The notes under the pieces are model-generated. The model did not search any database, was not told the origin of the DNA, and saw only the letters and a program-made list of their open reading frames with translations. A stretch of DNA of 64,000 bases, taken from Gordonia insulae (GTDB lineage Bacteria > Actinomycetota > Actinomycetes > Mycobacteriales > Mycobacteriaceae). Position numbers and translations under genes: made by a program. Positions 1 to 64,000 of the stretch are shown piece by piece (the first letter of the stretch is position 1; every line of letters starts with the position of its first letter). Location of the stretch: positions 1,302,001-1,366,000 of the forward strand of contig NZ_CP033972.1 in assembly GCF_003855095.1 (NCBI RefSeq), in the 5' to 3' direction.

Positions 1-1
1 C

Positions 2-316
2 GACGACGACCCGACCCTCGACACCCCCGACGACGTCCAGACCCTGACCGAGGTCCACGCCGCGATCGCACCGCGCTGGCTCGCCCTCACCCGAGACATC
101 GACCGCCGTGACGCGTGGTCGGACAGCATCGTCGACGCCATCTGCGATCCGCCGGAATCCTTTCTGCTGTCACAGATCTGGGCTCATGTCCTGACATTCT
201 CGACGCACCGGCGGCAGATCGCCCGGTGGATGCTGTCCGACGCCGGTGTCGACGTCGCCGCCATCGACCCGGACCCCATCATGTGGCACCGACAACGATC
301 CGGAGGAACCCTGTGA
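2..316 (+). CDS. DinB-like family protein, C-terminal fragment
   Basis: The window opens inside this gene, so only about 104 C-terminal residues are seen and the start lies upstream. The frame ends at TGA 314-316. The fragment contains a helix with the motif HVLTFSTHRRQIARWML, which matches the His-rich last helix of DinB/YfiT-type four-helix-bundle proteins, where histidines bind a divalent metal. Such proteins are often thiol-dependent transferases or stress proteins, but the substrate cannot be read from sequence. The stop overlaps the GTG start of the next gene by four bases (GTGA), so the two are probably co-translated. Family placement rests on the motif only. Confidence 0.6.
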   Translation, partial: DDDPTLDTPDDVQTLTEVHAAIAPRWLALTRDIDRRDAWSDSIVDAICDPPESFLLSQIWAHVLTFSTHRRQIARWMLSDAGVDVAAIDPDPIMWHRQRSGGTL

Positions 317-873
317 CCACCGCCCGCGTCCGCTATTACACGGCAACGACTCTCGACGGCTACCTGGCCGATCAGCACGACTCGCTGGACTGGTTGCTCA
401 CCCAGCCGATCGACGAGGACGGCGCGATGAACTACGGCTCGTTCATCGAGGAGATCGGCGCGATGGTCATGGGCTACACGACCTACGCATGGCTGCTGGA
501 GCACGAGGTCGGCGACGGCAAGCCGTGGCCATACGACATCCCGTGCTTCGTGTTCACCCACCGGGACCTCGCGCCGGTAGCGGATTCGGTGCGCATCGTC
601 GAGGGCCTCCCGGCCGATCACCGATCGGCGATCGTCGACGCCGCGGCGGGCAAGGACACCTGGGTCGTCGGTGGCGGCGATCTCGCCGCACAGTTCGCCG
701 ACGCCGGACTGCTGGACGAGGTCGTCGTGTCCATCGCACCGGTCACGCTGGGCGCCGGACGGCCGCTGTTCCCCCGGCGATTCGACCTCGAACTGCTCGA
801 GGTCGATCGCAACCGCGCCTTCGTGTGCGCGCGCTATGCGGTGGTGGGCCCCAGGCCGGTCGCATCGCCGTGA
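313..873 (+). CDS. Dihydrofolate reductase / RibD C-terminal family protein
   Basis: This 186-residue protein starts with GTG, overlapping the previous stop codon (GTGA). It has the fold pattern of the RibD C-terminal/DHFR-like family: an N-terminal TATTLDGYLAD segment, the stretch MVMGYTTYAWL, a glycine-rich VVGGGDLAAQFADAGLLDE segment that normally contacts NADPH, and APVTLGAGRPLF near the end. Family members reduce pteridine- or flavin-pathway substrates, but many of the stand-alone actinobacterial copies are uncharacterised. It is not the housekeeping folA type, because it lacks the usual folate-site N-terminus. The DinB-like neighbour suggests a small stress or detoxification pair, which is inference. 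Confidence 0.8.
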   Translation: MTTARVRYYTATTLDGYLADQHDSLDWLLTQPIDEDGAMNYGSFIEEIGAMVMGYTTYAWLLEHEVGDGKPWPYDIPCFVFTHRDLAPVADSVRIVEGLPADHRSAIVDAAAGKDTWVVGGGDLAAQFADAGLLDEVVVSIAPVTLGAGRPLFPRRFDLELLEVDRNRAFVCARYAVVGPRPVASP

Positions 874-914
874 CCCCCGGAACCGCTCGACCGTCAACGA
901 ACGGCCGCGGTCGG

Positions 915-1571
915 TCAGGCATCGCCGATGCGCGATCGCCGATCGATGTCGAGTTCGCGCGCCCACCGCGGCATGATGAAGATGCCCTCGGCCTCCGCGC
1001 AGATACCGTCGGCCGTCGAGATCTGTCCCTTCGCAAACGTCTTGACGCCCTCGGTGCGGTCGATCCACGCCTCGGTCCGCATCGACCCGAGTTTGGTGCC
1101 CTGCCGATAGCGGATCGACAGGGTGCCGGTCATACCCGGCGCGCCCGCGTGCACGGCGGCGTGGCCGAGGACCTGATCGAGGATCAGTGCGATGACGCCA
1201 CCGTGCACCAATCCGGGCGGCCCTTCGTACTGCGGACCCAGCGAGAACTCGGCCCACACCCGGTCGTCGCCCGCCTCGAACTCGACCGGGGGTGCGACGG
1301 GATTACGGATTCCCTCGACCGCGTTTCCCCAGTTACGTTGCCGACCATCGGAATTGAATCGGATACCGAAAGAGGAGTCGATGCGCCGGCGTTCGAGGAT
1401 CGCCGTCGCGGCGTCGATGAGTCGTTGCGCCTCGATGACGTCGTCCTCATCGACATCGGTGACCACGGTCGCGGCGACCAGTGCGCGCACGCTGTCACCG
1501 ACTCCCCTGGCCACCTCCATCTGTCGAGTCAACTCCTCCGCAGGAATCTCCTCGGTGAAGTAACCGCTCAC
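915..1571 (-). CDS. PaaI-family hotdog thioesterase
   Basis: This 218-residue protein has an N-terminal helical extension of about 90 residues followed by a single hotdog domain. The signature GPPGLVHGGVIALILDQVLG is the PaaI/THEM4-type active-site helix, with the HGG turn and the Asp that activates water. The C-terminal strand has the typical FAKGQI...AEAEGIFI pattern. The family hydrolyses acyl-CoA thioesters in the cytosol. The gene ends 41 bp from the end of the convergent reductase gene and is divergent from the AhpD-like gene at 1692. A lipid-related role is plausible because the divergent neighbours are an AhpD-like protein and a crotonase; the substrate is unknown. Confidence 0.82.
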   Translation of the reverse strand: MSGYFTEEIPAEELTRQMEVARGVGDSVRALVAATVVTDVDEDDVIEAQRLIDAATAILERRRIDSSFGIRFNSDGRQRNWGNAVEGIRNPVAPPVEFEAGDDRVWAEFSLGPQYEGPPGLVHGGVIALILDQVLGHAAVHAGAPGMTGTLSIRYRQGTKLGSMRTEAWIDRTEGVKTFAKGQISTADGICAEAEGIFIMPRWARELDIDRRSRIGDA

Positions 1572-1655
1572 TGAACACCTCGCATCGTCGTACCGACCCG
1601 GACATCACGGTATCCCAGCCCCGATTCCGCCCGTCGACCTGCAGATCCCGAAGTG

Positions 1656-1675
1656 AACGAGAACACGTTCTCGTT
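1656..1675 (+). promoter_or_regulatory. Palindromic operator, TetR/KstR-like
   Basis: A perfect inverted repeat with 9-bp arms AACGAGAAC and GTTCTCGTT separated by AC. The core AGAACACGTTCT resembles the KstR operator core (TNNAACNNGTTNNA in mycobacteria and rhodococci), but the outer T/A bases are G/C here. It ends five bases before the -10 element TATCGT (1680-1685) and covers where a -35 would lie, a repressor position. TetR-family control of the AhpD-like gene is likely; KstR itself is inference. Confidence 0.65.
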
Positions 1676-1679
1676 TTGC

Positions 1680-1685
1680 TATCGT
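1680..1685 (+). promoter_or_regulatory. -10 element of a leaderless promoter
   Basis: TATCGT lies six bases before ATG 1692, so transcription would begin at or next to the start codon. This geometry (TANNNT plus about seven bases plus ATG) is the usual leaderless arrangement in mycobacteria. It supports ATG 1692 over the in-frame GTG 39 bases upstream, which would lie inside the operator. Confidence 0.55.
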
Positions 1686-1691
1686 GTGGTC

Positions 1692-2165
1692 ATGTCACGC
1701 ATCGGCGGGTTCGCGGACGACGACATCGTGGGTTGGCTCGGTCTCTCACCGACCCTCGGTGGCGCCCTGGGCGACTACGCAAACGCTGTCTACAACCAGG
1801 GACGACTGGACGTTCGCACCCGGGAACTCGCGCGCATGGTGATCGCGGGGCACAACGAATGCGCCGTCTGCCGCGGGACCCGCGCCGCGTCGAGTGGGCT
1901 CGACGAGGAGTTCTACCTGCACGTCGACGAGTGGGCGACCTGGCCGGACTACTCCGACACCGAACGGGTCGCCGCGGAGTTCGCGCACCGATTCGCGACG
2001 GATCACATCGGCCTGCGTGAAGACGAGGAGTTCTGGCAACGCTGTCACGTGAGCCTGACCGACGAACTCGTCGTCGACCTCGCCCTGTCCTGTGCCCTGT
2101 GGCTCGGTCAGGGCCGGGCGCTGCGGGTTCTCGACGTCGGTCAGGCGTGCCGCCTGACCATCTGA
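1692..2165 (+). CDS. Carboxymuconolactone decarboxylase / AhpD-like protein
   Basis: This 157-residue all-helical protein has the AhpD-type redox motif NECAVCRGT (E-C-x2-C) at about residues 54-62, followed by a conserved hydrophobic helix pattern (ERVAAEFAHRFATDH). AhpD-like proteins cycle a CxxC disulfide and support peroxidase or lactone chemistry. The distal His common in AhpD-type CxxxxxxH variants is not obvious here. Start ATG 1692 is chosen because a -10 (TATCGT) and a palindromic operator lie immediately upstream. The crotonase gene follows after 30 bp. Homologues of this type often sit in sterol or fatty-acid catabolic regions, so a lipid-associated role is inferred. Confidence 0.75.
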   Translation: MSRIGGFADDDIVGWLGLSPTLGGALGDYANAVYNQGRLDVRTRELARMVIAGHNECAVCRGTRAASSGLDEEFYLHVDEWATWPDYSDTERVAAEFAHRFATDHIGLREDEEFWQRCHVSLTDELVVDLALSCALWLGQGRALRVLDVGQACRLTI

Positions 2166-2195
2166 CCGGATATCCGGCCCGGTAGCCTCATCGGC

Positions 2196-3023
2196 ATGAG
2201 CGATCAACAGTGGAAAGCGTTCGAGGTCTCGATCTCTGATTTCGTCGCCGAGGTGACCCTCACCGGCCCGGGCAAGGGCAACGCAATGGGCCCCGACTTC
2301 TGGCGCGAGCTCCCCGAGATCTGCGCGCAGCTCGATCGGGACGACGATGTGCGGGCCATCCTGCTGACCGGCTCGGGTGCCCACTTCTCCTACGGTCTCG
2401 ATCTGCCGGCCATGGCCGGAGACCTCGGATCGGTACTCGCCGAAGGCGCGAAAGCACGGGCGCGCACGGAGTTCCACGACATGGTGCGTCGGATGCAGGG
2501 CGCCATCTCGGCAGTCGCGGACTGCCGCAAGCCTGTCGTCGCCGCGGTCTCCGGGTGGTGCATCGGTGGTGGTGTCGACCTCATCAGTGCCGCCGATATC
2601 CGCTATGCCAGTGCCGACGCGAAGTTCAGCGTGCGCGAGGTCAAGGTCGCGATGGTCGCCGATGTGGGCAGCTTCGCACGGCTGCCACTGATCATCGGCG
2701 ACGGCCACCTCCGAGAACTCGCCCTGACCGGCAAGGACATCGATGCCGACCGCGCCCTGCGGATCGGACTGGTCAACGATGTCCTACCGAACCATGAGGG
2801 TCTGCTGGCCACCGCGCGCGCGACGGCCGCCGAGATCGCCGCGAATCCTCCGCTGGTCGTGCAGGGCGTGAAGTCCGTGCTCGATCACACCCGCCGGCCC
2901 GCCGTCGAGGACAGCCTGCGCTATGTGGCGGCGTGGAACTCGGCGTTCCTGCCCAGCGACGACCTCACCGAGGCGATCAGCGCCGTGTTCGAGAAGCGGC
3001 CGCCGGAGTTCCGCGGCGCCTGA
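2196..3023 (+). CDS. Enoyl-CoA hydratase/isomerase, dienoyl-CoA isomerase-like (EchA21-type)
   Basis: This 275-residue crotonase-fold protein has the oxyanion-hole segments HFSYGLDL and SGWCIGGGVDLISA. At the third catalytic position it has EVKVAMVADVGSFARLP, which resembles eukaryotic ECH1 (delta3,5-delta2,4-dienoyl-CoA isomerase), where the ADVG Asp is catalytic. Ordinary hydratases carry a Glu pair instead, so double-bond isomerisation of unsaturated acyl-CoA esters is more likely than hydration. The length and architecture match what I recall of M. tuberculosis EchA21. A -10 TAGCCT sits seven bases before ATG 2196, suggesting a leaderless message independent of the upstream gene. The substrate is not determined. 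Confidence 0.82.
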   Translation: MSDQQWKAFEVSISDFVAEVTLTGPGKGNAMGPDFWRELPEICAQLDRDDDVRAILLTGSGAHFSYGLDLPAMAGDLGSVLAEGAKARARTEFHDMVRRMQGAISAVADCRKPVVAAVSGWCIGGGVDLISAADIRYASADAKFSVREVKVAMVADVGSFARLPLIIGDGHLRELALTGKDIDADRALRIGLVNDVLPNHEGLLATARATAAEIAANPPLVVQGVKSVLDHTRRPAVEDSLRYVAAWNSAFLPSDDLTEAISAVFEKRPPEFRGA

Positions 3024-3038
3024 TCGTCCGCGACCCGA

Positions 3039-3518
3039 TCAGACGAGGGCGATCGGTTCGAGCACGAAGACGGGAATCGTCCGCTCGGTGCGCGCGACGT
3101 ACAGATCGAAGTTCGGCCACACCTCGACCATCCGCTTCCACGCGGTCGCGCGGTCGTCGCCGTCGAGTTCGCGGCAGGTCATCGTGGTGGTCCTACCGCG
3201 ATGCCCGACCTCGACGGTCTCGGTGGCGCGCAGGTTGTAGACCCATTGCGGCATCTCGGGTCCGCCGAAGTACGAGCCGGCGATCAACCATGCGCCACTC
3301 TCGGTGGGGACCGCGAGCAGTCGGGTCGATCGCACCGCTCCGCTCTTGCGGCCGACGACGCGCAGATCGATGTTGGGCAGGCCCGCCACATCGAGCAGGC
3401 CGTAGCGCTGACAGGTCAGCGTGTGCAGCGCGTTGTCGCACACGACGATCTGCGGCAACAAACGCGGCATCCAGCTGATCGAACCGATCTTGATCGCCAG
3501 CGGTGTGAGGGCGCCCAT
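3039..3518 (-). CDS. Nitroreductase/deazaflavin (F420)-dependent family protein
   Basis: This 159-residue protein has the split-barrel pattern of the Ddn/DUF385 family: VVGRKSGAVRSTRLLAVPTE, where the RKSG...R...L strand binds the F420 phosphate tail, then AWLIAGSYFGG and MPQWVYNLRATE. Members use reduced F420 to reduce quinones, nitroimidazoles or other electrophiles, usually at the membrane face. F420 is made by Mycobacteriales, which fits. ATG 3518 is chosen over an in-frame start 33 bases upstream because its N-terminus fits the family better. The gene is convergent with the crotonase (15-bp gap) and divergent from the kinase gene at 3727. Confidence 0.8.
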   Translation of the reverse strand: MGALTPLAIKIGSISWMPRLLPQIVVCDNALHTLTCQRYGLLDVAGLPNIDLRVVGRKSGAVRSTRLLAVPTESGAWLIAGSYFGGPEMPQWVYNLRATETVEVGHRGRTTTMTCRELDGDDRATAWKRMVEVWPNFDLYVARTERTIPVFVLEPIALV

Positions 3519-3726
3519 GCCCCCAGTGTGACAGCAGGCGGACCGCAGCACATGTCGGCCCCGGTCGATGCCTGGGGTGAGTTGAACCAGGTGCCTCTCC
3601 CGCAGCGACGGCGCCAGCGATCACGGACCGGCGATCGGCGAACCGCGGGGAGCTGGTGGGCAGGTGCGGTAGCTTGGCTCCCGAACCGTCGGCGCATCGA
3701 CGGCGGGAGCCCACGAGAGGTCGGAC

Positions 3727-4656
3727 ATGGCGCAGCGCATCCTGCTCGACGGAGGTCAGACCGGCACCCGGCTCCGCGTGGTCGGCCCCACGACATCGAG
3801 CGACCACGACGGCGCGCCGATCCACACCGACCGACCGGTTGTTGCGCAGATCGCCACCGCCGCAAGCGAACTGATCGCCGGCTTGGACGGCAGCGTCGAC
3901 GGTCCGATCGATGAACTGGCCGCGGGAGTCTCCGGGCTCACTCCGGAGGCGACACGCCCGGAGGAGCTGTTGGCCGCCGTGTCGGGCCTCGGCATCCGAT
4001 CGGTCGCCCTCGCGCATGACTCGGTGTCAGCGTATCTCGCGGCCAACCGGTTCGATCTCGGGGCCGTCACCGCCGTCGGCACCGGGGTCGTCACGCTCGG
4101 GGTCGGACCGGCCGGGACCGCGCGCGTCGACGGTTGGGGCCACCTCGTCGGTGACGCGGGCAGTGGCTACTGGATCGGGCGCGAAGGCCTCGACGCCGCG
4201 CTGCGCGCCTTCGACGGGCGGGGCCCGGCCACCGTCCTGGAGCGCTCCGCCACCGACGAGTTCGGTGACCTGCCGGAGCTGTACATGGTGTTGCAGGGCG
4301 ACCCCGACCGGGTCGCCCGCACCGCGCGCTTCGCTCGCACAGTCGACGAGGCGGCGCGCTCGGGCGACGTCGTCGCGATCGACATCAACCACCGGGCCGC
4401 CGCCGAACTCGCGGGTTCGGTGCGGGCGGCGTTGGCCCGCAGCGGCTTCGGAGCCGACGTCCCCGCCCGGGTGAGCTGGATGGGCAAGGTACTGGGGCGC
4501 AACGAGCGAATCCGCGAGCGCTTCGTCGATCTCATGCGCAGCGCCGGACCCGACGTCACCGTCGCGGAACCACATGGAGAGCCCCTCGACGGGGTGGCCC
4601 TGCTCCTCGATCTGCCCGCCGACCACCCACTCGCCGGGGAGGTGCACCGCGCCTGA
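3727..4656 (+). CDS. BadF/BadG-family ATPase, N-acetylglucosamine-kinase-like
   Basis: This 309-residue protein belongs to the ASKHA fold. The phosphate-1 motif LDGGQTGTRL is near residue 7, and a second glycine-rich segment (VGTGVVTLGVG) precedes WGHLVGDAGSGYWIGREG, the hallmark of the BadF/NAGK group. Members phosphorylate N-acetylglucosamine or related sugars, or activate dehydratases; the NAGK-like length and the GDAGSGYWIG motif favour sugar kinase. GAGAGG precedes ATG 3727 at a normal distance. The gene ends 23 bp from the end of convergent htpG. No transport or amino-sugar genes adjoin it, so the role could be salvage of cell-wall sugar. Confidence 0.75.
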   Translation: MAQRILLDGGQTGTRLRVVGPTTSSDHDGAPIHTDRPVVAQIATAASELIAGLDGSVDGPIDELAAGVSGLTPEATRPEELLAAVSGLGIRSVALAHDSVSAYLAANRFDLGAVTAVGTGVVTLGVGPAGTARVDGWGHLVGDAGSGYWIGREGLDAALRAFDGRGPATVLERSATDEFGDLPELYMVLQGDPDRVARTARFARTVDEAARSGDVVAIDINHRAAAELAGSVRAALARSGFGADVPARVSWMGKVLGRNERIRERFVDLMRSAGPDVTVAEPHGEPLDGVALLLDLPADHPLAGEVHRA

Positions 4657-4679
4657 TGCGGTACACCCCCCCACAGCGA

Positions 4680-6671
<1,992 letters not shown>

Positions 6672-6824
6672 GATCCACCTCCGCCTCAGAGCGTCTGCCG
6701 GAGCCGGATAATACCGATCCGAACATTGGCTACGCTGAGGTGGGTCGTCCCGTCGCCGGCGCGCACTCAGCGGGCCGACGCCGCCTGGCCGCCCGTCCGA
6801 CGTTCGCCACAGGAAGTCAGGTGC

Positions 6825-7580
6825 ATGCCTCCTCCTCGTCTGCTCTTCGTGCACGCCCACCCCGATGACGAATCGCTGTGGACCGGTGGCGCCATCGCCC
6901 GGCACGTCGCGCGCGGCGGGGACGCCGACCTGATCATGTGCACGTGGGCGGAGGGCACCTGGCGCCACGCCGAACTGATCGATGCCGCCCGCGAGCTGGG
7001 ACTCCCCCGCCCACCGATCATGCTCGGCTATGCCGACGACCGGGTTCCGGAATCCGCGCCGGAGTCGCAGCGATTCTGCACCGGGTCGTTCGACGAGCAG
7101 GTCCGGACGCTGACGCAGCACATCCGTCGCCTGCGCCCCGACGCGATCGTCACCTACGACGCGATCGGGATCTACGGACATCCCGATCACATCCATGCGC
7201 ACCGCCTCGCATCGTGCGCAGCCGACGCCGCGGCGAGCCCCCGCCTGTATCGGTCCGAGGGCGACGCGTGGCAGACGCGGTCGATCTACTTCGCGACCAT
7301 TGCCGAATGGATGGTCGACGATGTGCGGGGCGATCTCTTCGCCAGCACCCCGCGCGACTACCTGCCGGGCACCCCGGAATCGGCGATCGATCTGACGCTC
7401 GACGTGATGCCGTGGCGCGACCGGAAGGCGGCGGGCATCAGAGCGCACAAGACGGAGCTGACGCGGAGCCGGACCATGCAGGCGTTGATGGCGATGCCGC
7501 CGGAACGGCGCAGCCGCCTGCTCGGCACCGAGAACTTCATTCGTCGTGACCTGGTGCCGGACGGTGTCGACCTGGGCTGA
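6825..7580 (+). CDS. PIG-L family deacetylase
   Basis: This 251-residue LmbE/PIG-L fold protein has the zinc-binding motif HAHPDDES (His and Asp ligands) near the N-terminus and the third ligand in YGHPDHIHAH. The family removes acetyl or larger groups from N-acetylglucosaminyl conjugates; actinobacterial relatives include MshB (mycothiol synthesis) and Mca (mycothiol conjugate amidase). Which substrate is used here cannot be told. An AGGAAG sequence lies eight bases before ATG 6825. The gene is divergent from htpG and convergent with recD, standing alone. Confidence 0.83.
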   Translation: MPPPRLLFVHAHPDDESLWTGGAIARHVARGGDADLIMCTWAEGTWRHAELIDAARELGLPRPPIMLGYADDRVPESAPESQRFCTGSFDEQVRTLTQHIRRLRPDAIVTYDAIGIYGHPDHIHAHRLASCAADAAASPRLYRSEGDAWQTRSIYFATIAEWMVDDVRGDLFASTPRDYLPGTPESAIDLTLDVMPWRDRKAAGIRAHKTELTRSRTMQALMAMPPERRSRLLGTENFIRRDLVPDGVDLG

Positions 7581-7632
7581 CCGTTTGCCGGGCGGTCGGT
7601 GACGGCGCGTACGGCGTGAGCGCGGTCGGCCC

Positions 7633-9567
7633 TCACGTGCCGTCGGAGTCGATGACGCGGATGGGGGCGCGCAGTCCACTGGCGCGCTGCACGCGTCGCG
7701 TCACCGCGGCGGCCAGCACCTCCGGCGACCCGATGATGCGCACGCGCCGCTGAGCGCGGGTGACGGCGGTGTAGAGGAGTTCACGGGTGAGCAGCTCAGA
7801 ACCCTCGGGCGGCAACACCACGGTGACACCCTCGAATTGGCTGCCCTGACTCCGGTGAATGGTCATCGCGTACAGCGCGATGACGTCGGCGAGCCGGGTC
7901 GGGTGCAGGCGTCGGATCCGAGAGCCTCGGCGGAAGACGACCTCGAGCCCATCGTCGCCGATCCCGCCCCCGGCCCCGTCACCGTCCCCGGCATCGCCTG
8001 CAGCACGGATGACGACGCCGCTGTCCCCGTTGAACGTCTCGGTCTGTCGGTCGTTGGCGGTCACCAGGAGCGGCTGCCCCGGATAGCGGGTGGACGGGTC
8101 GACGACGAGGTGCTGATCCGGCTGCTCGGCGAGCCATTCGACAACGCGCCGCGACCACCCCTCCACCCCCCAGGCGCCCTCCCGGTGGGCGCACAGGACC
8201 CGGTGCTGATCGAGCGCATCGAGGGCGGCGGAGGCGTCCGAAGCGGTTGCGGCCGCCCGCAGGGCCGCGCCCCAGGCCGCGACGTCTGCGCGCACACCGT
8301 CGAGGTCGTCGGCCCGCACCAGGGTGACCTCGGTGAGCGCCGGATCGGACACCAGCTCGACGACTGCCTGCGCGTCGCCACGGTTGATCGCCTCGGCCAC
8401 CGTGGCGATACCGCCACCGAAGCGATGCCCGCGGCGCAAGGTGACCACCCCACGCTCGATCCGCTCGCGGTCGTCGATCACCGACATGACCGACTCATCG
8501 AGCACGCCCGCCGGCAACGCGGCGGGAACGGCCGGGTCGTCGCGGTCGACGAGATCGGCCAGTACGGCACCGGCCTCGACGGACGCCAACTGATGCGGGT
8601 CCCCCACCAGGATCACCCGCGTGTCGGGACGGACCGCGTCGAGCAACTTGCTCATCGCTGTCATCGACAACATCGACGTCTCGTCCACCACGACCACGTC
8701 GTAGGGCAGTCTGTTGCCCCGGCCGTACCTGGGCGTGGCACCGGGACGCCACCCCAACAGCGAATGGACCGTGACGGCCCGCACCGAGCTCGGTGCAGCG
8801 TCGTCAGCGGAGACGGCCGCCTGCAATTGCGCCGCGGCGCGACCGGTCGGAGCGCACAACCCGATACGTGCGGACCCGCCGGCGAGGCGGTCGAGGACGG
8901 CCAGGATGCGTGCGACCGTATAGGTCTTGCCGGTTCCCGGGCCACCTGCGACGACGACCGTCCAGCTGATCGCGGCCATCTGTGCGGCCACGCGTTGCAG
9001 GTCGACCTCGCCGGGCGGACGTCTGCCGAACACATCATCGACCGCGGCGCCGACGGCAGCCACATCGACATCCGGGCGCGTCGAGACCCGTTCCGCCAGC
9101 ACCGATCGGATCAGCTCCTCCTGGCGGAAGTACTTGCGCAGGTAGAGCAACGGCCCGTCATCGGACGCGGCGAGCACGAGTGGACGCAGCGGACCGGCCC
9201 GTCCGCCGCGGACCAGGACGCTTGCGGTCAGCGCGCGTTCGAGTTCCTCCGGGTGCGGAATGGCGGCGGCGATCGCGGGGTCATCGCCGGCCAACTCGGA
9301 CACTCGGGCGACGGCCAGGCAGGTGGAGCCGAACCGGATGGCGCGCACCGCCAGCGCTGCGCCGATCTGGGCCGCCTCCTCGACCGGCTCTCCGCCGAGT
9401 CCGACCAGCCTGCGGGTCACGTGCAGGTCGGCGGCGTCGAGGAGGCCGCGGGAGTTGAGCACGCCCAGCGCCCCGTCCTCGCCGGATACCGCCCGGGCGT
9501 CGAACGCGGGACGCGGCGGTGCATCCGCGCCCACGTCGGGGCGTTCGTGCGAGCGCGGTGCGGTCAT
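7633..9567 (-). CDS. recD: Exodeoxyribonuclease V subunit alpha RecD
   Basis: This 644-residue 5'-3' superfamily 1B helicase is part of RecBCD. Walker A GGPGTGKT is at residues 208-215, followed by VVVDETSMLS (Walker B), VGDPHQLASVEAGAVLADL, the late motif TIHRSQGSQFEGV and the terminal LLYTAVTRAQRRVRI. An N-terminal region of about 190 residues corresponds to the RecB/RecC interface domain. The ATG overlaps the recB stop by four bases (ATGA), which fixes the start and implies translational coupling. In mycobacteria RecBCD is associated with single-strand annealing while AdnAB performs most end resection; whether that holds here is inference. Confidence 0.95.
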   Translation of the reverse strand: MTAPRSHERPDVGADAPPRPAFDARAVSGEDGALGVLNSRGLLDAADLHVTRRLVGLGGEPVEEAAQIGAALAVRAIRFGSTCLAVARVSELAGDDPAIAAAIPHPEELERALTASVLVRGGRAGPLRPLVLAASDDGPLLYLRKYFRQEELIRSVLAERVSTRPDVDVAAVGAAVDDVFGRRPPGEVDLQRVAAQMAAISWTVVVAGGPGTGKTYTVARILAVLDRLAGGSARIGLCAPTGRAAAQLQAAVSADDAAPSSVRAVTVHSLLGWRPGATPRYGRGNRLPYDVVVVDETSMLSMTAMSKLLDAVRPDTRVILVGDPHQLASVEAGAVLADLVDRDDPAVPAALPAGVLDESVMSVIDDRERIERGVVTLRRGHRFGGGIATVAEAINRGDAQAVVELVSDPALTEVTLVRADDLDGVRADVAAWGAALRAAATASDASAALDALDQHRVLCAHREGAWGVEGWSRRVVEWLAEQPDQHLVVDPSTRYPGQPLLVTANDRQTETFNGDSGVVIRAAGDAGDGDGAGGGIGDDGLEVVFRRGSRIRRLHPTRLADVIALYAMTIHRSQGSQFEGVTVVLPPEGSELLTRELLYTAVTRAQRRVRIIGSPEVLAAAVTRRVQRASGLRAPIRVIDSDGT

Positions 9568-12500
9568 GATGTGCCCTCCGCCAGGAGATCCGAGACATCT
9601 TCGACCAGCGCGGGCGGCACGTGCCATTCGAACACGCCGCAGCCGGCCGGGGTGTCGGGTCCGATCATTCCGCGGACGAAGTGGTACTGCACCGGTCCGA
9701 GATGATCGGCTGTCCGGTAGTCCCGCACCCGCCATCGCAGATAGCGATGCAGTGCAACGGAATACAACAGAGCCTGGAGCGGATAGTTGGCGGCGATCAT
9801 CTCGGTGGCCATGGCATCACGGTCGAAGTCCTCGGCAGTGAGGTCGCCCGGCCGCAACCGGTTCGTCTTGTAGTCGACGACCACGAAACGGCCGTCCGGC
9901 GTACGCAGCACCGAGTCGATGCTGCCCGTCAGGTAACCGCGGAGTCGTTGCGGCGGCAGCTCACGTAGCCGATCGCTGTAGCCGGCGAGCGGGTCGTCGG
10001 CGGGCAGGTGCCTGTCCATCAGGTCGGCGACCGCGCTCATCGACACCGCAGATCGCGAGGACCCATCCGCACGCGGGTCGGTCAGCGGGAACTCGAAGTC
10101 GAGCTCGGCCAGCCGGTCTCGCGGTCGGATCTGCCACAGGTCGCCGAAGCCGAGCGGCGTGGTGAGGACACCGACGAGTGCCGCTGCCAGCAGATCGACA
10201 TCGACGTCGACCATCCTGCGCTCGATCGACGTGCGGCACAGGTCACGGACATGCCCGGCCATGTCCGGGGCGTCGGTGTCTACGTATTCGAGGGTCTCGT
10301 GGACGAGCGTGCCGAAGGCCGCGCCGAACGGCATCCCGTTCATCAGCGACGGCGTTCCCGACGCGGGTGCAGTCTCCGCCGGGATGCGCTCGACATCCGG
10401 CACCGGCTCGTCGGCGATCAGATCGTCGTCGGCCTCACTACCGGACCCGAGGAGTGGCAGGTGCCCGTGTCCTGCGCCCGCAACGATCGCGGAATACGAT
10501 GTGCGGCGCCAACTCTGATCGATCGATCGGTCGAACAGGGCGACGCCGAGACCCTCCGCGGGGCGTCGTGGCGGCAGCGGCTCGATCCGGCTGTCGCCGT
10601 CACGTCCTGCCACCTCCACCCGGATCGCGCCGTCGGCGGTGGCATAACCGGTCAGCACCCGGCCACACGTGTCCTCGTCGGGGACGTCGAAGGATTCCGG
10701 GACCGCCGACGAACCGTCCTTGCGGCCGAACAACATCCGATGCAGCGCCGAGATCCTGGTGAAGTAGGCGGGCGCCCACCAGAGCACCACCTGGGACTGG
10801 GCACGGGTGAGCGCGACGTAGAGCAGTCGGAGTTCCTCACCGGCCGATTCGGTCTCGTGCCGTGCCCACCGCGACCGGTAACCCGGCGCCTCCTTGCCAC
10901 CGACGTCGAGGACCCGTTCGCCGGCGTCGTCGTGGAAGGTGAACGTCGCCCGGTTCGAGTTGCGTGCCCCGTCCCATGCGAACGGCACGTACACGATGGG
11001 GAACTGCAGTCCCTTGCTGCGGTGCACGGTCATGATCTGCACCGCCTGGGTGTCACGGTCCAGCCGACGCGTCTGGTCTTCGTGGCGCTGCCAGCGTGTG
11101 GTGTCGGCGATGCGGTCGGCGAGCCATTCGCCGAGTGCACTCAGTCCGCAGTCGCTGTCCATGACCTCGGCGTTGCACAGCGATGCCACCTGGACCAGGT
11201 CCGTCAGCGCGCGCTCGCCGTCCCGCAGTGCCAGCACCCGTTCGGCCACCGACATCCGGCTCATCAGTCGTTGGGACATCGCCGCGAAACCACCCTCGTC
11301 GAACACCCTGCCCAGGCCTTGCAGCATGGTCGCGAGTTCTGCCGTGTCCGCGCCGTCGTCGGCGGCCAGACGCTCGGCCGACCAGCCGATCAGGGGGCTG
11401 AGCGCCGCGAGCCGCACCATGTCTGAGCGTGCGGGTTGTTCGATCGCGCGGATCACCGACAGCCAGTGCCGGGCCGCCGCCGTGTGGAAAACGCTGGTGC
11501 CCGACCCGATGACGGCCGTCACTCCGTGTTCCTGGAGTTGCTGTTGGAGCGGGGCGACGGTCTTGTTGAGGGTGACCAGTACGGCGACGTCGCCCGGTTC
11601 GACTGGCCGGGTCACCCCGTCGACCTCGATGGTGGTGTTCGAGGCGAGCAGCCCCGCGATGTCGGCAGCGACGTCCGCGATCACCCGGTCACGCACGTCG
11701 CCGACGGAGGCGAAACCGCTGGCGCCCGTGACCGGGAACGCCGCCCGCGGAAACGCCCGCAGACGCACGGGGGGCACGCCGCGAATCCGGCTGCCCGCGC
11801 GGGCCGCCGTGACGTCGTGCACCAGGATCTGCGGGTGGCCGAGTTCGGCACCGCCGTAGAGCCTCCCGAGCGCATCCACCAGCGCACCGTCGGACCGGCG
11901 GTTCACGTCGAGGGCGCGTAGGGCGTCGGCCGAGGTCACCGCCTGCAGGTAGGCCAGGACCTCGGCGCCGCGGAAGCCGTAGATCGATTGCTTCGGATCA
12001 CCCACCAGCACCAGCGTGCGGTGCTGGTGGAAGCAGCGCCGCACGATCTCCCACTGTTGTGGGTCGGTGTCCTGGAACTCGTCGACCAGCACCGCCTCGA
12101 ACGACGCACGGATGCGTGCGCACGCCGCTTCGCCGACCACCGGATCGGTGACGATGCGAAACAGGATCATCTGCAGGTCATCGTAGGTTCGCAGGCGGGA
12201 CAACCGCTTTCGGTCCTCGATGATCTCACGGATGCGCGCGGCGAACCGGGCGCGCCGGATCGCGACGGTCGCGGTCGCTCCGGTGGAGCCGCCGAGGTCG
12301 GCCGACGAGGGTGCGAGCGCGGCGGCGGGCTGGCGTACGGCGTCGCGGGCGATCGCGGTGGCGTCGGCCGGCGCGATGTCCGGCGCGTCGGAGCCCGCGT
12401 ATCCCCGGATGTACAGGTCGAGTGCCGCCTCATCGACGAGATCGTCGACGTCCTCGACGATCTCGTGGACGAGTTCACGCTCGCCCAGGAAGCCCAGCGC

Positions 12501-12902
12501 GTCGAGCATGCGGTTACAGAAGGTGTGCGTGGTCGCGATGGTGGACGCGTCGAAATCCGAGAGGGCACGCGCGAGTCGTTCGCGGCGGAGCGCGACATCG
12601 GCCGGCACCCCGTCGGCCAAGTATCGGACCAGCGGGTCCGGGTGTGCGCCGCACGCTGCCGGATCGGACAGTGCGGCCACGAGTTCGGCGACGCGATCAC
12701 GCATGCGCTCGCGGAGTTCGGCGGTGGCCGCCCGGCTGAAGGTGACCAGCAAGAGCTTGTCGATGGGCACGCCCTCGGCGATGAACCGTGCGCCCAGGCC
12801 GACGATCGCGAAGGTCTTGCCGGTACCCGCACTCGCCTCGAGGACGGTGGTCCCCGCGGGCAGCGGTGCCGTCACATCGAACGGCGTGGGAGTGGCTGTC
12901 AT
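9564..12902 (-). CDS. recB: Exodeoxyribonuclease V subunit beta RecB
   Basis: This 1112-residue SF1A helicase-nuclease has Walker A ASAGTGKT at residues 23-30, VTFSRAATAELRERMR, the Walker B region VDEFQDTDPQQW, LVGDPKQSIYGFRGAE, IMTVHRSKGLQFP and LLYVALTRAQSQV as motif VI. The C-terminal PD-(D/E)xK nuclease shows GSIDSVLRTPDG...VVVDYKTNRL with the downstream QALLYSVAL motif, so the nuclease looks intact. It forms RecBCD with the adjacent genes and processes double-strand ends. Start ATG 12902 overlaps the recC stop (ATGA), and its own stop overlaps recD in the same way. Confidence 0.96.
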   Translation of the reverse strand: MTATPTPFDVTAPLPAGTTVLEASAGTGKTFAIVGLGARFIAEGVPIDKLLLVTFSRAATAELRERMRDRVAELVAALSDPAACGAHPDPLVRYLADGVPADVALRRERLARALSDFDASTIATTHTFCNRMLDALGFLGERELVHEIVEDVDDLVDEAALDLYIRGYAGSDAPDIAPADATAIARDAVRQPAAALAPSSADLGGSTGATATVAIRRARFAARIREIIEDRKRLSRLRTYDDLQMILFRIVTDPVVGEAACARIRASFEAVLVDEFQDTDPQQWEIVRRCFHQHRTLVLVGDPKQSIYGFRGAEVLAYLQAVTSADALRALDVNRRSDGALVDALGRLYGGAELGHPQILVHDVTAARAGSRIRGVPPVRLRAFPRAAFPVTGASGFASVGDVRDRVIADVAADIAGLLASNTTIEVDGVTRPVEPGDVAVLVTLNKTVAPLQQQLQEHGVTAVIGSGTSVFHTAAARHWLSVIRAIEQPARSDMVRLAALSPLIGWSAERLAADDGADTAELATMLQGLGRVFDEGGFAAMSQRLMSRMSVAERVLALRDGERALTDLVQVASLCNAEVMDSDCGLSALGEWLADRIADTTRWQRHEDQTRRLDRDTQAVQIMTVHRSKGLQFPIVYVPFAWDGARNSNRATFTFHDDAGERVLDVGGKEAPGYRSRWARHETESAGEELRLLYVALTRAQSQVVLWWAPAYFTRISALHRMLFGRKDGSSAVPESFDVPDEDTCGRVLTGYATADGAIRVEVAGRDGDSRIEPLPPRRPAEGLGVALFDRSIDQSWRRTSYSAIVAGAGHGHLPLLGSGSEADDDLIADEPVPDVERIPAETAPASGTPSLMNGMPFGAAFGTLVHETLEYVDTDAPDMAGHVRDLCRTSIERRMVDVDVDLLAAALVGVLTTPLGFGDLWQIRPRDRLAELDFEFPLTDPRADGSSRSAVSMSAVADLMDRHLPADDPLAGYSDRLRELPPQRLRGYLTGSIDSVLRTPDGRFVVVDYKTNRLRPGDLTAEDFDRDAMATEMIAANYPLQALLYSVALHRYLRWRVRDYRTADHLGPVQYHFVRGMIGPDTPAGCGVFEWHVPPALVEDVSDLLAEGTS

Positions 12903-15900
12903 GTGCGCGTCTCGAATTCGATCAGGGGTTCCCAGACCAGCCGGGCGAGTCCGGTGAACACCGCGTCACCCGGTTCGCCCGGCAGATCGATTCCGCACCA
13001 TCGGCCGTCTGCGGGAATGCTCTCGGCCAGCAGCGCGTCGAAATCCGTTGTCGCGGTGACATCGCCGGCGTATGCCAGACGCACGTGACGATCACGCCCC
13101 GCACCGAAGTCGCCGCCGAAGGCCTTACGGGCCGCCGGCAGCGCCCGATCCGCACGTCCGGTTCGCTGGTGATGATCGGCGAACTCGGCGGCCGGGTCCA
13201 GCGGCAGCGGAAGCACACGCTGCAACCCGACGTCGCGGATCGCGATCAGGGCCGCGAGCACCGCGGCGGGATCGTCGGGGACGGCGAACAGCGATCGGGC
13301 CACCCCGCTCCGGCGACCCCGGCCGACGACGAGTGCCGCACGTACATCCGGGAGTCCGCGGTCCCCGGCCTGTCGGGCCGCGGCGATGGCCAGCAGCCGA
13401 ACCCATGCGACGAGGCGTTGCTTCGCCCGCAGTTTGGAGTACGTCGCGGTGACCATCGTGCCGGCGAAGATGTCCCCCACCGTTCCGGACAACCGCCTGC
13501 CGTCGGGCAGCGGGACCACCACATCGGAAGTCACCGGGCGACCGGAGCGTGCCGGGGCCACCGCGGCGAACACGGCCTCGACGTCGACCGAGATGGTCTG
13601 GAGTTCGCGGGTGCCGAAGGCGAACGGCGGCAACGTACCCCGGCGCAGCTCCGCCGCCTGGCAGGACGCCAGATCAGCGCCGCCGAGCATGCGGGACAGG
13701 AACCGGTCGCCGATCCCCCAACGATCGAGGGGTGCGAGCGCGACGTCGAGCTGGTCGGGGTGCGGGCGTTCCTCGTCGGGCACCCGGGTGCCGAGTCGCT
13801 GACGTACGAAACCCTCGATCGGATTGGTAAGGAAGGTGATCAGGGAGTCGAGGTCGACGTCGTCACCCACCGCCGGAACACGCACCTCGGCGATGAACGG
13901 GGCCCGGGCCGGATCGGTGCCCAGGGCGCGGGCACCGGCCAACAGCGCGGTGTCGAAACTGAACGGACCGGCCACGCCGGGCACCGCCCCCGCACGGAAG
14001 TTCAGCTCGTCGAACCCGTGCAGGGTGTGCACGATCGTGCACGACCGCTCGTCTCCCCCGGTCAGTGCACGCACCGCGTCGCCGAGCTCACTGACCACGA
14101 CCGCAGGCGGAATACGCCGGCCGGACACCGGATCCGCGCCGCTGTAGAACACCAGCAGGTGCTCCTGCGCGGCGCAGATCGCGTCCAGGAACAGTTGACG
14201 ATCTTCGTCGCGAGGATTCCGTTCACCGATCAGCGGAGCGCGGCCGAGGATGTCGTCACCGTCGACGCGCAGGGTGCGCGGGAACGCGTCGGCGTCGACG
14301 CCCAACAGGACGATCACCCGATGCGGGACCGAGCGCATCGGCACCATCGAGCAGACGGTGAGTTCGCCGGTGCGGAAGTTCGCCCGGGTGGGCACGGCCG
14401 CGACCAGACCGGCGACGAGGTCCCGGATGTCGCCGAGCCGCAGCAGCGGCGCCGCGACCTCCCGATCGTCGGTGTGCGCATCGTCGAACACCGCGCTGAT
14501 CGACCGGATCGCCTGGGCCCGTTGCCATTCCTCGTCACGATCGGGACGCGCGAGCGCGTCGATCGCACCCACCACGATGTCGACCCACAGGTCCGGCGGA
14601 TGGGCGCCGGCCACCGCTTCCAGTGTCGCCGACAGCCGTGCGATGAACTCGGCGAATCGACCGGCCAGATCGATCTCGGTGCTCTCGACGCCCGCCAGCG
14701 GCAGCGCGGTGTCGAGCCACTCGCCATCGGACTCCTCGGCGACCGCGCCGAGCATGATCCGATCGAGCCCGGCGGCAAAGGTGCCCTGCCCGAAGCCCGA
14801 CAACCCGAACCGGGATCGCTGGGAATCGTCGATCGCCCAGCGGATGTTGCTGCCCACCAGCCATTCCCGAATGATCTCCAGATCGTCGTCGGTCATGTCG
14901 AAACGCTGCCGGACAGGTGGGCGTCCGAGCAGATCGAGGACGGCGCCGGCGGTGACGCGTCCGGCGCCCATCTCCACCACCGCAGCCACCACGTCGAGGA
15001 TCGGGTTGGTGTGTCGCAGACCGCGATCGGCGAGTCGCACCCTGAGCTCGAAAGCGGGATGACCCAGTCCCGGCTGACCGAACGCCCCCCGGATGAGCGG
15101 AGCGAAGGTCTCGACATCAGGGCACATGACGAGCACGTCGCGAGGTTGCAGGGTCGGGTCGGCGGCGAACAGATGCAGCAGTCGGTCCCGGAGGACCTCC
15201 ACCTGCCGTTCCGGACCGTGGCAGGAGTGGATCTCGACCGAGTCGTCGGGCGGGAGGATCCCGTCGGCGAGGTGATCGTCGCGGATGCCCGACTGCACAG
15301 CGGTCAACAGGGTCTCGTGCACCGGACCCGGCTCGGGAACGTGATGCGTCACCCGGTCCGCCATCGGCGCGACCCGACGCTGGAGTTCCTGGACGTCACG
15401 CGAGAGGCCGGCGAGGACCGGATGCCGCAGGACCGGTGGTCGGTGGTCGGCGCGACGCGGGCCTGCATCGGCACTCACGGACGTGGTCAGCGCGTCCCAC
15501 AGGGCCGGACTCGGATGTGGGACGAACACGTGGACATCGCGATGGACGGCGAGCGCCCCGAGCACCTGGCGCAACGACTCGGTGACGCGGGTCGGCCCGA
15601 ACACCGAGAGCCGTTCCGGCAGGTCCGTCGCGCCGGGCTCGGCGCGCAGCACCGCGCACGACTCCGCCAGCGACTCGGCCGGATGCGGCGCGCCGATCTC
15701 ACGACGCACCGCCCGCCAGAAGTCGGGCTGCCATGCCAGGTCGGCGGGGACGGGTTCGCCCACTCCGTCGGAGTCGCCGCCGCGCGCCCAGTCGCCGAGC
15801 ATCGCGGGTCGCTGTCGGCCGTAGCCGTCGAAGAGCTGCGCGATCTGTCGGGCCGTCGCATATCGCCTGCCCCGACGGTGTTCGTCGGGATCGGGGCGGC

Positions 15901-16309
15901 CATCGGCCCCGACGTGCCGGGCGAGGATCGCCAGTCGCGGATCGTCGATCATCTCGTCGAGAACGCGCAGGACGGGCCACGTCATCGCGGCGGGCCGCCA
16001 GGGTTCGCCGGCGCGTGAGCGGCCTCGCCGATGCCCCGGTCCACCGGGTCCGTCGGCGGACAGCGCATCGCCGAGGGCGGTGTCGGTCAGTTCCGCGGGC
16101 GAGAGGAAGTCGAGGTTCGCCGCCACACCGTCGGCGCGTCCGGCCGCACCGAGCCGGGTGGCGAGGCGCTGCTGCAGCCAGCGTTCGACACCGGCGGCGG
16201 GCACCGACACGATCTCGGCGCTCATCGGATCGGGCAGCGGCGTGATCAGCACGTCGGCGAGCGCATCGGCGAGCGCATCGGTGCGCTCGGCGCGGTGCAG
16301 GTGGAACAT
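12899..16309 (-). CDS. recC: Exodeoxyribonuclease V subunit gamma RecC
   Basis: This 1136-residue first gene of a recC-recB-recD operon encodes the Chi-recognition subunit, an inactivated helicase-like protein. The N-terminus MFHLHRAERTDALADALADV and the segment VPAAGVERWLQQRLATRLG are typical of RecC. A FSFCHGPERQVEVLRDRL-type region (here IHSCHGPERQVEVLRDRLL) and the RADGD-type strand DPRDEDRQLFLDAI follow. No working Walker A motif is visible, as expected. GC content and codon use match neighbours. No ptr-like protease gene lies between recC and recB, unlike in E. coli. The gene ends with a four-base overlap with recB. Confidence 0.95.
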   Translation of the reverse strand: MFHLHRAERTDALADALADVLITPLPDPMSAEIVSVPAAGVERWLQQRLATRLGAAGRADGVAANLDFLSPAELTDTALGDALSADGPGGPGHRRGRSRAGEPWRPAAMTWPVLRVLDEMIDDPRLAILARHVGADGRPDPDEHRRGRRYATARQIAQLFDGYGRQRPAMLGDWARGGDSDGVGEPVPADLAWQPDFWRAVRREIGAPHPAESLAESCAVLRAEPGATDLPERLSVFGPTRVTESLRQVLGALAVHRDVHVFVPHPSPALWDALTTSVSADAGPRRADHRPPVLRHPVLAGLSRDVQELQRRVAPMADRVTHHVPEPGPVHETLLTAVQSGIRDDHLADGILPPDDSVEIHSCHGPERQVEVLRDRLLHLFAADPTLQPRDVLVMCPDVETFAPLIRGAFGQPGLGHPAFELRVRLADRGLRHTNPILDVVAAVVEMGAGRVTAGAVLDLLGRPPVRQRFDMTDDDLEIIREWLVGSNIRWAIDDSQRSRFGLSGFGQGTFAAGLDRIMLGAVAEESDGEWLDTALPLAGVESTEIDLAGRFAEFIARLSATLEAVAGAHPPDLWVDIVVGAIDALARPDRDEEWQRAQAIRSISAVFDDAHTDDREVAAPLLRLGDIRDLVAGLVAAVPTRANFRTGELTVCSMVPMRSVPHRVIVLLGVDADAFPRTLRVDGDDILGRAPLIGERNPRDEDRQLFLDAICAAQEHLLVFYSGADPVSGRRIPPAVVVSELGDAVRALTGGDERSCTIVHTLHGFDELNFRAGAVPGVAGPFSFDTALLAGARALGTDPARAPFIAEVRVPAVGDDVDLDSLITFLTNPIEGFVRQRLGTRVPDEERPHPDQLDVALAPLDRWGIGDRFLSRMLGGADLASCQAAELRRGTLPPFAFGTRELQTISVDVEAVFAAVAPARSGRPVTSDVVVPLPDGRRLSGTVGDIFAGTMVTATYSKLRAKQRLVAWVRLLAIAAARQAGDRGLPDVRAALVVGRGRRSGVARSLFAVPDDPAAVLAALIAIRDVGLQRVLPLPLDPAAEFADHHQRTGRADRALPAARKAFGGDFGAGRDRHVRLAYAGDVTATTDFDALLAESIPADGRWCGIDLPGEPGDAVFTGLARLVWEPLIEFETRT

Positions 16310-16342
16310 GATGTCGCCCTCGTGATGCGGTCGCGGTCGGGG

Positions 16343-16786
16343 TCAGGGCCTGACGGGAAGCCCGGCGTCGGCGACGAGGTGGGCAGCCAATACCGCCCGC
16401 ACCGCGTCGGGGACCGGTGTCGGACGGCCGGTGTCGGTGTTCACCGAGACCATGGTGGTCTCCGCGACCGCGCACGTGGTCCCCGCCGGATCGATCAGCG
16501 TGAGCGACAACGTGAACGAGGTGTTGCCGATCCGGCTCACGCACGACCGGACGATCACCGGTTCATACGAATACTCCAGGACGGCGGTGAACACGATGTC
16601 CTGTCGCGCCACCAGCACCGAGAACCCGGCAGGCCGGTCCGCCAGCCAGGACGCGAACGAGCGGACCCGGCACTCCTCGAAGATCCGTGCGAATTGCACG
16701 TTGTTGATGTGGTGGTTGATGTCCATGTCGCCGAAGCGCAGCTGGATCGGGACATCGAGATATTGGTCGGCCACGATCGCAAACAC
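16343..16786 (-). CDS. Acyl-CoA thioesterase, 4HBT/FadM type
   Basis: This 147-residue hotdog protein begins MFAIVADQYLDVPIQLRFGD and contains RFGDMDINHHINNVQFARIFEE. This is the 4-hydroxybenzoyl-CoA thioesterase active-site block with the catalytic Asp and the conserved HHINN turn. Family members (YbgC, FadM) hydrolyse acyl-CoA in the cytosol. It lies 33 bp upstream of recC on the same strand and might share its transcript. It is divergent from the acetyltransferase gene. The substrate is unknown. Confidence 0.83.
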   Translation of the reverse strand: MFAIVADQYLDVPIQLRFGDMDINHHINNVQFARIFEECRVRSFASWLADRPAGFSVLVARQDIVFTAVLEYSYEPVIVRSCVSRIGNTSFTLSLTLIDPAGTTCAVAETTMVSVNTDTGRPTPVPDAVRAVLAAHLVADAGLPVRP

Positions 16787-16898
16787 TAACCGGTGGCCCC
16801 GACATCACCACCAACGACAACACACGTGCTCTGCTGCACCCGCGCGGGCGGCGGCGGACCGTACACTCACCGTGGGCACTGCACACGAGGGGGAGATC

Positions 16899-17540
16899 GT
16901 GATCCTGGAGACCGTCCGGTTACGGCTACGACCGGTCACGATGTCCGATGTCGACGCCCTCGTGGATCTCGACAGCGACCCCGCGGTGATGCGCTACGTC
17001 AGCGGTGGCGCGGCCACCTCCCGCGAGGAGATCGAGAACTGGGTCCTCCCCCGCGCACAGGCCGAACACCGTGCTCATCGCACCGGCATGTGGACCGCCG
17101 TCGACCGCACCACCTCGACCTTTCGTGGATGGTTCCTGCTGCGCGCGCCGCGGCACAGCAACCAGCCCGAACTCGAACTGAGTTACCGACTGCGTCGCGA
17201 TGCCTGGAACCAGGGCCTGGCCACCGAGGCCGCGCGCGCCCTGATGACGATGTCTTTCCAGGAGATATCCACCGACCGCATCTTCGCCAGCACCATGGCC
17301 GCCAACATGGCGTCGCGACGCGTGATGGAGAAGATCGGGATGCGGCTCTCCGCGATCCGCATGTCGGACGACGAACTGATCTTCGGTGCCGGCGGTGGTG
17401 AGGTCGAATACGAACTGCTGCGCAGCCACTGGGAGACCACCACCATGCGCTGGTCGACGCCCTCGGCGCCCTCGTGGCGACCCGTCGCACCGGCCGGCTG
17501 GTCGTATCGACACGGACCGCTCTCGGACCTCACCGCCTGA
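16899..17540 (+). CDS. GNAT family N-acetyltransferase (RimJ/RimL-like)
   Basis: This 213-residue protein begins ILETVRLRLRPVTMSDVDAL, the usual opening of RimJ/RimL-type acetyltransferases. The acetyl-CoA loop is present as RRDAWNQGLATEAARALM, and ASRRVMEKIGM is the conserved C-terminal helix. It transfers acetyl groups from acetyl-CoA to amines or protein N-termini; the acceptor is unknown. GTG 16899 follows GGGGGAG closely; an in-frame GTG at 16872 is an alternative. A roughly 35-residue Trp/Ser/Pro-rich C-terminal tail extends beyond the domain. The gene is divergent from the thioesterase. Confidence 0.8.
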   Translation: MILETVRLRLRPVTMSDVDALVDLDSDPAVMRYVSGGAATSREEIENWVLPRAQAEHRAHRTGMWTAVDRTTSTFRGWFLLRAPRHSNQPELELSYRLRRDAWNQGLATEAARALMTMSFQEISTDRIFASTMAANMASRRVMEKIGMRLSAIRMSDDELIFGAGGGEVEYELLRSHWETTTMRWSTPSAPSWRPVAPAGWSYRHGPLSDLTA

Positions 17541-17674
17541 CGAGACAGCGCACCGTAGGACGGCACACGCATTCGGCCGGGGTCCTCACCGCGACCGAAC
17601 TCCGATGATTGACTACCGTTAGGAGTCGTGCGGCAGCCCCACGCCGTCCACCCAGCGACAGGAGACGTTCTCTG

Positions 17675-19114
17675 ATGAGCAGCCCAACTCCGACCTCAGC
17701 GCGCCCGCACGTCGTCATCGTCGGTTCCGGATTCGGTGGACTCTTCGCGGCCCAGCGCCTGGCGAAGGCCGATGTCGATGTCACCCTCATCGCCAAGACC
17801 ACCCACCACCTGTTCCAGCCCATGCTGTATCAGGTGGCCACCGGGATCATCGCCGAGGGCGAGATCGCTCCGGCGACCCGTGTGGTCCTGCGCAAACAGA
17901 AGAACTCCAAGGTCCTTCTCGGCGATGTCTTCGAGATCAACCTCGAGGCAAAGACAGTCACCTCGCGGCTGCTCGAACGCGTCACCGTCACCCCGTACGA
18001 CAGTTTGATCATCGCCGCAGGCGCGGACCAGTCGTATTTCGGCAACGACCATTTCGCCGAGTACGCGCCGGGCATGAAGACCATCGACCACGCACTGGAA
18101 CTACGGGGGCGCATCCTCGGCGCCTTCGAGCAGGCCGAGCTGTCCGACGACCCGGAGGAGCGTGCCAAACTACTCACCTTCGTGGTCGTCGGTGCGGGCC
18201 CGACCGGTGTCGAACTCGCCGGGCAGATCGCGGAGATGTCCGACAAGACACTCAAGGGCACCTTCCGCAACATCGATCCGACCGAGGCGCGGGTGATCCT
18301 GCTGGACGCGGCGCCGGCGGTACTGCCGCCGTTCGGCGAGAAGCTCGGCAAGAAGGCCGCGTTACGGCTCGAGAAGCTGGGCGTCGAGGTCCAGCTCAAC
18401 GCGATGGTCGTCGACCTCGACTATGACGGCCTGACCGTCAAGGAGAAGGACGGCACGACCCGCCGTATCGAATCGCAGTGCAAGGTGTGGTCGGCAGGCG
18501 TTCAGGCGAGCCCGCTGGGCAAGCAACTCGCGGAGCAGTCGGGTGTCGAACTCGACCGCGCCGGCCGGGTCAAGGTGAATCCTGACCTGTCCATCCCGGG
18601 GAACCCGTATGTGTTCGTCGTGGGCGACATGATGGCCGTCGACGGCGTGCCCGGCGTGGCGCAGGGCGCGATCCAGGGCGGTCGGTACGCGGCGGATGCG
18701 ATCAAGGCCGGGCTGCACGGCCAGACGCAGGAGCAGCGCAAACCGTTCAGCTACTACGACAAGGGCTCGATGGCCACGGTGTCGCGGTTCAGCGCGGTCA
18801 TGCAGGTCCCCATCCCCGGAACCAAGAAGAAGTTCGAGACCGAGGGCTACTTCGCGTGGCTGGGCTGGCTTGCCCTGCACCTCATCTACATCGTCGGGTT
18901 CCGCAACCGGCTCAACACACTGGTCAACTGGTTCTTCGCCTTCAGCACCCGCGGCCGTACCCAGTTGGCGGTCACCGAGCAGCAGGTCTATGCGCGTACC
19001 GCACTCGGTGCGTTGTCCGAGCTGGAGAAGAAGTCGGTGCCGGAGGTCGAGGCGGAATCCGCCGGCGCCGAACCCGACCCGACGCCCGAGGGCACCAAGG
19101 CCGAGGCGAGCTGA
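17675..19114 (+). CDS. ndh: Type II NADH:quinone oxidoreductase
   Basis: This 479-residue single-subunit, non-proton-pumping NADH dehydrogenase is peripheral on the cytoplasmic membrane and passes electrons from NADH to menaquinone. The FAD-binding GSGFGG motif is at residues 17-22, and the second dinucleotide fold has VVVGAGPTGVELAGQIAE. A hydrophobic segment (GWLALHLIYIVGF) near the C-terminus is the usual membrane-contact helix. AGGAGA precedes ATG 17675 by about nine bases. The gene is convergent with ureD, the same arrangement recalled for M. tuberculosis Rv1854c/ureD. The C-terminal 25 residues are acidic and Pro/Ala-rich. Confidence 0.94.
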   Translation: MSSPTPTSARPHVVIVGSGFGGLFAAQRLAKADVDVTLIAKTTHHLFQPMLYQVATGIIAEGEIAPATRVVLRKQKNSKVLLGDVFEINLEAKTVTSRLLERVTVTPYDSLIIAAGADQSYFGNDHFAEYAPGMKTIDHALELRGRILGAFEQAELSDDPEERAKLLTFVVVGAGPTGVELAGQIAEMSDKTLKGTFRNIDPTEARVILLDAAPAVLPPFGEKLGKKAALRLEKLGVEVQLNAMVVDLDYDGLTVKEKDGTTRRIESQCKVWSAGVQASPLGKQLAEQSGVELDRAGRVKVNPDLSIPGNPYVFVVGDMMAVDGVPGVAQGAIQGGRYAADAIKAGLHGQTQEQRKPFSYYDKGSMATVSRFSAVMQVPIPGTKKKFETEGYFAWLGWLALHLIYIVGFRNRLNTLVNWFFAFSTRGRTQLAVTEQQVYARTALGALSELEKKSVPEVEAESAGAEPDPTPEGTKAEAS

Positions 19115-19125
19115 CCCCGGTCAGC
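19110..19125. terminator. Small dyad at the ndh/ureD junction
   Basis: The sequence GCTGACC-CC-GGTCAGC contains both convergent stop codons, TGA of ndh and TGA of ureD on the other strand. It could form a 5-6 bp hairpin that acts as a weak bidirectional terminator. There is no T-tract, so this is tentative. Confidence 0.3.
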
Positions 19126-19837
19126 GGATCATCGTCGGCGCGAGGTCGAGTTCGTCGCACAGCGCGCCGGCGATGCCCGTCGACGCGGCGAGCGCCGTGG
19201 TGAGGGTGGCGCCGGCGATGCCCGCGGGTCGGGCGAGTTCCAGTCGCGTCGCGTAGGCGTCGGCCGACACCGCGGCCGGGCGGGCGTCCGGATAGCGGAA
19301 CACGCTGCCGACGGCGCGATGTCCGGCGCCGGCCACCCCGCCCAGCGCCAGACGGTGCCGCAGCACCGGCGAATCACCGATGTCCACACGTAGTGATCCC
19401 TGCCAGCGCGCCCGCGCGGCGTGTTCCGGTGACTCCTCGGCCCGCCCCAGCTGCGCATGTTCGGCGATGATCACCATCGCCTCACTGTGGGCGATCACCC
19501 GCGTCGCGGTGTGGTGTTCGGCACCGGCGGCCACCACGGTCGGCTGCGGATCGAGATGAAGACGCGCGCCGTCGCCCACCTCGACGGTCCAGTCGGCGCG
19601 AGAGTCGATCCGTTCGATCGACGGCAGCGCGATGGTCGCGGCCACCGTCCGCAGCCGCAGGACGGCGTCGTCCTCGAGGATCACGCGGATGGCGATGGTG
19701 TCGCCGCCCAGGGGTGTCGCCGCGGTGCTGACCAGGTGCACCGAATCCGGCCCCGTGGTCCGCGCCGCGAGGCCGCCGGTGGCGGTGACCCGCGGCGAAC
19801 GGCCGGGCCGGGCAACGATCTCGAGGTCGGTGTGCAC
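19121..19837 (-). CDS. ureD: Urease accessory protein UreD
   Basis: This 238-residue last gene of the urease operon encodes a scaffold that, with UreF and UreG, delivers nickel to the urease active site. The conserved opening (LVSTAATPLGGDTIAIRVIL) and a beta-rich body typical of UreD/UreH are visible. The start GTG 19837 is three bases after the ureG stop. Length is about that of the mycobacterial protein (about 208) plus some insertion. It is one of the less conserved urease proteins, but the operon position makes the call secure. Confidence 0.9.
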   Translation of the reverse strand: MHTDLEIVARPGRSPRVTATGGLAARTTGPDSVHLVSTAATPLGGDTIAIRVILEDDAVLRLRTVAATIALPSIERIDSRADWTVEVGDGARLHLDPQPTVVAAGAEHHTATRVIAHSEAMVIIAEHAQLGRAEESPEHAARARWQGSLRVDIGDSPVLRHRLALGGVAGAGHRAVGSVFRYPDARPAAVSADAYATRLELARPAGIAGATLTTALAASTGIAGALCDELDLAPTMIR

Positions 19838-19840
19838 GCG

Positions 19841-20527
19841 TCAGCCGGCCACCGTGATCGCGACCAGCTGCTCGCGCACCCAGCCGAGCACGTCGGTGGC
19901 CGCGGGATCCTCGGTGAGCGAGATCATCGCTGTCGGCCGCCCCTCTCGGACGCGCGCGGCGTCGGTGCGCATCACCTCGAGGTCGGCGTTGACCCGTTCG
20001 GCCAGGTCCGTCTTGTTGATCACCAGGAGATCGGAGTAGGTGACGCCGGGACCGCCCTTGCGCGGGACCTTGTCGCCGCCGGCCACATCGATGACGAAGA
20101 TCTGAACGTCGATCAGCCCGGTGGAGAACGTGGCGGTGAGGTTGTCGCCGCCGGATTCCACCAGGATCAGATCGAGCGGCGGATTGGCCGCCACCAGGTC
20201 GTCGATCGCGTCGAGGTTGGCGGTGATGTCGTCGCGGATCGCCGTGTGTGGACAACCGCCGGTCTGCACCGCGGTGATGCGCTCGTCCGGGAGGACGGCA
20301 TTGCGTCGGAGGAAGTCGGCGTCCTCGGTGGTGTAGATGTCGTTGGTCAGCACCGCCACCGACAATTCGTCGCGCAGCTGACGGCACAACGCCGCGACGA
20401 GGGCGGTCTTGCCGGAGCCGACGGGTCCGCCGACCCCGACGCGTAGCGCCTCCCCCGGCTCGCGGTGTCGCCGCGGGCGGGCGTGGTCGTGGGTGTGCGG
20501 CTCTCCGTCGATGAGATGGGGTGGCAT
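19841..20527 (-). CDS. ureG: Urease accessory GTPase UreG
   Basis: This 228-residue SIMIBI-class GTPase powers nickel insertion into urease. The P-loop GPVGSGKT is at residues 34-41; [15 protein letters not shown], the CPH metal-site motif ([12 protein letters not shown]), [11 protein letters not shown] and [11 protein letters not shown] follow. The N-terminus is His-rich ([16 protein letters not shown]), a likely nickel store or ligand. ATG 20527 is preceded by GAGAGGA on the minus strand. The gap to ureF is 67 bp, the largest within the operon. Confidence 0.96.
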
Positions 20528-20594
20528 GACGTCCTCTCGGCTATCGGGTGTGATTGAAGTTCGAATTCGTTTGTGGGACAACCGAATTTCCCGG

Positions 20595-21254
20595 TCAGGA
20601 CATGAACAGGGGCATGTCTCGTCGCTCATGTCGTTCGGCGAACACGTCGAGCGTCGGGTCGGACAGATCGGCGAGCTCGACAGCCGCCGCGGCCGCGACG
20701 CGTTCACACTCGACACCGAGGTCGGCGATCATCACCGCGACATCCGCGGGATCGAGCGCGAGGAGGCGTTGGCCGGCGGTCGCCGAACCGCTCATCGTCG
20801 TGTACACGAGGACGAGGGCGGTGTGGAACCCCGAGAGTTGCGAGACCCGGCCCACCGCACCGGAGATGACCGGCAGATGGGTTCGCGGTGCGTGGCCGCT
20901 CCAGTCCTCATCCGGCCACAACCGACGGGCCAACCGCAGCATGCCCCGGCCCTGCGCCTGCGAGGCGCGGCGTGCCGCCGCCGACGGTGTGCGCGCATCG
21001 GTCTCCTCCTGGGCCGCAGGCACTTCCACGGTCCCGTCGGCCACCGCCGCGGCGATCGACGCTGCGACCAGGCCGGTCGTCACCACCCGCCGGTGCAGGA
21101 ATCGCGCCAGGCTGTCGACATCGACCACTGCGCGGTCGGCGATGGCCTGTTCGACGCCCCCCGAATGCACGTGGCCACCGACGGGGAGCCGGGAATCGGC
21201 GAGCGTCAGCATCATCGCGAGCTGCGACCGGGTCCCGGGAGTCACATCGAACAC
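20595..21254 (-). CDS. ureF: Urease accessory protein UreF
   Basis: This 219-residue all-helical protein bridges UreD and UreG in the nickel-loading complex. The N-terminal block [20 protein letters not shown] is the UreF signature. GTG 21254 is chosen because GAGG lies eight bases upstream, just past the ureC stop; GTG 21245 is an in-frame alternative giving three fewer residues. The gene follows ureC by ten bases, so translation is likely coupled. Confidence 0.92.
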
Positions 21255-21264
21255 GTCAGCGACC

Positions 21265-22986
21265 TCAGAAGAGGAAGTAGCGTTGTGCCATCGGCAGTTC
21301 GGAGACCGGTGCACTGTCCCAGACCTCGCCGTCGATGCGCACGGTGAAGGTGTCCGGTTCCACCGAGATCTCCGGCGTCGCCGAGTTGTTGGGCATGTCC
21401 GCCTTGCCGACGCGCCGGGTGTTGCGCACCGCGACCAGCCGACGATCCAGATCCAGGGACTCCTCGATCCCGGCGTCGAGCCCACCCTGGGCGACAAAGG
21501 TGACCGACGTGGCGGCCGCGGTCTTCGGTGACGCGCCGAACATCGGGCGGGGGAACACCGGCTGCGGTGTCGGGATGCTCGCGTTCGCGTCGCCCATCGC
21601 GGCCCAGGCGATCGCACCACCCTTGATGACCAGGTCGGGACGCACCCCGAAGAAGGCGGGATCCCACAGGACGAGGTCGGCGAGCTTGCCTGTCTCGATG
21701 GAGCCGATCTCCGCGTCGAATCCGTGGGCGATCGCCGGGCAGATGGTGTACTTCGCGATATAGCGTCTTGCCCGATTGTTGTCGGCGGCACCATCTCCGG
21801 GCAACGAACCGCGCTTGCTCTTGAGTACATGGGCGGTCTGCCAGGTCCGCAGCACGACCTCACCGATGCGGCCCATCGCCTGCGCGTCCGAACCGATCAT
21901 CGAGATCGCGCCGAGGTCGTGCAGCAGGTCCTCGGCGGCGATCGTCGACGGCCGGATCCGACTCTCCGCGAACGCCAGATCCTCCGGGACGGTCGGGTTG
22001 AGGTGGTGACACACCATCAGCATGTCGAGGTGTTCGTCGAGGGTGTTGACGGTGTGCGGCCGCGTCGGGTTGGTGGAGCTGGGCAACACGTTCGGGTGCG
22101 TCGCGACGGTGATGATGTCCGGTGCGTGACCGCCGCCGGCACCCTCGGTGTGATAGGCGTGGATACTGCGCCCGGCGATGGCGCCGACGGTCTGCTCGAC
22201 GAACCCGGCCTCGTTCAGGGTGTCCGAGTGCAGCGCGACCTGTACGCCGGTCTCGTCGGCGACGCGCAGGCACGCATCGATGGCCGCGGGGGTGCTGCCC
22301 CAGTCCTCGTGCAGTTTGAAACCCGATGCCCCGGAGCGAATCTGCTCGTGCATCGCCTCGGCCGAGACGGTGTTGCCCTTGCCCAGCAACGCGATGTTCA
22401 TCGGCCAGTGATCGGTGGCCGCCAGGATCGATTTCAGGTGCCAGGCGCCGGGGGTCACCGTGGTCGCCTTGCTGCCCTCCGCAGGTCCGGTGCCGCCACC
22501 GATGAGGGTGGTGATGCCGTTGCCGAGCGCTTCGTCCATGATCTGCGGACAGATGAAGTGCACATGACAGTCGATGCCGCCGGCGGTCAGGATCTTGCCG
22601 TTGCCGGCGATGATCTCGGTCGACGGACCGATCACCAGATCGGGATGGACTCCGTCCATCGTGTCGGGGTTGCCCGCCTTGCCCATCGCGGTGATCCGCC
22701 CGTCGCGGATGCCGATGTCGGCCTTGATGATCCCCCAGTGGTCGAGGATCACCACTCCGGTGATGACCGTGTCGGGCGTACCGTCCGCCCGTGTCGCCCG
22801 GCTCTGTCCCATGGACTCGCGGATCACCTTGCCGCCGCCGAAGACCGCCTCGTCGCCGGCCAGACCCGGTCCCCCACAACGATCCTCGGTGACCTCGATC
22901 AGCAGATCGGTGTCCGCGAGCCGAATCCGATCACCGACCGTCGGGCCGAACAGTTGGGCATAACGGTCGCGTCCCAGTGTCGCCAT
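21265..22986 (-). CDS. ureC: Urease alpha subunit UreC
   Basis: This 573-residue catalytic subunit hydrolyses urea to ammonia and carbamate at a dinickel centre. Metal ligands are visible: HVH at residues 141-143, the carbamylated Lys in [10 protein letters not shown] (Lys224), His253, His279 and Asp367 ([10 protein letters not shown]). The mobile-flap segment [20 protein letters not shown] contains the catalytic His. Nothing is missing, so the enzyme should be active. The ATG shares one base with the ureB stop (TGATG). The full-length size matches other bacterial UreC (about 570). Confidence 0.98.
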
Positions 22987-23315
22987 CAGTCGAGCCTTCC
23001 CGGAGCGTCGAGCGAGATGCCGTGCACCTCGCGGGTACCGCCGAGCGGTACGAGGGACACCGCCATCTCGATGCCCGGCTCGAATCGGACGGCGGTGCCT
23101 GCGGGGATGTCGAGCCGACGCCCCCGCGCAGCCGAACGATCGAAGTCCAACGCGGCGTTGGCCTGTGGGAAATGCACATGACTGCCGACCTGGACCGGGC
23201 GGTCGCCGGTGTTGACGACCGGGAGTGTCACGGCATCCGCGCCCTCGTTCAGTTCGATGGTGCCCTCGACGGGCAGGATCTCGCCGGGTATCACCGACGA
23301 CTCGGTTCGCGACAT
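22986..23315 (-). CDS. ureB: Urease beta subunit UreB
   Basis: This 109-residue small beta subunit begins [20 protein letters not shown] and contains [18 protein letters not shown], the classical UreB motif. It packs against UreC in the (UreABC)3 holoenzyme. It lies 15 bp downstream of ureA and overlaps ureC by one base. The C-terminus [11 protein letters not shown] is typical. Confidence 0.96.
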
Positions 23316-23330
23316 CTGGGCCTCCGCCGG

Positions 23331-23633
23331 CTAGTCGATCGGGTTGTGCACGGTGACCAGCTTGGTCCCGTCCGGGAAGGTGGCCTCCACCTGGACGTCA
23401 TGCAGCATCTCGGGCACGCCGGCCATCACGTCGTCGCGCCCGAGCACCTCGCGTCCGGTGGTCATCAGTTCGGCGACCGACCGTCCGTCGCGGGCACCCT
23501 CGAGCACATGATCGGTGATGAGCGCGACCGCTTCGGGGTGGTTGAGCTTCAACCCCCGGCCCTGCCGGCGGCGGGCCAGTTCGGCGGCGTAGGAAATGAG
23601 CAACCGTTCCTGCTCATGCGGCGACAGACGCAC
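23331..23633 (-). CDS. ureA: Urease gamma subunit UreA
   Basis: This is the 100-residue gamma subunit ([56 protein letters not shown]). GTG 23633 is chosen although an upstream in-frame GTG exists at 23654. The bases AGGAGAGG, which would be codons of the longer frame, form an ideal ribosome binding site 5-6 bases before 23633, and the resulting length is exactly that of the family. It is the first structural gene of ureABCFGD. Confidence 0.95.
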
Positions 23634-23779
23634 CAGTACCTCTCCTAGCGACACGGATCCTCACCGGCGACGGACCCATCGGGGTGGCGCGCACACAGGC
23701 GGGCGGCGCGGCGTAGAAGACATCCTGCCACGCGATGCGGGACCCGTCTCGGCGAGCCGAGCCGGACCTCGTGGGAGCC

Positions 23780-25027
23780 TCAGGTCGGCAGTCCGCCCCC
23801 GCCGGCACGCAACTCGGCGAGCCGCTCGGTCGTGCACAACGGCGCGATGGCCGCGACCTCGGCGGCAGTGAACGCACCCGCCGCGGCACCGCGGTCCAGG
23901 ACCGACGCCAGCGACAACGCGGTGGCGGGTTCATCGACGATCGCACCCGACCGACGATCGAAGTAGGACTGCAGCCGCTGTGCCGCGACCGGCATCGCCG
24001 ATCGGAAGAATCCGATGACCGCCACCCATCGGGTCACCAGGTGCCCGGGGTGCATGTCCCACCCCTGATAGAACGCACGCTCCAGCGACCGCACGACCAG
24101 TGCGTGATGGCGGCGTAACGCCGCGTGGATCTGCTCGGTCGACCCGGCGGGGACGACCTGCGTCGAACCGTCACTGATCCATACCCCGGTCTGCGCCGCG
24201 GCGGCCTGCATCACCGCCTTCGCATGGTCGGCGACGGGGTGGGCCAACGACTGCTGGGCCGAGACGACACCGCACGCCGCGCTGTAGTCGTAGGTCCCGT
24301 AGTGCAGGCCGGTCAGCCGTCGTCCGCCGCGGTGGATCGCCTCGGCGACGGTCGCCCGACCGCCGGGCCCGAGGACCGCCTGCGGTATCTCGACCTGGAG
24401 TTCGTACCGGAGCCCGCCGTCGGGAAGACCGTGCGCCTGCTCGAAGGCGGCGCACAGGACATTCACCGCGTCGACCTGCCGGACGTCGCGCAACTTGGGC
24501 ACGGTGAAGACGAAGCCGTCGGGAATCCCACCCGCGCCGTCGAGGACCAGCTCCAGGGTGCGCAGGCCGCGGCCACGCTCACGCTCACCGAGACCTTTCG
24601 CACGGACGCCCGCACTGCGCGGCGCGTGCGGGCGCAGGCGGGTCCATGCCGCGAGGGTCTCGCCGGCCCGCCGCGCGTCGGCGTCCTCGACGGCGTCGTC
24701 GCGCCAGCCGTAGCCGTCCTCGAGGTCTATCCGTAGGTCTTCCACGGGGTTGTCGCGCAGCCGCTGCCGCGCGAGGTCGACCACGGTGGTGTCGCCTCCG
24801 GCCAGCTCCACGAGCAGGTCCGATGCGGAGTCAGCGATTGCGGTCGCGTGTTCACCCCAGGAAGCAGGCGTGCCGGGATCGACGTCGGAGGCGGCGACGT
24901 ACACGGTGTGCGCGGGTTGCGCGATCCCCCGGTCGCCGGGGTAGTACGCCGCGAGGTCCTCGTCGACCGGCCGCAGCAGGTCCTCCAGACGTGCCCGGAC
25001 GTCGACGGGCAGACCTCTCGCCGTCAT
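23780..25027 (-). CDS. HpcH/HpaI aldolase / citrate-lyase-like protein (DUF6986 type)
   Basis: This 415-residue TIM-barrel protein has CitE/HpcH-like metal-site segments: LRYELQVEIPQAVLG (Glu ligand) and HYGTYDYSAACG (Asp ligand). DLRIDLEDGYG near residue 105 contains an acidic pair seen in CoA-ester lyases. Family members condense or cleave acyl-CoA or 2-oxo acids, often with glyoxylate or pyruvate; the reaction of this subgroup is not established to my knowledge. Its ATG overlaps the stop of the upstream thioesterase (ATGA), and ureA starts 147 bp downstream on the same strand. In M. tuberculosis the thioesterase sits directly before ureA, so this gene looks like an addition to the group. 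Confidence 0.7.
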   Translation of the reverse strand: MTARGLPVDVRARLEDLLRPVDEDLAAYYPGDRGIAQPAHTVYVAASDVDPGTPASWGEHATAIADSASDLLVELAGGDTTVVDLARQRLRDNPVEDLRIDLEDGYGWRDDAVEDADARRAGETLAAWTRLRPHAPRSAGVRAKGLGERERGRGLRTLELVLDGAGGIPDGFVFTVPKLRDVRQVDAVNVLCAAFEQAHGLPDGGLRYELQVEIPQAVLGPGGRATVAEAIHRGGRRLTGLHYGTYDYSAACGVVSAQQSLAHPVADHAKAVMQAAAAQTGVWISDGSTQVVPAGSTEQIHAALRRHHALVVRSLERAFYQGWDMHPGHLVTRWVAVIGFFRSAMPVAAQRLQSYFDRRSGAIVDEPATALSLASVLDRGAAAGAFTAAEVAAIAPLCTTERLAELRAGGGGLPT

Positions 25028-25485
25028 GCGCCGGATGGGATGGTCGGCACCTCGACGCCCTCGGGTAGCTCGACGTTCTGCAGACGAACCTGCGACGTCG
25101 CGATCACACGCCCCTGATCGTCGGTCATGGTGACCCGCCAGAGCTGCTGACGACGGCCACGATGGATGGGCGCCGACTCGACCGAGAGCGTGCCGGAACT
25201 GATCGACTTGAGGAAGTCGGTGTTGTTGTTGACGCCGACGGCGGTGCCACCGATGCCGGTCACCTGCAGCCAGGTGAACGCGCTGACACTGGCCACGCTC
25301 TCGGCCACCGCGCAATAGACACCGCCGTGCACGATGCCGAACGGCTGGTGATGTTTCTCAGATAGTTCCAGCGTTGCGACGACCCGGTCACCGCCGACCT
25401 CGCTCAACTGAAGCCCCAGTGAGCTGTCCAGCCCGCGGCCGAAGGTGTCCTTGATCAACTGTTCACTCTCAACGGTCATACCCAT
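25024..25485 (-). CDS. PaaI-family thioesterase (Rv1847-like)
   Basis: This 153-residue hotdog protein has the signature PFGIVHGGVYCAVAESVASV followed by VGVNNNTDFLKSISSG, and RRQQLWRVTMTDDQGRVIA near the C-terminus. It matches the thioesterase that precedes ureA in mycobacteria, as I recall it. It hydrolyses an acyl-CoA or other thioester of unknown identity. ATG 25485 is used; ATG 25479, two codons downstream, is equally possible, and neither has a strong ribosome site. A consensus-like promoter about 210 bp upstream (25701-25730) with a long hairpin in the leader (25604-25642) suggests regulated expression. Confidence 0.82.
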   Translation of the reverse strand: MGMTVESEQLIKDTFGRGLDSSLGLQLSEVGGDRVVATLELSEKHHQPFGIVHGGVYCAVAESVASVSAFTWLQVTGIGGTAVGVNNNTDFLKSISSGTLSVESAPIHRGRRQQLWRVTMTDDQGRVIATSQVRLQNVELPEGVEVPTIPSGA

Positions 25486-25603
25486 GAGATTGTCACGCGA
25501 CCCCTCCGACGGCGACCGAAGGTCCGCGACGACGGCCGCGGTGCCCGCGACCGGTGACCCGGATCGACCGACGAGCCCGGGGTCGAATCCGGCCCGAGGG
25601 AAC

Positions 25604-25642
25604 CGATAGGCCCCACGCTGCGTTACAGCGTGGGGCCTATCG
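25604..25642. other. Perfect 17-bp stem-loop
   Basis: Two perfectly complementary 17-base arms (25604-25620 and 25626-25642) flank a five-base loop. Either strand would fold into a very stable GC-rich hairpin. On the minus strand it lies in the predicted leader of the thioesterase message and is followed by GTTCCCTCG, not a clear U-tract. It could be an attenuator, an insulating terminator between the divergent promoters, or part of a small RNA. Confidence 0.7.
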
Positions 25643-25700
25643 CGGCGTGGACCGGGGGTCTCTGCAGCCCTCAGGACTCTCGCTCGGTCCGCGTGATTTA

Positions 25701-25730
25701 AATGTAGGGTAGCCTTACCAACGTTGTCAA
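25701..25730 (-). promoter_or_regulatory. Consensus-like promoter with iron-box-like dyad in spacer
   Basis: On the minus strand, TTGACA (25730-25725) and TACATT (25706-25701) are separated by 18 bases. The spacer contains GGTAAGGCTACC. The 19-bp window 25704-25722 matches the DtxR/IdeR consensus TTAGGTTAGSCTAACCTAA at 14 positions. Operator placement between -35 and -10 is typical for repression. Transcription would run towards the thioesterase and urease genes. A TGTAG half-site at 25703-25707 could alternatively be read by BlaI. Confidence 0.5.
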
Positions 25731-25813
25731 GGGGCGACACGAAAAAGGGCCGTGAGCAGTACGGGAACACGATCGGCAATCGATGTGTGGCAGGCAGGAG
25801 AAGCAGAAGTAAA

Positions 25814-26212
25814 ATGCGAAGAATGAACGGACTGGGCGACCTCGAGCGCGCTGTCATGGACACACTGTGGGCGAGCCCCACTCCGCAAACGGTGCGACAG
25901 GTCCACGAGGCACTGTCGCGCGACCGGTCGTTGGCCTACACCACCGTCATGACGGTGCTACAGCGTCTGGCCAAGAAGAATCTGGTGACCCAGATCCGCG
26001 ACGACCGCGCACACAAGTACGTGCCGACGCATCCGCGCGAAGATCTCGTCGCAAGTCTCATGGTCGATGCATTGAGTGAGGCGGACGCGCCGGGTTCGCG
26101 GCACGCCGCGCTGGTCTCGTTCGTCGGACGGGTCGGCGCAGACGAGGCCGAGGCACTGCGCAACGCACTCGATGAACTCGAAGCCGCACGCGGATCGAGC
26201 GATACACGATAG
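25814..26212 (+). CDS. blaI: BlaI/MecI/CopY-family transcriptional repressor
   Basis: This 132-residue winged-helix repressor has LGDLERAVMDTLWASPTPQTVRQVHEAL (helix 1-2 region) and the recognition helix block LAYTTVMTVLQRLAKKNLV; the C-terminal helices form the dimer domain. It represses its own operon and beta-lactam-response or respiratory genes in mycobacteria until cleaved through the BlaR pathway. ATG 25814 gives the same N-terminal length as the mycobacterial protein; ATG 25823 is possible. AGGAG is 13 bases upstream. blaR follows after 55 bp. Confidence 0.9.
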   Translation: MRRMNGLGDLERAVMDTLWASPTPQTVRQVHEALSRDRSLAYTTVMTVLQRLAKKNLVTQIRDDRAHKYVPTHPREDLVASLMVDALSEADAPGSRHAALVSFVGRVGADEAEALRNALDELEAARGSSDTR

Positions 26213-26267
26213 ATTCGCCCCAGCACGCACCTGCAGCGACACAACAGCCCACGCAAGGACAGCTTCG

Positions 26268-27218
26268 ATGACCGCGCTCTTCTTCGGCATCCTGACCCTG
26301 GTGCTCATCGGCCCTGCCGCGGAAGCAATGTCCCGCGCATCCTGGCCGGTCAAGGCACCTCGGGCAGCGATGACGCTGTGGCAGGCGATCGCCCTGGCCG
26401 GCGTCCTGTCCGCATTCAGTTGCGGTCTGGCCATCGCGGCGAACCTGCTGGCGCCGGGACCCGACGGATCCCCGACCACCAATCCGTTCGACGAGATCGA
26501 TCGACTCGGCCTGCCCCTGTGGCTGACCCTCGTCGGGGTCTTCGCGCTGACACTGATGGTGGGCGGGCGCCTGATGTACACCGTGATCCGCGTCGGCGTC
26601 CGCACCCGCGCTCGCCGCTACGCGCACCGGCAGCTCATCGACATCCTGGATCTGTGCGACCGACGCGACGTCGACCACCCGCTGTTCGCCAGCGACGTCC
26701 GCATGATCGACGTCGAGCAACCACTCGCCTACTGTCTGCCCGGTCTGAGGCAACGCGTCGTGGTCAGTGAGGGGGTCGTGGCCCGACTCAGCCGTGAGGA
26801 GCTGACCGCGGTCCTGGTCCACGAACGCGCACACCTGCGGGCGCGTCACGACCTCGTGCTCGAGGCCTTCATCGCCTTCCATGAGGCCTTCCCGCGCTTC
26901 GTGCGCAGCAGCTCCGCGCTCGGCGCGGTCGAATTGCTGGTCGAGGCGCTCGCCGACGACCAGGCGGTCCGCGCGACGGCACCCACCACGCTCGGACGTG
27001 CACTCGTCGCGTGCGCCGACGCGGTGGCGCCCCGAGGCGCCATGGCGGTCGGCGGCCCGACGACCCTGGCACGTATCCACCGGCTCCGTGACCAGCGCCC
27101 GACCCGACTGATCGCGGTCGGCGCGTACGCCGGGGCCGCGACGATTCTGGTGGTTCCCACCCTGGCGGTCGCCATCCCGTGGCTGACCGAGCTCAGCCGA
27201 CTGATCTCGGCGGCGTGA
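26268..27218 (+). CDS. blaR: BlaR-like M56 family metalloprotease
   Basis: This 316-residue membrane peptidase has hydrophobic segments at about residues 2-20, 40-62, 83-110 and 279-300. The zinc motif HERAH (HExxH) is at residues 185-189, with a likely third ligand Glu226 in VELLVEALADDQ. Unlike staphylococcal BlaR1 it has no extracellular penicillin-binding domain, so the inducing signal is not sensed by beta-lactam acylation within this protein. It probably cleaves the BlaI-type repressor encoded just upstream. Length agrees with the mycobacterial homologue recalled as Rv1845c. Confidence 0.87.
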   Translation: MTALFFGILTLVLIGPAAEAMSRASWPVKAPRAAMTLWQAIALAGVLSAFSCGLAIAANLLAPGPDGSPTTNPFDEIDRLGLPLWLTLVGVFALTLMVGGRLMYTVIRVGVRTRARRYAHRQLIDILDLCDRRDVDHPLFASDVRMIDVEQPLAYCLPGLRQRVVVSEGVVARLSREELTAVLVHERAHLRARHDLVLEAFIAFHEAFPRFVRSSSALGAVELLVEALADDQAVRATAPTTLGRALVACADAVAPRGAMAVGGPTTLARIHRLRDQRPTRLIAVGAYAGAATILVVPTLAVAIPWLTELSRLISAA

Positions 27219-27221
27219 GTC

Positions 27222-27248
27222 ACCGCACCCTCCCGGTCGTGGTGCGGT
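27222..27248 (+). terminator. Probable terminator after blaI-blaR
   Basis: Arms ACCGCACC (27222-27229) and GGTGCGGT (27241-27248) with an 11-base loop start three bases after the blaR stop. There is no U-tract, which is common in high-GC actinobacteria. It precedes the gnd promoter and would isolate the two units. Confidence 0.5.
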
Positions 27249-27259
27249 CCCCTAGGCAA

Positions 27260-27265
27260 TAGTCT
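27260..27265 (+). promoter_or_regulatory. -10 element of leaderless gnd promoter
   Basis: TAGTCT is followed by seven bases and then ATG 27273. The geometry predicts transcription starting at the A of the start codon. Confidence 0.55.
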
Positions 27266-27272
27266 TGATTCC

Positions 27273-28736
27273 ATGACCACATCTGCCTCCACAGATCGGC
27301 CCGACTCGACCAAGGCACAGATCGGCGTGACCGGTCTCGCCGTCATGGGCTCGAACATCGCCCGCAACTTCGCGCATCACGGCTACACGGTGGCCCTGCA
27401 CAACCGCAGCATCGCCAAGACCGATGCCCTGATCGCCGATCACGGCTCCGAGGGCTCGTTCATCCGGACCGAGACCATGGAGGAGTTCGTCGCGGCGCTC
27501 GAGCGTCCGCGCCGGGTCCTGATCATGGTGAAGGCCGGTGACCCGACCGACGCCGTCATCGAGGAGCTCGCCGGCCTGATGGAGCAGGGCGACATCATCA
27601 TCGACGGTGGCAACTCGCTCTACACCGACACCATCCGCCGCGAGGCCGCGATGTCCGAACGAGGACTCAACTTCGTCGGTGCCGGCATCTCCGGCGGCGA
27701 GGAGGGCGCCCTCAACGGACCGTCGATCATGCCGGGCGGCCCGGTCGAGTCCTACGAGTCGCTCGGCCCCATGCTCGAGTCGATCTCCGCGCATGTCGAC
27801 GGCGAGCCGTGCTGCACCCACATCGGCCCCGATGGCAGCGGCCACTTCGTGAAGATGGTGCACAACGGTATCGAGTACGCCGACATGCAGCTCATCGGCG
27901 AGGCCTACGACCTCATGCGCAAGGCGCTCGACATGCCGGTCGCCGAGATCGCCGACATCTTCCGTGAGTGGAACTCCGGCGACCTCGACAGCTACCTGGT
28001 CGAGATCACCGCGGAAGTCCTCTCCCAGGTCGATGCCGAGACCGGCAAACCCCTCGTCGACGTGATCGTCGACGCCGCAGGCCAGAAGGGCACCGGCCGG
28101 TGGACCGTGAAGTCCGCCCTGGATCTCGGCATCCCGACCACCGGCATCGCCGAGGCGGTGTTCGCGCGCGCACTGTCCAGTGCAACCGATCAGCGCAAGC
28201 AGGCGCAGGGCCTGGAGTCGGGCGCACTGGCCGCGGCGCCGACCGACGCCGCCACATTCGTCGACGACATCAACAAGGCGCTGTACGCGTCGAAGGTCGT
28301 CGCCTATGCGCAGGGTTTCGACCAGATCGCCGCGGGCAGCGCCGAGTACGACTGGAACGTCAAGCCCGGCGACCTCGCCACCATCTGGCGCGGTGGCTGC
28401 ATCATCCGTGCCAAGTTCCTCAACCGCATCCGTGATGCATACGCGGAGAACCCGGATCTGCCGAGCCTGTTGCTCGCGCCGTACTTCCGCAGTGCCGTCG
28501 AGGAGGCGGTGGACAGCTGGCGCCGCGTGGTGTCCACGGCCACCCTGATGGGGATCCCGGTGCCCGCCTTCGCGTCCTCGCTGGCGTACTACGACGCGCT
28601 GCGGTCCGAGCGGCTACCCGCGGCACTGACCCAGGGGCTCCGCGACTTCTTCGGCGCCCACACCTACCAGCGCATCGACAAGCCCGGCACCTTCCACACC
28701 CTGTGGAGCGGCGACCGGTCCGAAGTGACCGAATAA
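27273..28736 (+). CDS. gnd: 6-phosphogluconate dehydrogenase, decarboxylating
   Basis: This 487-residue oxidative pentose phosphate enzyme converts 6-phosphogluconate to ribulose 5-phosphate and makes NADPH. The N-terminal Rossmann segment is TGLAVMGSNIARNFAHHG, and NRSIAKTD after beta2 is typical of NADP use. IIDGGNSLYTDT, AGISGGEEGALNGPSIMPGG and FVKMVHNGIEYADMQ (catalytic Lys194) are intact. It is the long dimeric form, corresponding to mycobacterial Gnd1 by context (next to guaB1). A leaderless promoter is predicted directly upstream. Confidence 0.96.
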   Translation: MTTSASTDRPDSTKAQIGVTGLAVMGSNIARNFAHHGYTVALHNRSIAKTDALIADHGSEGSFIRTETMEEFVAALERPRRVLIMVKAGDPTDAVIEELAGLMEQGDIIIDGGNSLYTDTIRREAAMSERGLNFVGAGISGGEEGALNGPSIMPGGPVESYESLGPMLESISAHVDGEPCCTHIGPDGSGHFVKMVHNGIEYADMQLIGEAYDLMRKALDMPVAEIADIFREWNSGDLDSYLVEITAEVLSQVDAETGKPLVDVIVDAAGQKGTGRWTVKSALDLGIPTTGIAEAVFARALSSATDQRKQAQGLESGALAAAPTDAATFVDDINKALYASKVVAYAQGFDQIAAGSAEYDWNVKPGDLATIWRGGCIIRAKFLNRIRDAYAENPDLPSLLLAPYFRSAVEEAVDSWRRVVSTATLMGIPVPAFASSLAYYDALRSERLPAALTQGLRDFFGAHTYQRIDKPGTFHTLWSGDRSEVTE

Positions 28737-30200
<1,464 letters not shown>

Positions 30201-30203
30201 CGG

Positions 30204-31619
30204 GTGGAGACGGTTCTTCTCGTCGCGGGTCTGGTCGGCTTCGTCGCTCTGACCCTGGGCACTGCCCTGTTCGTCGCCGCCGAATTCTCGCTGACCGCGC
30301 TCGAGCGGTCGACGATCTCCGACGATGTCGCGACCAACGATGATCGCCGGTCCCGCCTGGTACAGCGGGCGCACTCGACGTTGTCGTTCCAGCTGTCGGG
30401 TGCTCAGCTCGGCATCACGATCACCACGCTGATCACCGGTTACATCGCCGAACCGGTTCTCGCGCAGTTCATCGATCCGGCACTCACCGGGTTGGGGCTC
30501 AGTGAGTCGATGGCGTCGGGGACCTCGCTGGCCCTCGCGCTGATCATCGCCACGTCGCTGTCGATGGTGCTGGGTGAGCTGATCCCGAAGAATCTGGCGA
30601 TCGCCAAGCCGCTGGCGGTGGCGCGGGCCACCGCCGGACCGATGACGATCTTCTCGGCGGCGTTCCGGTGGGCGATCAACGGGCTCAACGGGTCGGCCAA
30701 CTGGATCGTGCGTCGCCTCGGCATCGAGCCCGCGGAAGAACTGCGCTCGGCGCGTTCCCCGCAGGAACTCGTGTCGCTCGTGCGAAATTCCGCCCGACAG
30801 GGCTCGATCGACGAGGACACCGCGGCGCTCGTCGACCGCTCGCTCAAGTTCGGTGAGCTCACCGCCGAGGATCTGATGACCCCGCGGGTCACCGTCGACT
30901 GTCTCGATCGCGATGACAACATCCGCGACCTGGTCATGGCGTCCTCGCGGACCGGACACTCCCGCTTCCCCGTCGTCATCGACGGCGACCTCGACGATCT
31001 CGTGGGCGTCGTGCACATCAAGCAGGCGTTCACCGTGCCGCCCGAACGCGCTGCCGGAACCACCGTCGCCTCCATCGCCCGGCTGGTCCCCCGGGTTCCC
31101 GCGAGCCTCGACGGCGATTCACTGATGGAGCAGATCCGCGCGGACGGGATGGAACTCTGCGTGGTCATCGACGAGTACGGCGGTACCGCCGGGATCGTCA
31201 CCACGGAGGACCTGATCGAAGAGATCCTCGGGGATGTCACCGACGAGCACGACCAGGAGCGCGCCGACATCGCCGAGGACGGTGACGGATTCCTGTGCTC
31301 GGGTCTGTTGCGCATCGACGAGGTCGACGAGGCCACCGGCTACCGCGCCCCCGAGGGTTCCTACGACACCCTCGGCGGTCTCGTGATGTTCTGCCTCGGA
31401 CGGATTCCCGAGGTCGGCGATGTGGTCGATCTGCCCAATCGGTCGGCGTCGGGCGATGACGACGAGGACGGCGAAGACCAGCCGCCGGCCGGTTCCGAGC
31501 CGACCTGGCGCGCCACGGTCACCCAGATGGACGGCCGCCGGATCGACATCGTCTCCCTGCGGCCGCTGACGGGCTCCGAGGATGACGAGGCCTCCGCCGC
31601 GAGGGGGACCGACGCATGA
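30204..31619 (+). CDS. CorC/HlyC-type DUF21-CBS domain membrane protein
   Basis: This 471-residue protein has an N-terminal DUF21 membrane domain with about four hydrophobic segments (LLVAGLVGFVALTLGTALFV near the start; MASGTSLALALIIATSLSMV) and the motif LGELIPKNLAIAKP. A CBS pair (residues about 220-345, ending DEYGGTAGIVTTEDLIEEIL) and a C-terminal transporter-associated domain (about 360-460) follow. Family proteins act in magnesium or cobalt homeostasis at the membrane; the older name hemolysin is not informative. An acidic insert (SASGDDDEDGEDQPPAGSE) interrupts the C-terminal domain. It overlaps the next gene by four bases. Confidence 0.85.
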   Translation: METVLLVAGLVGFVALTLGTALFVAAEFSLTALERSTISDDVATNDDRRSRLVQRAHSTLSFQLSGAQLGITITTLITGYIAEPVLAQFIDPALTGLGLSESMASGTSLALALIIATSLSMVLGELIPKNLAIAKPLAVARATAGPMTIFSAAFRWAINGLNGSANWIVRRLGIEPAEELRSARSPQELVSLVRNSARQGSIDEDTAALVDRSLKFGELTAEDLMTPRVTVDCLDRDDNIRDLVMASSRTGHSRFPVVIDGDLDDLVGVVHIKQAFTVPPERAAGTTVASIARLVPRVPASLDGDSLMEQIRADGMELCVVIDEYGGTAGIVTTEDLIEEILGDVTDEHDQERADIAEDGDGFLCSGLLRIDEVDEATGYRAPEGSYDTLGGLVMFCLGRIPEVGDVVDLPNRSASGDDDEDGEDQPPAGSEPTWRATVTQMDGRRIDIVSLRPLTGSEDDEASAARGTDA

Positions 31620-32692
31620 ACGATGTCTGGGCTGTCGTCCTCACCGTCGCGCTGCTGCTCGGCAACGCGTTCTTCGTGGGTGCTGAATTCTCGCTGATCT
31701 CGGCGCGCCGGGACCGCCTCGAGGCTCTCGAGGAGAGTGGGAAGAAGCGGGCCCGCACGGTGATCCGGGCCGGTGAGAAGCTGTCCCTGATGCTGGCGGG
31801 AGCCCAGTTGGGGATCACCATCTGTTCGATCCTGCTGGGCCGCGTCGGCGAACCCGCTGTCGCGCACCTCATCGAGAAGCCCTTGGATCTGGCCCATGTC
31901 CCGCATGCGCTGTTGCATCCGATCTCGTTCGCCATCGCCCTGTCGCTGGTCGTCGTGCTGCACATCCTGATCGGCGAGATGGTGCCCAAGAACATCGCGC
32001 TGGCGGGTCCGGAGTCATCGGCGATGCTGCTGGTACCCGCCCACCTCGCCTTCATCCGGTTGGTGCGACCACTCATCGCGTTCTACAACTGGCTGGCGAA
32101 CATCTCGCTGCGCCTGCTGCGGGTGGAACCGAAGGACGAACTGACCTCGACGGTCTCACCCGGCGAGCTGGCGCAGATGCTCAGTGAGTCCAAGCAGGAG
32201 GGGCTCATCGACGCCGAGGAGCACGAGCGGTTGACCCGGGCGCTGGAGTCGGTGAGCCGGACGGTCACCGAGGTGATGATCCCGCTCGATCAGATGCGCA
32301 ACGTGTCCGTGGAGGTCGACGCCGAGACCGGCGGCACCGGACCGACGCTGGGCGCGGTCGAGCGCGCGGTCAGCGACACCGGGTTCTCCCGCTTCCCGGT
32401 CCGCGGTCCCGACGGGACGTTCACCGGCTACCTGCACCTCAAGGACGTCCTCGACGAGATCCTCGACGAGCGAGTCGGCCCGGACACCATCATCGGCATC
32501 GACAAGATCCGGCCGCTGCCGGTGATCGCCTCGACGACACCGCTGGACGAGGCCACCGCGGCGTTGCGGCGGACGAGTGCCCACATCGGTGCGGTCGTCG
32601 ACGACAGCGGCCGGACCGTCGGCATCGTCGCGATGGCCGACCTCGTCGAGGAGTTCGTCGGCACGGTCCGCGACGAGACGCATCGGGTCTGA
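31616..32692 (+). CDS. Second CorC/HlyC-type DUF21-CBS domain membrane protein
   Basis: This 358-residue paralogue of the preceding protein has the same DUF21 domain (AQLGITICSILLGRVGEPAV; IGEMVPKNIALAGP), then CBS repeats (residues about 205-345), but lacks the C-terminal transporter-associated domain. The ATG overlaps the previous stop (ATGA), so both are made together and may form a hetero-oligomer. The same tandem pair follows guaB1 in mycobacteria. Ion specificity is not determined. Confidence 0.84.
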   Translation: MNDVWAVVLTVALLLGNAFFVGAEFSLISARRDRLEALEESGKKRARTVIRAGEKLSLMLAGAQLGITICSILLGRVGEPAVAHLIEKPLDLAHVPHALLHPISFAIALSLVVVLHILIGEMVPKNIALAGPESSAMLLVPAHLAFIRLVRPLIAFYNWLANISLRLLRVEPKDELTSTVSPGELAQMLSESKQEGLIDAEEHERLTRALESVSRTVTEVMIPLDQMRNVSVEVDAETGGTGPTLGAVERAVSDTGFSRFPVRGPDGTFTGYLHLKDVLDEILDERVGPDTIIGIDKIRPLPVIASTTPLDEATAALRRTSAHIGAVVDDSGRTVGIVAMADLVEEFVGTVRDETHRV

Positions 32693-32695
32693 TCG

Positions 32696-33592
32696 ATGAC
32701 GGCCTCGATGACCGCGCGGCACGTGGGCGACGTGCTGGCCCCTGCCGAGTGGCGCGCCCACCGCGACCGGCATCGCGCTCGCGTCGACGACCTGATCGGC
32801 CCCTATCTGCGCGCCCGTCGCCGGGGCGTCAGGCATCCCGTCATCGACTTCCTGTTCACGTACTACTCGTCGCGGCCCGCGCACGTGCAGCGGTGGCATC
32901 CGGGCCACGGCATCGTGCTCGCCGGTGCGGACGAGTATCTGGGTCTGCGCGGATACCACCGGGTCGACGGTGGCGTCACGGTCGACCCGGAGTTCCACCG
33001 CGGGCGCCTCGGAGCACTCGGCGCCACGGCGGCGCTGCTCCGTGCCACCGCGTCCCGGCCGGCGCGGCTCGGCTGTTTCGGCCTGCACGAGTGGGCGATG
33101 GTGTACCGGACCGACGAGCCACGCCACGACGCCCCGCTTCGGCTGGGCCGCGCGGGCACCGATGCGGTCGTCGACGAGATGCCGTTGCGGTGCACGCATT
33201 TCGACGCGTTCCGGTTCTTCACGCCCGCCGCGCGGCCGCTCAACGAGGCCGAACTCGACCGCGATCGGCAGGCGGCCGACGAACAGCCGGGCTGCCTGCA
33301 CGCGACGATGGATCTGTACCGGGCGTGCTTCACCGTCGCCCCGCTGATCGACTCGGATCTGACCTTCTCGTGCTTCGCGTTGGCCCTGCGGGCGCGAGAA
33401 CTCGACATGCGTGCGAGTCCCTACGACCTCACCCACCTCGGCTACGACCCGATACCGATCGAGACGGCGGCGGGACGCGCACAGTATGTCCGCGAGCAGG
33501 CCGCCATCACCGAGGCCGGGGCCGCGCTGCGAGAGGCGGTCGCGCAGCGGTGCACGACGCTCGTCGCACACGCCCCCACCCGCGTCAACTGA
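32696..33592 (+). CDS. Conserved actinobacterial protein annotated as 3-methyladenine DNA glycosylase
   Basis: This 298-residue cytosolic protein begins in the pattern [21 protein letters not shown] and contains [24 protein letters not shown] and [18 protein letters not shown]. From memory these mark a widespread actinobacterial family labelled 3-methyladenine DNA glycosylase in databases. I see no motif shared with TagA, AlkA or AAG enzymes, so the DNA-repair label is unproven. It starts four bases after the CorC-like gene, suggesting co-expression. Conserved His, Cys and Asp residues ([13 protein letters not shown]) could bind a metal. Confidence 0.6.
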
Positions 33593-33651
33593 CCGTCGTG
33601 ATGGTCGTGGACCTGCCCGGATGCCCGATGTCGGCGCAGATTACCGGCGAG

Positions 33652-33687
33652 TAGCATGTTCGGTGTCGATTCACCGCTGGAGAAAGG
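33652..33687 (+). promoter_or_regulatory. Predicted glcB promoter and ribosome binding site
   Basis: A -10 TAGCAT (33652-33657) lies 35 bases before ATG 33693. The short leader contains GGAGAAAGG (33679-33687) five bases before the start. No clear -35 is seen. Confidence 0.4.
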
Positions 33688-33692
33688 CTGTC

Positions 33693-35870
33693 ATGTCTGA
33701 CCGGATCACCGTCAACGGGCTGCAGGTCGCTTCCGTCCTGTACGACTTCATCAACAACGAGGCGTTGCCCGGTACCGGCGTAGACCCCGACGCCTTCTGG
33801 ACCGGTGCGGCATCCGTCATCGGCGATCTGGCGCCCCGCAACCGCGAACTGCTCGCGGTCCGCGACGACCTCCAGGCGCAGATCGACCAGTGGCACCGCG
33901 ATCACCCCACGTCGGACGGCGCCGTGGACTTCGACGCCTACAAGGCATTCCTCACCGAGATCGGCTACCTCGTCGAGCCGCCCGCGGACTTCCAGATCGG
34001 CACCGAGAACGTCGACCGCGAGATCTCCGAGACCGCCGGCCCGCAGCTGGTCGTCCCGGTTCTCAACGCGCGCTTCGCGCTCAACGCCTCCAATGCCCGC
34101 TGGGGTTCGCTGTACGACGCGCTCTACGGGACCGACGCGATCCCGGAAACCGATGGCGCCGAGAAGGGGTCGTCCTACAACAAGGTGCGCGGCGACAAGG
34201 TCATCGCGTACGCCAAGGACTTCCTGGACAAGGCCGTGCCGCTCGAGCAGTGCAGCTTCACCGACGTCACCGCGTTCGCCGTGGTCGACCAGGCAGTCCA
34301 GGTCACCCTTGCAGACGGGACGACCTCGACGCTCGCCGATCCGTCGGCGTTCGCCGGCTACCGGGGTGAGCCCGCCGCCCCGACATCGATCCTGTTGCGC
34401 AACAACGGCCTCTACCTCGACATCGAGATCGATCCGTCGTCGCCCATCGGCTCGACCGATCCGGCCGGGGTGAAGGACGTCGTCGTCGAATCGGCGATCA
34501 CCACCATCATGGACTTCGAGGATTCGGTCGCCGCGGTCGACGCGGACGACAAGGTGCTCGGCTACCGGAACTGGCTGGGGCTCAACAAGGGTGACCTCAG
34601 TGAAGAGGTCGCCAAGGGCGGACGGACGTTCACCCGCGTCCTCAACGGCAACCGTTCGTACAGCGCGCCGGATGGGACCGAGTTCGACCTGCACGGCCGT
34701 TCGCTGCTGTTCGTCCGCAACGTCGGGCACCTCATGACCAACAGCGCGATTCTCGACGCCGACGGCAACGAGGTCCCCGAGGGCATCCTCGACGGACTCT
34801 TCACCTCGCTGATCGGCATCCACGGGATGTCTGCAGAGGGACAGCAGAACTCGCGCACGGGGTCGATCTACATCGTGAAGCCCAAGATGCACGGCCCCGA
34901 CGAGGTCGCCTTCACCGTCGAACTCTTCGATCGTGTGGAGAAGGTGCTCGGCCTTCCGGAGAACACCCTCAAGGTCGGCATCATGGACGAGGAGCGACGC
35001 ACGACCGTCAACCTCAAGGCCTGCATCAAGGCCGCAGAGAACCGGGTCGTGTTCATCAACACCGGCTTCCTCGATCGCACCGGCGACGAGATCCACACCT
35101 CCATGCTGGCCGGCGCGATGATCCGCAAGGGTGAGATGAAGCAGCAGAAGTGGATTGCCGCCTACGAGGACTTCAACGTCGACACCGGTCTGCACGCCGG
35201 GCTGCAGCACAAGGCGCAGATCGGCAAGGGCATGTGGGCGATGCCGGATCTGATGCACGACATGCTCGAGCAGAAGATCGGTCACCCGAAGGCCGGGGCC
35301 ACCACCGCGTGGGTGCCGTCGCCGACCGCGGCGACGCTGCACGCACTGCACTATCACCTCGTCGACGTCTTCGAGCGGCAGGACGAGATCGCCAAGCGCG
35401 ATCCGGCGTCGGTCGACGACATCCTCACGATCCCCCTCGCGCCGAAGACCGACTGGTCGGCCGAGGAGAAGAAGGAAGAACTCGACAACAACTGTCAGTC
35501 CATCCTGGGCTATGTGGTCCGCTGGGTCGATCAGGGCGTCGGGTGCTCGAAGGTGCCCGACATCCACGACATCGCGTTGATGGAGGACCGGGCGACACTG
35601 CGGATCTCCAGCCAGCTGCTCGCCAACTGGCTGCACCACGGCATCGTCACCGAAGACGACGTCGTCGCGGCCCTCGAGCGGATGGCGCCGGTGGTCGACC
35701 GCCAGAACGCGGGCGACGCGTCCTACCGTCCGCTCGCCCCCGACTTCGACTCGAACATCGCCTTCCAGGCGGCAAAGGAGCTTATCCTCGAAGGTGCGAA
35801 GCAGCCGAGCGGCTACACCGAGCCGATCCTGCATCGCAAGCGGCGCGAGTTCAAGGCCGCCAACGCCTGA
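33693..35870 (+). CDS. glcB: Malate synthase G
   Basis: This 725-residue glyoxylate-shunt enzyme condenses glyoxylate with acetyl-CoA to malate. The start [19 protein letters not shown] fits the family and follows a good ribosome site. The catalytic region is intact: [17 protein letters not shown] (Arg of the active site), [20 protein letters not shown] with Cys618 and the catalytic base Asp632, and [15 protein letters not shown]. The inserted alpha/beta domain (about residues 120-260) marks isoform G, the cytosolic form used by mycobacteria. A hairpin 14 bases after the stop probably ends the transcript. Confidence 0.97.
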
Positions 35871-35883
35871 TCCAGCCGCCCTG

Positions 35884-35916
35884 CCGACACCCGCATGGCA
35901 GCTGCCATGGTGTCGG
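35884..35916 (+). terminator. Stem-loop after glcB
   Basis: CCGACAC and CATGGCAG on the left pair with CTGCCATG and GTGTCGG on the right, with a three-base bulge (CCG). The 15 paired bases begin 14 nt after the glcB stop. It is probably a rho-independent-like terminator lacking a U-tract. Two ATG codons (35895, 35907) lie inside it, which argues against their use as starts. Confidence 0.5.
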
Positions 35917-35931
35917 TGGCGGTGACTCCGC

Positions 35932-35937
35932 TATCGT
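35932..35937 (+). promoter_or_regulatory. -10 element upstream of the solute-binding-like gene
   Basis: TATCGT lies downstream of the glcB stem-loop and 65 bases before the proposed TTG 36003. A transcript starting near 35944 would exclude the upstream ATG codons. Confidence 0.35.
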
Positions 35938-36002
35938 CGTCCGTTGTCACCCCGGTCACACGACCGGGGTCGACTCGGACCCGAGCAGCGGAAGGCGGGG
36001 GG

Positions 36003-37256
36003 TTGGCACACCATCGGAGTACTGACGGCCGCACGGGCATCCGTGGGCGTGGGGTCAGTCGAGGGCTGGTCGGTTCCCTGTTGACGTTGGTGCTGGTCGC
36101 CGCCCTGGTCCTGCTCTGGGCGCAGCTCGGCGACCGCATCGACCGCCAGGGCGACCAGGCCGCGGGCACCTGTGTGGAGGGGAAGACGACCGTTCCCGTC
36201 GTCGCCGATCCCGATATCGCCCCGGCGCTGGCCACGATCGCGCAGGAGTACGCGAAGACCGATCCGGTGGTCCGCGACCACTGCGTGACGGTGGAGGTGC
36301 GTCCCGGCGACGCGAAGGTCACCCTCGACGGTCTGTCCGGCACCTGGGACGCCGCATCGCTGGGCGCGTACCCGGCCGCGTGGGTCCCGCAATCCTCGAT
36401 CTGGGCCGCCGACCTGATGACGGCCACACCAGCTGCTGTGGACGGAAAGCCCGCGTCGCTGGTGAGTTCGCCGGTCGTGCTGGCCACGGCACCACGATTG
36501 GCCGAGGCGTTCGAGGGGAATCTGGAATGGCAACAGTTGCCGACCCTGCAGCGACGTGACGCCGCCCTCGGCGACGTCGGGCTCGGCAGTTGGGGATCGA
36601 TCCGTCTCGCGATGCCGACCGGAGCGCAGTCCGATGCGACCGCGCTCAGCGCCCAGGCGGTGGCGGCGCAGGTCACCCGCACCACGGGAACCCTGACCGA
36701 GCAGGATGCTAGTTCGTCACGGGTGGCCTCGAGCATCGATGCGATGACCGACGGTGCGCCGCAGTCACCCGACGGCACCCCGGTCGGCGCGGCCCGATCG
36801 ATCGCCGACGCCGACGACGACGCGTCGGCACCCATTCACGCGGTGGCGATCACCGAGCAGGCCCTCTATCAGTTGACGAAGTCCGACACGTCGGCACGTC
36901 TCGCCGAGGTGGTACCCGGCGGCCCGACCCCGGTCGCCGACTACCCGATCATCCGATTGGCCGGTTCCGGGGTGTCGGCCGAGCAGACCGATGCGGTGTC
37001 GGAGTTCTTCGAATTCGTGAACAAGCCGGAACAGATGAGCACTCTGACCGCGCTCGGGTTCCGCGGCGACGCACCGATGCCGGCACCGAATGCGACCGTC
37101 ACCTTCCCCGTCACCGCGAACCCGATGCCGACACCGGAGACGGCCGCGACCGTCACGATCAACCGACTGGTGTACGGGCCCGACAGCGGTCCTCGTCCAG
37201 CGGAGGCCGGTTCGTCGACGACCCCGGGTTCGACCAGCCCGGCCGCCGGCGGCTGA
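36003..37256 (+). CDS. Membrane-anchored solute-binding-like protein (Rv1836c-related)
   Basis: This protein of about 417 residues has one N-terminal transmembrane segment (LVGSLLTLVLVAALVLLWAQ) after about 14 cytosolic residues. Its extracytoplasmic domain resembles a bacterial solute-binding fold (VVADPDIAPALATIAQEYAK; SLGAYPAAWVPQSSIW; LGSWGSIRLAMPTG). It resembles the N-terminal part of mycobacterial Rv1836c but lacks that protein's VWA-like extension, as I recall it. TTG 36003 is proposed because GGAAGG lies about seven bases upstream and the upstream ATGs fall in a terminator-like hairpin; an in-frame ATG at 35895 is the alternative. The C-terminal tail is Pro/Ser/Thr-rich. The function is unknown. 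Confidence 0.6.
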   Translation: MAHHRSTDGRTGIRGRGVSRGLVGSLLTLVLVAALVLLWAQLGDRIDRQGDQAAGTCVEGKTTVPVVADPDIAPALATIAQEYAKTDPVVRDHCVTVEVRPGDAKVTLDGLSGTWDAASLGAYPAAWVPQSSIWAADLMTATPAAVDGKPASLVSSPVVLATAPRLAEAFEGNLEWQQLPTLQRRDAALGDVGLGSWGSIRLAMPTGAQSDATALSAQAVAAQVTRTTGTLTEQDASSSRVASSIDAMTDGAPQSPDGTPVGAARSIADADDDASAPIHAVAITEQALYQLTKSDTSARLAEVVPGGPTPVADYPIIRLAGSGVSAEQTDAVSEFFEFVNKPEQMSTLTALGFRGDAPMPAPNATVTFPVTANPMPTPETAATVTINRLVYGPDSGPRPAEAGSSTTPGSTSPAAGG

Positions 37257-37271
37257 CGGCGTCCACGAGAC

Positions 37272-37301
37272 CGGCGCCCGGGGCTCTCCCCCGGGTCGCC
37301 G
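37272..37301. terminator. GC-rich bidirectional terminator hairpin
   Basis: CGGCG-CCCGGGG pairs with CCCCGGG-CGCCG around a CTCTC loop, with one unpaired T, giving a 12-bp stem. It lies between the stops of the converging solute-binding-like and gcvP genes, so it could serve both. Confidence 0.55.
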
Positions 37302-37313
37302 ACGTCACGCCGA

Positions 37314-40211
37314 TCAGTGGGCGAATGCCTCGATCGGTGGGCAACTGCACACGAGATTCCGGTCACCGAACGCGTTGTCGATCCGTCGGACGGCCGGCCA
37401 CACCTTGGCCCGGGCACCAGCCGACGGCAGGCCGAGCGGGTAGACCGCGACCTCACGCGAATACGGGTGGTCCCACTCGCCGACGAGGGCCTCCGCGGTG
37501 TGCGGTGCGCCGCGCAGCGGGTTGTCCTCGGCCGGCCACACTCCCGAACCGACCTGGTCGATCTCGCCCCGGATCGCGATCATCGCGTCGCAGAACGCGT
37601 CGAGTTCGTCGAGGTTCTCGCTCTCGGTCGGCTCGACCATCAGCGTCCCGGCCACCGGGAAACTCATCGTCGGTGCGTGGAAACCGTAGTCCGCCAGCCG
37701 TTTCGCGACATCGTCGACGGTGACGCCGGTCGCCTTGGTCAGCGGCCGCAGGTCCAGGATGCACTCGTGTGCGACGAATCCCTCGCCGTCGGTCCGCGCT
37801 GCTTCGCTGCCGCGGCCGGTGTAGAGCACCGGATAGTGATCGCGCAGGCGACGGGCGATGTAATTGGCCGATGCGATCGCGGTCAGCGTCGCTCGGCGCA
37901 GACCGTCCGCCCCCATCATCGCGATGTAGGCGTAGGTGATCGGCAGGATCGACGCCGAACCATACGGAGCGGCCGAGATCGTGCCCTCCGACGAGAGTTC
38001 GTCGGCGAGCGGGTGACCCGGCAGGAAGGACGCGAGATGGGCACGAACGGCAACCGGCCCGACCCCGGGCCCGCCACCGCCGTGCGGGATGCAGAACGTC
38101 TTGTGCAGATTGAGGTGGCTGACGTCACCGCCGAAGCGACCGGGCCGCGCGACCCCGACGAGGGCGTTGAGATTCGCACCGTCGACGTAGACCTGACCGC
38201 CTGCCTCGTGGACGGCCGCGCAGATCTCCTCGATGTCGTGTTCGAACACGCCATGAGTGGACGGATAGGTGATCATGATGGCCGCCAGCACATCCCGATG
38301 CTTGTCGATCTTGAGACGAAGGTCGTCGACGTCGACGTCACCGTTCTCCCGGCACCCGACGACCACCACCCGCATCCCGGCCATCACCGCAGATGCGGCA
38401 TTGGTGCCGTGAGCGCTCGACGGGATGAGGCAGATGTCGCGGCTCTCGTCACCCCGGCTGCGGTGATATCGACGGATCGCGAGCAGTCCCGCGTACTCGC
38501 CCTGCGAGCCGGCGTTCGGTTGCAGGCTGACCCGGTCGTAGCCGGTGACGGCGACCAGCCACTCCTCCAGCGTCGAGATGAGTTCCCGGATGCCGGTGGT
38601 GTCGGAGACGGGCGCGAACGGGTGCAGGCGCGCGAACCCGGGCCAGGTGACCGGCTCCATCTCCGCGGTCGCGTTCAGCTTCATCGTGCACGAACCGAGC
38701 GGGATCATGCTGCGATCGAGTGCGATGTCCTTGTCGGACAGCGCACGCAGGTACCGCAGCATGGCGGTCTCCGTGCGATATCGGTTGAAGGCCGGGTGGG
38801 TGAGGAAGTCGCTCTGCCGGGTCTCGATCGGCTGCGCGAACGAATGACGGCGCACCCCTTCGGCACTGAACGCACGCAGCACCGCGGCCAGGTCGGCGTC
38901 CGTGGTGGTCTCGTCGCAGGCGATGCCGACGGCATCGGCGTCGATCCGCCGAAGGTTGATGTTGCCGTCGCGTTTGGCGTTCGCGACGATCGCGTCGGCC
39001 TGACCGGGCGCACGCACCACGATGGTGTCGAAGAACGACGAATGCGCGATCGAGAAGCCGGCGACCGTCAGGCTGTCGGCCAGGAACGCCGCCGCGTCGT
39101 GCACTCGCCGCGCGATCGCACGCAGACCGTCGGCGCCGTGATACGAGGCGTACATCGCGGCCATGACGGCGAGCAGCACCTGGGCGGTGCAGATGTTGCT
39201 GGTGGCCTTCTCCCGCCGGATGTGCTGTTCACGGGTCTGCAGCGAGAGGCGGTAGGCGAGGTTGCCGTCGGCGTCCTTGGAGACGCCGACCAGCCGGCCC
39301 GGCAGTTGCCGAGCATGCGCGGAGTGCACCGCCAGATAGCCGGCGTGCGGACCCCCGAATCCCATCGGCACGCCGAACCGCTGCGTGGTGCCGAAGCACA
39401 CATCCGCGCCCTGCTCGCCCGGCGGCGTGATCAGGGTCAGGGCGAGTAGGTCGGCGCCCACCGATACCAGGGCGCCGCGATCGTGCGCCGCCGAGATGAT
39501 CGGCGCGACGTCGAGAATCCGGCCGGACGCACCCGGAACCTGCAGCACGACCCCGAAGAAGTCGCCGTCGGGCAACCCGCACTCGGGCAGCGACGGGTGC
39601 AACGACGCCGTGACCAGCTCGATACCGAGCGGCTCGGCCCGCGTGTCGAGGAGGGCGCGCGTCTGCGGGAACAGGTCGGCGTCGACGACGAGACGCGGCG
39701 AACGGGATTTGCCGGCGCGACGCATCAAGGTCATCGCCTCGGCCGCCGCGGTCGCCTCGTCGAGCATCGACGCGTTGGCGACCTCCATCGCGGTGAGGTC
39801 GGCGACCATGGTCTGGAAGTTCAGCAGCGCCTCGAGGCGTCCCTGGCTGATCTCCGGCTGATACGGGGTATACGCGGTGTACCAGGCGGGGTTCTCGAGC
39901 ACGTTCCGCAGGATGACCGGCGGGGTGAAGGTGTCGTGGTAGCCGAGTCCGATCATCGATCGCGCGACCACGTTGCGGGATGCGAGTTCGGCGAGGCGGT
40001 CGTGCACCTCGTGTTCACCCATGGCGGGCGGCAGCGCTTGCAGACCGTTGTCGCCGGGCTCGTCGGCGATCACCGACGGCACGACGGCCGCCGCGAGTTC
40101 GTCGAGCGAGGAGACACCGATCTCGGCGAGGATGCGGTCGGTCTCGGCGGGGTCGGGACCGACATGGCGGTCGATGAAGGTCACCGGATCGGACGCGGAA
40201 GTGGCGGGCAT
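37314..40211 (-). CDS. gcvP: Glycine dehydrogenase (decarboxylating), P-protein
   Basis: This 965-residue fused (alpha plus beta) P-protein of the glycine cleavage system is a PLP enzyme that decarboxylates glycine and passes the aminomethyl group to lipoyl-GcvH. The N-terminal half begins [20 protein letters not shown]. The PLP lysine is in [18 protein letters not shown] at about residue 702. ATG 40211 is preceded by GAGAGG. The gene is the only one behind a tandem glycine riboswitch (40273-40468). gcvH is 3.4 kb upstream in the same orientation; gcvT is not in the window. Confidence 0.97.
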
Positions 40212-40272
40212 GACAGGTCAACCTCTCGGCGGTCTGCGGCCCTCCCCCTCTGTCATGTCCGGAATCCGCGTT

Positions 40273-40468
40273 GGGGATACCTGACGCCTGAGAGATTCGG
40301 CCGAACCCGTGACGGGGGTGGCCTTTCACCGTGGGCGGACCCGGGTCACCCCGGGCCTCTTTCCAGAGACGCCGTCAACTCCACGGTCCTGGGTGCCTGA
40401 GAGTTTGACGAGGAGGTGTTGCTCCTTCGGCGGCCACCCCAACCCGATCGGTGGCTCTCTCCCGTGAC
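40273..40468 (-). promoter_or_regulatory. Tandem glycine riboswitch
   Basis: On the minus strand, two successive aptamers are recognisable. Aptamer 1 (about 40468-40384) has GGGAGAGAGCC, the core GCCGAAGGAGCAAC and the closing CTCTCAGGCACCC. After a short linker, aptamer 2 (about 40373-40273) has GCGTCTCTGGAAAGAGG, a GTGAAAGG segment, GGCCGAA and the closing CTCTCAGGCGTCAGG. This matches the gcvT-type glycine riboswitch with cooperative ligand binding. It sits 62 bases before gcvP and should turn expression on when glycine is high. Its mode, transcriptional or translational, is not evident. Confidence 0.92.
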
Positions 40469-40475
40469 GTAGCGA

Positions 40476-40500
40476 CGCCCACCCAGTATACGGGTGGGCG
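40476..40500 (-). promoter_or_regulatory. gcvP promoter -10 inside a dyad
   Basis: A 9-bp inverted repeat CGCCCACCC/GGGTGGGCG has AGTATAC as its seven-base loop. On the minus strand that loop contains TATACT (40490-40485), a near-consensus -10, placing the start of transcription just before the riboswitch. The dyad may also terminate the upstream merR transcript. The -35 is poor. Confidence 0.5.
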
Positions 40501-40542
40501 GCTGCTGTGCAGTTCAGCCCCGCGCCGGGGCTGGAGGAGGCG

Positions 40543-41190
40543 TCAGCCGGTGCGGCGGGTACGGCTCTTGCGACGCGCGGCGAGTTCGTCCTCGGGAGCG
40601 GTCTCCGTCACGCCGCCGTCGGCCCGTTCGCCGGGGAAGTCGGCGATGGTGCCGGTCAGCTCACGCATCGCGCCGCTGACCGCGATGCCGAACACGCCCT
40701 GGCCACCCTGCAGCAGATCCACGACCTCCTCGGCCGATGTGCACTCGTAGACCGTGGTGCCGTCGGAGAAGAGCGTGATCCGCGCGAGGTCCTCGACGCC
40801 ACGTTTGCGCAGGTGGTCGACGGCGACGCGGATGTTCTGCAACGAGATCCCGGTGTCGAGGAGCCGCTTGACGATCTTGAGGACGAGGATGTCCTTGAAC
40901 GAGTAGAGCCGCTGGCTACCCGATCCGGCCGCGCCGCGGATGGACGGTACGACCAGCGATGTGCGGGCCCAGTAATCGAGTTGGCGGTAAGTGATACCGG
41001 CGATCTGGCAGGCACTGGGCACCCGGTAGCCGATGAGCTCGTCGGGAACCGTGTCGTTCGGGAACAGACCGGGCGCGATGTCGTCGAGGCTGCCCTGGGT
41101 GGCGGTCGTCGTGGGGGCGCTGTCGGCGGCACCGTCGGGTGCCGGATCCGTCGGTGACGTCACTTCGTCGTCGAACGGCTGATCGCCCAC
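40543..41190 (-). CDS. MerR-family regulator, Rv1830 (ResR/McdR) type
   Basis: This 215-residue protein has a disordered 45-residue acidic N-terminus, then a MerR winged helix-turn-helix (VPSACQIAGITYRQLDYWAR). A linker helix with GSQRLYSFKDILVLKIVKRL and a C-terminal domain (YECTSAEEVVDLLQGGQGVF) follow. By sequence and position it corresponds to mycobacterial Rv1830, reported as a regulator of growth and cell division (ResR/McdR). No cysteine pair for metal sensing is visible. A promoter with a TTGATC-17-TACCGT layout is predicted at 41326-41354, and a dyad at 41373-41389 may be an autoregulatory site. Confidence 0.85.
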   Translation of the reverse strand: MGDQPFDDEVTSPTDPAPDGAADSAPTTTATQGSLDDIAPGLFPNDTVPDELIGYRVPSACQIAGITYRQLDYWARTSLVVPSIRGAAGSGSQRLYSFKDILVLKIVKRLLDTGISLQNIRVAVDHLRKRGVEDLARITLFSDGTTVYECTSAEEVVDLLQGGQGVFGIAVSGAMRELTGTIADFPGERADGGVTETAPEDELAARRKSRTRRTG

Positions 41191-41325
41191 TGCAGACTCC
41201 CTCGCAACGCCTGGATCGACTCGAAAGGCACCGAACCCCGGGCAATGGCCTCGAGGACTGCTTCAACAGTACGCGCCTGACGGACGATCATCCTCCGTGC
41301 CCGCCGAAATCGGGCAACGTGTTGA

Positions 41326-41354
41326 ACGGTAGGTCTCCAGGAGAGGGCGATCAA
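41326..41354 (-). promoter_or_regulatory. Predicted promoter of the Rv1830-type merR
   Basis: On the minus strand TTGATC (41354-41349) and TACCGT (41331-41326) are separated by exactly 17 bases. Transcription would start near 41319, giving a leader of about 130 nt before ATG 41190. Confidence 0.45.
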
Positions 41355-41372
41355 CGCGACGCGCGGGACAAC

Positions 41373-41389
41373 CTCAACCTCAAGTTGAG
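41373..41389. promoter_or_regulatory. Dyad CTCAAC-N5-GTTGAG upstream of merR promoter
   Basis: The six-base arms are separated by CTCAA and are partly duplicated as CCTCAA-CCTCAA. It lies 19 bp upstream of the predicted -35. It is a candidate site for the regulator itself or for the neighbouring FtsR-type MerR protein. Confidence 0.3.
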
Positions 41390-41442
41390 ATCGAGCAAAC
41401 AGTGACCTGGCAGTGGCCGTTCCGTGACCAACCGGGGCGGTG

Positions 41443-41952
41443 TCAGGCGCCGCCGCTGGCCTTGAAGTCGTCCGGCGAGACGTTGTCGAGGAACTCCTTG
41501 AACTTCTCCACCTCGTCCTCTTTGGCACCTGTCGCCGGGGCCTCCGAGTCGTCCTCTTCTTCCGGGATCAAGAGTCCCGCCTCGGTGAGGACGTCCTCGT
41601 CCGCGATGATCGGCACCCCGACGCGCATCGCGACCGCGATCGAATCCGAGGGGCGGGCCGACACCCGGACGTCGTCGGCGAAGACCATCTCCGCGTAGAA
41701 GGTGCCCTCCTGCATGTCGACGATCCGGACCTCCTGCAGGGTTCGTCCGAATTCGGCGATCAGGTTGACGATCAGATCGTGCGTGAGTGGACGAGGGGGT
41801 TCGATCCCCTTCTGCTGCAAGGCGATCGATGCCGCTTCGCTCTGCCCGATCCAGATCGGCAGGTACCGCTCGCCCTCGACCTCGCGGAGCAGCAGCACCG
41901 GCTGACTCTGTGGCGGCTCGACCCGAATGCCCACGACTCGCATCTCGCCCAT
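41443..41952 (-). CDS. Bifunctional nuclease family protein (DUF151)
   Basis: This 169-residue conserved protein has the DUF151 hallmark segments LREVEGERYLPIWIGQSEA, RPLTHDLIVNLI and SARPSDSIAVAMRVGVPI. Plant and bacterial relatives are described as DNases/RNases, but the mycobacterial homologue (Rv1829) has no settled role. The C-terminal tail KEDEVEKFKEFLDNVSPDDF is acidic and conserved in the genus group. ATG 41952 is used because conservation starts with MGEMRVVGIRVE, although the frame stays open upstream. It lies between two MerR regulators, an order kept across Mycobacteriales. Confidence 0.88.
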   Translation of the reverse strand: MGEMRVVGIRVEPPQSQPVLLLREVEGERYLPIWIGQSEAASIALQQKGIEPPRPLTHDLIVNLIAEFGRTLQEVRIVDMQEGTFYAEMVFADDVRVSARPSDSIAVAMRVGVPIIADEDVLTEAGLLIPEEEDDSEAPATGAKEDEVEKFKEFLDNVSPDDFKASGGA

Positions 41953-42007
41953 CAGCACCCGCCTCCCTCTGATCGCGCGGACGCCATCCGGTCCGCTGCT
42001 TCGCTCC

Positions 42008-42048
42008 CGGCACGGCGTTTCGACTCGCTCGCTGCACGTCCCGTGCCG
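42008..42048. repeat. REP-like inverted repeat
   Basis: CGGCACGG (42008-42015) and CCGTGCCG (42041-42048) enclose a 25-base loop containing CGTTTCGACTCGCTCGCTGC. This motif resembles extragenic repeats common in Gordonia and Rhodococcus genomes, as I recall them. It lies in the 160-bp gap between the ftsR-like gene and the DUF151 gene, in the leader region of the latter. Confidence 0.4.
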
Positions 42049-42112
42049 ACAGTCCTTCGTTGTCAACGACGCTACACCGCAGACCGGCGCCGCGACGGGC
42101 GTGCGAGCGCGT

Positions 42113-42838
42113 TCAGTCCAGCACGCCGCGCACCGCGGCCTTGACCAGTTGGGTGTGCAGGGTCACCGACAATGCGGCGATCTCCCGGACGAGTTCCTCG
42201 GCCCTGTCTCGCGCCCCGGTCCCCTTGCCCTTGGCGATGGGGTTCGCGATCTGAGCGACGAGTCCGGCCTCGCGATCCGCGGACACCTTGAAGGCGCGCA
42301 GATGCCGAGTCTCGAGTCCGTAGTTCGCCAGTGCGGCGGCCGCTTCGACCAACTTCACCGCGTCCTCGTCGAAGAAGCCGGCCGGGCCCGCGATCAGCAG
42401 CCCGTTGCGCTGCAACTCGGTGACGAACGCCGAGTCGACACCCGTGCGCTCCATCAGCGCCTCGCGCGAGACACGGCCACCGCGGGTGCCGAAATCGGTC
42501 GCCGGGGCGACCGCAGTACGCGCCGAGGACAGCAGCCGGGTCCCCCCGGCACCGGCCCCGCCGTCACCGCGATCGATGGCCTCGAGTTGTTCTTTGATCA
42601 CCTTGAGTGGCAGATAGCGGTCGCGCTGCGCGGTGAGCACGAAGCGCAGGCGCTCGCAGTCCGCGGAGCTGAACCGCCGATAGCCCGACGGCGCCCTCTC
42701 GGGGGTGATCAGACCCTCGGATTCCAGAAATCGGATCTTCGAGATCGTGACATCCGGAAAATCTTCGCGCAGGAGCGCGAGGACCGTGCCGATCGACATC
42801 GATCCCTCGCCGCGCTGACCTGCCGACGACGCCGTCAC
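42113..42838 (-). CDS. ftsR: MerR-family regulator, FtsR type (Rv1828-like)
   Basis: This 241-residue protein has an N-terminal MerR domain (MSIGTVLALLREDFPDVTIS; KIRFLESEGLITPERAPSGY; RRFSSADCERLRFVL), a flexible Gly/Ala-rich linker and a C-terminal all-helical domain (GFFDEDAVKLVEAAAALANYG). In Corynebacterium glutamicum the homologue FtsR activates ftsZ, so a link with cell division is expected. GTG 42838 gives an N-terminus like that of the mycobacterial protein; ATG 42799 with GAGGG just upstream is an alternative. It begins four bases after the garA stop. Confidence 0.85.
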   Translation of the reverse strand: MTASSAGQRGEGSMSIGTVLALLREDFPDVTISKIRFLESEGLITPERAPSGYRRFSSADCERLRFVLTAQRDRYLPLKVIKEQLEAIDRGDGGAGAGGTRLLSSARTAVAPATDFGTRGGRVSREALMERTGVDSAFVTELQRNGLLIAGPAGFFDEDAVKLVEAAAALANYGLETRHLRAFKVSADREAGLVAQIANPIAKGKGTGARDRAEELVREIAALSVTLHTQLVKAAVRGVLD

Positions 42839-42842
42839 GGGG

Positions 42843-43295
42843 TCAGGCGCCCGCTTGGCCGTCGCGTGGGCCGCTCAGGAAGACCAGGCGGAACTTGCCG
42901 ATCTGAACCTCGTCGCCGTTGCTCAGCTGTGCGGTGTCGACCGGCTCCCGGTTGACGTAGGTGCCGTTCAGGCTGCCGACATCGACCACCTGGAACTCGT
43001 TGTCGCCAAGGCGGAATTCGGCGTGTCGACGACTGACGGTCACGTCGTCGAGGAAGATGTCGCTGTCGGGATGCCGACCGGCCGACGTGGTCGCCTGGTC
43101 AAGCAGGAACCGCGACCCCGCGTTGGGGCCGCGCTTGACGACAAGCAGCGCCGTGCCGGGCGAGAGCCTTTCCACCCCGGTGTCGGCGGGCTCACTCGAG
43201 GTGGTCGTCCCGGCGTCGAGTTCAGAGATGAACTCCTCCCGGAAAACCGAGGTGGTCTCCACCGGTGCCTCAAGATCCTTGTCGTTTTCGCTCAC
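42843..43295 (-). CDS. garA: FHA-domain metabolic regulator GarA/OdhI
   Basis: This 150-residue protein has an N-terminal phospho-acceptor motif PVETTSVF (Thr14/Thr15) and a C-terminal FHA domain with GRHPDSDIFLDD, SRRHAEFRL and GSLNGTYVN, containing the Arg, Ser, His and Asn that read phosphothreonine. In mycobacteria and corynebacteria PknB/PknG phosphorylation switches GarA/OdhI off, releasing inhibition of 2-oxoglutarate dehydrogenase and glutamate dehydrogenase and altering glutamate synthase. GTG 43295 is chosen over an upstream in-frame start because AAGGAG lies six bases before it. The kinases are outside the window. Confidence 0.95.
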   Translation of the reverse strand: MSENDKDLEAPVETTSVFREEFISELDAGTTTSSEPADTGVERLSPGTALLVVKRGPNAGSRFLLDQATTSAGRHPDSDIFLDDVTVSRRHAEFRLGDNEFQVVDVGSLNGTYVNREPVDTAQLSNGDEVQIGKFRLVFLSGPRDGQAGA

Positions 43296-43617
43296 CACTT
43301 CTCCTTCGTCTGTCTCGGTGCCCGGGGCTCTGAGCCCCGGCGCCTGCGGCCCCTCGGCCACGTGATGTGTGGGGACCTGGGTGCCCGCGATGCCGGTGCA
43401 GCATCACTGCGATCGGATATCCGGCTCGCCGAAGTCTTCGGATTCCGAACCGGTTCTGCTGTGAGTAAACCGTACCGTGTCGTGGGCGCCTCGCGGGTGG
43501 TCGAGTCGATTGGGACTCCGCCGATCATAGTCGCAGCGCCCGGTTCGCCCGACCGCTTACGGACGTCTGGTCGCCCGCCTGTCACCGCCCTGTCCATCCG
43601 GGCGGCGGCGAAGGCAC
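43296..43617. other. gcvH-garA intergenic region
   Basis: This 322-bp stretch without a supported gene separates garA from the upstream gcvH. On the minus strand there is a TATGAT hexamer (43529-43524) that could be a -10, giving a leader of about 220 nt, and a second candidate TACGGT/TTTACT near 43464-43474. Ribosome site AAGGAG is at its garA end. No convincing terminator or riboswitch was found. Confidence 0.4.
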
Positions 43618-44022
43618 TCAGCCGTCGATCACACCTCGATAACCGTCCGCGTCGAGCGTCCCCGCCAACGCGTCGTCGAGTGCCGACTCGTCGGCCACGT
43701 CGATGACGACCAGCCAGCCCGACCCGTACGGGTCGGAGTTCACGAGCTCCGGTGTGGAGTCGAGCGCGCCGTTGACCTCCGACACCGTACCGTCGAGCGG
43801 ACCGAAGATGTCGGAGACACTCTTGGTCGACTCCACCTCGGCGAACGACTCGCCCTTCTCGACGGCGTCGTCGGGTGACGGCAGCTGAACGAACACCACG
43901 TCGCCGAGCGCGTCCTGCGCGAAGTCGGTGATGCCCACGCGCACGGTGGTCGGCCCGGTCCTCTCCACCCACTCGTGTTCGGCCGTATAGCGCAGGGCTG
44001 CGGGCACATTGGTATCGGTCAC
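43618..44022 (-). CDS. gcvH: Glycine cleavage system H protein
   Basis: This 134-residue lipoyl carrier of the glycine cleavage system shuttles the aminomethyl intermediate between P, T and L proteins. The lipoylation site is Lys67 in AEVESTKSVSDI. TAEHEWV at the start and NSDPYGSGWLVVI near the end are typical. Unlike gcvP it has no riboswitch upstream. It is the first gene of the gcvH-garA-ftsR stretch, which connects glycine use with GarA. Confidence 0.96.
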   Translation of the reverse strand: MTDTNVPAALRYTAEHEWVERTGPTTVRVGITDFAQDALGDVVFVQLPSPDDAVEKGESFAEVESTKSVSDIFGPLDGTVSEVNGALDSTPELVNSDPYGSGWLVVIDVADESALDDALAGTLDADGYRGVIDG

Positions 44023-44161
44023 TGTCGCACCTTTCTCGCCTGAAGCGGAGAATCGAACGAATGGGGAAACATCGAACTGCTCCCGATCGACGACATTAGG
44101 TCATCGATACGGGCGGTGTCGGGTGGGTCGCCGGATCCGGTGCGACCGACGCCGTTGCTGC

Positions 44162-44827
44162 TCACGCGGCTGCCGAGGTACGGGGCATGTGCCGCAGCAC
44201 CAGCACCGTCTGATACGCGTACAGCACGAATGACCAGAGATAGAGCGCGACGCCCCAGATCATGAACGCCCAGCCGATCGGGTAGCTGATCGTCCCGACG
44301 ATCGAATCCAATTGTCCGGCAAGCAGCCACGGGAATGCACTCATCAGCGCGAAGGTCGCGGCCTTGCCGATGTAGAGGACCGGCAGCGCCACCAACCCAC
44401 GGGACCGCAGCAACGGCGCGGTGGCGAACAGCGCGAGGTCACGGCCGATGATGATCGCGATCAGCCACCACGGCACGAACTCGCGGATCCCGAACGCGAT
44501 CGGGATGATGACGATGTAGAGGCGATCGGCCGCCGGGTCGAGCAGGGCCCCGATCCGCGACGACTGATTCAGCCACCTCGCCAGCTTGCCGTCGGCCCAG
44601 TCGGAGAACCCGGAGAACAGCAGGATCGCGAAGGCCCAGCCGTCGGCCTTCTCCACCAGCAGCAGCCATACGAATACCGGGATCAGTGCGAGGCGCAGCA
44701 CGCTCAACGCGTTCGGCACCGTGATGTAGCGATCCCGGGTGAGCGCGTCACCGGCGGACTCGCCGACGGCGGGTGTGTCGACCCGGTCCGGCGGATCGCC
44801 GGCTCCGGGCCTCCCGACCGGGGTCAC
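44162..44827 (-). CDS. CDP-alcohol phosphatidyltransferase (PgsA2-like)
   Basis: This 221-residue integral membrane enzyme has about six hydrophobic segments. The CDP-alcohol phosphotransferase motif DG-x2-AR-x8-G-x3-D-x3-D is complete in DGKLARWLNQSSRIGALLDP plus the following AAD. It transfers a phosphatidyl group from CDP-diacylglycerol to an alcohol; in M. tuberculosis the copy beside secA2 is called PgsA2, whose exact product is less certain than that of PgsA3. GTG 44827 overlaps the secA2 stop (GTGA), showing translational coupling with the accessory secretion ATPase. Confidence 0.85.
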   Translation of the reverse strand: MTPVGRPGAGDPPDRVDTPAVGESAGDALTRDRYITVPNALSVLRLALIPVFVWLLLVEKADGWAFAILLFSGFSDWADGKLARWLNQSSRIGALLDPAADRLYIVIIPIAFGIREFVPWWLIAIIIGRDLALFATAPLLRSRGLVALPVLYIGKAATFALMSAFPWLLAGQLDSIVGTISYPIGWAFMIWGVALYLWSFVLYAYQTVLVLRHMPRTSAAA

Positions 44828-47256
44828 CGGAAGATGCCGATGATGCCCTGCAGGGTCTTCGCGCCACCCGACGCGAACAGGTTGTCGTGCACCATGTAGG
44901 TCCACGTCGTCGTCGAGCGGTGCAGATCGGCTGTGCCGAGGTCGACACCGTCGTTGGTGATGGTCGCCTCCCGAAAGGTCTTGCGCGCGTTGTCGAACGC
45001 CTCGGCCGGCAGTGCGTCGAACTCCTTCAGGATCATCTTGTGGAACTCGTCGAGCGGGCTCTCCTTGCCCAGCGAACGCAGGTGGATGCTGGCGCGCTGG
45101 TCCGAGACGAATGCGAGATGGTCGGCCCACGCGCGGTCGAGGTGGAACAACATGATCTCGCGCGCCGCCTGCGCCAGCACCTTCTCGGTCACCGGTTCGG
45201 TTGCCGGCACGGGCGTGTCAGCGGTGTCGGTCACGGAATCGGGGTCGGTCACGGAATCGGTGTCGGTGTCGGTCTCGCTCGTGGTGTCCGCATCCCCGTC
45301 TGCGGTGTCGGCGGTCGTGGTCGCCGCCCCGGTCAACTCGGCGTGACGCTCGGGTTCCTTCTCGGCGAGCTCCTCCAGCGCGATGTCGGTGGTGAGGATC
45401 TCCATCCGGCGCTTCACCACGATGTCACGCTGCTGATTCACCAGCTTGTTGTAGCGCCACGTGTTGGCATGCAGCTCGAGCATCACGCCCTCGGCGATCC
45501 GCTGGGCCTGCTCGATCAGATCGACGCCCTTGGCGCCCATCGACCCGTCGTCGGCCTGAGACACCGGATCACGCTTGAACGCGAGATTCTTGGTGACGAC
45601 CGGATCCTCGAGGCTGGAGAAGAAGACGGATCGTCCCGGGTCACCCTGGCGGCCGGCCCGTCCCCGCAGCTGGTTGTCCAGGCGCTCGGTGTCGTGGCGG
45701 CCGGTCCCGATCACACAGAGTCCGCCGAGTCCGACGACCTCCTCGCGGGCCTCCTCGTCGTCGCCGGATCCGCCGAGCCTGATGTCGGTGCCGCGGCCGG
45801 CCATCTGCGTGGACACGGTCACCGCGTCGCGAGCGCCCGCCTCGGCGATGATCTTGGCCTCTTCGGCGTCGTTCTTCGCGTTCAGCACCACCGACGCGAC
45901 GTCGGCCTTGTCGAGGAAGTAGGCCAGTTCCTCGGATTCCGCGACATCGTGCGTACCGATCAGGATCGGCTGCCCGGTCTCGTGGATCTCCTTGACGTAG
46001 GCGACGACGGCCTCCACCTTGTTCGCCTTGCTGTCGTAGACCCGGTCCGGCTCGTCGACGCGCACGTTCTCGGTGTTCGGCGGGATCTGCGAGACGGCGA
46101 GCTCGTAGAACTGGCGGAACTGTTCGCCTGCGGCAAGCGCCGTGCCCGTCATGCCGCACACCTTGGGGTAGCGACCGATCAACGCCTGCACCGTCATCGT
46201 GTCGATGACCTCACCCGAATCCGTCTGGCTGAGGCCCTCTTTGATCTCCACCGCGGCCTGGACACCGTCCGGCCACCGTTGCAGCTGCGCGACTCGGCCA
46301 CGCGAGGCGTTGATCAGGTGGACCCCGCCGTCACGCACGATGTAGTGGATGTCGCGCTCGAGGAGATACTGCGCGTGCATGGCGACGTTGACGTGCACGA
46401 GCGTGGTACCGACATGCTCTTCGTCGTACAGATTGATCCCGCCGAGTTCCTCTTCGACGAACGCCGCGCCGTCGTCGGTCAGGGTGACGTTGCGTCCTTC
46501 GGGATCGATCTCGTAGTGCTTGTTCTTCATCCGCGCGACGACATCGTGGATCGCCTGGTCGGGCACCACGGCCTCGGTCGATCCGGCGAGCACCAGTGGC
46601 ACGAGCGCCTCGTCGACCAGCACCGAGTCCGCCTCGTCGATGATCGCGACGTCGGGCTTGGGTGCGACCAGGTCGTCGGCGGACTGGGCGAGCTGATCGC
46701 GCAGGACGTCGAACCCGATCTCGTTGACCGAGCCGTAGGTGATGTCCGCGGCATAGGCTGCCTTGCGTTCGTCTCGATCGGAGTTCTCCGAGACCGACTT
46801 CGCGGCGATGCCGAAGGCCGCGAACAGCGGTGCCATCCATTCGGCGTCACGCGTCGCCAGATAGTCGTTGACGGAGATCACGTGCACGCGATGCCCTTGT
46901 AGGACGTAGCCGATCGCGGCGATGGCACCGGACAGGGTCTTGCCCTCACCGGTGGCCATCTCGACGATGTCGCCCTCGAGGAGGCGCAGGGCGCCTTGCA
47001 GCTGGACGTCGAACGGTCGCAGGTCGAGCGTGCGGTCGGCGGCCTCGCGGACCAACGCCAGGAACCGGGCACGATCGTCGGAGCCGCGCGCGGTGATGTC
47101 GAGCTTCTCCGCCTCGGCGGCGAACGCGTCGTCGTCGATCTCGGCCGCCCACGAGGTGTGCGCATCCGCGTCCTTGATCAACGCGATGGACTTCGACTGG
47201 TTTCGTGACGACTGGGAACCCAGAAGTCGCCACATGCTGTTCGTCAGCTTTCCCAC
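44824..47256 (-). CDS. secA2: Accessory Sec translocase ATPase SecA2
   Basis: This 810-residue DEAD-type motor drives export of a subset of proteins through SecYEG. Walker A ATGEGKT is at residues 101-107, Walker B is DEADSVLVDEA, and the motifs VSTQMAGRGTDIRLGG and LRGRAGRQGDPG are intact. The C-terminal zinc-binding tail of SecA1 is absent, as is usual for SecA2. A Thr/Asp/Val-rich insertion of about 48 residues (about 644-692, DNA 45181-45326) interrupts the helical wing region and includes short repeats. GTG 47256 is chosen because AGGAG lies ten bases upstream, even though the frame continues 75 codons further. Confidence 0.93.
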   Translation of the reverse strand: MGKLTNSMWRLLGSQSSRNQSKSIALIKDADAHTSWAAEIDDDAFAAEAEKLDITARGSDDRARFLALVREAADRTLDLRPFDVQLQGALRLLEGDIVEMATGEGKTLSGAIAAIGYVLQGHRVHVISVNDYLATRDAEWMAPLFAAFGIAAKSVSENSDRDERKAAYAADITYGSVNEIGFDVLRDQLAQSADDLVAPKPDVAIIDEADSVLVDEALVPLVLAGSTEAVVPDQAIHDVVARMKNKHYEIDPEGRNVTLTDDGAAFVEEELGGINLYDEEHVGTTLVHVNVAMHAQYLLERDIHYIVRDGGVHLINASRGRVAQLQRWPDGVQAAVEIKEGLSQTDSGEVIDTMTVQALIGRYPKVCGMTGTALAAGEQFRQFYELAVSQIPPNTENVRVDEPDRVYDSKANKVEAVVAYVKEIHETGQPILIGTHDVAESEELAYFLDKADVASVVLNAKNDAEEAKIIAEAGARDAVTVSTQMAGRGTDIRLGGSGDDEEAREEVVGLGGLCVIGTGRHDTERLDNQLRGRAGRQGDPGRSVFFSSLEDPVVTKNLAFKRDPVSQADDGSMGAKGVDLIEQAQRIAEGVMLELHANTWRYNKLVNQQRDIVVKRRMEILTTDIALEELAEKEPERHAELTGAATTTADTADGDADTTSETDTDTDSVTDPDSVTDTADTPVPATEPVTEKVLAQAAREIMLFHLDRAWADHLAFVSDQRASIHLRSLGKESPLDEFHKMILKEFDALPAEAFDNARKTFREATITNDGVDLGTADLHRSTTTWTYMVHDNLFASGGAKTLQGIIGIFR
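45226..45261. repeat. Direct 18-bp repeat inside secA2
   Basis: Two copies of GTCGGTCACGGAATCGG (45226-45242 and 45244-45260) with an 18-bp period encode tandem DSVTDP/DSVTDT hexapeptides on the minus strand. They lie in the T/D-rich insertion of SecA2 and look like a recent slippage duplication. Confidence 0.75.
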
Positions 47257-47325
47257 CGAAACACTTCTCCTGACTCGTGCCTGTCGGGCATGTGTACTGG
47301 TCGCGGCATCATTCTCGCAGCATCC

Positions 47326-47353
47326 GGCTTCGGCCCCGACCGGGCCCGAAGCC
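47326..47353. other. Stem-loop between secA2 and divergent gene
   Basis: GGCTTCGGCCCC and GGGCCCGAAGCC pair over 11 of 12 positions around a GACC loop region. It lies between the two divergent starts, near TATGAT at 47407-47412, which could be the -10 for the plus-strand gene. Its role is unclear. Confidence 0.35.
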
Positions 47354-47462
47354 GGGGCCGCTGCCCCGAGGTCGCCGTCCACGGTACGCGTCACCACCTC
47401 CGCACCTATGATCGATCCACTGCGATCGGGTCGCGGCCGTCGCCGCCGGGAGGGGCACCACG

Positions 47463-48986
47463 ATGAATCGGACTGTCGCACGCCTGATCCGGGCTGTCGT
47501 GGCCGGCTTCCTGATCGCGATCGGGGTCGGACTCGGCGCGTTCAACGCGTGGTGGGTGGCCCTGGCGATCGGTGTCCCGTTGATCTTCACCGGTATGGCA
47601 TTGATACCGCGACCGTCGCGGATCTCCGAACTCGACGAGTTCCGTCGCGGATCGACTTCCGGCGCGGTGCCGATCGAGGTCGAGGCGATCACCCGGAGCA
47701 GCCTCGCCGCCGGCGAGCTACAGCCCACCATGCTCACGGCGACGTTGCGTCCGGCCGACGACACCGCCTACCGCGCACGCTGGATCACCTCGATGAGCAG
47801 AGGCCATTTCACCAGTTTGGTGGATCGGCCGTTCAGCACCGTGCCACCCGAGATGCTCCCGCCCCGCGCCGATCGGGACACGCCCGAGTTCGGCGATCAA
47901 CCCGGCCGCTGGGCCCTCGTCTACCCCGCCACCACCCTGATCGCGGCGGTCGCCTTGCTGTTCGGTGTCTCCGGGTCGGTCTGGCACATCGACGCCTCGT
48001 TCCCATCGGTCGCGAACAACCTGGGCATCGGCGACGAGTCGGACCCGGCCGCCGCCACCGCGGATCTCACCGCGCGCATCGGCGACGTCCTCGACGAGAT
48101 CGCAGGACTCGGGCCGACCGCTTCGGACAACATCCTGTCCATCACCCTCGACGAGGACGACACCTCCCGCGCCGAGGTCTACGACCCGGCCACCGGGCAG
48201 GCGATCTCCCTGTGGAAGTACGGCGGCCGCGGGTGGGAGGAACCGCGGCGCGCCGAGACCACCAAGCGTCGGCTCGACACCTTCCGCGCCGCCGAGATCG
48301 CGGGCACCGACGTCTCCACGATGGGACAGACGATGCAGGCCCGTCTCGGCACGGCAGGTCAGGGCCTGGTCCTCACCGACATGGCCGTGACCCGACCGGT
48401 TCGCGGGCAGCCGGTGCTGCTGGTCGGCGGATTCGGGGAGAACGGGATCTCCGACGTCGAGATACAGGGTCGCCCCGACGGTACGGTCGCCGAGTTCTTC
48501 GATCCGGGCGACTTCGACACGTCCTTCCGGCTCGCTCGATCCGCCCTCGATGCCGCGAACCTGTCCGCCGCCCGGTCGAATCTGCGCCGGTTCGAGATCC
48601 GCGGCACCAAGGACAACACGCCGACGATGTTCGCCGGGCAGATCCAGAACAGCGGTGGCGTCCTGATGGAGTTCACCGAGCCGGGCCGATCGGGCACGCT
48701 CACCGTCGTCCCCGGCGCCTTCCCTGCCCTGTCCGAGTACGCCGGCGGTTCCGACGGCTCCTTCTCGTTCGACGCCGTCTCCCCCGACGTCTTCGAGTCG
48801 GTGCGGACCCAGGCGATGGCACGGGGCAGCATCGAGCCGTTCGACCGCAACGCCATCGACATCCAGATGACGTCGATCTTCCAGCGTGACGGCCGACCCG
48901 TCATCCAGGTCGAGCTCGCCCGCGAATCAGCCTCCGCCGGAACCTATTCCGCCGACGGAAAGTTCCTCAAGCAGGGAAACTTCTGA
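47463..48986 (+). CDS. Conserved membrane protein of unknown function
   Basis: This 507-residue protein is not recognised. Two adjacent hydrophobic segments lie near the N-terminus (about residues 8-30 and 31-48: AVVAGFLIAIGVGLGAFNAW, WVALAIGVPLIFTGMALIP), and another is at about 157-178 (TTLIAAVALLFGVSGSVW). The remaining 325 residues are mixed alpha/beta, probably extracytoplasmic, with TLRPADD and VMEFTEPGRSGTLTVVPGAF-like beta strands and no catalytic motif I can name. GGAGGGG precedes ATG 47463, and a -10 TATGAT lies 50 bases upstream. It is divergent from secA2, so it could be an exported or envelope factor; that link is speculative. Confidence 0.6.
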   Translation: MNRTVARLIRAVVAGFLIAIGVGLGAFNAWWVALAIGVPLIFTGMALIPRPSRISELDEFRRGSTSGAVPIEVEAITRSSLAAGELQPTMLTATLRPADDTAYRARWITSMSRGHFTSLVDRPFSTVPPEMLPPRADRDTPEFGDQPGRWALVYPATTLIAAVALLFGVSGSVWHIDASFPSVANNLGIGDESDPAAATADLTARIGDVLDEIAGLGPTASDNILSITLDEDDTSRAEVYDPATGQAISLWKYGGRGWEEPRRAETTKRRLDTFRAAEIAGTDVSTMGQTMQARLGTAGQGLVLTDMAVTRPVRGQPVLLVGGFGENGISDVEIQGRPDGTVAEFFDPGDFDTSFRLARSALDAANLSAARSNLRRFEIRGTKDNTPTMFAGQIQNSGGVLMEFTEPGRSGTLTVVPGAFPALSEYAGGSDGSFSFDAVSPDVFESVRTQAMARGSIEPFDRNAIDIQMTSIFQRDGRPVIQVELARESASAGTYSADGKFLKQGNF

Positions 48987-49028
48987 CCCGGACCGGCACG
49001 CGGCGACGACGCGGTCAGTCCGCGCAGG

Positions 49029-50228
49029 TCACCCCTCCTGCCGCTGCGGTGCCGGCGCGGGGCGGGCCTCGATCGCCCGCCTCGTCGCCGCCTTCAGCTC
49101 CGCGATCGCCGGTTGCGGCGGGTGCAGGCTCCCACGATCGGTGAGTGTCGTGACGATCTCGTGCACGCGGGTGTAGTAGCTGGCCTGCTCGGCGGGTGTG
49201 GAGCTGCTCTGCGCATGGTTGAACAGCTTGAGCGCCTTGTCCAGGTCGTCGCGGTCGGCCGCCTCCAGGTAGGTGGTACCGAGCTTGCGGCCGTTGGTCT
49301 CGCAGGCGATCCACGCACGTCGCACCCTGTTGACCGCTTGCTGGTACTCGTCGGCGCGCTGCCGACTGCCCGGGTAGGCGTCGGTCCGGAGTGCTGTCGC
49401 GTCGTCGAGCGCCTCGTGGAAATCCTGCACGGGTGTCAGGGTCACATCGGTGACCGCGGGGAACCGCAACATCATGTCCGGCTGCAGTTCGTAGTTCCCG
49501 TAGTCACGCAGGATCGTGTCGTGCCGACGGGTCGCCTCCTCCCACAACCGCTCGGCCGCCTCGTCGCTGCCCGCGTCGGCAACCCGGGGTGTGCTCGACC
49601 GCGATTCCGCGGCGGCCGGCCGGTCGACGTCGACGGAACCGCCCGAGTCGGGTGTGTTCGCCGCGGCCGCGGCCGCGCGTCGGGTGCGTTGTGGCGCACG
49701 TGCACGAAGACGTCCGATCACCTCGGCCGCAGCGGGATCGCTCTCGACGACCCCGATCCGCCATCGCTCGGGTTCCGTGGCCGCATCGTCCCGATCGGAT
49801 TCCGTAGGGCCGAATTCGATTGTCAGCGTGCGTAGTCCCTTGATGGTCAGCTCACGGGTCGCCGCGGTGCGCGCACCGGTGGTCTCCGAGAGCGCCCCCA
49901 ACGACACCGACCGGAGATCGGCCAGCGGACGGCTGACGATGCCGTGCTGTTCGTCCCCCAGGTAGACGCTGTCGGCGTCCGCGGCGATGATCACCGCGCC
50001 GCGACGACCGAGGCGCCCGAATGCCGCGAGCGCCAGCGAACAGGCCAGGGCGCCGGCGACGATCACCGCGGTCGCGGTGCCACCCACGTCGGCGGCGTTC
50101 AGGATCACCAGCGCGAGCAGGCCGATCACCATGCACACCCATGCGAACCGGGCAGCCGAGACGTGTCGTCGACCGAGGTATTCGGTCCGGCAGGTCACCG
50201 CCACCGTCGATACGTCAGCTTGCGTCAT
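49029..50228 (-). CDS. Membrane protein of unknown function with helical C-terminal domain
   Basis: This 399-residue protein is not recognised. Two hydrophobic segments (about residues 27-47 and 50-70: FAWVCMVIGLLALVILN, ATAVIVAGALACSLALAAFG) anchor an N-terminal region followed by a beta-rich, PH-like stretch (AVIIAADADSVYLGDEQHGI). After a Pro/Ala/Ser-rich linker, a helical C-terminal half (LWEEATRRHDTILRDYGNYE; YLEAADRDDLDKALKLFNHA) could be tetratricopeptide-like. It converges with the preceding unknown membrane protein (42-bp gap) and is divergent from the META-domain gene. Confidence 0.55.
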   Translation of the reverse strand: MTQADVSTVAVTCRTEYLGRRHVSAARFAWVCMVIGLLALVILNAADVGGTATAVIVAGALACSLALAAFGRLGRRGAVIIAADADSVYLGDEQHGIVSRPLADLRSVSLGALSETTGARTAATRELTIKGLRTLTIEFGPTESDRDDAATEPERWRIGVVESDPAAAEVIGRLRARAPQRTRRAAAAAANTPDSGGSVDVDRPAAAESRSSTPRVADAGSDEAAERLWEEATRRHDTILRDYGNYELQPDMMLRFPAVTDVTLTPVQDFHEALDDATALRTDAYPGSRQRADEYQQAVNRVRRAWIACETNGRKLGTTYLEAADRDDLDKALKLFNHAQSSSTPAEQASYYTRVHEIVTTLTDRGSLHPPQPAIAELKAATRRAIEARPAPAPQRQEG

Positions 50229-50285
50229 CGTTCACCGCCCGTTCCATCGGTTGGGCACGTCCACCGATTGGACTACGTTGGGTTC

Positions 50286-50870
50286 ATGTCCTTCACCGGC
50301 GGAGAAGCGACCACGAACCGGATCGATCATCCCATCCCGGCGCACCGGGTGGGACGCCGAATCGGCACTGCGTCGAGGCGGGACCGGACTCGACTGACGG
50401 TGACCGTCGTCGGCCTGCTCGCCCTCATCGCCGCCATCCTCGGCGCGACCCCCGCGACGGCGGTGCCGGCGCCGCGACCGCCGGCACCCATCCGGCCTCT
50501 GCCGGTGCCACCGCCCGGTGATCCGCTCACCCCGTTGACCGGTAAGACCTATGCGTCGGTGGCCGTCGTCGGCGGCGCCATCCCGGGTGGCGGCCCGATG
50601 ACGATCAGTTTCGCGTCGGACCACCGTGTCGGCCTCGGCGCCGGGTGCAACCGCCACCTGGGGACGGTCACCGTCGCCGGAGACCAGCTGAGGGTGCGCG
50701 CCCCGATCTCGACGATGATGGCCTGCCCCCCACCGCGTTCCGGCGCGGACAGCTGGCTGACGACGTTCACCTCGGTGCCGTTGACGTGGCGCGCGGTCGG
50801 TCCGGTGCTGACGTTGTCGAGTCCTCGACAGACCGTGGTCCTCGTCGAACGTCCGGCACGACCCCGCTGA
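50286..50870 (+). CDS. Secreted META (HslJ-like) domain protein
   Basis: This 194-residue protein has a positively charged N-terminus followed by a hydrophobic segment ([20 protein letters not shown]) that acts as a signal peptide or anchor. A Pro-rich linker and a META domain ([47 protein letters not shown]) follow. The conserved Cys-Asn and MACP positions are typical of META domains; HslJ-type proteins are linked to heat shock or antibiotic tolerance in enterobacteria, with no known chemistry. ATG 50286 is used because the signal begins there. mdh starts 48 bp downstream. Confidence 0.75.
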
Positions 50871-50917
50871 CACACGGGCCGCGACGGCCGCACCTCTCCG
50901 AACTCCGAAGGAGCCCC

Positions 50918-51910
50918 ATGCCCTCGACCCCTCCCGCCGTGGTGACCGTCACCGGCGCCGCCGGCCACATCGGCTATGCGGCGCTGTTCCGGATCGCCGC
51001 GGGTGCCATGCTCGGACACGATCAGCCGGTCCGGCTGCGTCTGCTCGAGTTGCCGGGCGCGGTGTCGGCGGCCGTCGGTACCGCGATGGAACTCGACGAC
51101 GGCGCCTTCGAGCAGCTCACCTCGGTGGATATCTTCGACGACGCCCGCGCCGCCTTCGACGGCACCGACTACGCCTTGCTCGTCGGCGCGAAGCCGCGGA
51201 GCAAGGGCATGGAACGCGCCGACCTGCTGCAGGCGAACGCGGCCATCTTCGCCGAGCAGGGTGCGGTGCTCAACGACGTTGCCGGTGAAGATCTCCGGGT
51301 CATCGTCGTCGGTAACCCGGCGAACACCAATGCCGCGATCGCCGCCGCCCACGCCCCCGACATACCGGCCGAGCGGTTCACCGCGCTCACCCGCCTCGAC
51401 CACAACCGCGCGATCGCACAGCTCTCCCACCGCGCCGGGTGCCCGGCCCGGGAGATCACCCGCGTCTCGGTGTGGGGCAACCATTCCGCGTCGCAGTATC
51501 CGGACATCTTCCATGCCCGCGTGGCCGGCCGTAGTGGCGCCGAGTTCGCCGAGGACCGCGCCTGGCTTGTCGACGACTTCATCCCGACGGTGGCCCGGCG
51601 TGGTACCGCGATCATCGAGACCCGCGGCGCGTCCTCCGCGGCGTCGGCTGCCAGCGCCACCATCGACCACGTCCACGACTGGGTGCTGGGCACCCCGGAC
51701 GGCGACTGGACCTCGGCGGCGTTGCCGTCGCCCGGCGTCTACGGGGTTCCCGAGGGTCTGGTGTGCTCGTTCCCGGTCCGATCGGTCGGCGAGCGATGGG
51801 AGATCGTCGAGGGGCTCGACATCAACGAGTTCTCGCGGACCCGGATCGACGCATCGGTGGCCGAGCTCGCCGACGAGATCGCTGCGGTCGGCGACCTGCT
51901 CCCCGCCTGA
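50918..51910 (+). CDS. mdh: Malate dehydrogenase
   Basis: This 330-residue NAD-dependent TCA-cycle enzyme interconverts malate and oxaloacetate. The dinucleotide fold begins [44 protein letters not shown] and the active-site segment [14 protein letters not shown] carry the substrate Arg and catalytic His. It is the long cytosolic type (MDH group 2) found in mycobacteria. GAAGGAG (50907-50913) is well placed before ATG 50918. It complements glcB and ndh elsewhere in the window. Confidence 0.96.
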
Positions 51911-51990
51911 ACGGGTCGATCGGCCCGTCGTCTCGCCCGACGGGCTCACCCATCGTGGGTCACTGTGCATCACAACGCCGTCGACCACCG

Positions 51991-51996
51991 TAAGCT
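51991..51996 (+). promoter_or_regulatory. -10 element of leaderless ppk2 promoter
   Basis: TAAGCT is followed by six bases and ATG 52003. The geometry predicts a leaderless or near-leaderless message. Confidence 0.5.
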
Positions 51997-52002
51997 TCGT
52001 CC

Positions 52003-52839
52003 ATGGCGAAGAAGTCGAAGAACGGCGACAGTCCGAAGAAGGTCGCGAACAAGGTCTACGAGGCCGAACTGTTCCGCCTCCAGACCGAGCTGGTGAAGCT
52101 GCAGGAGTGGGTTCGCGCGACGGGCGCCCGCGTCGTGGTGATCTTCGAAGGCCGGGACGCCGCAGGCAAGGGCGGCACCATCAAACGCATCACCGAGTAC
52201 CTGAGCCCACGCGTCTCCCGCGTCGCCGCGCTGCCCGCCCCGACCGATCGCGAACGGGGCCAGTGGTACTACCAGCGCTACGTCGCCCAGCTGCCCGCGC
52301 CCGGCGAGATCGTGCTGTTCGACCGCTCCTGGTACAACCGTGCGGGCGTCGAGAAGGTGATGGGGTTCTGCACCCCCGAGGAGCACACCCGATTCCTGCG
52401 TCAGACACCCATCTTCGAGCAGATGCTGATCGACGACGGAATCCTGTTGCGCAAGTACTGGTTCTCGGTGTCCGACGAGGAACAGCTCAAACGGTTCCGC
52501 TCCCGGATGGACGATCCGGTCCGGCAGTGGAAACTGAGCCCGATGGACCTCGAGGCCGTCTACCGATGGGAGGACTACTCCCGAGCCAAGGACGAGATGA
52601 TGGTGCACACCGACACCGCACTCAGCCCGTGGTTCGTCGTCGAGTCCGACATCAAGAAGCACGCGCGGCTGAACATGATCTCGCATCTGCTGTCGACCAT
52701 CGACTACGAGGATGTGCCGCGGAACAAGGTCGACCTGCCGAAGAAGCCCATCGACTCGGGCAACTACCGGCGGCCACCGAGGTCGCTCGCCAAGTACGTG
52801 CCCGACCATGTGGCCGCCCTCATGGGCGGCGATCACTGA
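52003..52839 (+). CDS. ppk2: Polyphosphate kinase 2
   Basis: This 278-residue P-loop kinase transfers phosphate between polyphosphate and nucleotides. Walker A is FEGRDAAGKGGTIKR (Gly50-Gly58 region); Walker B and the lid are VLFDRSWYNRAGVEKVMGF; DPVRQWKLSPMDLEA follows. The single-domain length fits class I PPK2 enzymes that make GTP or ATP from polyphosphate. The N-terminus is Lys-rich. It is preceded by a leaderless-type -10. A pyruvyl-transferase-like gene follows after 43 bp with its own promoter-like element. Confidence 0.93.
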   Translation: MAKKSKNGDSPKKVANKVYEAELFRLQTELVKLQEWVRATGARVVVIFEGRDAAGKGGTIKRITEYLSPRVSRVAALPAPTDRERGQWYYQRYVAQLPAPGEIVLFDRSWYNRAGVEKVMGFCTPEEHTRFLRQTPIFEQMLIDDGILLRKYWFSVSDEEQLKRFRSRMDDPVRQWKLSPMDLEAVYRWEDYSRAKDEMMVHTDTALSPWFVVESDIKKHARLNMISHLLSTIDYEDVPRNKVDLPKKPIDSGNYRRPPRSLAKYVPDHVAALMGGDH

Positions 52840-52869
52840 CGCGTCGGGCCGGTCTCCCCCGGAGATGGG

Positions 52870-52875
52870 TAACAT
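52870..52875 (+). promoter_or_regulatory. -10 element of leaderless promoter
   Basis: TAACAT ends seven bases before ATG 52883. It supports that ATG over the in-frame ATG at 52865, which lies upstream of the predicted transcription start. Confidence 0.5.
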
Positions 52876-52882
52876 CCGCGGA

Positions 52883-54136
52883 ATGCATGTGCCCGGGATC
52901 GCGAACCTGCGCGGTGGCATCGTCGACCGGATCCGGGAGCGACGTCACCCCGAGGAGATCATCTATCTGATCGCGCCCTCCGGTCATCCGAACTACGGCG
53001 ACGAACTGATCGCGCGCGCATGGCTGCATCATCTGGCCCGGGCGCGGCCGCGGGCGATGGTGGTCCTCGACTGCCACAGTCCGGGTCAGGCAGGTCTGCT
53101 GCTGCGCGGCATCCACCCCGGCGCGGTCTTCGTCGACACGCTGTGGCAGCTGACCCAGTACGCCGCCGACACCGAACGCACCGACGGACCCGACGCGCGG
53201 ACGCCATGGACCTGGGTGGCCGAGGCGGCGACCCGCTTCGGCCCCGCACCCCGCCTCGCCGAAGGCGTCGACGTCTTCCGGCGCGCCTCCTCGGTTCACC
53301 TGCTCGGCGGTGGATACCTCAATCGGGTATGGCCACAGCATGTCTCGCTCGTGGCCGCGGCCGCGGAACTCGCCCGCACCACCGGCGTCCCCGCGTATGC
53401 CACCGGGCAGGGCCTGATCCCCCTGTTCGACGGGCCCGCGCGCGCGGTCCTCACCGAGTCCGCCGAGGCGTTCACCATCTTCGACGTGCGCGATGCCGCG
53501 TCGGCGGAGGCGTTGTCCGGCACGGCCGCACGACGTCACACCGGTGACGACGCGTGGTTGGCCGTGGACGATCCGGCGAGCACCCGACGCGATCCGGGCG
53601 GACCGGCGCGGCACGGGGTGACATTGTGTCTGCAGGCCGATCTGACCGAGGATTTCGCCGCGTTCGGGATGACCGGCCTCGACGCGCTCACCCGCTTCGT
53701 CGGCGCCACGCTCGACGCGTGGCAGGTCGGCGGCGACGCCGTCACGGTTCTCGAGGGAATCCCGGGCGGCGATCTGGAGATCCCGAGCCGCCTCGGCAAT
53801 CGCCTGGCCGGCGCCGCGACGATCCCGTTCCTCGATGTCTGGCGGTCCGGACTCCCGGTCGGGCGCGGCGACACATGGATCAGCACACGCTTCCATCCCC
53901 ATCTCGTCGCGGCCGCCGCGGGCGAATCCGGCGTCGCGGTCATCGGCCGGCCGGACTACTACGCGACCAAACACGAGTCGCTGGCCGCGGCCGGGTCACG
54001 ATGGACGATCGTCGACGATCCCGACATCATCCCCGACCGGCCCGATGCGGGCGGATTCTCCGAGGAACACCGCGCTCGCGCGGTCGCATCGAAAAGGGCG
54101 CTGGCCCACCGTCTCTATCCGCGCCGTCGGTGGTGA
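52883..54136 (+). CDS. Polysaccharide pyruvyl transferase family protein
   Basis: This protein of about 417 residues has the GT-B-like CsaB/PssM family pattern: APSGHPNYGDELIARAWL near residue 27 (the NxGD-type loop), VHLLGGGYLNRVW, ATGQGLIPLFDGP and STRFHPHLVAAAAG near the end. Family members transfer pyruvate from PEP to sugars of cell-wall or capsule polymers. No glycosyltransferase genes adjoin it, so the acceptor is unknown and it may act on a glycan made elsewhere. Start ATG 52883 is placed by a TAACAT -10 seven bases upstream. Confidence 0.78.
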   Translation: MHVPGIANLRGGIVDRIRERRHPEEIIYLIAPSGHPNYGDELIARAWLHHLARARPRAMVVLDCHSPGQAGLLLRGIHPGAVFVDTLWQLTQYAADTERTDGPDARTPWTWVAEAATRFGPAPRLAEGVDVFRRASSVHLLGGGYLNRVWPQHVSLVAAAAELARTTGVPAYATGQGLIPLFDGPARAVLTESAEAFTIFDVRDAASAEALSGTAARRHTGDDAWLAVDDPASTRRDPGGPARHGVTLCLQADLTEDFAAFGMTGLDALTRFVGATLDAWQVGGDAVTVLEGIPGGDLEIPSRLGNRLAGAATIPFLDVWRSGLPVGRGDTWISTRFHPHLVAAAAGESGVAVIGRPDYYATKHESLAAAGSRWTIVDDPDIIPDRPDAGGFSEEHRARAVASKRALAHRLYPRRRW

Positions 54137-54184
54137 CCTGCCCGCCGTGAGTCGACGGCCAGCAATCGATACGATGGCCCGACC

Positions 54185-54481
54185 ATGTGGATCGGATTCG
54201 CGGAACTCGACTACCTCCTCGGTGACGTGCACTCGCTCAAGCAGAAGCGATCGATCGTGCGACCGATGGTCGCGGAGATCCGACGACGGTTCGCTGTCTC
54301 GGTTGCCGAGGTCGACCATCTCGACGCCCATCGTCGGACGGTGATCGGCGTGTCACTCGTCGCAGCCGATCGGTCCCACGTGATCGAGGTGCTCGATGCC
54401 GTCGAACGGTTCGCCGCGGGACGACCTGAGATCGAACTCCTCTCGGTACGGCGGCGGGCGATCGTGTCCACCGACGTCTAG
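54185..54481 (+). CDS. DUF503 family protein (YlxP-like)
   Basis: This 98-residue ferredoxin-like-fold protein contains HSLKQKRSIVRPMVAEIRRRF and VAEVDHLDAHRRTVIGVSLV, the DUF503 signature. Relatives lie beside rbfA and infB in many bacteria and are presumed ribosome-associated; the function is unproven. A -10 TACGAT lies nine bases before ATG 54185, so the transcript has little or no leader. The gene stands apart from the usual translation cluster and is convergent with the AroA-like gene. Confidence 0.85.
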   Translation: MWIGFAELDYLLGDVHSLKQKRSIVRPMVAEIRRRFAVSVAEVDHLDAHRRTVIGVSLVAADRSHVIEVLDAVERFAAGRPEIELLSVRRRAIVSTDV

Positions 54482-54543
54482 CGACGGACCGTTCCCGGTG
54501 CCTCAGGAGGCCCGGAGCAAACCTCAAGCGCCCCCGATCCAAC

Positions 54544-55236
54544 TCAGCGCTCCAGATACTCGTGTGGCAGCCGGTCACTGCCGGGAACCAGGTATTCGTC
54601 GGCGGCCAGCATGCGGGTCCACTCACCGGTGAATCCGCGATACCTGCTGTCGACCATTTGCCAATCGGTCACCTCCAGGCCGTCGACGACGAGGCCCAGC
54701 ACCGCCCCCGCGAGGGCGACGTCTGCACGACCGGCCGATTCCCACTTTCCGGCGGTCAGCTCGCCGGGATAGACGGTCAGGCAGCCGGATTCGTCAGTGT
54801 CGACCCGGCCGCCCAGACGTCGCAGATTGTCGGCGACGACCGCCCCCGACGCCGCGTCATCGACGACGATGCGGCTCGGCCCGTCGGCGAGTGCGGCGAC
54901 CGCGATCAGTATCTGCGCGATCGCGTCGTCGCATACACCCAGGTCAACGGCACCCACAGCACCGCTCGTCGATCGTCCGGTGACGGTCAGCCCGGCCGCC
55001 GACGACACCACGTACCCACCCATGTCGGCGAACGCACCAGCCACCGTCTCAGCGGCCGACGACCTGTCAGGCCAGTTGCGAATGAGTACCGTGCCGCCGG
55101 TGATGAGGCCCGCCGCGGCGAACGCGGCCGCCACCGCCACATCGGGCGCGTCCGTCGCGGGAGCGGTCGGAACGCTCACCCGGGCACGCACCGGTGCCGC
55201 TGCCGTCGGCGCACGCCACCCTCGTCCGCCGCTCAC
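54544..55236 (-). CDS. EPSP-synthase-like protein, half-size
   Basis: This 230-residue protein matches parts of one EPSP synthase (AroA/MurA fold) half. It contains a DAPDVAVAAAFAAAGLITGG segment, SSAAETVAGAFADMGGYV, VCDDAIAQILIAVAALADGP (where AroA has its conserved Asp and following helix) and ADNLRRLGGRVDTDESG. Full AroA is about 430 residues with two such domains. Here the ES-x-R catalytic block is replaced by DAASGAVVADNLRR, and the N-terminal domain is missing, so shikimate-pathway activity is improbable. GTG 55236 overlaps the stop of the AsnC-type regulator gene (GTGA), so the two are made together. The function is unknown; a binding or regulatory role is possible. Confidence 0.55.
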   Translation of the reverse strand: MSGGRGWRAPTAAAPVRARVSVPTAPATDAPDVAVAAAFAAAGLITGGTVLIRNWPDRSSAAETVAGAFADMGGYVVSSAAGLTVTGRSTSGAVGAVDLGVCDDAIAQILIAVAALADGPSRIVVDDAASGAVVADNLRRLGGRVDTDESGCLTVYPGELTAGKWESAGRADVALAGAVLGLVVDGLEVTDWQMVDSRYRGFTGEWTRMLAADEYLVPGSDRLPHEYLER

Positions 55237-56192
55237 GGACGCACCTCCATCGGGTAGTGATAGCTCTCTTTCACGGTGTCCAGATGCACCCAACTGTCGA
55301 TCCGCAGCACCGACCGCAGCGCCCGGAGTCGATCCAGCACACTGACCACCTCCGCCAACGAATCCGCGTCGATCGTGGCCAGCAGGTCATACCGGCCGAG
55401 CGTCTCGGCCAGGAAGCGCACCTCGGGCATTCCGGCGAGCAAGTCACCGCCGGCCGCGACGGGGCCGCGCAGCGAGAGTCCCACCCCCACGTCCACTCGC
55501 CCATCGCGCCGCCCGGTCCGCGTGATGGCACCGATGCGAACCACACCGTTGTCGATCATCCGCAGGACGCGGGTCCGGGCGGTGCCGGTGGACACCCCCA
55601 CCCGCTCGGCCAAGGCGGTGAACGGCAGACGACCATCGAATTGCAAGTGCGACAGTATCTTCGCGTCGACCCGATCAATCCCCACATCGGCGGCCTGAGT
55701 GGGCCGCAACACGTCGACGGTCAGGTTGGTGTAATAGAGCGTCTCGGTCTCACGCACCCCATCGACCGACCGCACCCGGTCGAGCACCGCGGCGAGTTCG
55801 GCATCGCTGCGCGCGCGGACCTCCGCGATCAGCGGAAAGCTCCCCGATGCCAGCGACACGAACGGCACCTCGGGCATCGCGGCCAGGGCGTCGGCCACGC
55901 GACGCACCGGCTGGTCGACGGTCAGCGAGATGTGCGCCAGCGAGCGAATCCCCAGTGTCAGCGGATGCACGATACCGACGACCCGCACGATGTCCTCGTC
56001 GAGCATCTGGCTCAGCCGCCGCGCCGCGGCAGCTCTGGAGATGCCGACCCGGTCGGCCAGATCGTTGGCCGTGATCCGCCCGTCGGCGCGCAACTCGTCC
56101 AGGATCTGCAGGTCCACACCCGAGACCGACGCCGGCCTTTGTTCATCACGAGAAATTAACAATTCCGCTCTTTTCGACGCTGACGGACACAT
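55233..56192 (-). CDS. Double Lrp/AsnC-family regulator
   Basis: This 319-residue protein is a tandem duplication of the Lrp unit. HTH 1 is at about residues 25-75 (LQILDELRADGRITANDLAD; RVGISRAAAARRLSQ), ligand domain 1 at about 85-165, HTH 2 at about 172-222 (AKILSHLQFDGRLPFTALAE; RVGVSTGTARTRVLRM) and ligand domain 2 at about 235-310. Single-unit Lrp proteins are about 150 residues. Such regulators sense amino acids or their products and control adjacent operons. It is divergent from the transporter/oxygenase operon at 56379, its probable target. The start ATG 56192 lies near a TTATCT -10-like hexamer. Confidence 0.87.
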   Translation of the reverse strand: MCPSASKRAELLISRDEQRPASVSGVDLQILDELRADGRITANDLADRVGISRAAAARRLSQMLDEDIVRVVGIVHPLTLGIRSLAHISLTVDQPVRRVADALAAMPEVPFVSLASGSFPLIAEVRARSDAELAAVLDRVRSVDGVRETETLYYTNLTVDVLRPTQAADVGIDRVDAKILSHLQFDGRLPFTALAERVGVSTGTARTRVLRMIDNGVVRIGAITRTGRRDGRVDVGVGLSLRGPVAAGGDLLAGMPEVRFLAETLGRYDLLATIDADSLAEVVSVLDRLRALRSVLRIDSWVHLDTVKESYHYPMEVRP

Positions 56193-56226
56193 TCTCAGTC
56201 AGATAAGCACTTCACTCGGGACCTGC

Positions 56227-56259
56227 TGCAAATTCACCATCTAGGTGATCGAATCTGCA
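56227..56259. promoter_or_regulatory. Imperfect dyad, candidate Lrp-type operator
   Basis: TGCAAATTCACC and GGTGATCGAATCTGCA form an imperfect inverted repeat in the AT-rich divergent promoter region. A second short dyad, TGTCCAGTACTGACA, follows at 56267-56281. Both sit between the regulator gene and the transporter promoter, the expected location for control by the AsnC-type protein. Confidence 0.45.
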
Positions 56260-56289
56260 ACTTTAGTGTCCAGTACTGACAATTCTAGT

Positions 56290-56318
56290 TTGTTTCACCC
56301 GCTGAGCACACCTAATGT
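56290..56318 (+). promoter_or_regulatory. Predicted promoter of the transporter/oxygenase operon
   Basis: TTGTTT (56290-56295) and TAATGT (56313-56318) are separated by exactly 17 bases. Transcription would begin near 56325, giving a leader of about 54 nt to ATG 56379. The in-frame ATG at 56325 would then be at the transcript end. Confidence 0.5.
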
Positions 56319-56378
56319 TCCGTGATGAAACGACCGGCGACCACGCCGGCAAGTACACGACGAGGTCTGAGGAACGCC

Positions 56379-57215
56379 ATGCGAAGAGTTCTGGTCAGCA
56401 TCGCCGCCACCGTGTTGGCAGCAACCACGATCGCCGGCTGCGGGAGCAGCAGCGGGGGCACCGAGGCATCGGGTGACGCACCCGCGGGCCTGCTGCGTGA
56501 GGGCCAGCTCTCGGTGTGCACCGACCCCGAGTATCCGCCGATGGAATACTTCGCCGATGGCGACACCTCCAACCCGGTCGGCTTCGACCCCGACGGCGCC
56601 CGCGCCCTGGCCGACCTCTGGGGCCTCGACATCACGTGGCAGAACACCGCATTCGACGGCCTCATGCCTGCGCTGCAGGCCAAGCGCTGCGACATTCTCT
56701 GGGCCGCCCTCTATCTCAGCCCGGAACGTCTCGAGGTTGCCGACGGCAGCCCGTTCATGAACACCGGCCCGGGCCTGATCGTGCCGTCGGGCACCACCGA
56801 CATCACCACCTCCGACGACCTGTCCGGCAAGACGGTCGCGGTACAAGGTGGCGGCTCGAATGAGTTGACACTCAAGGACCTGTCGAGCAAGTTCGAATCC
56901 GAGGGCAAGCCGGGCATCACCATTCAGCCGTACCCCAAGACCGCAGAAACCGTCGCCGCCGTCACCAACGGCAAGGCCGACGCGCTCATCGAGACCGACG
57001 TCGCGGTGGTGGACATGGTCAACAAGTCGGGCGGCAGCCTCAAGTCCGTCCCCGGCGTCTTCCCCGCGGAGACCAAGTTCGGCGTGTTCACGCTCAAGGA
57101 CTCACCGCTGAGTCCCGCCGTCGCCGAGGGACTGCAGACGCTCAACGACAACGGCACACTGGGCAAGCTCGCCGAGAAGTACGGTCTCGATCCCAACAGC
57201 ATCGTCACCGAGTAG
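56379..57215 (+). CDS. ABC transporter substrate-binding lipoprotein, polar amino acid type
   Basis: This 278-residue protein has a lipoprotein signal peptide: [20 protein letters not shown] followed by Cys21, the lipobox Cys. The mature domain is a family 3 solute-binding protein ([88 protein letters not shown]). These bind polar amino acids, opines or related cations. GAGGA is six bases before ATG 56379; an in-frame start at 56322 would add 19 residues before the signal. It is the first gene of an operon with a permease and an ATPase. Confidence 0.88.
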
Positions 57216-57218
57216 GCC

Positions 57219-57947
57219 ATGACCTTCGAGTGGAACGTCTTCATCGACGCGCTGACCTCCGGCACGTTTCTCCGCGGAGCGTTGCTGTCGCTGGCGCTGG
57301 CGGTCGTCTCGATGATCGCCGCCACGGTCATCGGGTTCGTGGTCGCGTTGCTGCGAATCGCGAAGAACTCGGGCGCACGCTCGGTCGGTTGGACCTACGT
57401 CTGGTTCTTCCGCGCCATCCCCACGCTGCTGGTGCTGCTGCTCATCTGGAACGCCGGCCCCCAGCTCTTCCCCGCGCTACGGGAGAACTGGTTCACCCCG
57501 TTCCTGGCCGCATTCGTGGGCTTCGCCGTCGTGGAGGCGGCGTACATGGCCGAGATCCTGCGGTCGGCGCTGCTATCGGTCGACGACGGCCAGCACATCG
57601 CGGCCCGCGCCCTCGGCCTGCCACCGCACAAGGTGTTGTTCAAAGTGGTGCTGCCGCAGGCCATCAAGGTCGCGATTCCGCCCAGCGGAAACGAGTTCAT
57701 CGCGATGCTGAAGTACACGTCGCTGGCCTCGGTCATCTCGCTGCGCGAACTGCTGACAACCGCACAATCCGAGGTGTCGGTCACCTTCCGCTACGCCGAA
57801 TACTATTCGGCTGCACTGATCTACTACCTCGTGATCGTCAGTGTCGCGATGTTGGGCCAGTACTTCCTCGAACGGCGCTACCAGTGGATCTCGAAGGGGC
57901 AGCACACCTCGGTGACCACACCGACATCCCAGGAGGTCCCCGCATGA
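57219..57947 (+). CDS. Amino acid ABC transporter permease
   Basis: This 242-residue inner-membrane permease of the HisM/GlnP type has about five membrane segments ([40 protein letters not shown]). The EAA loop, which contacts the ATPase, is [20 protein letters not shown]. The N-terminal [18 protein letters not shown] is typical of polar amino acid permeases. Only one permease gene is present, so a homodimer is likely. It starts three bases after the binding-protein stop and overlaps the ATPase gene (ATGA). Confidence 0.92.
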
Positions 57948-58711
57948 GTGAGCCGGTACTGCAGGCGATCAACCTGCATCGCACATACGGCAATACCGAG
58001 GTCCTCAAGGGTGTCGACCTCACCGTCGGCAAGGGCGAGGTCAAGGCGCTGCTGGGGCCGTCGGGGTCCGGCAAGTCCACCATCCTGCGCCTGTTGGCCC
58101 TGCTCGAGCCGGCCGACGACGGCGAGATCCTGCTCAACGGCAAGCAATTGGGTGTGTCGGTGATGTCCGACGGGACCACCCGGCCGCTGCGGGAATCGCA
58201 TCTGGCCCGCCAACGTCGCGACATCGGGATGGTGTTCCAACGGTTCAATCTCTTCGCGCACCTCGACGTGGCGCACAACGTCACGCTGGCGTTGACCGAG
58301 GTCGCCGGTATGTCCAAGGCCGATGCCCGGCAGCAGGCCGAGGCCATGCTCGAACGCGTCGGGATGGCGCACCGGCTCAAGCACTACCCCAGCGAGTTGT
58401 CCGGCGGACAGCAGCAGCGGGTCGCCATCGCGCGGGCGCTGGTGATGAACCCGTCGGTGATGTTGTTCGACGAGCCCACCTCCGCGCTCGACCCGGAACT
58501 GGTCGGCGAGGTACTCGACGTGATGGAACAACTCGCCGACGAGGGTATGACCATGGTGGTCGTCACCCACGAAACCCGTTTCGCCCGTCGCGTCGCCAAC
58601 GAGGTCTCCCTGTTCGACAGCGGGCGGATCGTCGAATCCGGTCCGCCGGAAACGTTCTTCGACGACCCCAGCCATGCGCGTACCCGACAATTCCTGTCCC
58701 ACCTGCACTGA
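57944..58711 (+). CDS. Amino acid ABC transporter ATP-binding protein
   Basis: This 255-residue cytosolic ATPase of the GlnQ type has Walker A GPSGSGKS at residues 38-45, Q-loop [17 protein letters not shown], signature [15 protein letters not shown], Walker [15 protein letters not shown] and the H-loop [10 protein letters not shown]. It powers the preceding permease. Codon use and GC match neighbours. The ATG overlaps the permease stop, showing tight coupling. Confidence 0.94.
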
Positions 58712-58743
58712 CATATCACCGACCGATGTGGAGCATCCCAGAG

Positions 58744-59727
58744 ATGAGCGACCAACGACCGCTCGCCGTCTACACCGACACCGACGACCTCAATCCCGCT
58801 GCCGGGGTTGACCTGTTGTCCGGCAATGGCTTCCGGGTCGAGGTGTGCCAGACCCGTGATCCCGACCGGATCGCCGAGGCGGCCGCCGGTGCGAGCGCGC
58901 TGTTGGTGGGTTATGCACCCATCGACCGCGAGCTGCTCGACCGACTGCCTGATCTGCGGATCATCGCATTGCTCTCGCGCGGCTACGACAACGTCGACGT
59001 GGCCGCGGCCACCGAACGCGGGATCTGGGTATGCACCGTCGCAGATCTGGCGTCCGAAGAGGTCGGCACACATGCCTGGACCCTGAGTCTGGCTCTGTTG
59101 CGCCAACTCCCGTACTTCGCCGGGTGTGGCACGGTGCACGGGTGGATCGATCGGCCGCCAACGCTGCCGCGCCGACTGTCGGAGGTGACCGTCGGCGTGC
59201 TCGGCCTGGGGAGCACCGGCCGCGCGTATGCCGAACTCGCCGCTCCCGCCGCCGCGCGGGTGCTGGCACACGACGTCAGCCGCGGGCCGGACCGACCGGA
59301 CGTCCCCGGGGTGCAGATCGTCGATTTCTGGACGGTCATCGAGGAAGCCGATGTGCTCTCCCTGCATCTCCCGCTCACCGAGAAGACGCGCGGCATCATC
59401 GACGCCGAAGCGATCGCCCGAATGCGTGACGATGCGTACCTCGTCAACGTCGCCCGCGGTGCGCTGCTCGACCCCGCCGCACTGCTCGACGCGCTCGATC
59501 ACCACCGGCTGGCCGGCGCCGCACTCGATGTGTTCGACACCGAACCCCCGGCCGCCGATGACCCGCTGCTGGCGCATCCCCGGGTGCTCACCACCCCGCA
59601 CGTCGCGTACCTGTCCACCACCACCGAAAGCGGCTACATCACCGCGCAGGCGAACAACGTCCTCGCCTGGCACGACGAGGGCCGGCCGACCGATCCCATC
59701 AACCACATCGCAGGAATGCCATGCTGA
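58744..59727 (+). CDS. D-isomer-specific 2-hydroxyacid dehydrogenase
   Basis: This 327-residue NAD(P)-dependent enzyme interconverts a 2-oxo acid and a D-2-hydroxy acid. The coenzyme motif GLGSTG is at residues 154-159, with an Asp at the end of the next strand (LAHDVSRG), which suggests NAD. Catalytic Arg238 (LVNVARGALLD), Glu267 (DTEPPA) and His286 (TPHVAYL) are all present. ATG 58744 is preferred because GGAG lies ten bases upstream; an in-frame ATG at 58726 has no ribosome site. It follows the ATPase gene by 32 bp and overlaps the next gene by seven. The substrate in this operon is unknown. Confidence 0.86.
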   Translation: MSDQRPLAVYTDTDDLNPAAGVDLLSGNGFRVEVCQTRDPDRIAEAAAGASALLVGYAPIDRELLDRLPDLRIIALLSRGYDNVDVAAATERGIWVCTVADLASEEVGTHAWTLSLALLRQLPYFAGCGTVHGWIDRPPTLPRRLSEVTVGVLGLGSTGRAYAELAAPAAARVLAHDVSRGPDRPDVPGVQIVDFWTVIEEADVLSLHLPLTEKTRGIIDAEAIARMRDDAYLVNVARGALLDPAALLDALDHHRLAGAALDVFDTEPPAADDPLLAHPRVLTTPHVAYLSTTTESGYITAQANNVLAWHDEGRPTDPINHIAGMPC

Positions 59728-60590
59728 CCCCCACCGCCGAACTGGCCGTCTTCCAGTCGCTGTGGGCGATGGAGGATCTGCCGACTGCCCGCACACCCTG
59801 GACGCTGCCCGAACAGGCCGCGCGTATCTCGGAAGCTGGGTTCGCCGGCCTGGCCGTCGACCTCGGGGCCCGACAGGCACCCACCGCCGCGGACCTGGCA
59901 CCGCTGCTCGCGGAGCACGACCTCGCCGCGATGGTGTTCGCCTTCGTCGGCGACCGGGCCGGCCTGGACTCCGCCATCGAGTACGCCCACGGGATCGGGG
60001 CGATTCGCATGGTGGTGTGCGCCCAGATCTACGGATTCGATCCGGTTCCCCTGTGCGAGACGCTGACCGACTGGTACGAGACGTGCCGGCAGGCCGGCAT
60101 CACGATGCAGGTGGAGACCCACCGCAACACCGTGACCAACGACCTGCGATTCACCAATCTGCTGCTCGGACACCTCGACCCACGGATCGAAGTGGCCGGC
60201 GACCTGTCTCATTTCGTCTGCGCCAACGAACTGCCCGACGACCCCACACCCGAACACGAGGCACTCATCACCGCGGTGTTGGAGCGATGCGGATCGTTGC
60301 AGGGCCGCATCGCCACCCGCGGCCAGGTCCAGGTCCCGCTGGGCACACCGGCCGGCGCCGGGTGGGAGCGGCGGTTCCGCGGCTGGTGGGAGACCGGTTT
60401 CCGGTCGATCCAGCGGCGCCATCCGGGCGAGCAGATCGTGTTCTGCACCGAACTCGGCACCCGGCCATACGCCATCACCGACGTCGACGGCAACGAGCTT
60501 TCCGACCGTTGGCACGAAGCCCTCATCCTCAAAGAGTGGGCGGCCCAGGCGTTCCGCGCCGCCACCGAAGAACTCCAGGAGCAACGATGA
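59721..60590 (+). CDS. TIM-barrel sugar phosphate isomerase/epimerase-like protein
   Basis: This 289-residue protein has the xylose-isomerase-like TIM barrel layout. An N-terminal GFAGLAVDLGAR strand, MQVETHRNTVTNDL (a Glu/His pair that commonly binds a divalent metal), VAGDLSHFVCANELPDD (Asp/His) and IVFCTELGTRPYAI (terminal Glu) are visible. Members isomerise or epimerise sugars, inositols or hydroxypyruvate, or cleave abasic DNA; the metal-ligand pattern supports an enzyme. The ATG overlaps the dehydrogenase stop, and its stop overlaps the Rieske gene (ATGA). The substrate is not known. Confidence 0.75.
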   Translation: MLTPTAELAVFQSLWAMEDLPTARTPWTLPEQAARISEAGFAGLAVDLGARQAPTAADLAPLLAEHDLAAMVFAFVGDRAGLDSAIEYAHGIGAIRMVVCAQIYGFDPVPLCETLTDWYETCRQAGITMQVETHRNTVTNDLRFTNLLLGHLDPRIEVAGDLSHFVCANELPDDPTPEHEALITAVLERCGSLQGRIATRGQVQVPLGTPAGAGWERRFRGWWETGFRSIQRRHPGEQIVFCTELGTRPYAITDVDGNELSDRWHEALILKEWAAQAFRAATEELQEQR

Positions 60591-61798
60591 CCATCAGCGA
60601 CAGCGTCACGGCGGTGTCCCCCACCGATCACGTCAGCGCCGCAGGCAACCGGATCGTGTCCGGACCGCTGCAGAGCGACAGCAGCCAGCGAGCGCTGATT
60701 CCGGCGCGCGCCTATGTGGGACAAGAAGAGTTCGACCTGGAACAGGAGCGGATCTTCTCCTCGGGTTGGGTGTGGGCCGGGTTCGCCCATTGGGTCGACG
60801 AGCCGGGCAAGGTGCATCCGGTGACGGTCGGGGGCAAACCCCTGCTGATCATCCGGGGCGAGGACGAGCAGGTCCGCGTCTTTCACAACTCGTGCCGTCA
60901 CCGTGGCATGGCCATGCTCGATGAGCCCGCCAAAGTCCGTCGGCGCATCCAGTGCGCGTATCACTGCTGGTCGTACAACCTCGACGGAAGCCTTCACGCC
61001 ACACCGTATTTCAAGCGAGAGCGCACCCGCGCGCTACCTGAAGGCGCCGACGACCTCGGCCTGCTCGCCGTCTCGTCGCGTGTGTGGGCGGGCATGGTGT
61101 TCGTGAACCTGGCCACCGACTTCGCCGACACCGACGCTGCGGCCGCGGATTTCGCCGAGATGTTGGCGCCCATCACCGCACGTTGGGATCACGTCGATTT
61201 CGACCGCATCCATCTCGCCGACGAACGCGAGTTCGACATCGCGGTGAATTGGAAGCTGGTGGTGGAGAACTTCCTCGACTTCTATCACCTACCGTTCATC
61301 CACCCCCAGGTCGGTCCGGTCAGCGCCTCACTCGACGTCGATGACGTGTGGCTCGCCGATCACATCATCGGCGGGATGTATCCGCGGGGCGCGGCCGGCA
61401 AGACCGCGAAATCCGACGAGTCGCTGCCCTTCCTCGGTGACGTGCCCGTCGAGCGCACCGAGAGCCAGGACATCTTCTGCGTCTTCCCCAACGCGCTGCT
61501 GTTCCTCGAGGCCGACTGGTTCCAGGTCATCGGGTTCGACGCCGCCGCCCCGGACCGTACGGTGGAACACATGGCGATCTTCGTCGACTGCGATGCCGCC
61601 GCCGAGAAGTACGGCCCGGCCCGCAAGAGTCTGACCAACATCCTGTTCGAGGTGAACGAGCAGGATCTGCCGATCCTGCATCGACTGCAGGTGGGGCGCC
61701 ACTCACCCGCGTCGGATCGAACCAATCTGGTGACCCATTGGGATCAGATCACCGCGCACTTCCAGGATCTCGTCGCCCGCAAGGCCGGCTACCAATGA
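60587..61798 (+). CDS. Rieske non-heme iron oxygenase, alpha subunit type
   Basis: This 403-residue protein has an N-terminal Rieske [2Fe-2S] domain with ligands Cys103/His105 and Cys123/His126 (SCRHRGM; CAYHCWSY). Its catalytic START-like domain contains VENFLDFYHLPFIHP, giving bridging Asp231 and iron ligands His234 and His239, with Asp360 a likely third ligand. The alpha-only architecture resembles quaternary-ammonium or betaine monooxygenases (GbcA, carnitine and stachydrine enzymes) more than ring-hydroxylating dioxygenases with beta subunits. No reductase or ferredoxin gene is in the operon, so electrons must come from elsewhere. Translation is coupled on both sides (ATGA overlaps). Confidence 0.88.
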   Translation: MTISDSVTAVSPTDHVSAAGNRIVSGPLQSDSSQRALIPARAYVGQEEFDLEQERIFSSGWVWAGFAHWVDEPGKVHPVTVGGKPLLIIRGEDEQVRVFHNSCRHRGMAMLDEPAKVRRRIQCAYHCWSYNLDGSLHATPYFKRERTRALPEGADDLGLLAVSSRVWAGMVFVNLATDFADTDAAAADFAEMLAPITARWDHVDFDRIHLADEREFDIAVNWKLVVENFLDFYHLPFIHPQVGPVSASLDVDDVWLADHIIGGMYPRGAAGKTAKSDESLPFLGDVPVERTESQDIFCVFPNALLFLEADWFQVIGFDAAAPDRTVEHMAIFVDCDAAAEKYGPARKSLTNILFEVNEQDLPILHRLQVGRHSPASDRTNLVTHWDQITAHFQDLVARKAGYQ

Positions 61799-62550
61799 GC
61801 GGCAGCGACGCCGGCGAGGCCGAGCTCCGACGCCAGCTCGCCGCCGTGTATCGGCTGGTGGCGCACTACAAGATGACCGATCTCATCTTCACCCACATCT
61901 CGGTGCGCATCCCGGGCCCCGAGGATCATTTCCTGATCAATCCGTATGGGCTGTTGTTCGAGGAGATCACCGCGTCGAACCTGGTGCGGATCGACCTCGA
62001 CGGCAACGTCGTCGGCGACAGTTCGGCCGTGGTGAACCCTGCCGGTTTCGTCATCCACAGCGCCATCCATCGCGAACGGGCAGACGCCCACTGCATTCTG
62101 CACACCCACACGCTCGCCGGGTGCGCGGTCGCGGCGTCGGCGACGGGACTGCTGCCGCTCAACCAGATCTCGATGGAGTTCCACAACCGGGTCGGCTATC
62201 ACGACTACGAGGGGGTGGCACTCAACGTCGACGAACAGAAGCGGATCGTCGACGACATCGGATCGCACCCGGCGCTGATCCTGCGCAACCACGGACTGTT
62301 GACCGTGGGCGAGACGCCCGGGCGGGCGTTCCTGCGGATGTTTTACCTCAACAAGGCCTGCGAGATCCAGGTGGCGGCCACCCGCGCCGGCGACCTGGTC
62401 TTGCCCGACCCCGCCGTCGCCGAGCACGCCGCGCGCCAACTCAACGGCGAAGACGCCGGCGACGACTACACCGACGATGTGGGCCTGGATCTGGCCTGGG
62501 ACGCCATGGTGCGCCTCGTCGAGCGCATCGCCCCGGACTACAAGGACTGA
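61795..62550 (+). CDS. Class II aldolase/adducin-fold protein
   Basis: This 251-residue protein has the zinc-binding pattern of the family: HTH at residues 103-105 (CILHTHTLAG) and His166 (LRNHGLLTVG). The position that in fuculose- or rhamnulose-phosphate aldolases carries the catalytic Glu (PSSE..LH) reads NPAGFVIHSAIH here, without Glu, so a classical retro-aldol on sugar phosphates is doubtful. Decarboxylases, dehydratases and adducin-like proteins share the fold. It begins with an ATGA overlap with the Rieske gene and ends six bases before the ureohydrolase gene. Confidence 0.82.
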   Translation: MSGSDAGEAELRRQLAAVYRLVAHYKMTDLIFTHISVRIPGPEDHFLINPYGLLFEEITASNLVRIDLDGNVVGDSSAVVNPAGFVIHSAIHRERADAHCILHTHTLAGCAVAASATGLLPLNQISMEFHNRVGYHDYEGVALNVDEQKRIVDDIGSHPALILRNHGLLTVGETPGRAFLRMFYLNKACEIQVAATRAGDLVLPDPAVAEHAARQLNGEDAGDDYTDDVGLDLAWDAMVRLVERIAPDYKD

Positions 62551-62556
62551 GAGCCG

Positions 62557-63522
62557 ATGACCGCAAACATGATTCGCGGACCGCTGGATGCCAGCGCAAC
62601 CCCGCGCTATACCGAACCGTCCACCTTTGCCCGGCTGCCCCGGCTCGACGAGGTGCCCGGTGCGGCGGTGAAGATCATCGGCATCCCGTTCGACAGTGGT
62701 GTCAGCTACCGGCCCGGCGCCCGGTTCGGCCCCGGCCACATCCGCGCGTCGTCAAAGCTGCTGCGCCCCTATAACCCTGCGCTGGATGTGGCGCCGTTCG
62801 GCATCCAGCAGGTGGCCGACGCCGGCGACATCGCCGTCAATCCGTTCGACATCGTCGAAGCGCTCGCGACTGTCGAGCATGCGGCAACCGACCTGACCGC
62901 CGACGGCGCCCGCCTGCTCACCCTGGGCGGCGACCACACCCTGGCACTGCCGCTGCTGCGAGCGGTCCACAAGGAGCGCGGCAAGATCGCGGTGCTGCAC
63001 TTCGACGCGCACCTCGACACCTGGGACACCTACTTCGGCGCGCCGTTCACCCACGGCACCCCGTTTCGTCGCGCCAGCGAAGAGGGACTGATCGACATGG
63101 AGCGATCCATGCACGTCGGCATCCGCGGCCCCCTCTACGGCAAGGCCGACCTCGAGGCCGACGGCGTGCTCGGCTTTCAGATCGTGCGCTCGGACGACTA
63201 CCAGTTCGACGGTGTCCGCAGCATCATCGAACGCGTACACCGGCGGATGGCCGGTGGACCCGTGTACATCTCCGTCGACATCGACGTTCTCGACCCGGCA
63301 CACGCACCGGGCACCGGCACCCCGGAAGCCGGCGGCATGACCTCGCGCGAGTTGCTCAACACCCTGCGCGGCCTGGTCGGCCTCGACATCGTGGGCGCCG
63401 ACATCGTGGAGGTGGCCCCCGCCTACGACCACGCCGAGATCACCGGCATCGCCGCCGCCCACGTGGGCTACGAACTGTTGTCGGTGCTCGCCGCCAACGA
63501 GGCACACCGGTCGGGTCACTGA
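62557..63522 (+). CDS. Agmatinase/ureohydrolase family protein
   Basis: This 321-residue dimanganese hydrolase releases urea from a guanidino compound. All metal ligands are visible: His127 ([10 protein letters not shown]), Asp150/His152/Asp154 ([11 protein letters not shown]), and Asp241/Asp243 ([11 protein letters not shown]). [11 protein letters not shown] is the conserved loop. The family contains agmatinase, guanidinobutyrase, guanidinopropionase and guanidine hydrolase, and sequence motifs alone do not choose among them. It is the last gene of the operon. Urease encoded at 19-24 kb could consume the urea produced. A speB label would be premature. Confidence 0.86.
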
Positions 63523-63592
63523 GCCCGCCCCCGAGCAGACCCGTTTCCCTGCGCCCTGAGGAAGCCCGGAGCGCTGGGCGTGTCCGGGGTGA

Positions 63593-64000
63593 TCAGCCCA
63601 GGATGCCGGCGGCCCGGGCCGCCCGCCGGTATGCTGCGGCCAGCGTGTCCACGGTCTCGTGGGCGTTGAGCCCGCTCGGATTGGGTACCACCCAGACCGC
63701 GGCGCCGTCCCACCGCTCGTCCTGCGGTCCGGCGACCGCCCGCGGCTGATCGAAGGCCGATCGGTACGCCGTGATACCGGCGATCGCGACGACCCTGGGC
63801 GACACGCGGCGCACCGTCGCGCGCAGCCGCCGACCACCCGCCCGCAGCTCGTCGGCAGACAGTTCGGCGGCGGTTGCGCTCGCCCGCGCCACCACGTTGG
63901 TGATCCCGACGCCACGACGACACAGGAGATCGCGATCGTCGTCGCACATTCCGGCCGACGCGTCGATCAGCCGGTCGACGATGCCCGCCCGGTACAGGGC
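63593..64000 (-). CDS. mug: Mismatch-specific (Mug-type) DNA glycosylase, C-terminal part
   Basis: This gene runs off the right edge; 135 C-terminal residues are visible on the minus strand and the start lies beyond 64000. The segments GITNVVARASATAAELSADEL, RLRATVRRVSPRVVAIAGI and WVVPNPSGLNAHET match the uracil/thymine mismatch glycosylase family; NPSGLN is the conserved loop that probes the DNA minor groove. The catalytic N-terminal motif is not in the window. The family removes uracil or ethenocytosine opposite guanine. The gene is convergent with the ureohydrolase gene. Confidence 0.88.
   Translation of the reverse strand, partial: ALYRAGIVDRLIDASAGMCDDDRDLLCRRGVGITNVVARASATAAELSADELRAGGRRLRATVRRVSPRVVAIAGITAYRSAFDQPRAVAGPQDERWDGAAVWVVPNPSGLNAHETVDTLAAAYRRAARAAGILG

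Follow-up and report, generated by a model that had tools for sequence, protein, structure and literature searches.

In the 2-ketoarginine route of Pseudomonas (AruH/AruI followed by GbuA), which is entered via a transaminase, 2-ketoarginine loses one carbon to yield 4-guanidinobutyrate, from which a ureohydrolase releases GABA and urea. In the actinobacterial arginine 2-monooxygenase/4-guanidinobutanamidase route, a flavin oxidase and an amidase turn free arginine into 4-guanidinobutyrate, and no Rieske oxygenase, 2-hydroxyacid dehydrogenase or TIM-barrel protein takes part. Judged from its sequence, the eight-gene operon of Gordonia insulae described here would share 2-ketoarginine, the loss of one carbon and the final ureohydrolase step with the former route, and the product 4-guanidinobutyrate with the latter. 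Entry, however, would be via a 2-hydroxyacid dehydrogenase (together with a Rieske oxygenase and a TIM barrel) rather than a transaminase, and a class II aldolase-fold protein would take the place of AruI; family searches found no arginine transaminase or oxidase for the entry step among the eight genes. The families are all known, but their combination is new: literature searches found no description of it, in agreement with the initial annotation, which knew of no pathway with this gene set.

The operon occupies positions 56379–63522 of the window, i.e. the whole stretch of 64,000 nucleotides that was analysed, with all genes on the plus strand and every frame open. Together with two divergent genes, it reads as follows:

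54544–55293, minus strand: EPSP-synthase-like half protein (AroA C-terminal part), beside the regulator (PF00275, 53 bits; TIGR01356 (aroA), 58 bits, cut-off 287)
55233–56192, minus strand: double Lrp/AsnC-type regulator, divergent to the operon (HTH_24 and AsnC_trans_reg, each twice)
56379–57215, plus strand: family 3 solute-binding lipoprotein with an arginine-type pocket lacking the alpha-amino residues (PF00497; pocket residues)
57219–57947, plus strand: ABC permease, polar amino acid type (PF00528; TIGR01726 above cut-off)
57944–58711, plus strand: ABC ATPase, polar amino acid type (PF00005)
58726–59727, plus strand: D-2-hydroxyacid dehydrogenase (PF02826, 172 bits, and PF00389; Arg/Glu/His in 20/20 loci)
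59721–60590, plus strand: xylose-isomerase-like metal TIM barrel, oxygenase-associated (fold and metal site)
60587–61798, plus strand: Rieske oxygenase alpha subunit (PF00355, PF00848; nearest solved sequence CntA)
61795–62550, plus strand: class II aldolase/adducin-fold protein lacking the catalytic Glu of aldolases (PF00596; PRK07044, 356 bits, cut-off 207)
62557–63522, plus strand: ureohydrolase, guanidinobutyrase/guanidinopropionase type (PF00491, 304 bits; PDB 3nio, 276 bits, and 3nip, 271 bits)

Family searches agree with the gene families assigned in the initial annotation, and counts over aligned loci confirm its statement that all enzymes except the aldolase-fold protein keep their key residues. 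The four overlapping junctions it had described are there (4, 7, 4 and 4 bp), the remaining junctions being gaps of 3, 14 and 6 bp; the eight plus-strand genes are in place as it had them, but its maximal spacing of 32 bp arises only if the dehydrogenase starts at 58744. A 17-bp-spaced promoter claimed upstream could not be reproduced, a sigma-70 consensus scan of 56100–56450 having come up empty.

According to the initial annotation, its proposal of an uptake-and-degradation operon would fall if transporter and enzymes did not co-occur outside this strain; the genomes sampled here do not refute it on this point. Among 301 sampled genomes of the family, the TIM-barrel gene (E up to 1e-40) and the Rieske gene (E up to 1e-100) occur in an identical set of 15 genomes, which belong to 7 of the 31 genera. 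All eight genes stand in the same order at 14 of the 15 family loci, the window included (L084, i.e. the window, and L086–L099; L004–L007 and L014 recur among these and were counted once). Thus, the arrangement is more than chance, and the operon is one conserved unit. The Lrp/AsnC-type regulator is divergent at 15/15 family loci, and likewise in L009–L012 and L127, and the EPSP-synthase-like gene is divergent, with at least 35% identity, at 13/15. Genes for a reductase, GabT and GabD are added at five of the 15 loci, where the reductase gene adjoins the Rieske gene; the GabT of one of these (L007) scores 589 against a TIGR00700 cut-off of 507.

What the operon imports is suggested by the pocket of its binding protein, for which 120 listed homologues (of 191 found) were aligned to LAO positions. 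The residues contacting the side chain and carboxylate in LAO, i.e. Asp11, Tyr14, Phe52 and Arg77, are kept in 105, 114, 120 and 120 of these 120, respectively. Lost, however, are the alpha-amino residues, with Ser72 replaced by Tyr in 120/120 and Asp161 by Thr in 114/120. According to PMC5740067, it is Ser72 and Asp161 that hold the amino group of arginine in LAO. As yardsticks, E. coli ArgT and HisJ as well as three of four alignable other binding proteins of the window genome have Asp161 (a fifth, L111, gave no alignable frame; near copies L005, L014 and L098 and the truncated L009 were left out of the pocket table). The best reading of these substitutions is that the binding protein fits an arginine-type ligand lacking a free alpha-amino group. 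The binding proteins of L124 and L125, two loci described below, show the same pocket residues, which links this pocket to the hydroxyacid route also at loci that lack the Rieske gene.

The dehydrogenase has the NAD domain PF02826 and keeps Arg244, Glu273 and His292 in 20/20 loci. It had been given no role in the initial annotation; its gene is retained even in L124 and L125, where the system is smallest. The fetched stretch of L011, where the aldolase-fold gene is frame-shifted, contains no dehydrogenase gene, so this enzyme is not universal.

For the aldolase-fold protein, cleavage of the carbon skeleton had been claimed, and this is not borne out. All 19 of 19 loci have Gly84 at what we take to be the site of the catalytic Glu of FucA-type aldolases, and the closest group to the protein contains adducins, NovR and TqaM, the latter two being among its matched structures. 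In addition, L009, L124 and L125 have no class II aldolase-fold gene; clustered with the dehydrogenase gene they carry instead a gene of the AruI, i.e. 5-guanidino-2-oxopentanoate decarboxylase, type (PRK07524 scores of 489, 551 and 548 bits, respectively; cut-off 500). No such decarboxylase is encoded in the operon, and the window genome is without a close copy (best match 33%). We set aside an aldol cleavage by this protein, because the aldolase Glu is absent and a decarboxylase-type gene is present in the three loci without the class II gene. The kinship with NovR, TqaM and adducins, the lost Glu and the decarboxylase-type gene in these loci make removal of the carboxyl carbon more likely, and we propose that the protein may be an oxidative decarboxylase yielding 4-guanidinobutyrate. 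NovR and TqaM are iron decarboxylases with a class II aldolase fold, for which an oxygen-dependent decarboxylation of a 2-hydroxy or 2-keto acid is characteristic (PMC12192607 for the TqaM reaction). The operon protein resembles NovR and TqaM in fold, in its metal histidines and in having no aldolase Glu (NovR alignment), but similarity is weak (about 100 bits each), the substrates differ and the operon protein is known by sequence and motif only.

Metal residues of the ureohydrolase are kept in 15–16 of 16 loci (in L089, a frame shift affects two of these positions). Its scores against the guanidinobutyrase 3nio and the guanidinopropionase 3nip are nearly level (276 versus 271 bits), and it also exceeds the agmatinase cut-off (224 versus 174). 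Tyr159, found in 16/16 loci, aligns as in guanidinopropionase; this is presumably the specificity residue, GpuA-like and not GbuA-like, and guanidinopropionate is a possible substrate. The loci with reductase, gabT and gabD, a urease cluster in L127 and the DDAH-like and carbamoylase-type genes of L009 (see below) support the initial claim of a guanidino compound from which urea is released. In L127, a MAG contig, genes for urease gamma and alpha, an Lrp protein, a different ABC transporter and a ureohydrolase form one cluster. This transporter is of the SBP_bac_8 type, as in L010–L012, so that the imported compound may vary between lineages.

The system is reduced furthest in L124 and L125, actinobacteria with genomes of 1.6 and 1.3 Mb, which keep transporter, dehydrogenase and decarboxylase; neither Rieske nor TIM-barrel genes were seen in the fetched stretches. 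These genomes encode ureohydrolases with 58 and 62% identity (that of L125 about 55 kb from the locus), and the ureohydrolase gene of L093 lies on a separate contig. In L009 (Microbacterium), a DDAH-like gene, whose product is far under NCBIfam cut-offs, and an M20 carbamoylase-type gene lie between transporter and dehydrogenase in place of a ureohydrolase gene, and the best ureohydrolase match in this genome has only 30% identity.

The ligands of the Rieske cluster and the mononuclear iron are kept in 20/20 loci. Among solved sequences CntA is nearest, just about 5 bits ahead of biphenyl dioxygenase; the nearest NCBIfam model is GbcA, with a score of 110 against a cut-off of 670. An alignment of 39 relatives, chosen among 120 listed of 466, shows Asp231 as the bridging carboxylate and Phe229 at the position of CntA Tyr203, which is aromatic in clade Va, in all 39. 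Assignment to the betaine enzymes from Phe229 was dropped, as biphenyl dioxygenase also has Phe there. The bridging residue of CntA is Glu205 (PMC7948474). The operon resembles Group V (CntA, GbcA, Stc2) in having no beta-subunit gene among its eight genes and, in some loci, a reductase gene beside the alpha gene; it differs in its bridging Asp and in an NCBIfam score far under cut-off. All 928 of 928 plasmid records with relatives of the protein show less than 60% identity.

The TIM barrel has no Pfam or NCBIfam match at E 0.001, although PF01261 is precomputed for many relatives; the protein has a xylose-isomerase-like fold whose metal site follows the pattern Glu/Asp/His or Gln/Glu, and Glu132, Asp161 and Glu244 are kept in 20/20 loci. 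Its structural matches among the Foldseek top 1000 chains include sugar epimerases, dehydratases, lyases and xylose isomerase, a mixture of classes that does not narrow down the reaction. IolE, D-tagatose 3-epimerase and related barrels share the fold and kind of metal site, but are only 9–18% identical in structural alignments, and the TIM-barrel gene sits by oxygenase-type genes. Such a gene is found within 5 kb of a relative in 65 of 76 loci, a descriptive count, with markers chosen from genes near TIM barrels; as the control, a marker occurs 5–10 kb away in 3/76, some loci extending less than 10 kb per side. The 76 loci include L019, L045 and L055 (outside the clustering) and exclude L004–L007; a separate set of 60 TIM-barrel relatives was picked from 120 listed of 277 plus 11 loci. 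The markers of L029 (PF00487), L079 (PF04116) and L015 (Rieske) were Pfam-tested, whereas FAdesat_a (L026) and RieskeAct (L007) owe their names to reading or similarity. MocC of rhizopine breakdown may be a further relative, but equating the TIM barrel with it was given up. According to PMC10107442, MocC is essential for the use of rhizopine and scyllo-inosamine, the function of the protein being unknown. Plasmid matches of a rhizobial relative carry generic names or no annotation among those listed (25 of 96 records). It is a tentative possibility that this family is a fixed partner of Rieske oxygenases and of membrane di-iron oxygenases of the FA_desaturase and FA_hydroxylase types in Actinobacteria and Proteobacteria that processes their oxidized products, and that the pair here strips the alpha-substituent off a masked arginine, for example arginine betaine or an argininate substituted at the alpha position. 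Literature searches found no bacterial route for a masked arginine nutrient.

Overall, we lean towards an operon that imports and degrades a modified arginine lacking a free alpha-amino group, i.e. argininic acid (2-hydroxy-5-guanidinopentanoate) or an alpha-N- or alpha-O-substituted arginine, via 2-ketoarginine and 4-guanidinobutyrate to GABA and urea; we infer the substrates and reactions of all its enzymes from sequence. After entry through the ABC transporter, the dehydrogenase would interconvert the 2-hydroxy acid and 2-ketoarginine, from which the NovR/TqaM-like protein, with iron and oxygen, or in some other genomes an AruI-type decarboxylase, would remove the carboxyl carbon. The ureohydrolase would then split 4-guanidinobutyrate, and GabT and GabD could convert GABA into succinate. 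Rieske oxygenase and TIM barrel probably unmask substituted forms to the hydroxy or keto acid, with a reductase presumably encoded elsewhere in the genome; this is the least certain step.

Alternatively, the Rieske enzyme might hydroxylate arginine betaine or another N-methylated arginine beside the quaternary nitrogen, freeing an amine (as CntA) or formaldehyde (as GbcA/Stc2) and giving 2-ketoarginine, with all else as above. The Tyr replacing Ser72 throughout the listed binding proteins could hold a methylated ammonium group, CntA and GbcA are the nearest Rieske references, and some TIM-barrel relatives are in betaine settings, next to a BCCT transporter and a GbdR-like regulator (under cut-off) in L015 and to a trimethyllysine dioxygenase (over cut-off) and MTTB in L029. 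Yet MTTB occurs within 5 kb in only 3/76 loci and BCCT in 1/76, the lead of CntA is small, Phe229 is non-diagnostic and CntA has Glu for the bridging Asp231. Moreover, the unchanged pocket in L124 and L125, with no Rieske gene in the fetched stretches, fits a hydroxy acid better, and we consider an N-methylated substrate, which the initial annotation had offered as one option, doubtful.

An opine-like conjugate such as octopine or nopaline seems very unlikely, even though the window protein, like OccJ and NocT, has lost Asp161 and shares with them Ala-Ala at 69/70 as well as Gln117; compared with LAO in PMC5740067, these two keep its side-chain and carboxylate residues or similar ones. Where these have Ser91/Gly97 for the keto acid, so that Ser or Gly would be expected at LAO 72, all 120 listed homologues have Tyr, and Thr at 161 is a further difference; reading of the genes around the operon, rather than a family search, brought no opine oxidase to notice. 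Finally, it is unlikely that this is an ordinary operon for arginine, agmatine or 4-guanidinobutyrate, in which oxygenase and TIM barrel ride along for another purpose. The agmatinase score would suit it, and a flavin amine oxidase gene and a carbon-nitrogen hydrolase gene upstream of the operon in L091 recall the arginine 2-monooxygenase route and may be such a pair. However, neither a transaminase nor an amino acid oxidase is encoded by the eight genes, the residues that would hold a free amino group are gone from the binding protein, and TIM barrel and Rieske protein keep to the same 15/301 genomes.

The pathway we favour predicts arginine without a free alpha-amino group as a nutrient class, with larger actinobacteria and two with genomes of 1.3–1.6 Mb as its users, and assigns each enzyme a directly testable reaction. 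Furthermore, a widespread TIM-barrel family near oxygenase-type genes (65/76 loci) could re-interpret many ‘sugar phosphate isomerase’ annotations.

The genome containing the window is a single contig of 5.96 Mb. The eight open plus-strand genes described by the initial annotation are indeed present at 56379-63522 of the window, separated by gaps of 3-14 bp or overlapping by 4-7 bp; the promoter also claimed upstream of them was not found in a consensus scan. Family searches assigned the products of the operon and of its upstream neighbours as follows.

Operon (56379-63522), plus strand: family 3 binding protein
Operon, plus strand: permease and ATPase of amino-acid type
Operon, plus strand: D-2-hydroxyacid dehydrogenase
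Operon, plus strand: Rieske oxygenase alpha subunit
Operon, plus strand: class II aldolase/adducin protein
Operon, plus strand: ureohydrolase
Upstream of the operon, opposite (minus) strand: double Lrp/AsnC regulator
54544-55293, upstream of the operon, opposite (minus) strand: half EPSP-synthase-like gene

The fifth gene of the operon encodes a xylose-isomerase-like TIM-barrel protein, which had no match in Pfam or NCBIfam family searches. Downstream of the operon, 63593-64000 on the minus strand resembles by eye a mismatch-specific uracil-DNA glycosylase and is unrelated to the operon. None of the papers listed by searches of open-licence literature described such an operon, in agreement with the initial statement that no pathway with this gene set was known.

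Within the genus, 2 of 59 genomes carry the TIM-barrel gene; the figures are 15 of 301 for the family and 2 of 394 for a class-wide sample, the window's own genome being counted each time. Co-occurrence, proposed early on as a check, was borne out by the Rieske gene (E up to 1e-100), which shares the same 15 of 301 family genomes. All 15 family loci were read: seven operon genes and the divergent regulator stand in identical order in every one, and the complete eight-gene order is found in 14; at locus L092 an opposite-strand gene separates the aldolase-fold gene from the ureohydrolase gene. An EPSP-like gene (at least 35% identity) lies beside the regulator in 13/15, and by reading a similar gene adjoins the regulator in Microbacterium (L009). 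Because few genomes have the operon and gene order in those is near-constant, its distribution is patchy, yet the unit is kept whole. Locus L004, although labelled Kitasatospora, is not an independent distant case, as its contig is exactly as long as that of L087, a member of the genus group of the Williamsia loci; the Kitasatospora arboriphila NRRL B-24581 record (L004/L087) clusters with Williamsia genomes and is probably mislabelled or contaminated. The ureohydrolase gene of L089 and the aldolase-fold gene of L011 are each split over two frames, by decay or sequencing errors.

Every cluster and iron ligand of the Rieske protein is kept in 20/20 loci. Its closest solved sequence is the group V oxygenase CntA (88 bits), followed by biphenyl dioxygenase (83 bits), but it carries Asp at the position of the CntA bridging residue, given as Glu205 in PMC7948474. 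The aldolase-fold protein was assigned to PRK07044; its nearest matches are 3ocr and the adducins, while NovR and TqaM come lower among them. TqaM is a non-haem-iron oxidative decarboxylase, according to PMC12192607. The ureohydrolase is about equidistant from guanidinobutyrase and guanidinopropionase.

The binding pocket was compared by alignment to E. coli ArgT, in LAO numbering. Asp11, Tyr14, Phe52 and Arg77 are retained in the 12 operon binding proteins, all of which have Tyr72 and Thr161; among the 120 homologues listed of 191 matches, Arg77 and Tyr72 occur in 120, Thr161 in 114 and Asp11 in 105. As yardsticks, E. coli ArgT, HisJ and three of the four alignable other binding proteins of the window's genome have Asp161. 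PMC5740067 states that arginine's amino group is held in LAO by Ser72 and Asp161, and that in the opine-binding proteins OccJ/NocT position 161 is Asn or Ser, positions 69/70 are Ala-Ala and position 117 is Gln. Compared with OccJ/NocT, the window's protein differs in having Thr at 161 and has Ala-Ala and Gln in common. Because the side-chain and carboxylate residues are kept and the amino-group residues Ser72/Asp161 replaced, the ligand would be expected, from sequence, to have the side chain and carboxylate of arginine but to lack the free amino group. Two groups are candidates for that place: a hydroxyl, as in argininic acid, fits the dehydrogenase and loci L124 and L125, the binding proteins of which have identical residues at these positions; a methylated nitrogen fits Tyr72 and the Rieske enzyme.

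Relatives of the TIM-barrel gene also occur in other settings. In Kiloniellaceae MAGs (L028, L029, L031) it adjoins an FA_desaturase-type gene; a ureohydrolase of 41-42% identity and an MTTB-type gene come next, and two of the three have a trimethyllysine-dioxygenase-type gene. These gene sets are a candidate second guanidino/betaine pathway. Methylenetetrahydrofolate-reductase-like and desaturase-type genes lie near it at 7/76 loci (L025, L030, L033, L034, L039, L041 and L065; Lysobacterales, Chromatiales and Xanthomonadales MAGs), a setting that may tie the TIM-barrel family to one-carbon removal.

Several relatives carry additional genes. Five of the 15 family loci have a reductase gene between the Rieske and aldolase-fold genes and gabT and gabD downstream of the ureohydrolase; at L007, GabT scores above the TIGR00700 cut-off, and the reductase contains a Fer2 domain. 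The window's genome has its best gabT match (72% identical) away from the operon, as well as several reductases with identity up to 47%. In genome G692, one cluster (L127) combines urease genes, an Lrp gene, an SBP_bac_8-type transporter of four genes and a ureohydrolase, and we infer that its contig adjoins that of L013, from the same genome, with TIM-barrel, Rieske and aldolase-fold genes. At L010 and L012, urease genes (identified by reading translations) are accompanied by an Lrp gene and the SBP_bac_8-type transporter, and additionally by dehydrogenase, TIM-barrel, Rieske and aldolase-fold genes. Neither stretch contains a full ureohydrolase, although a 70-residue frame in L012 is similar to one; other contigs of these genomes encode ureohydrolases of up to 67% (L010) and 65% (L012) identity. 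Near the operon at L091, a flavin amine oxidase and carbon-nitrogen hydrolase pair (15132-17626) is reminiscent of the route that leads to 4-guanidinobutyrate by way of arginine 2-monooxygenase.

Other relatives replace parts of the gene set. L009 has relatives of the transporter, dehydrogenase, regulator, EPSP-like gene, TIM barrel and Rieske protein with a reductase, and its stretch holds neither an aldolase-fold nor a ureohydrolase gene (best ureohydrolase match in the genome, 30%). Instead it encodes a decarboxylase of 5-guanidino-2-oxopentanoate type, which at 489 bits stays just under the cut-off of 500; a DDAH-like protein, for which dimethylargininase is the best NCBIfam model (82 bits, cut-off 340) and Pfam ADI scores above cut-off; and an M20 hydrolase of allantoate/carbamoylase type above its cut-off. 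The small actinobacterial genomes of L124 (1.6 Mb) and L125 (1.3 Mb) have the binding protein, permease, ATPase and dehydrogenase, and no Rieske or TIM-barrel gene within the fetched stretch; their decarboxylases of the same type score 551 and 548 bits, both above cut-off, and a conserved Amidohydro_3 protein adjoins the decarboxylase gene (L124:3834-5468, L125:3536-5152). A 58% ureohydrolase lies nearby in L124 and a 62% one about 55 kb away in the L125 genome. From these swaps in L009, L124 and L125, 2-ketoarginine is the point at which the dehydrogenase and the loss of one carbon are placed, with the guanidino group coming last.
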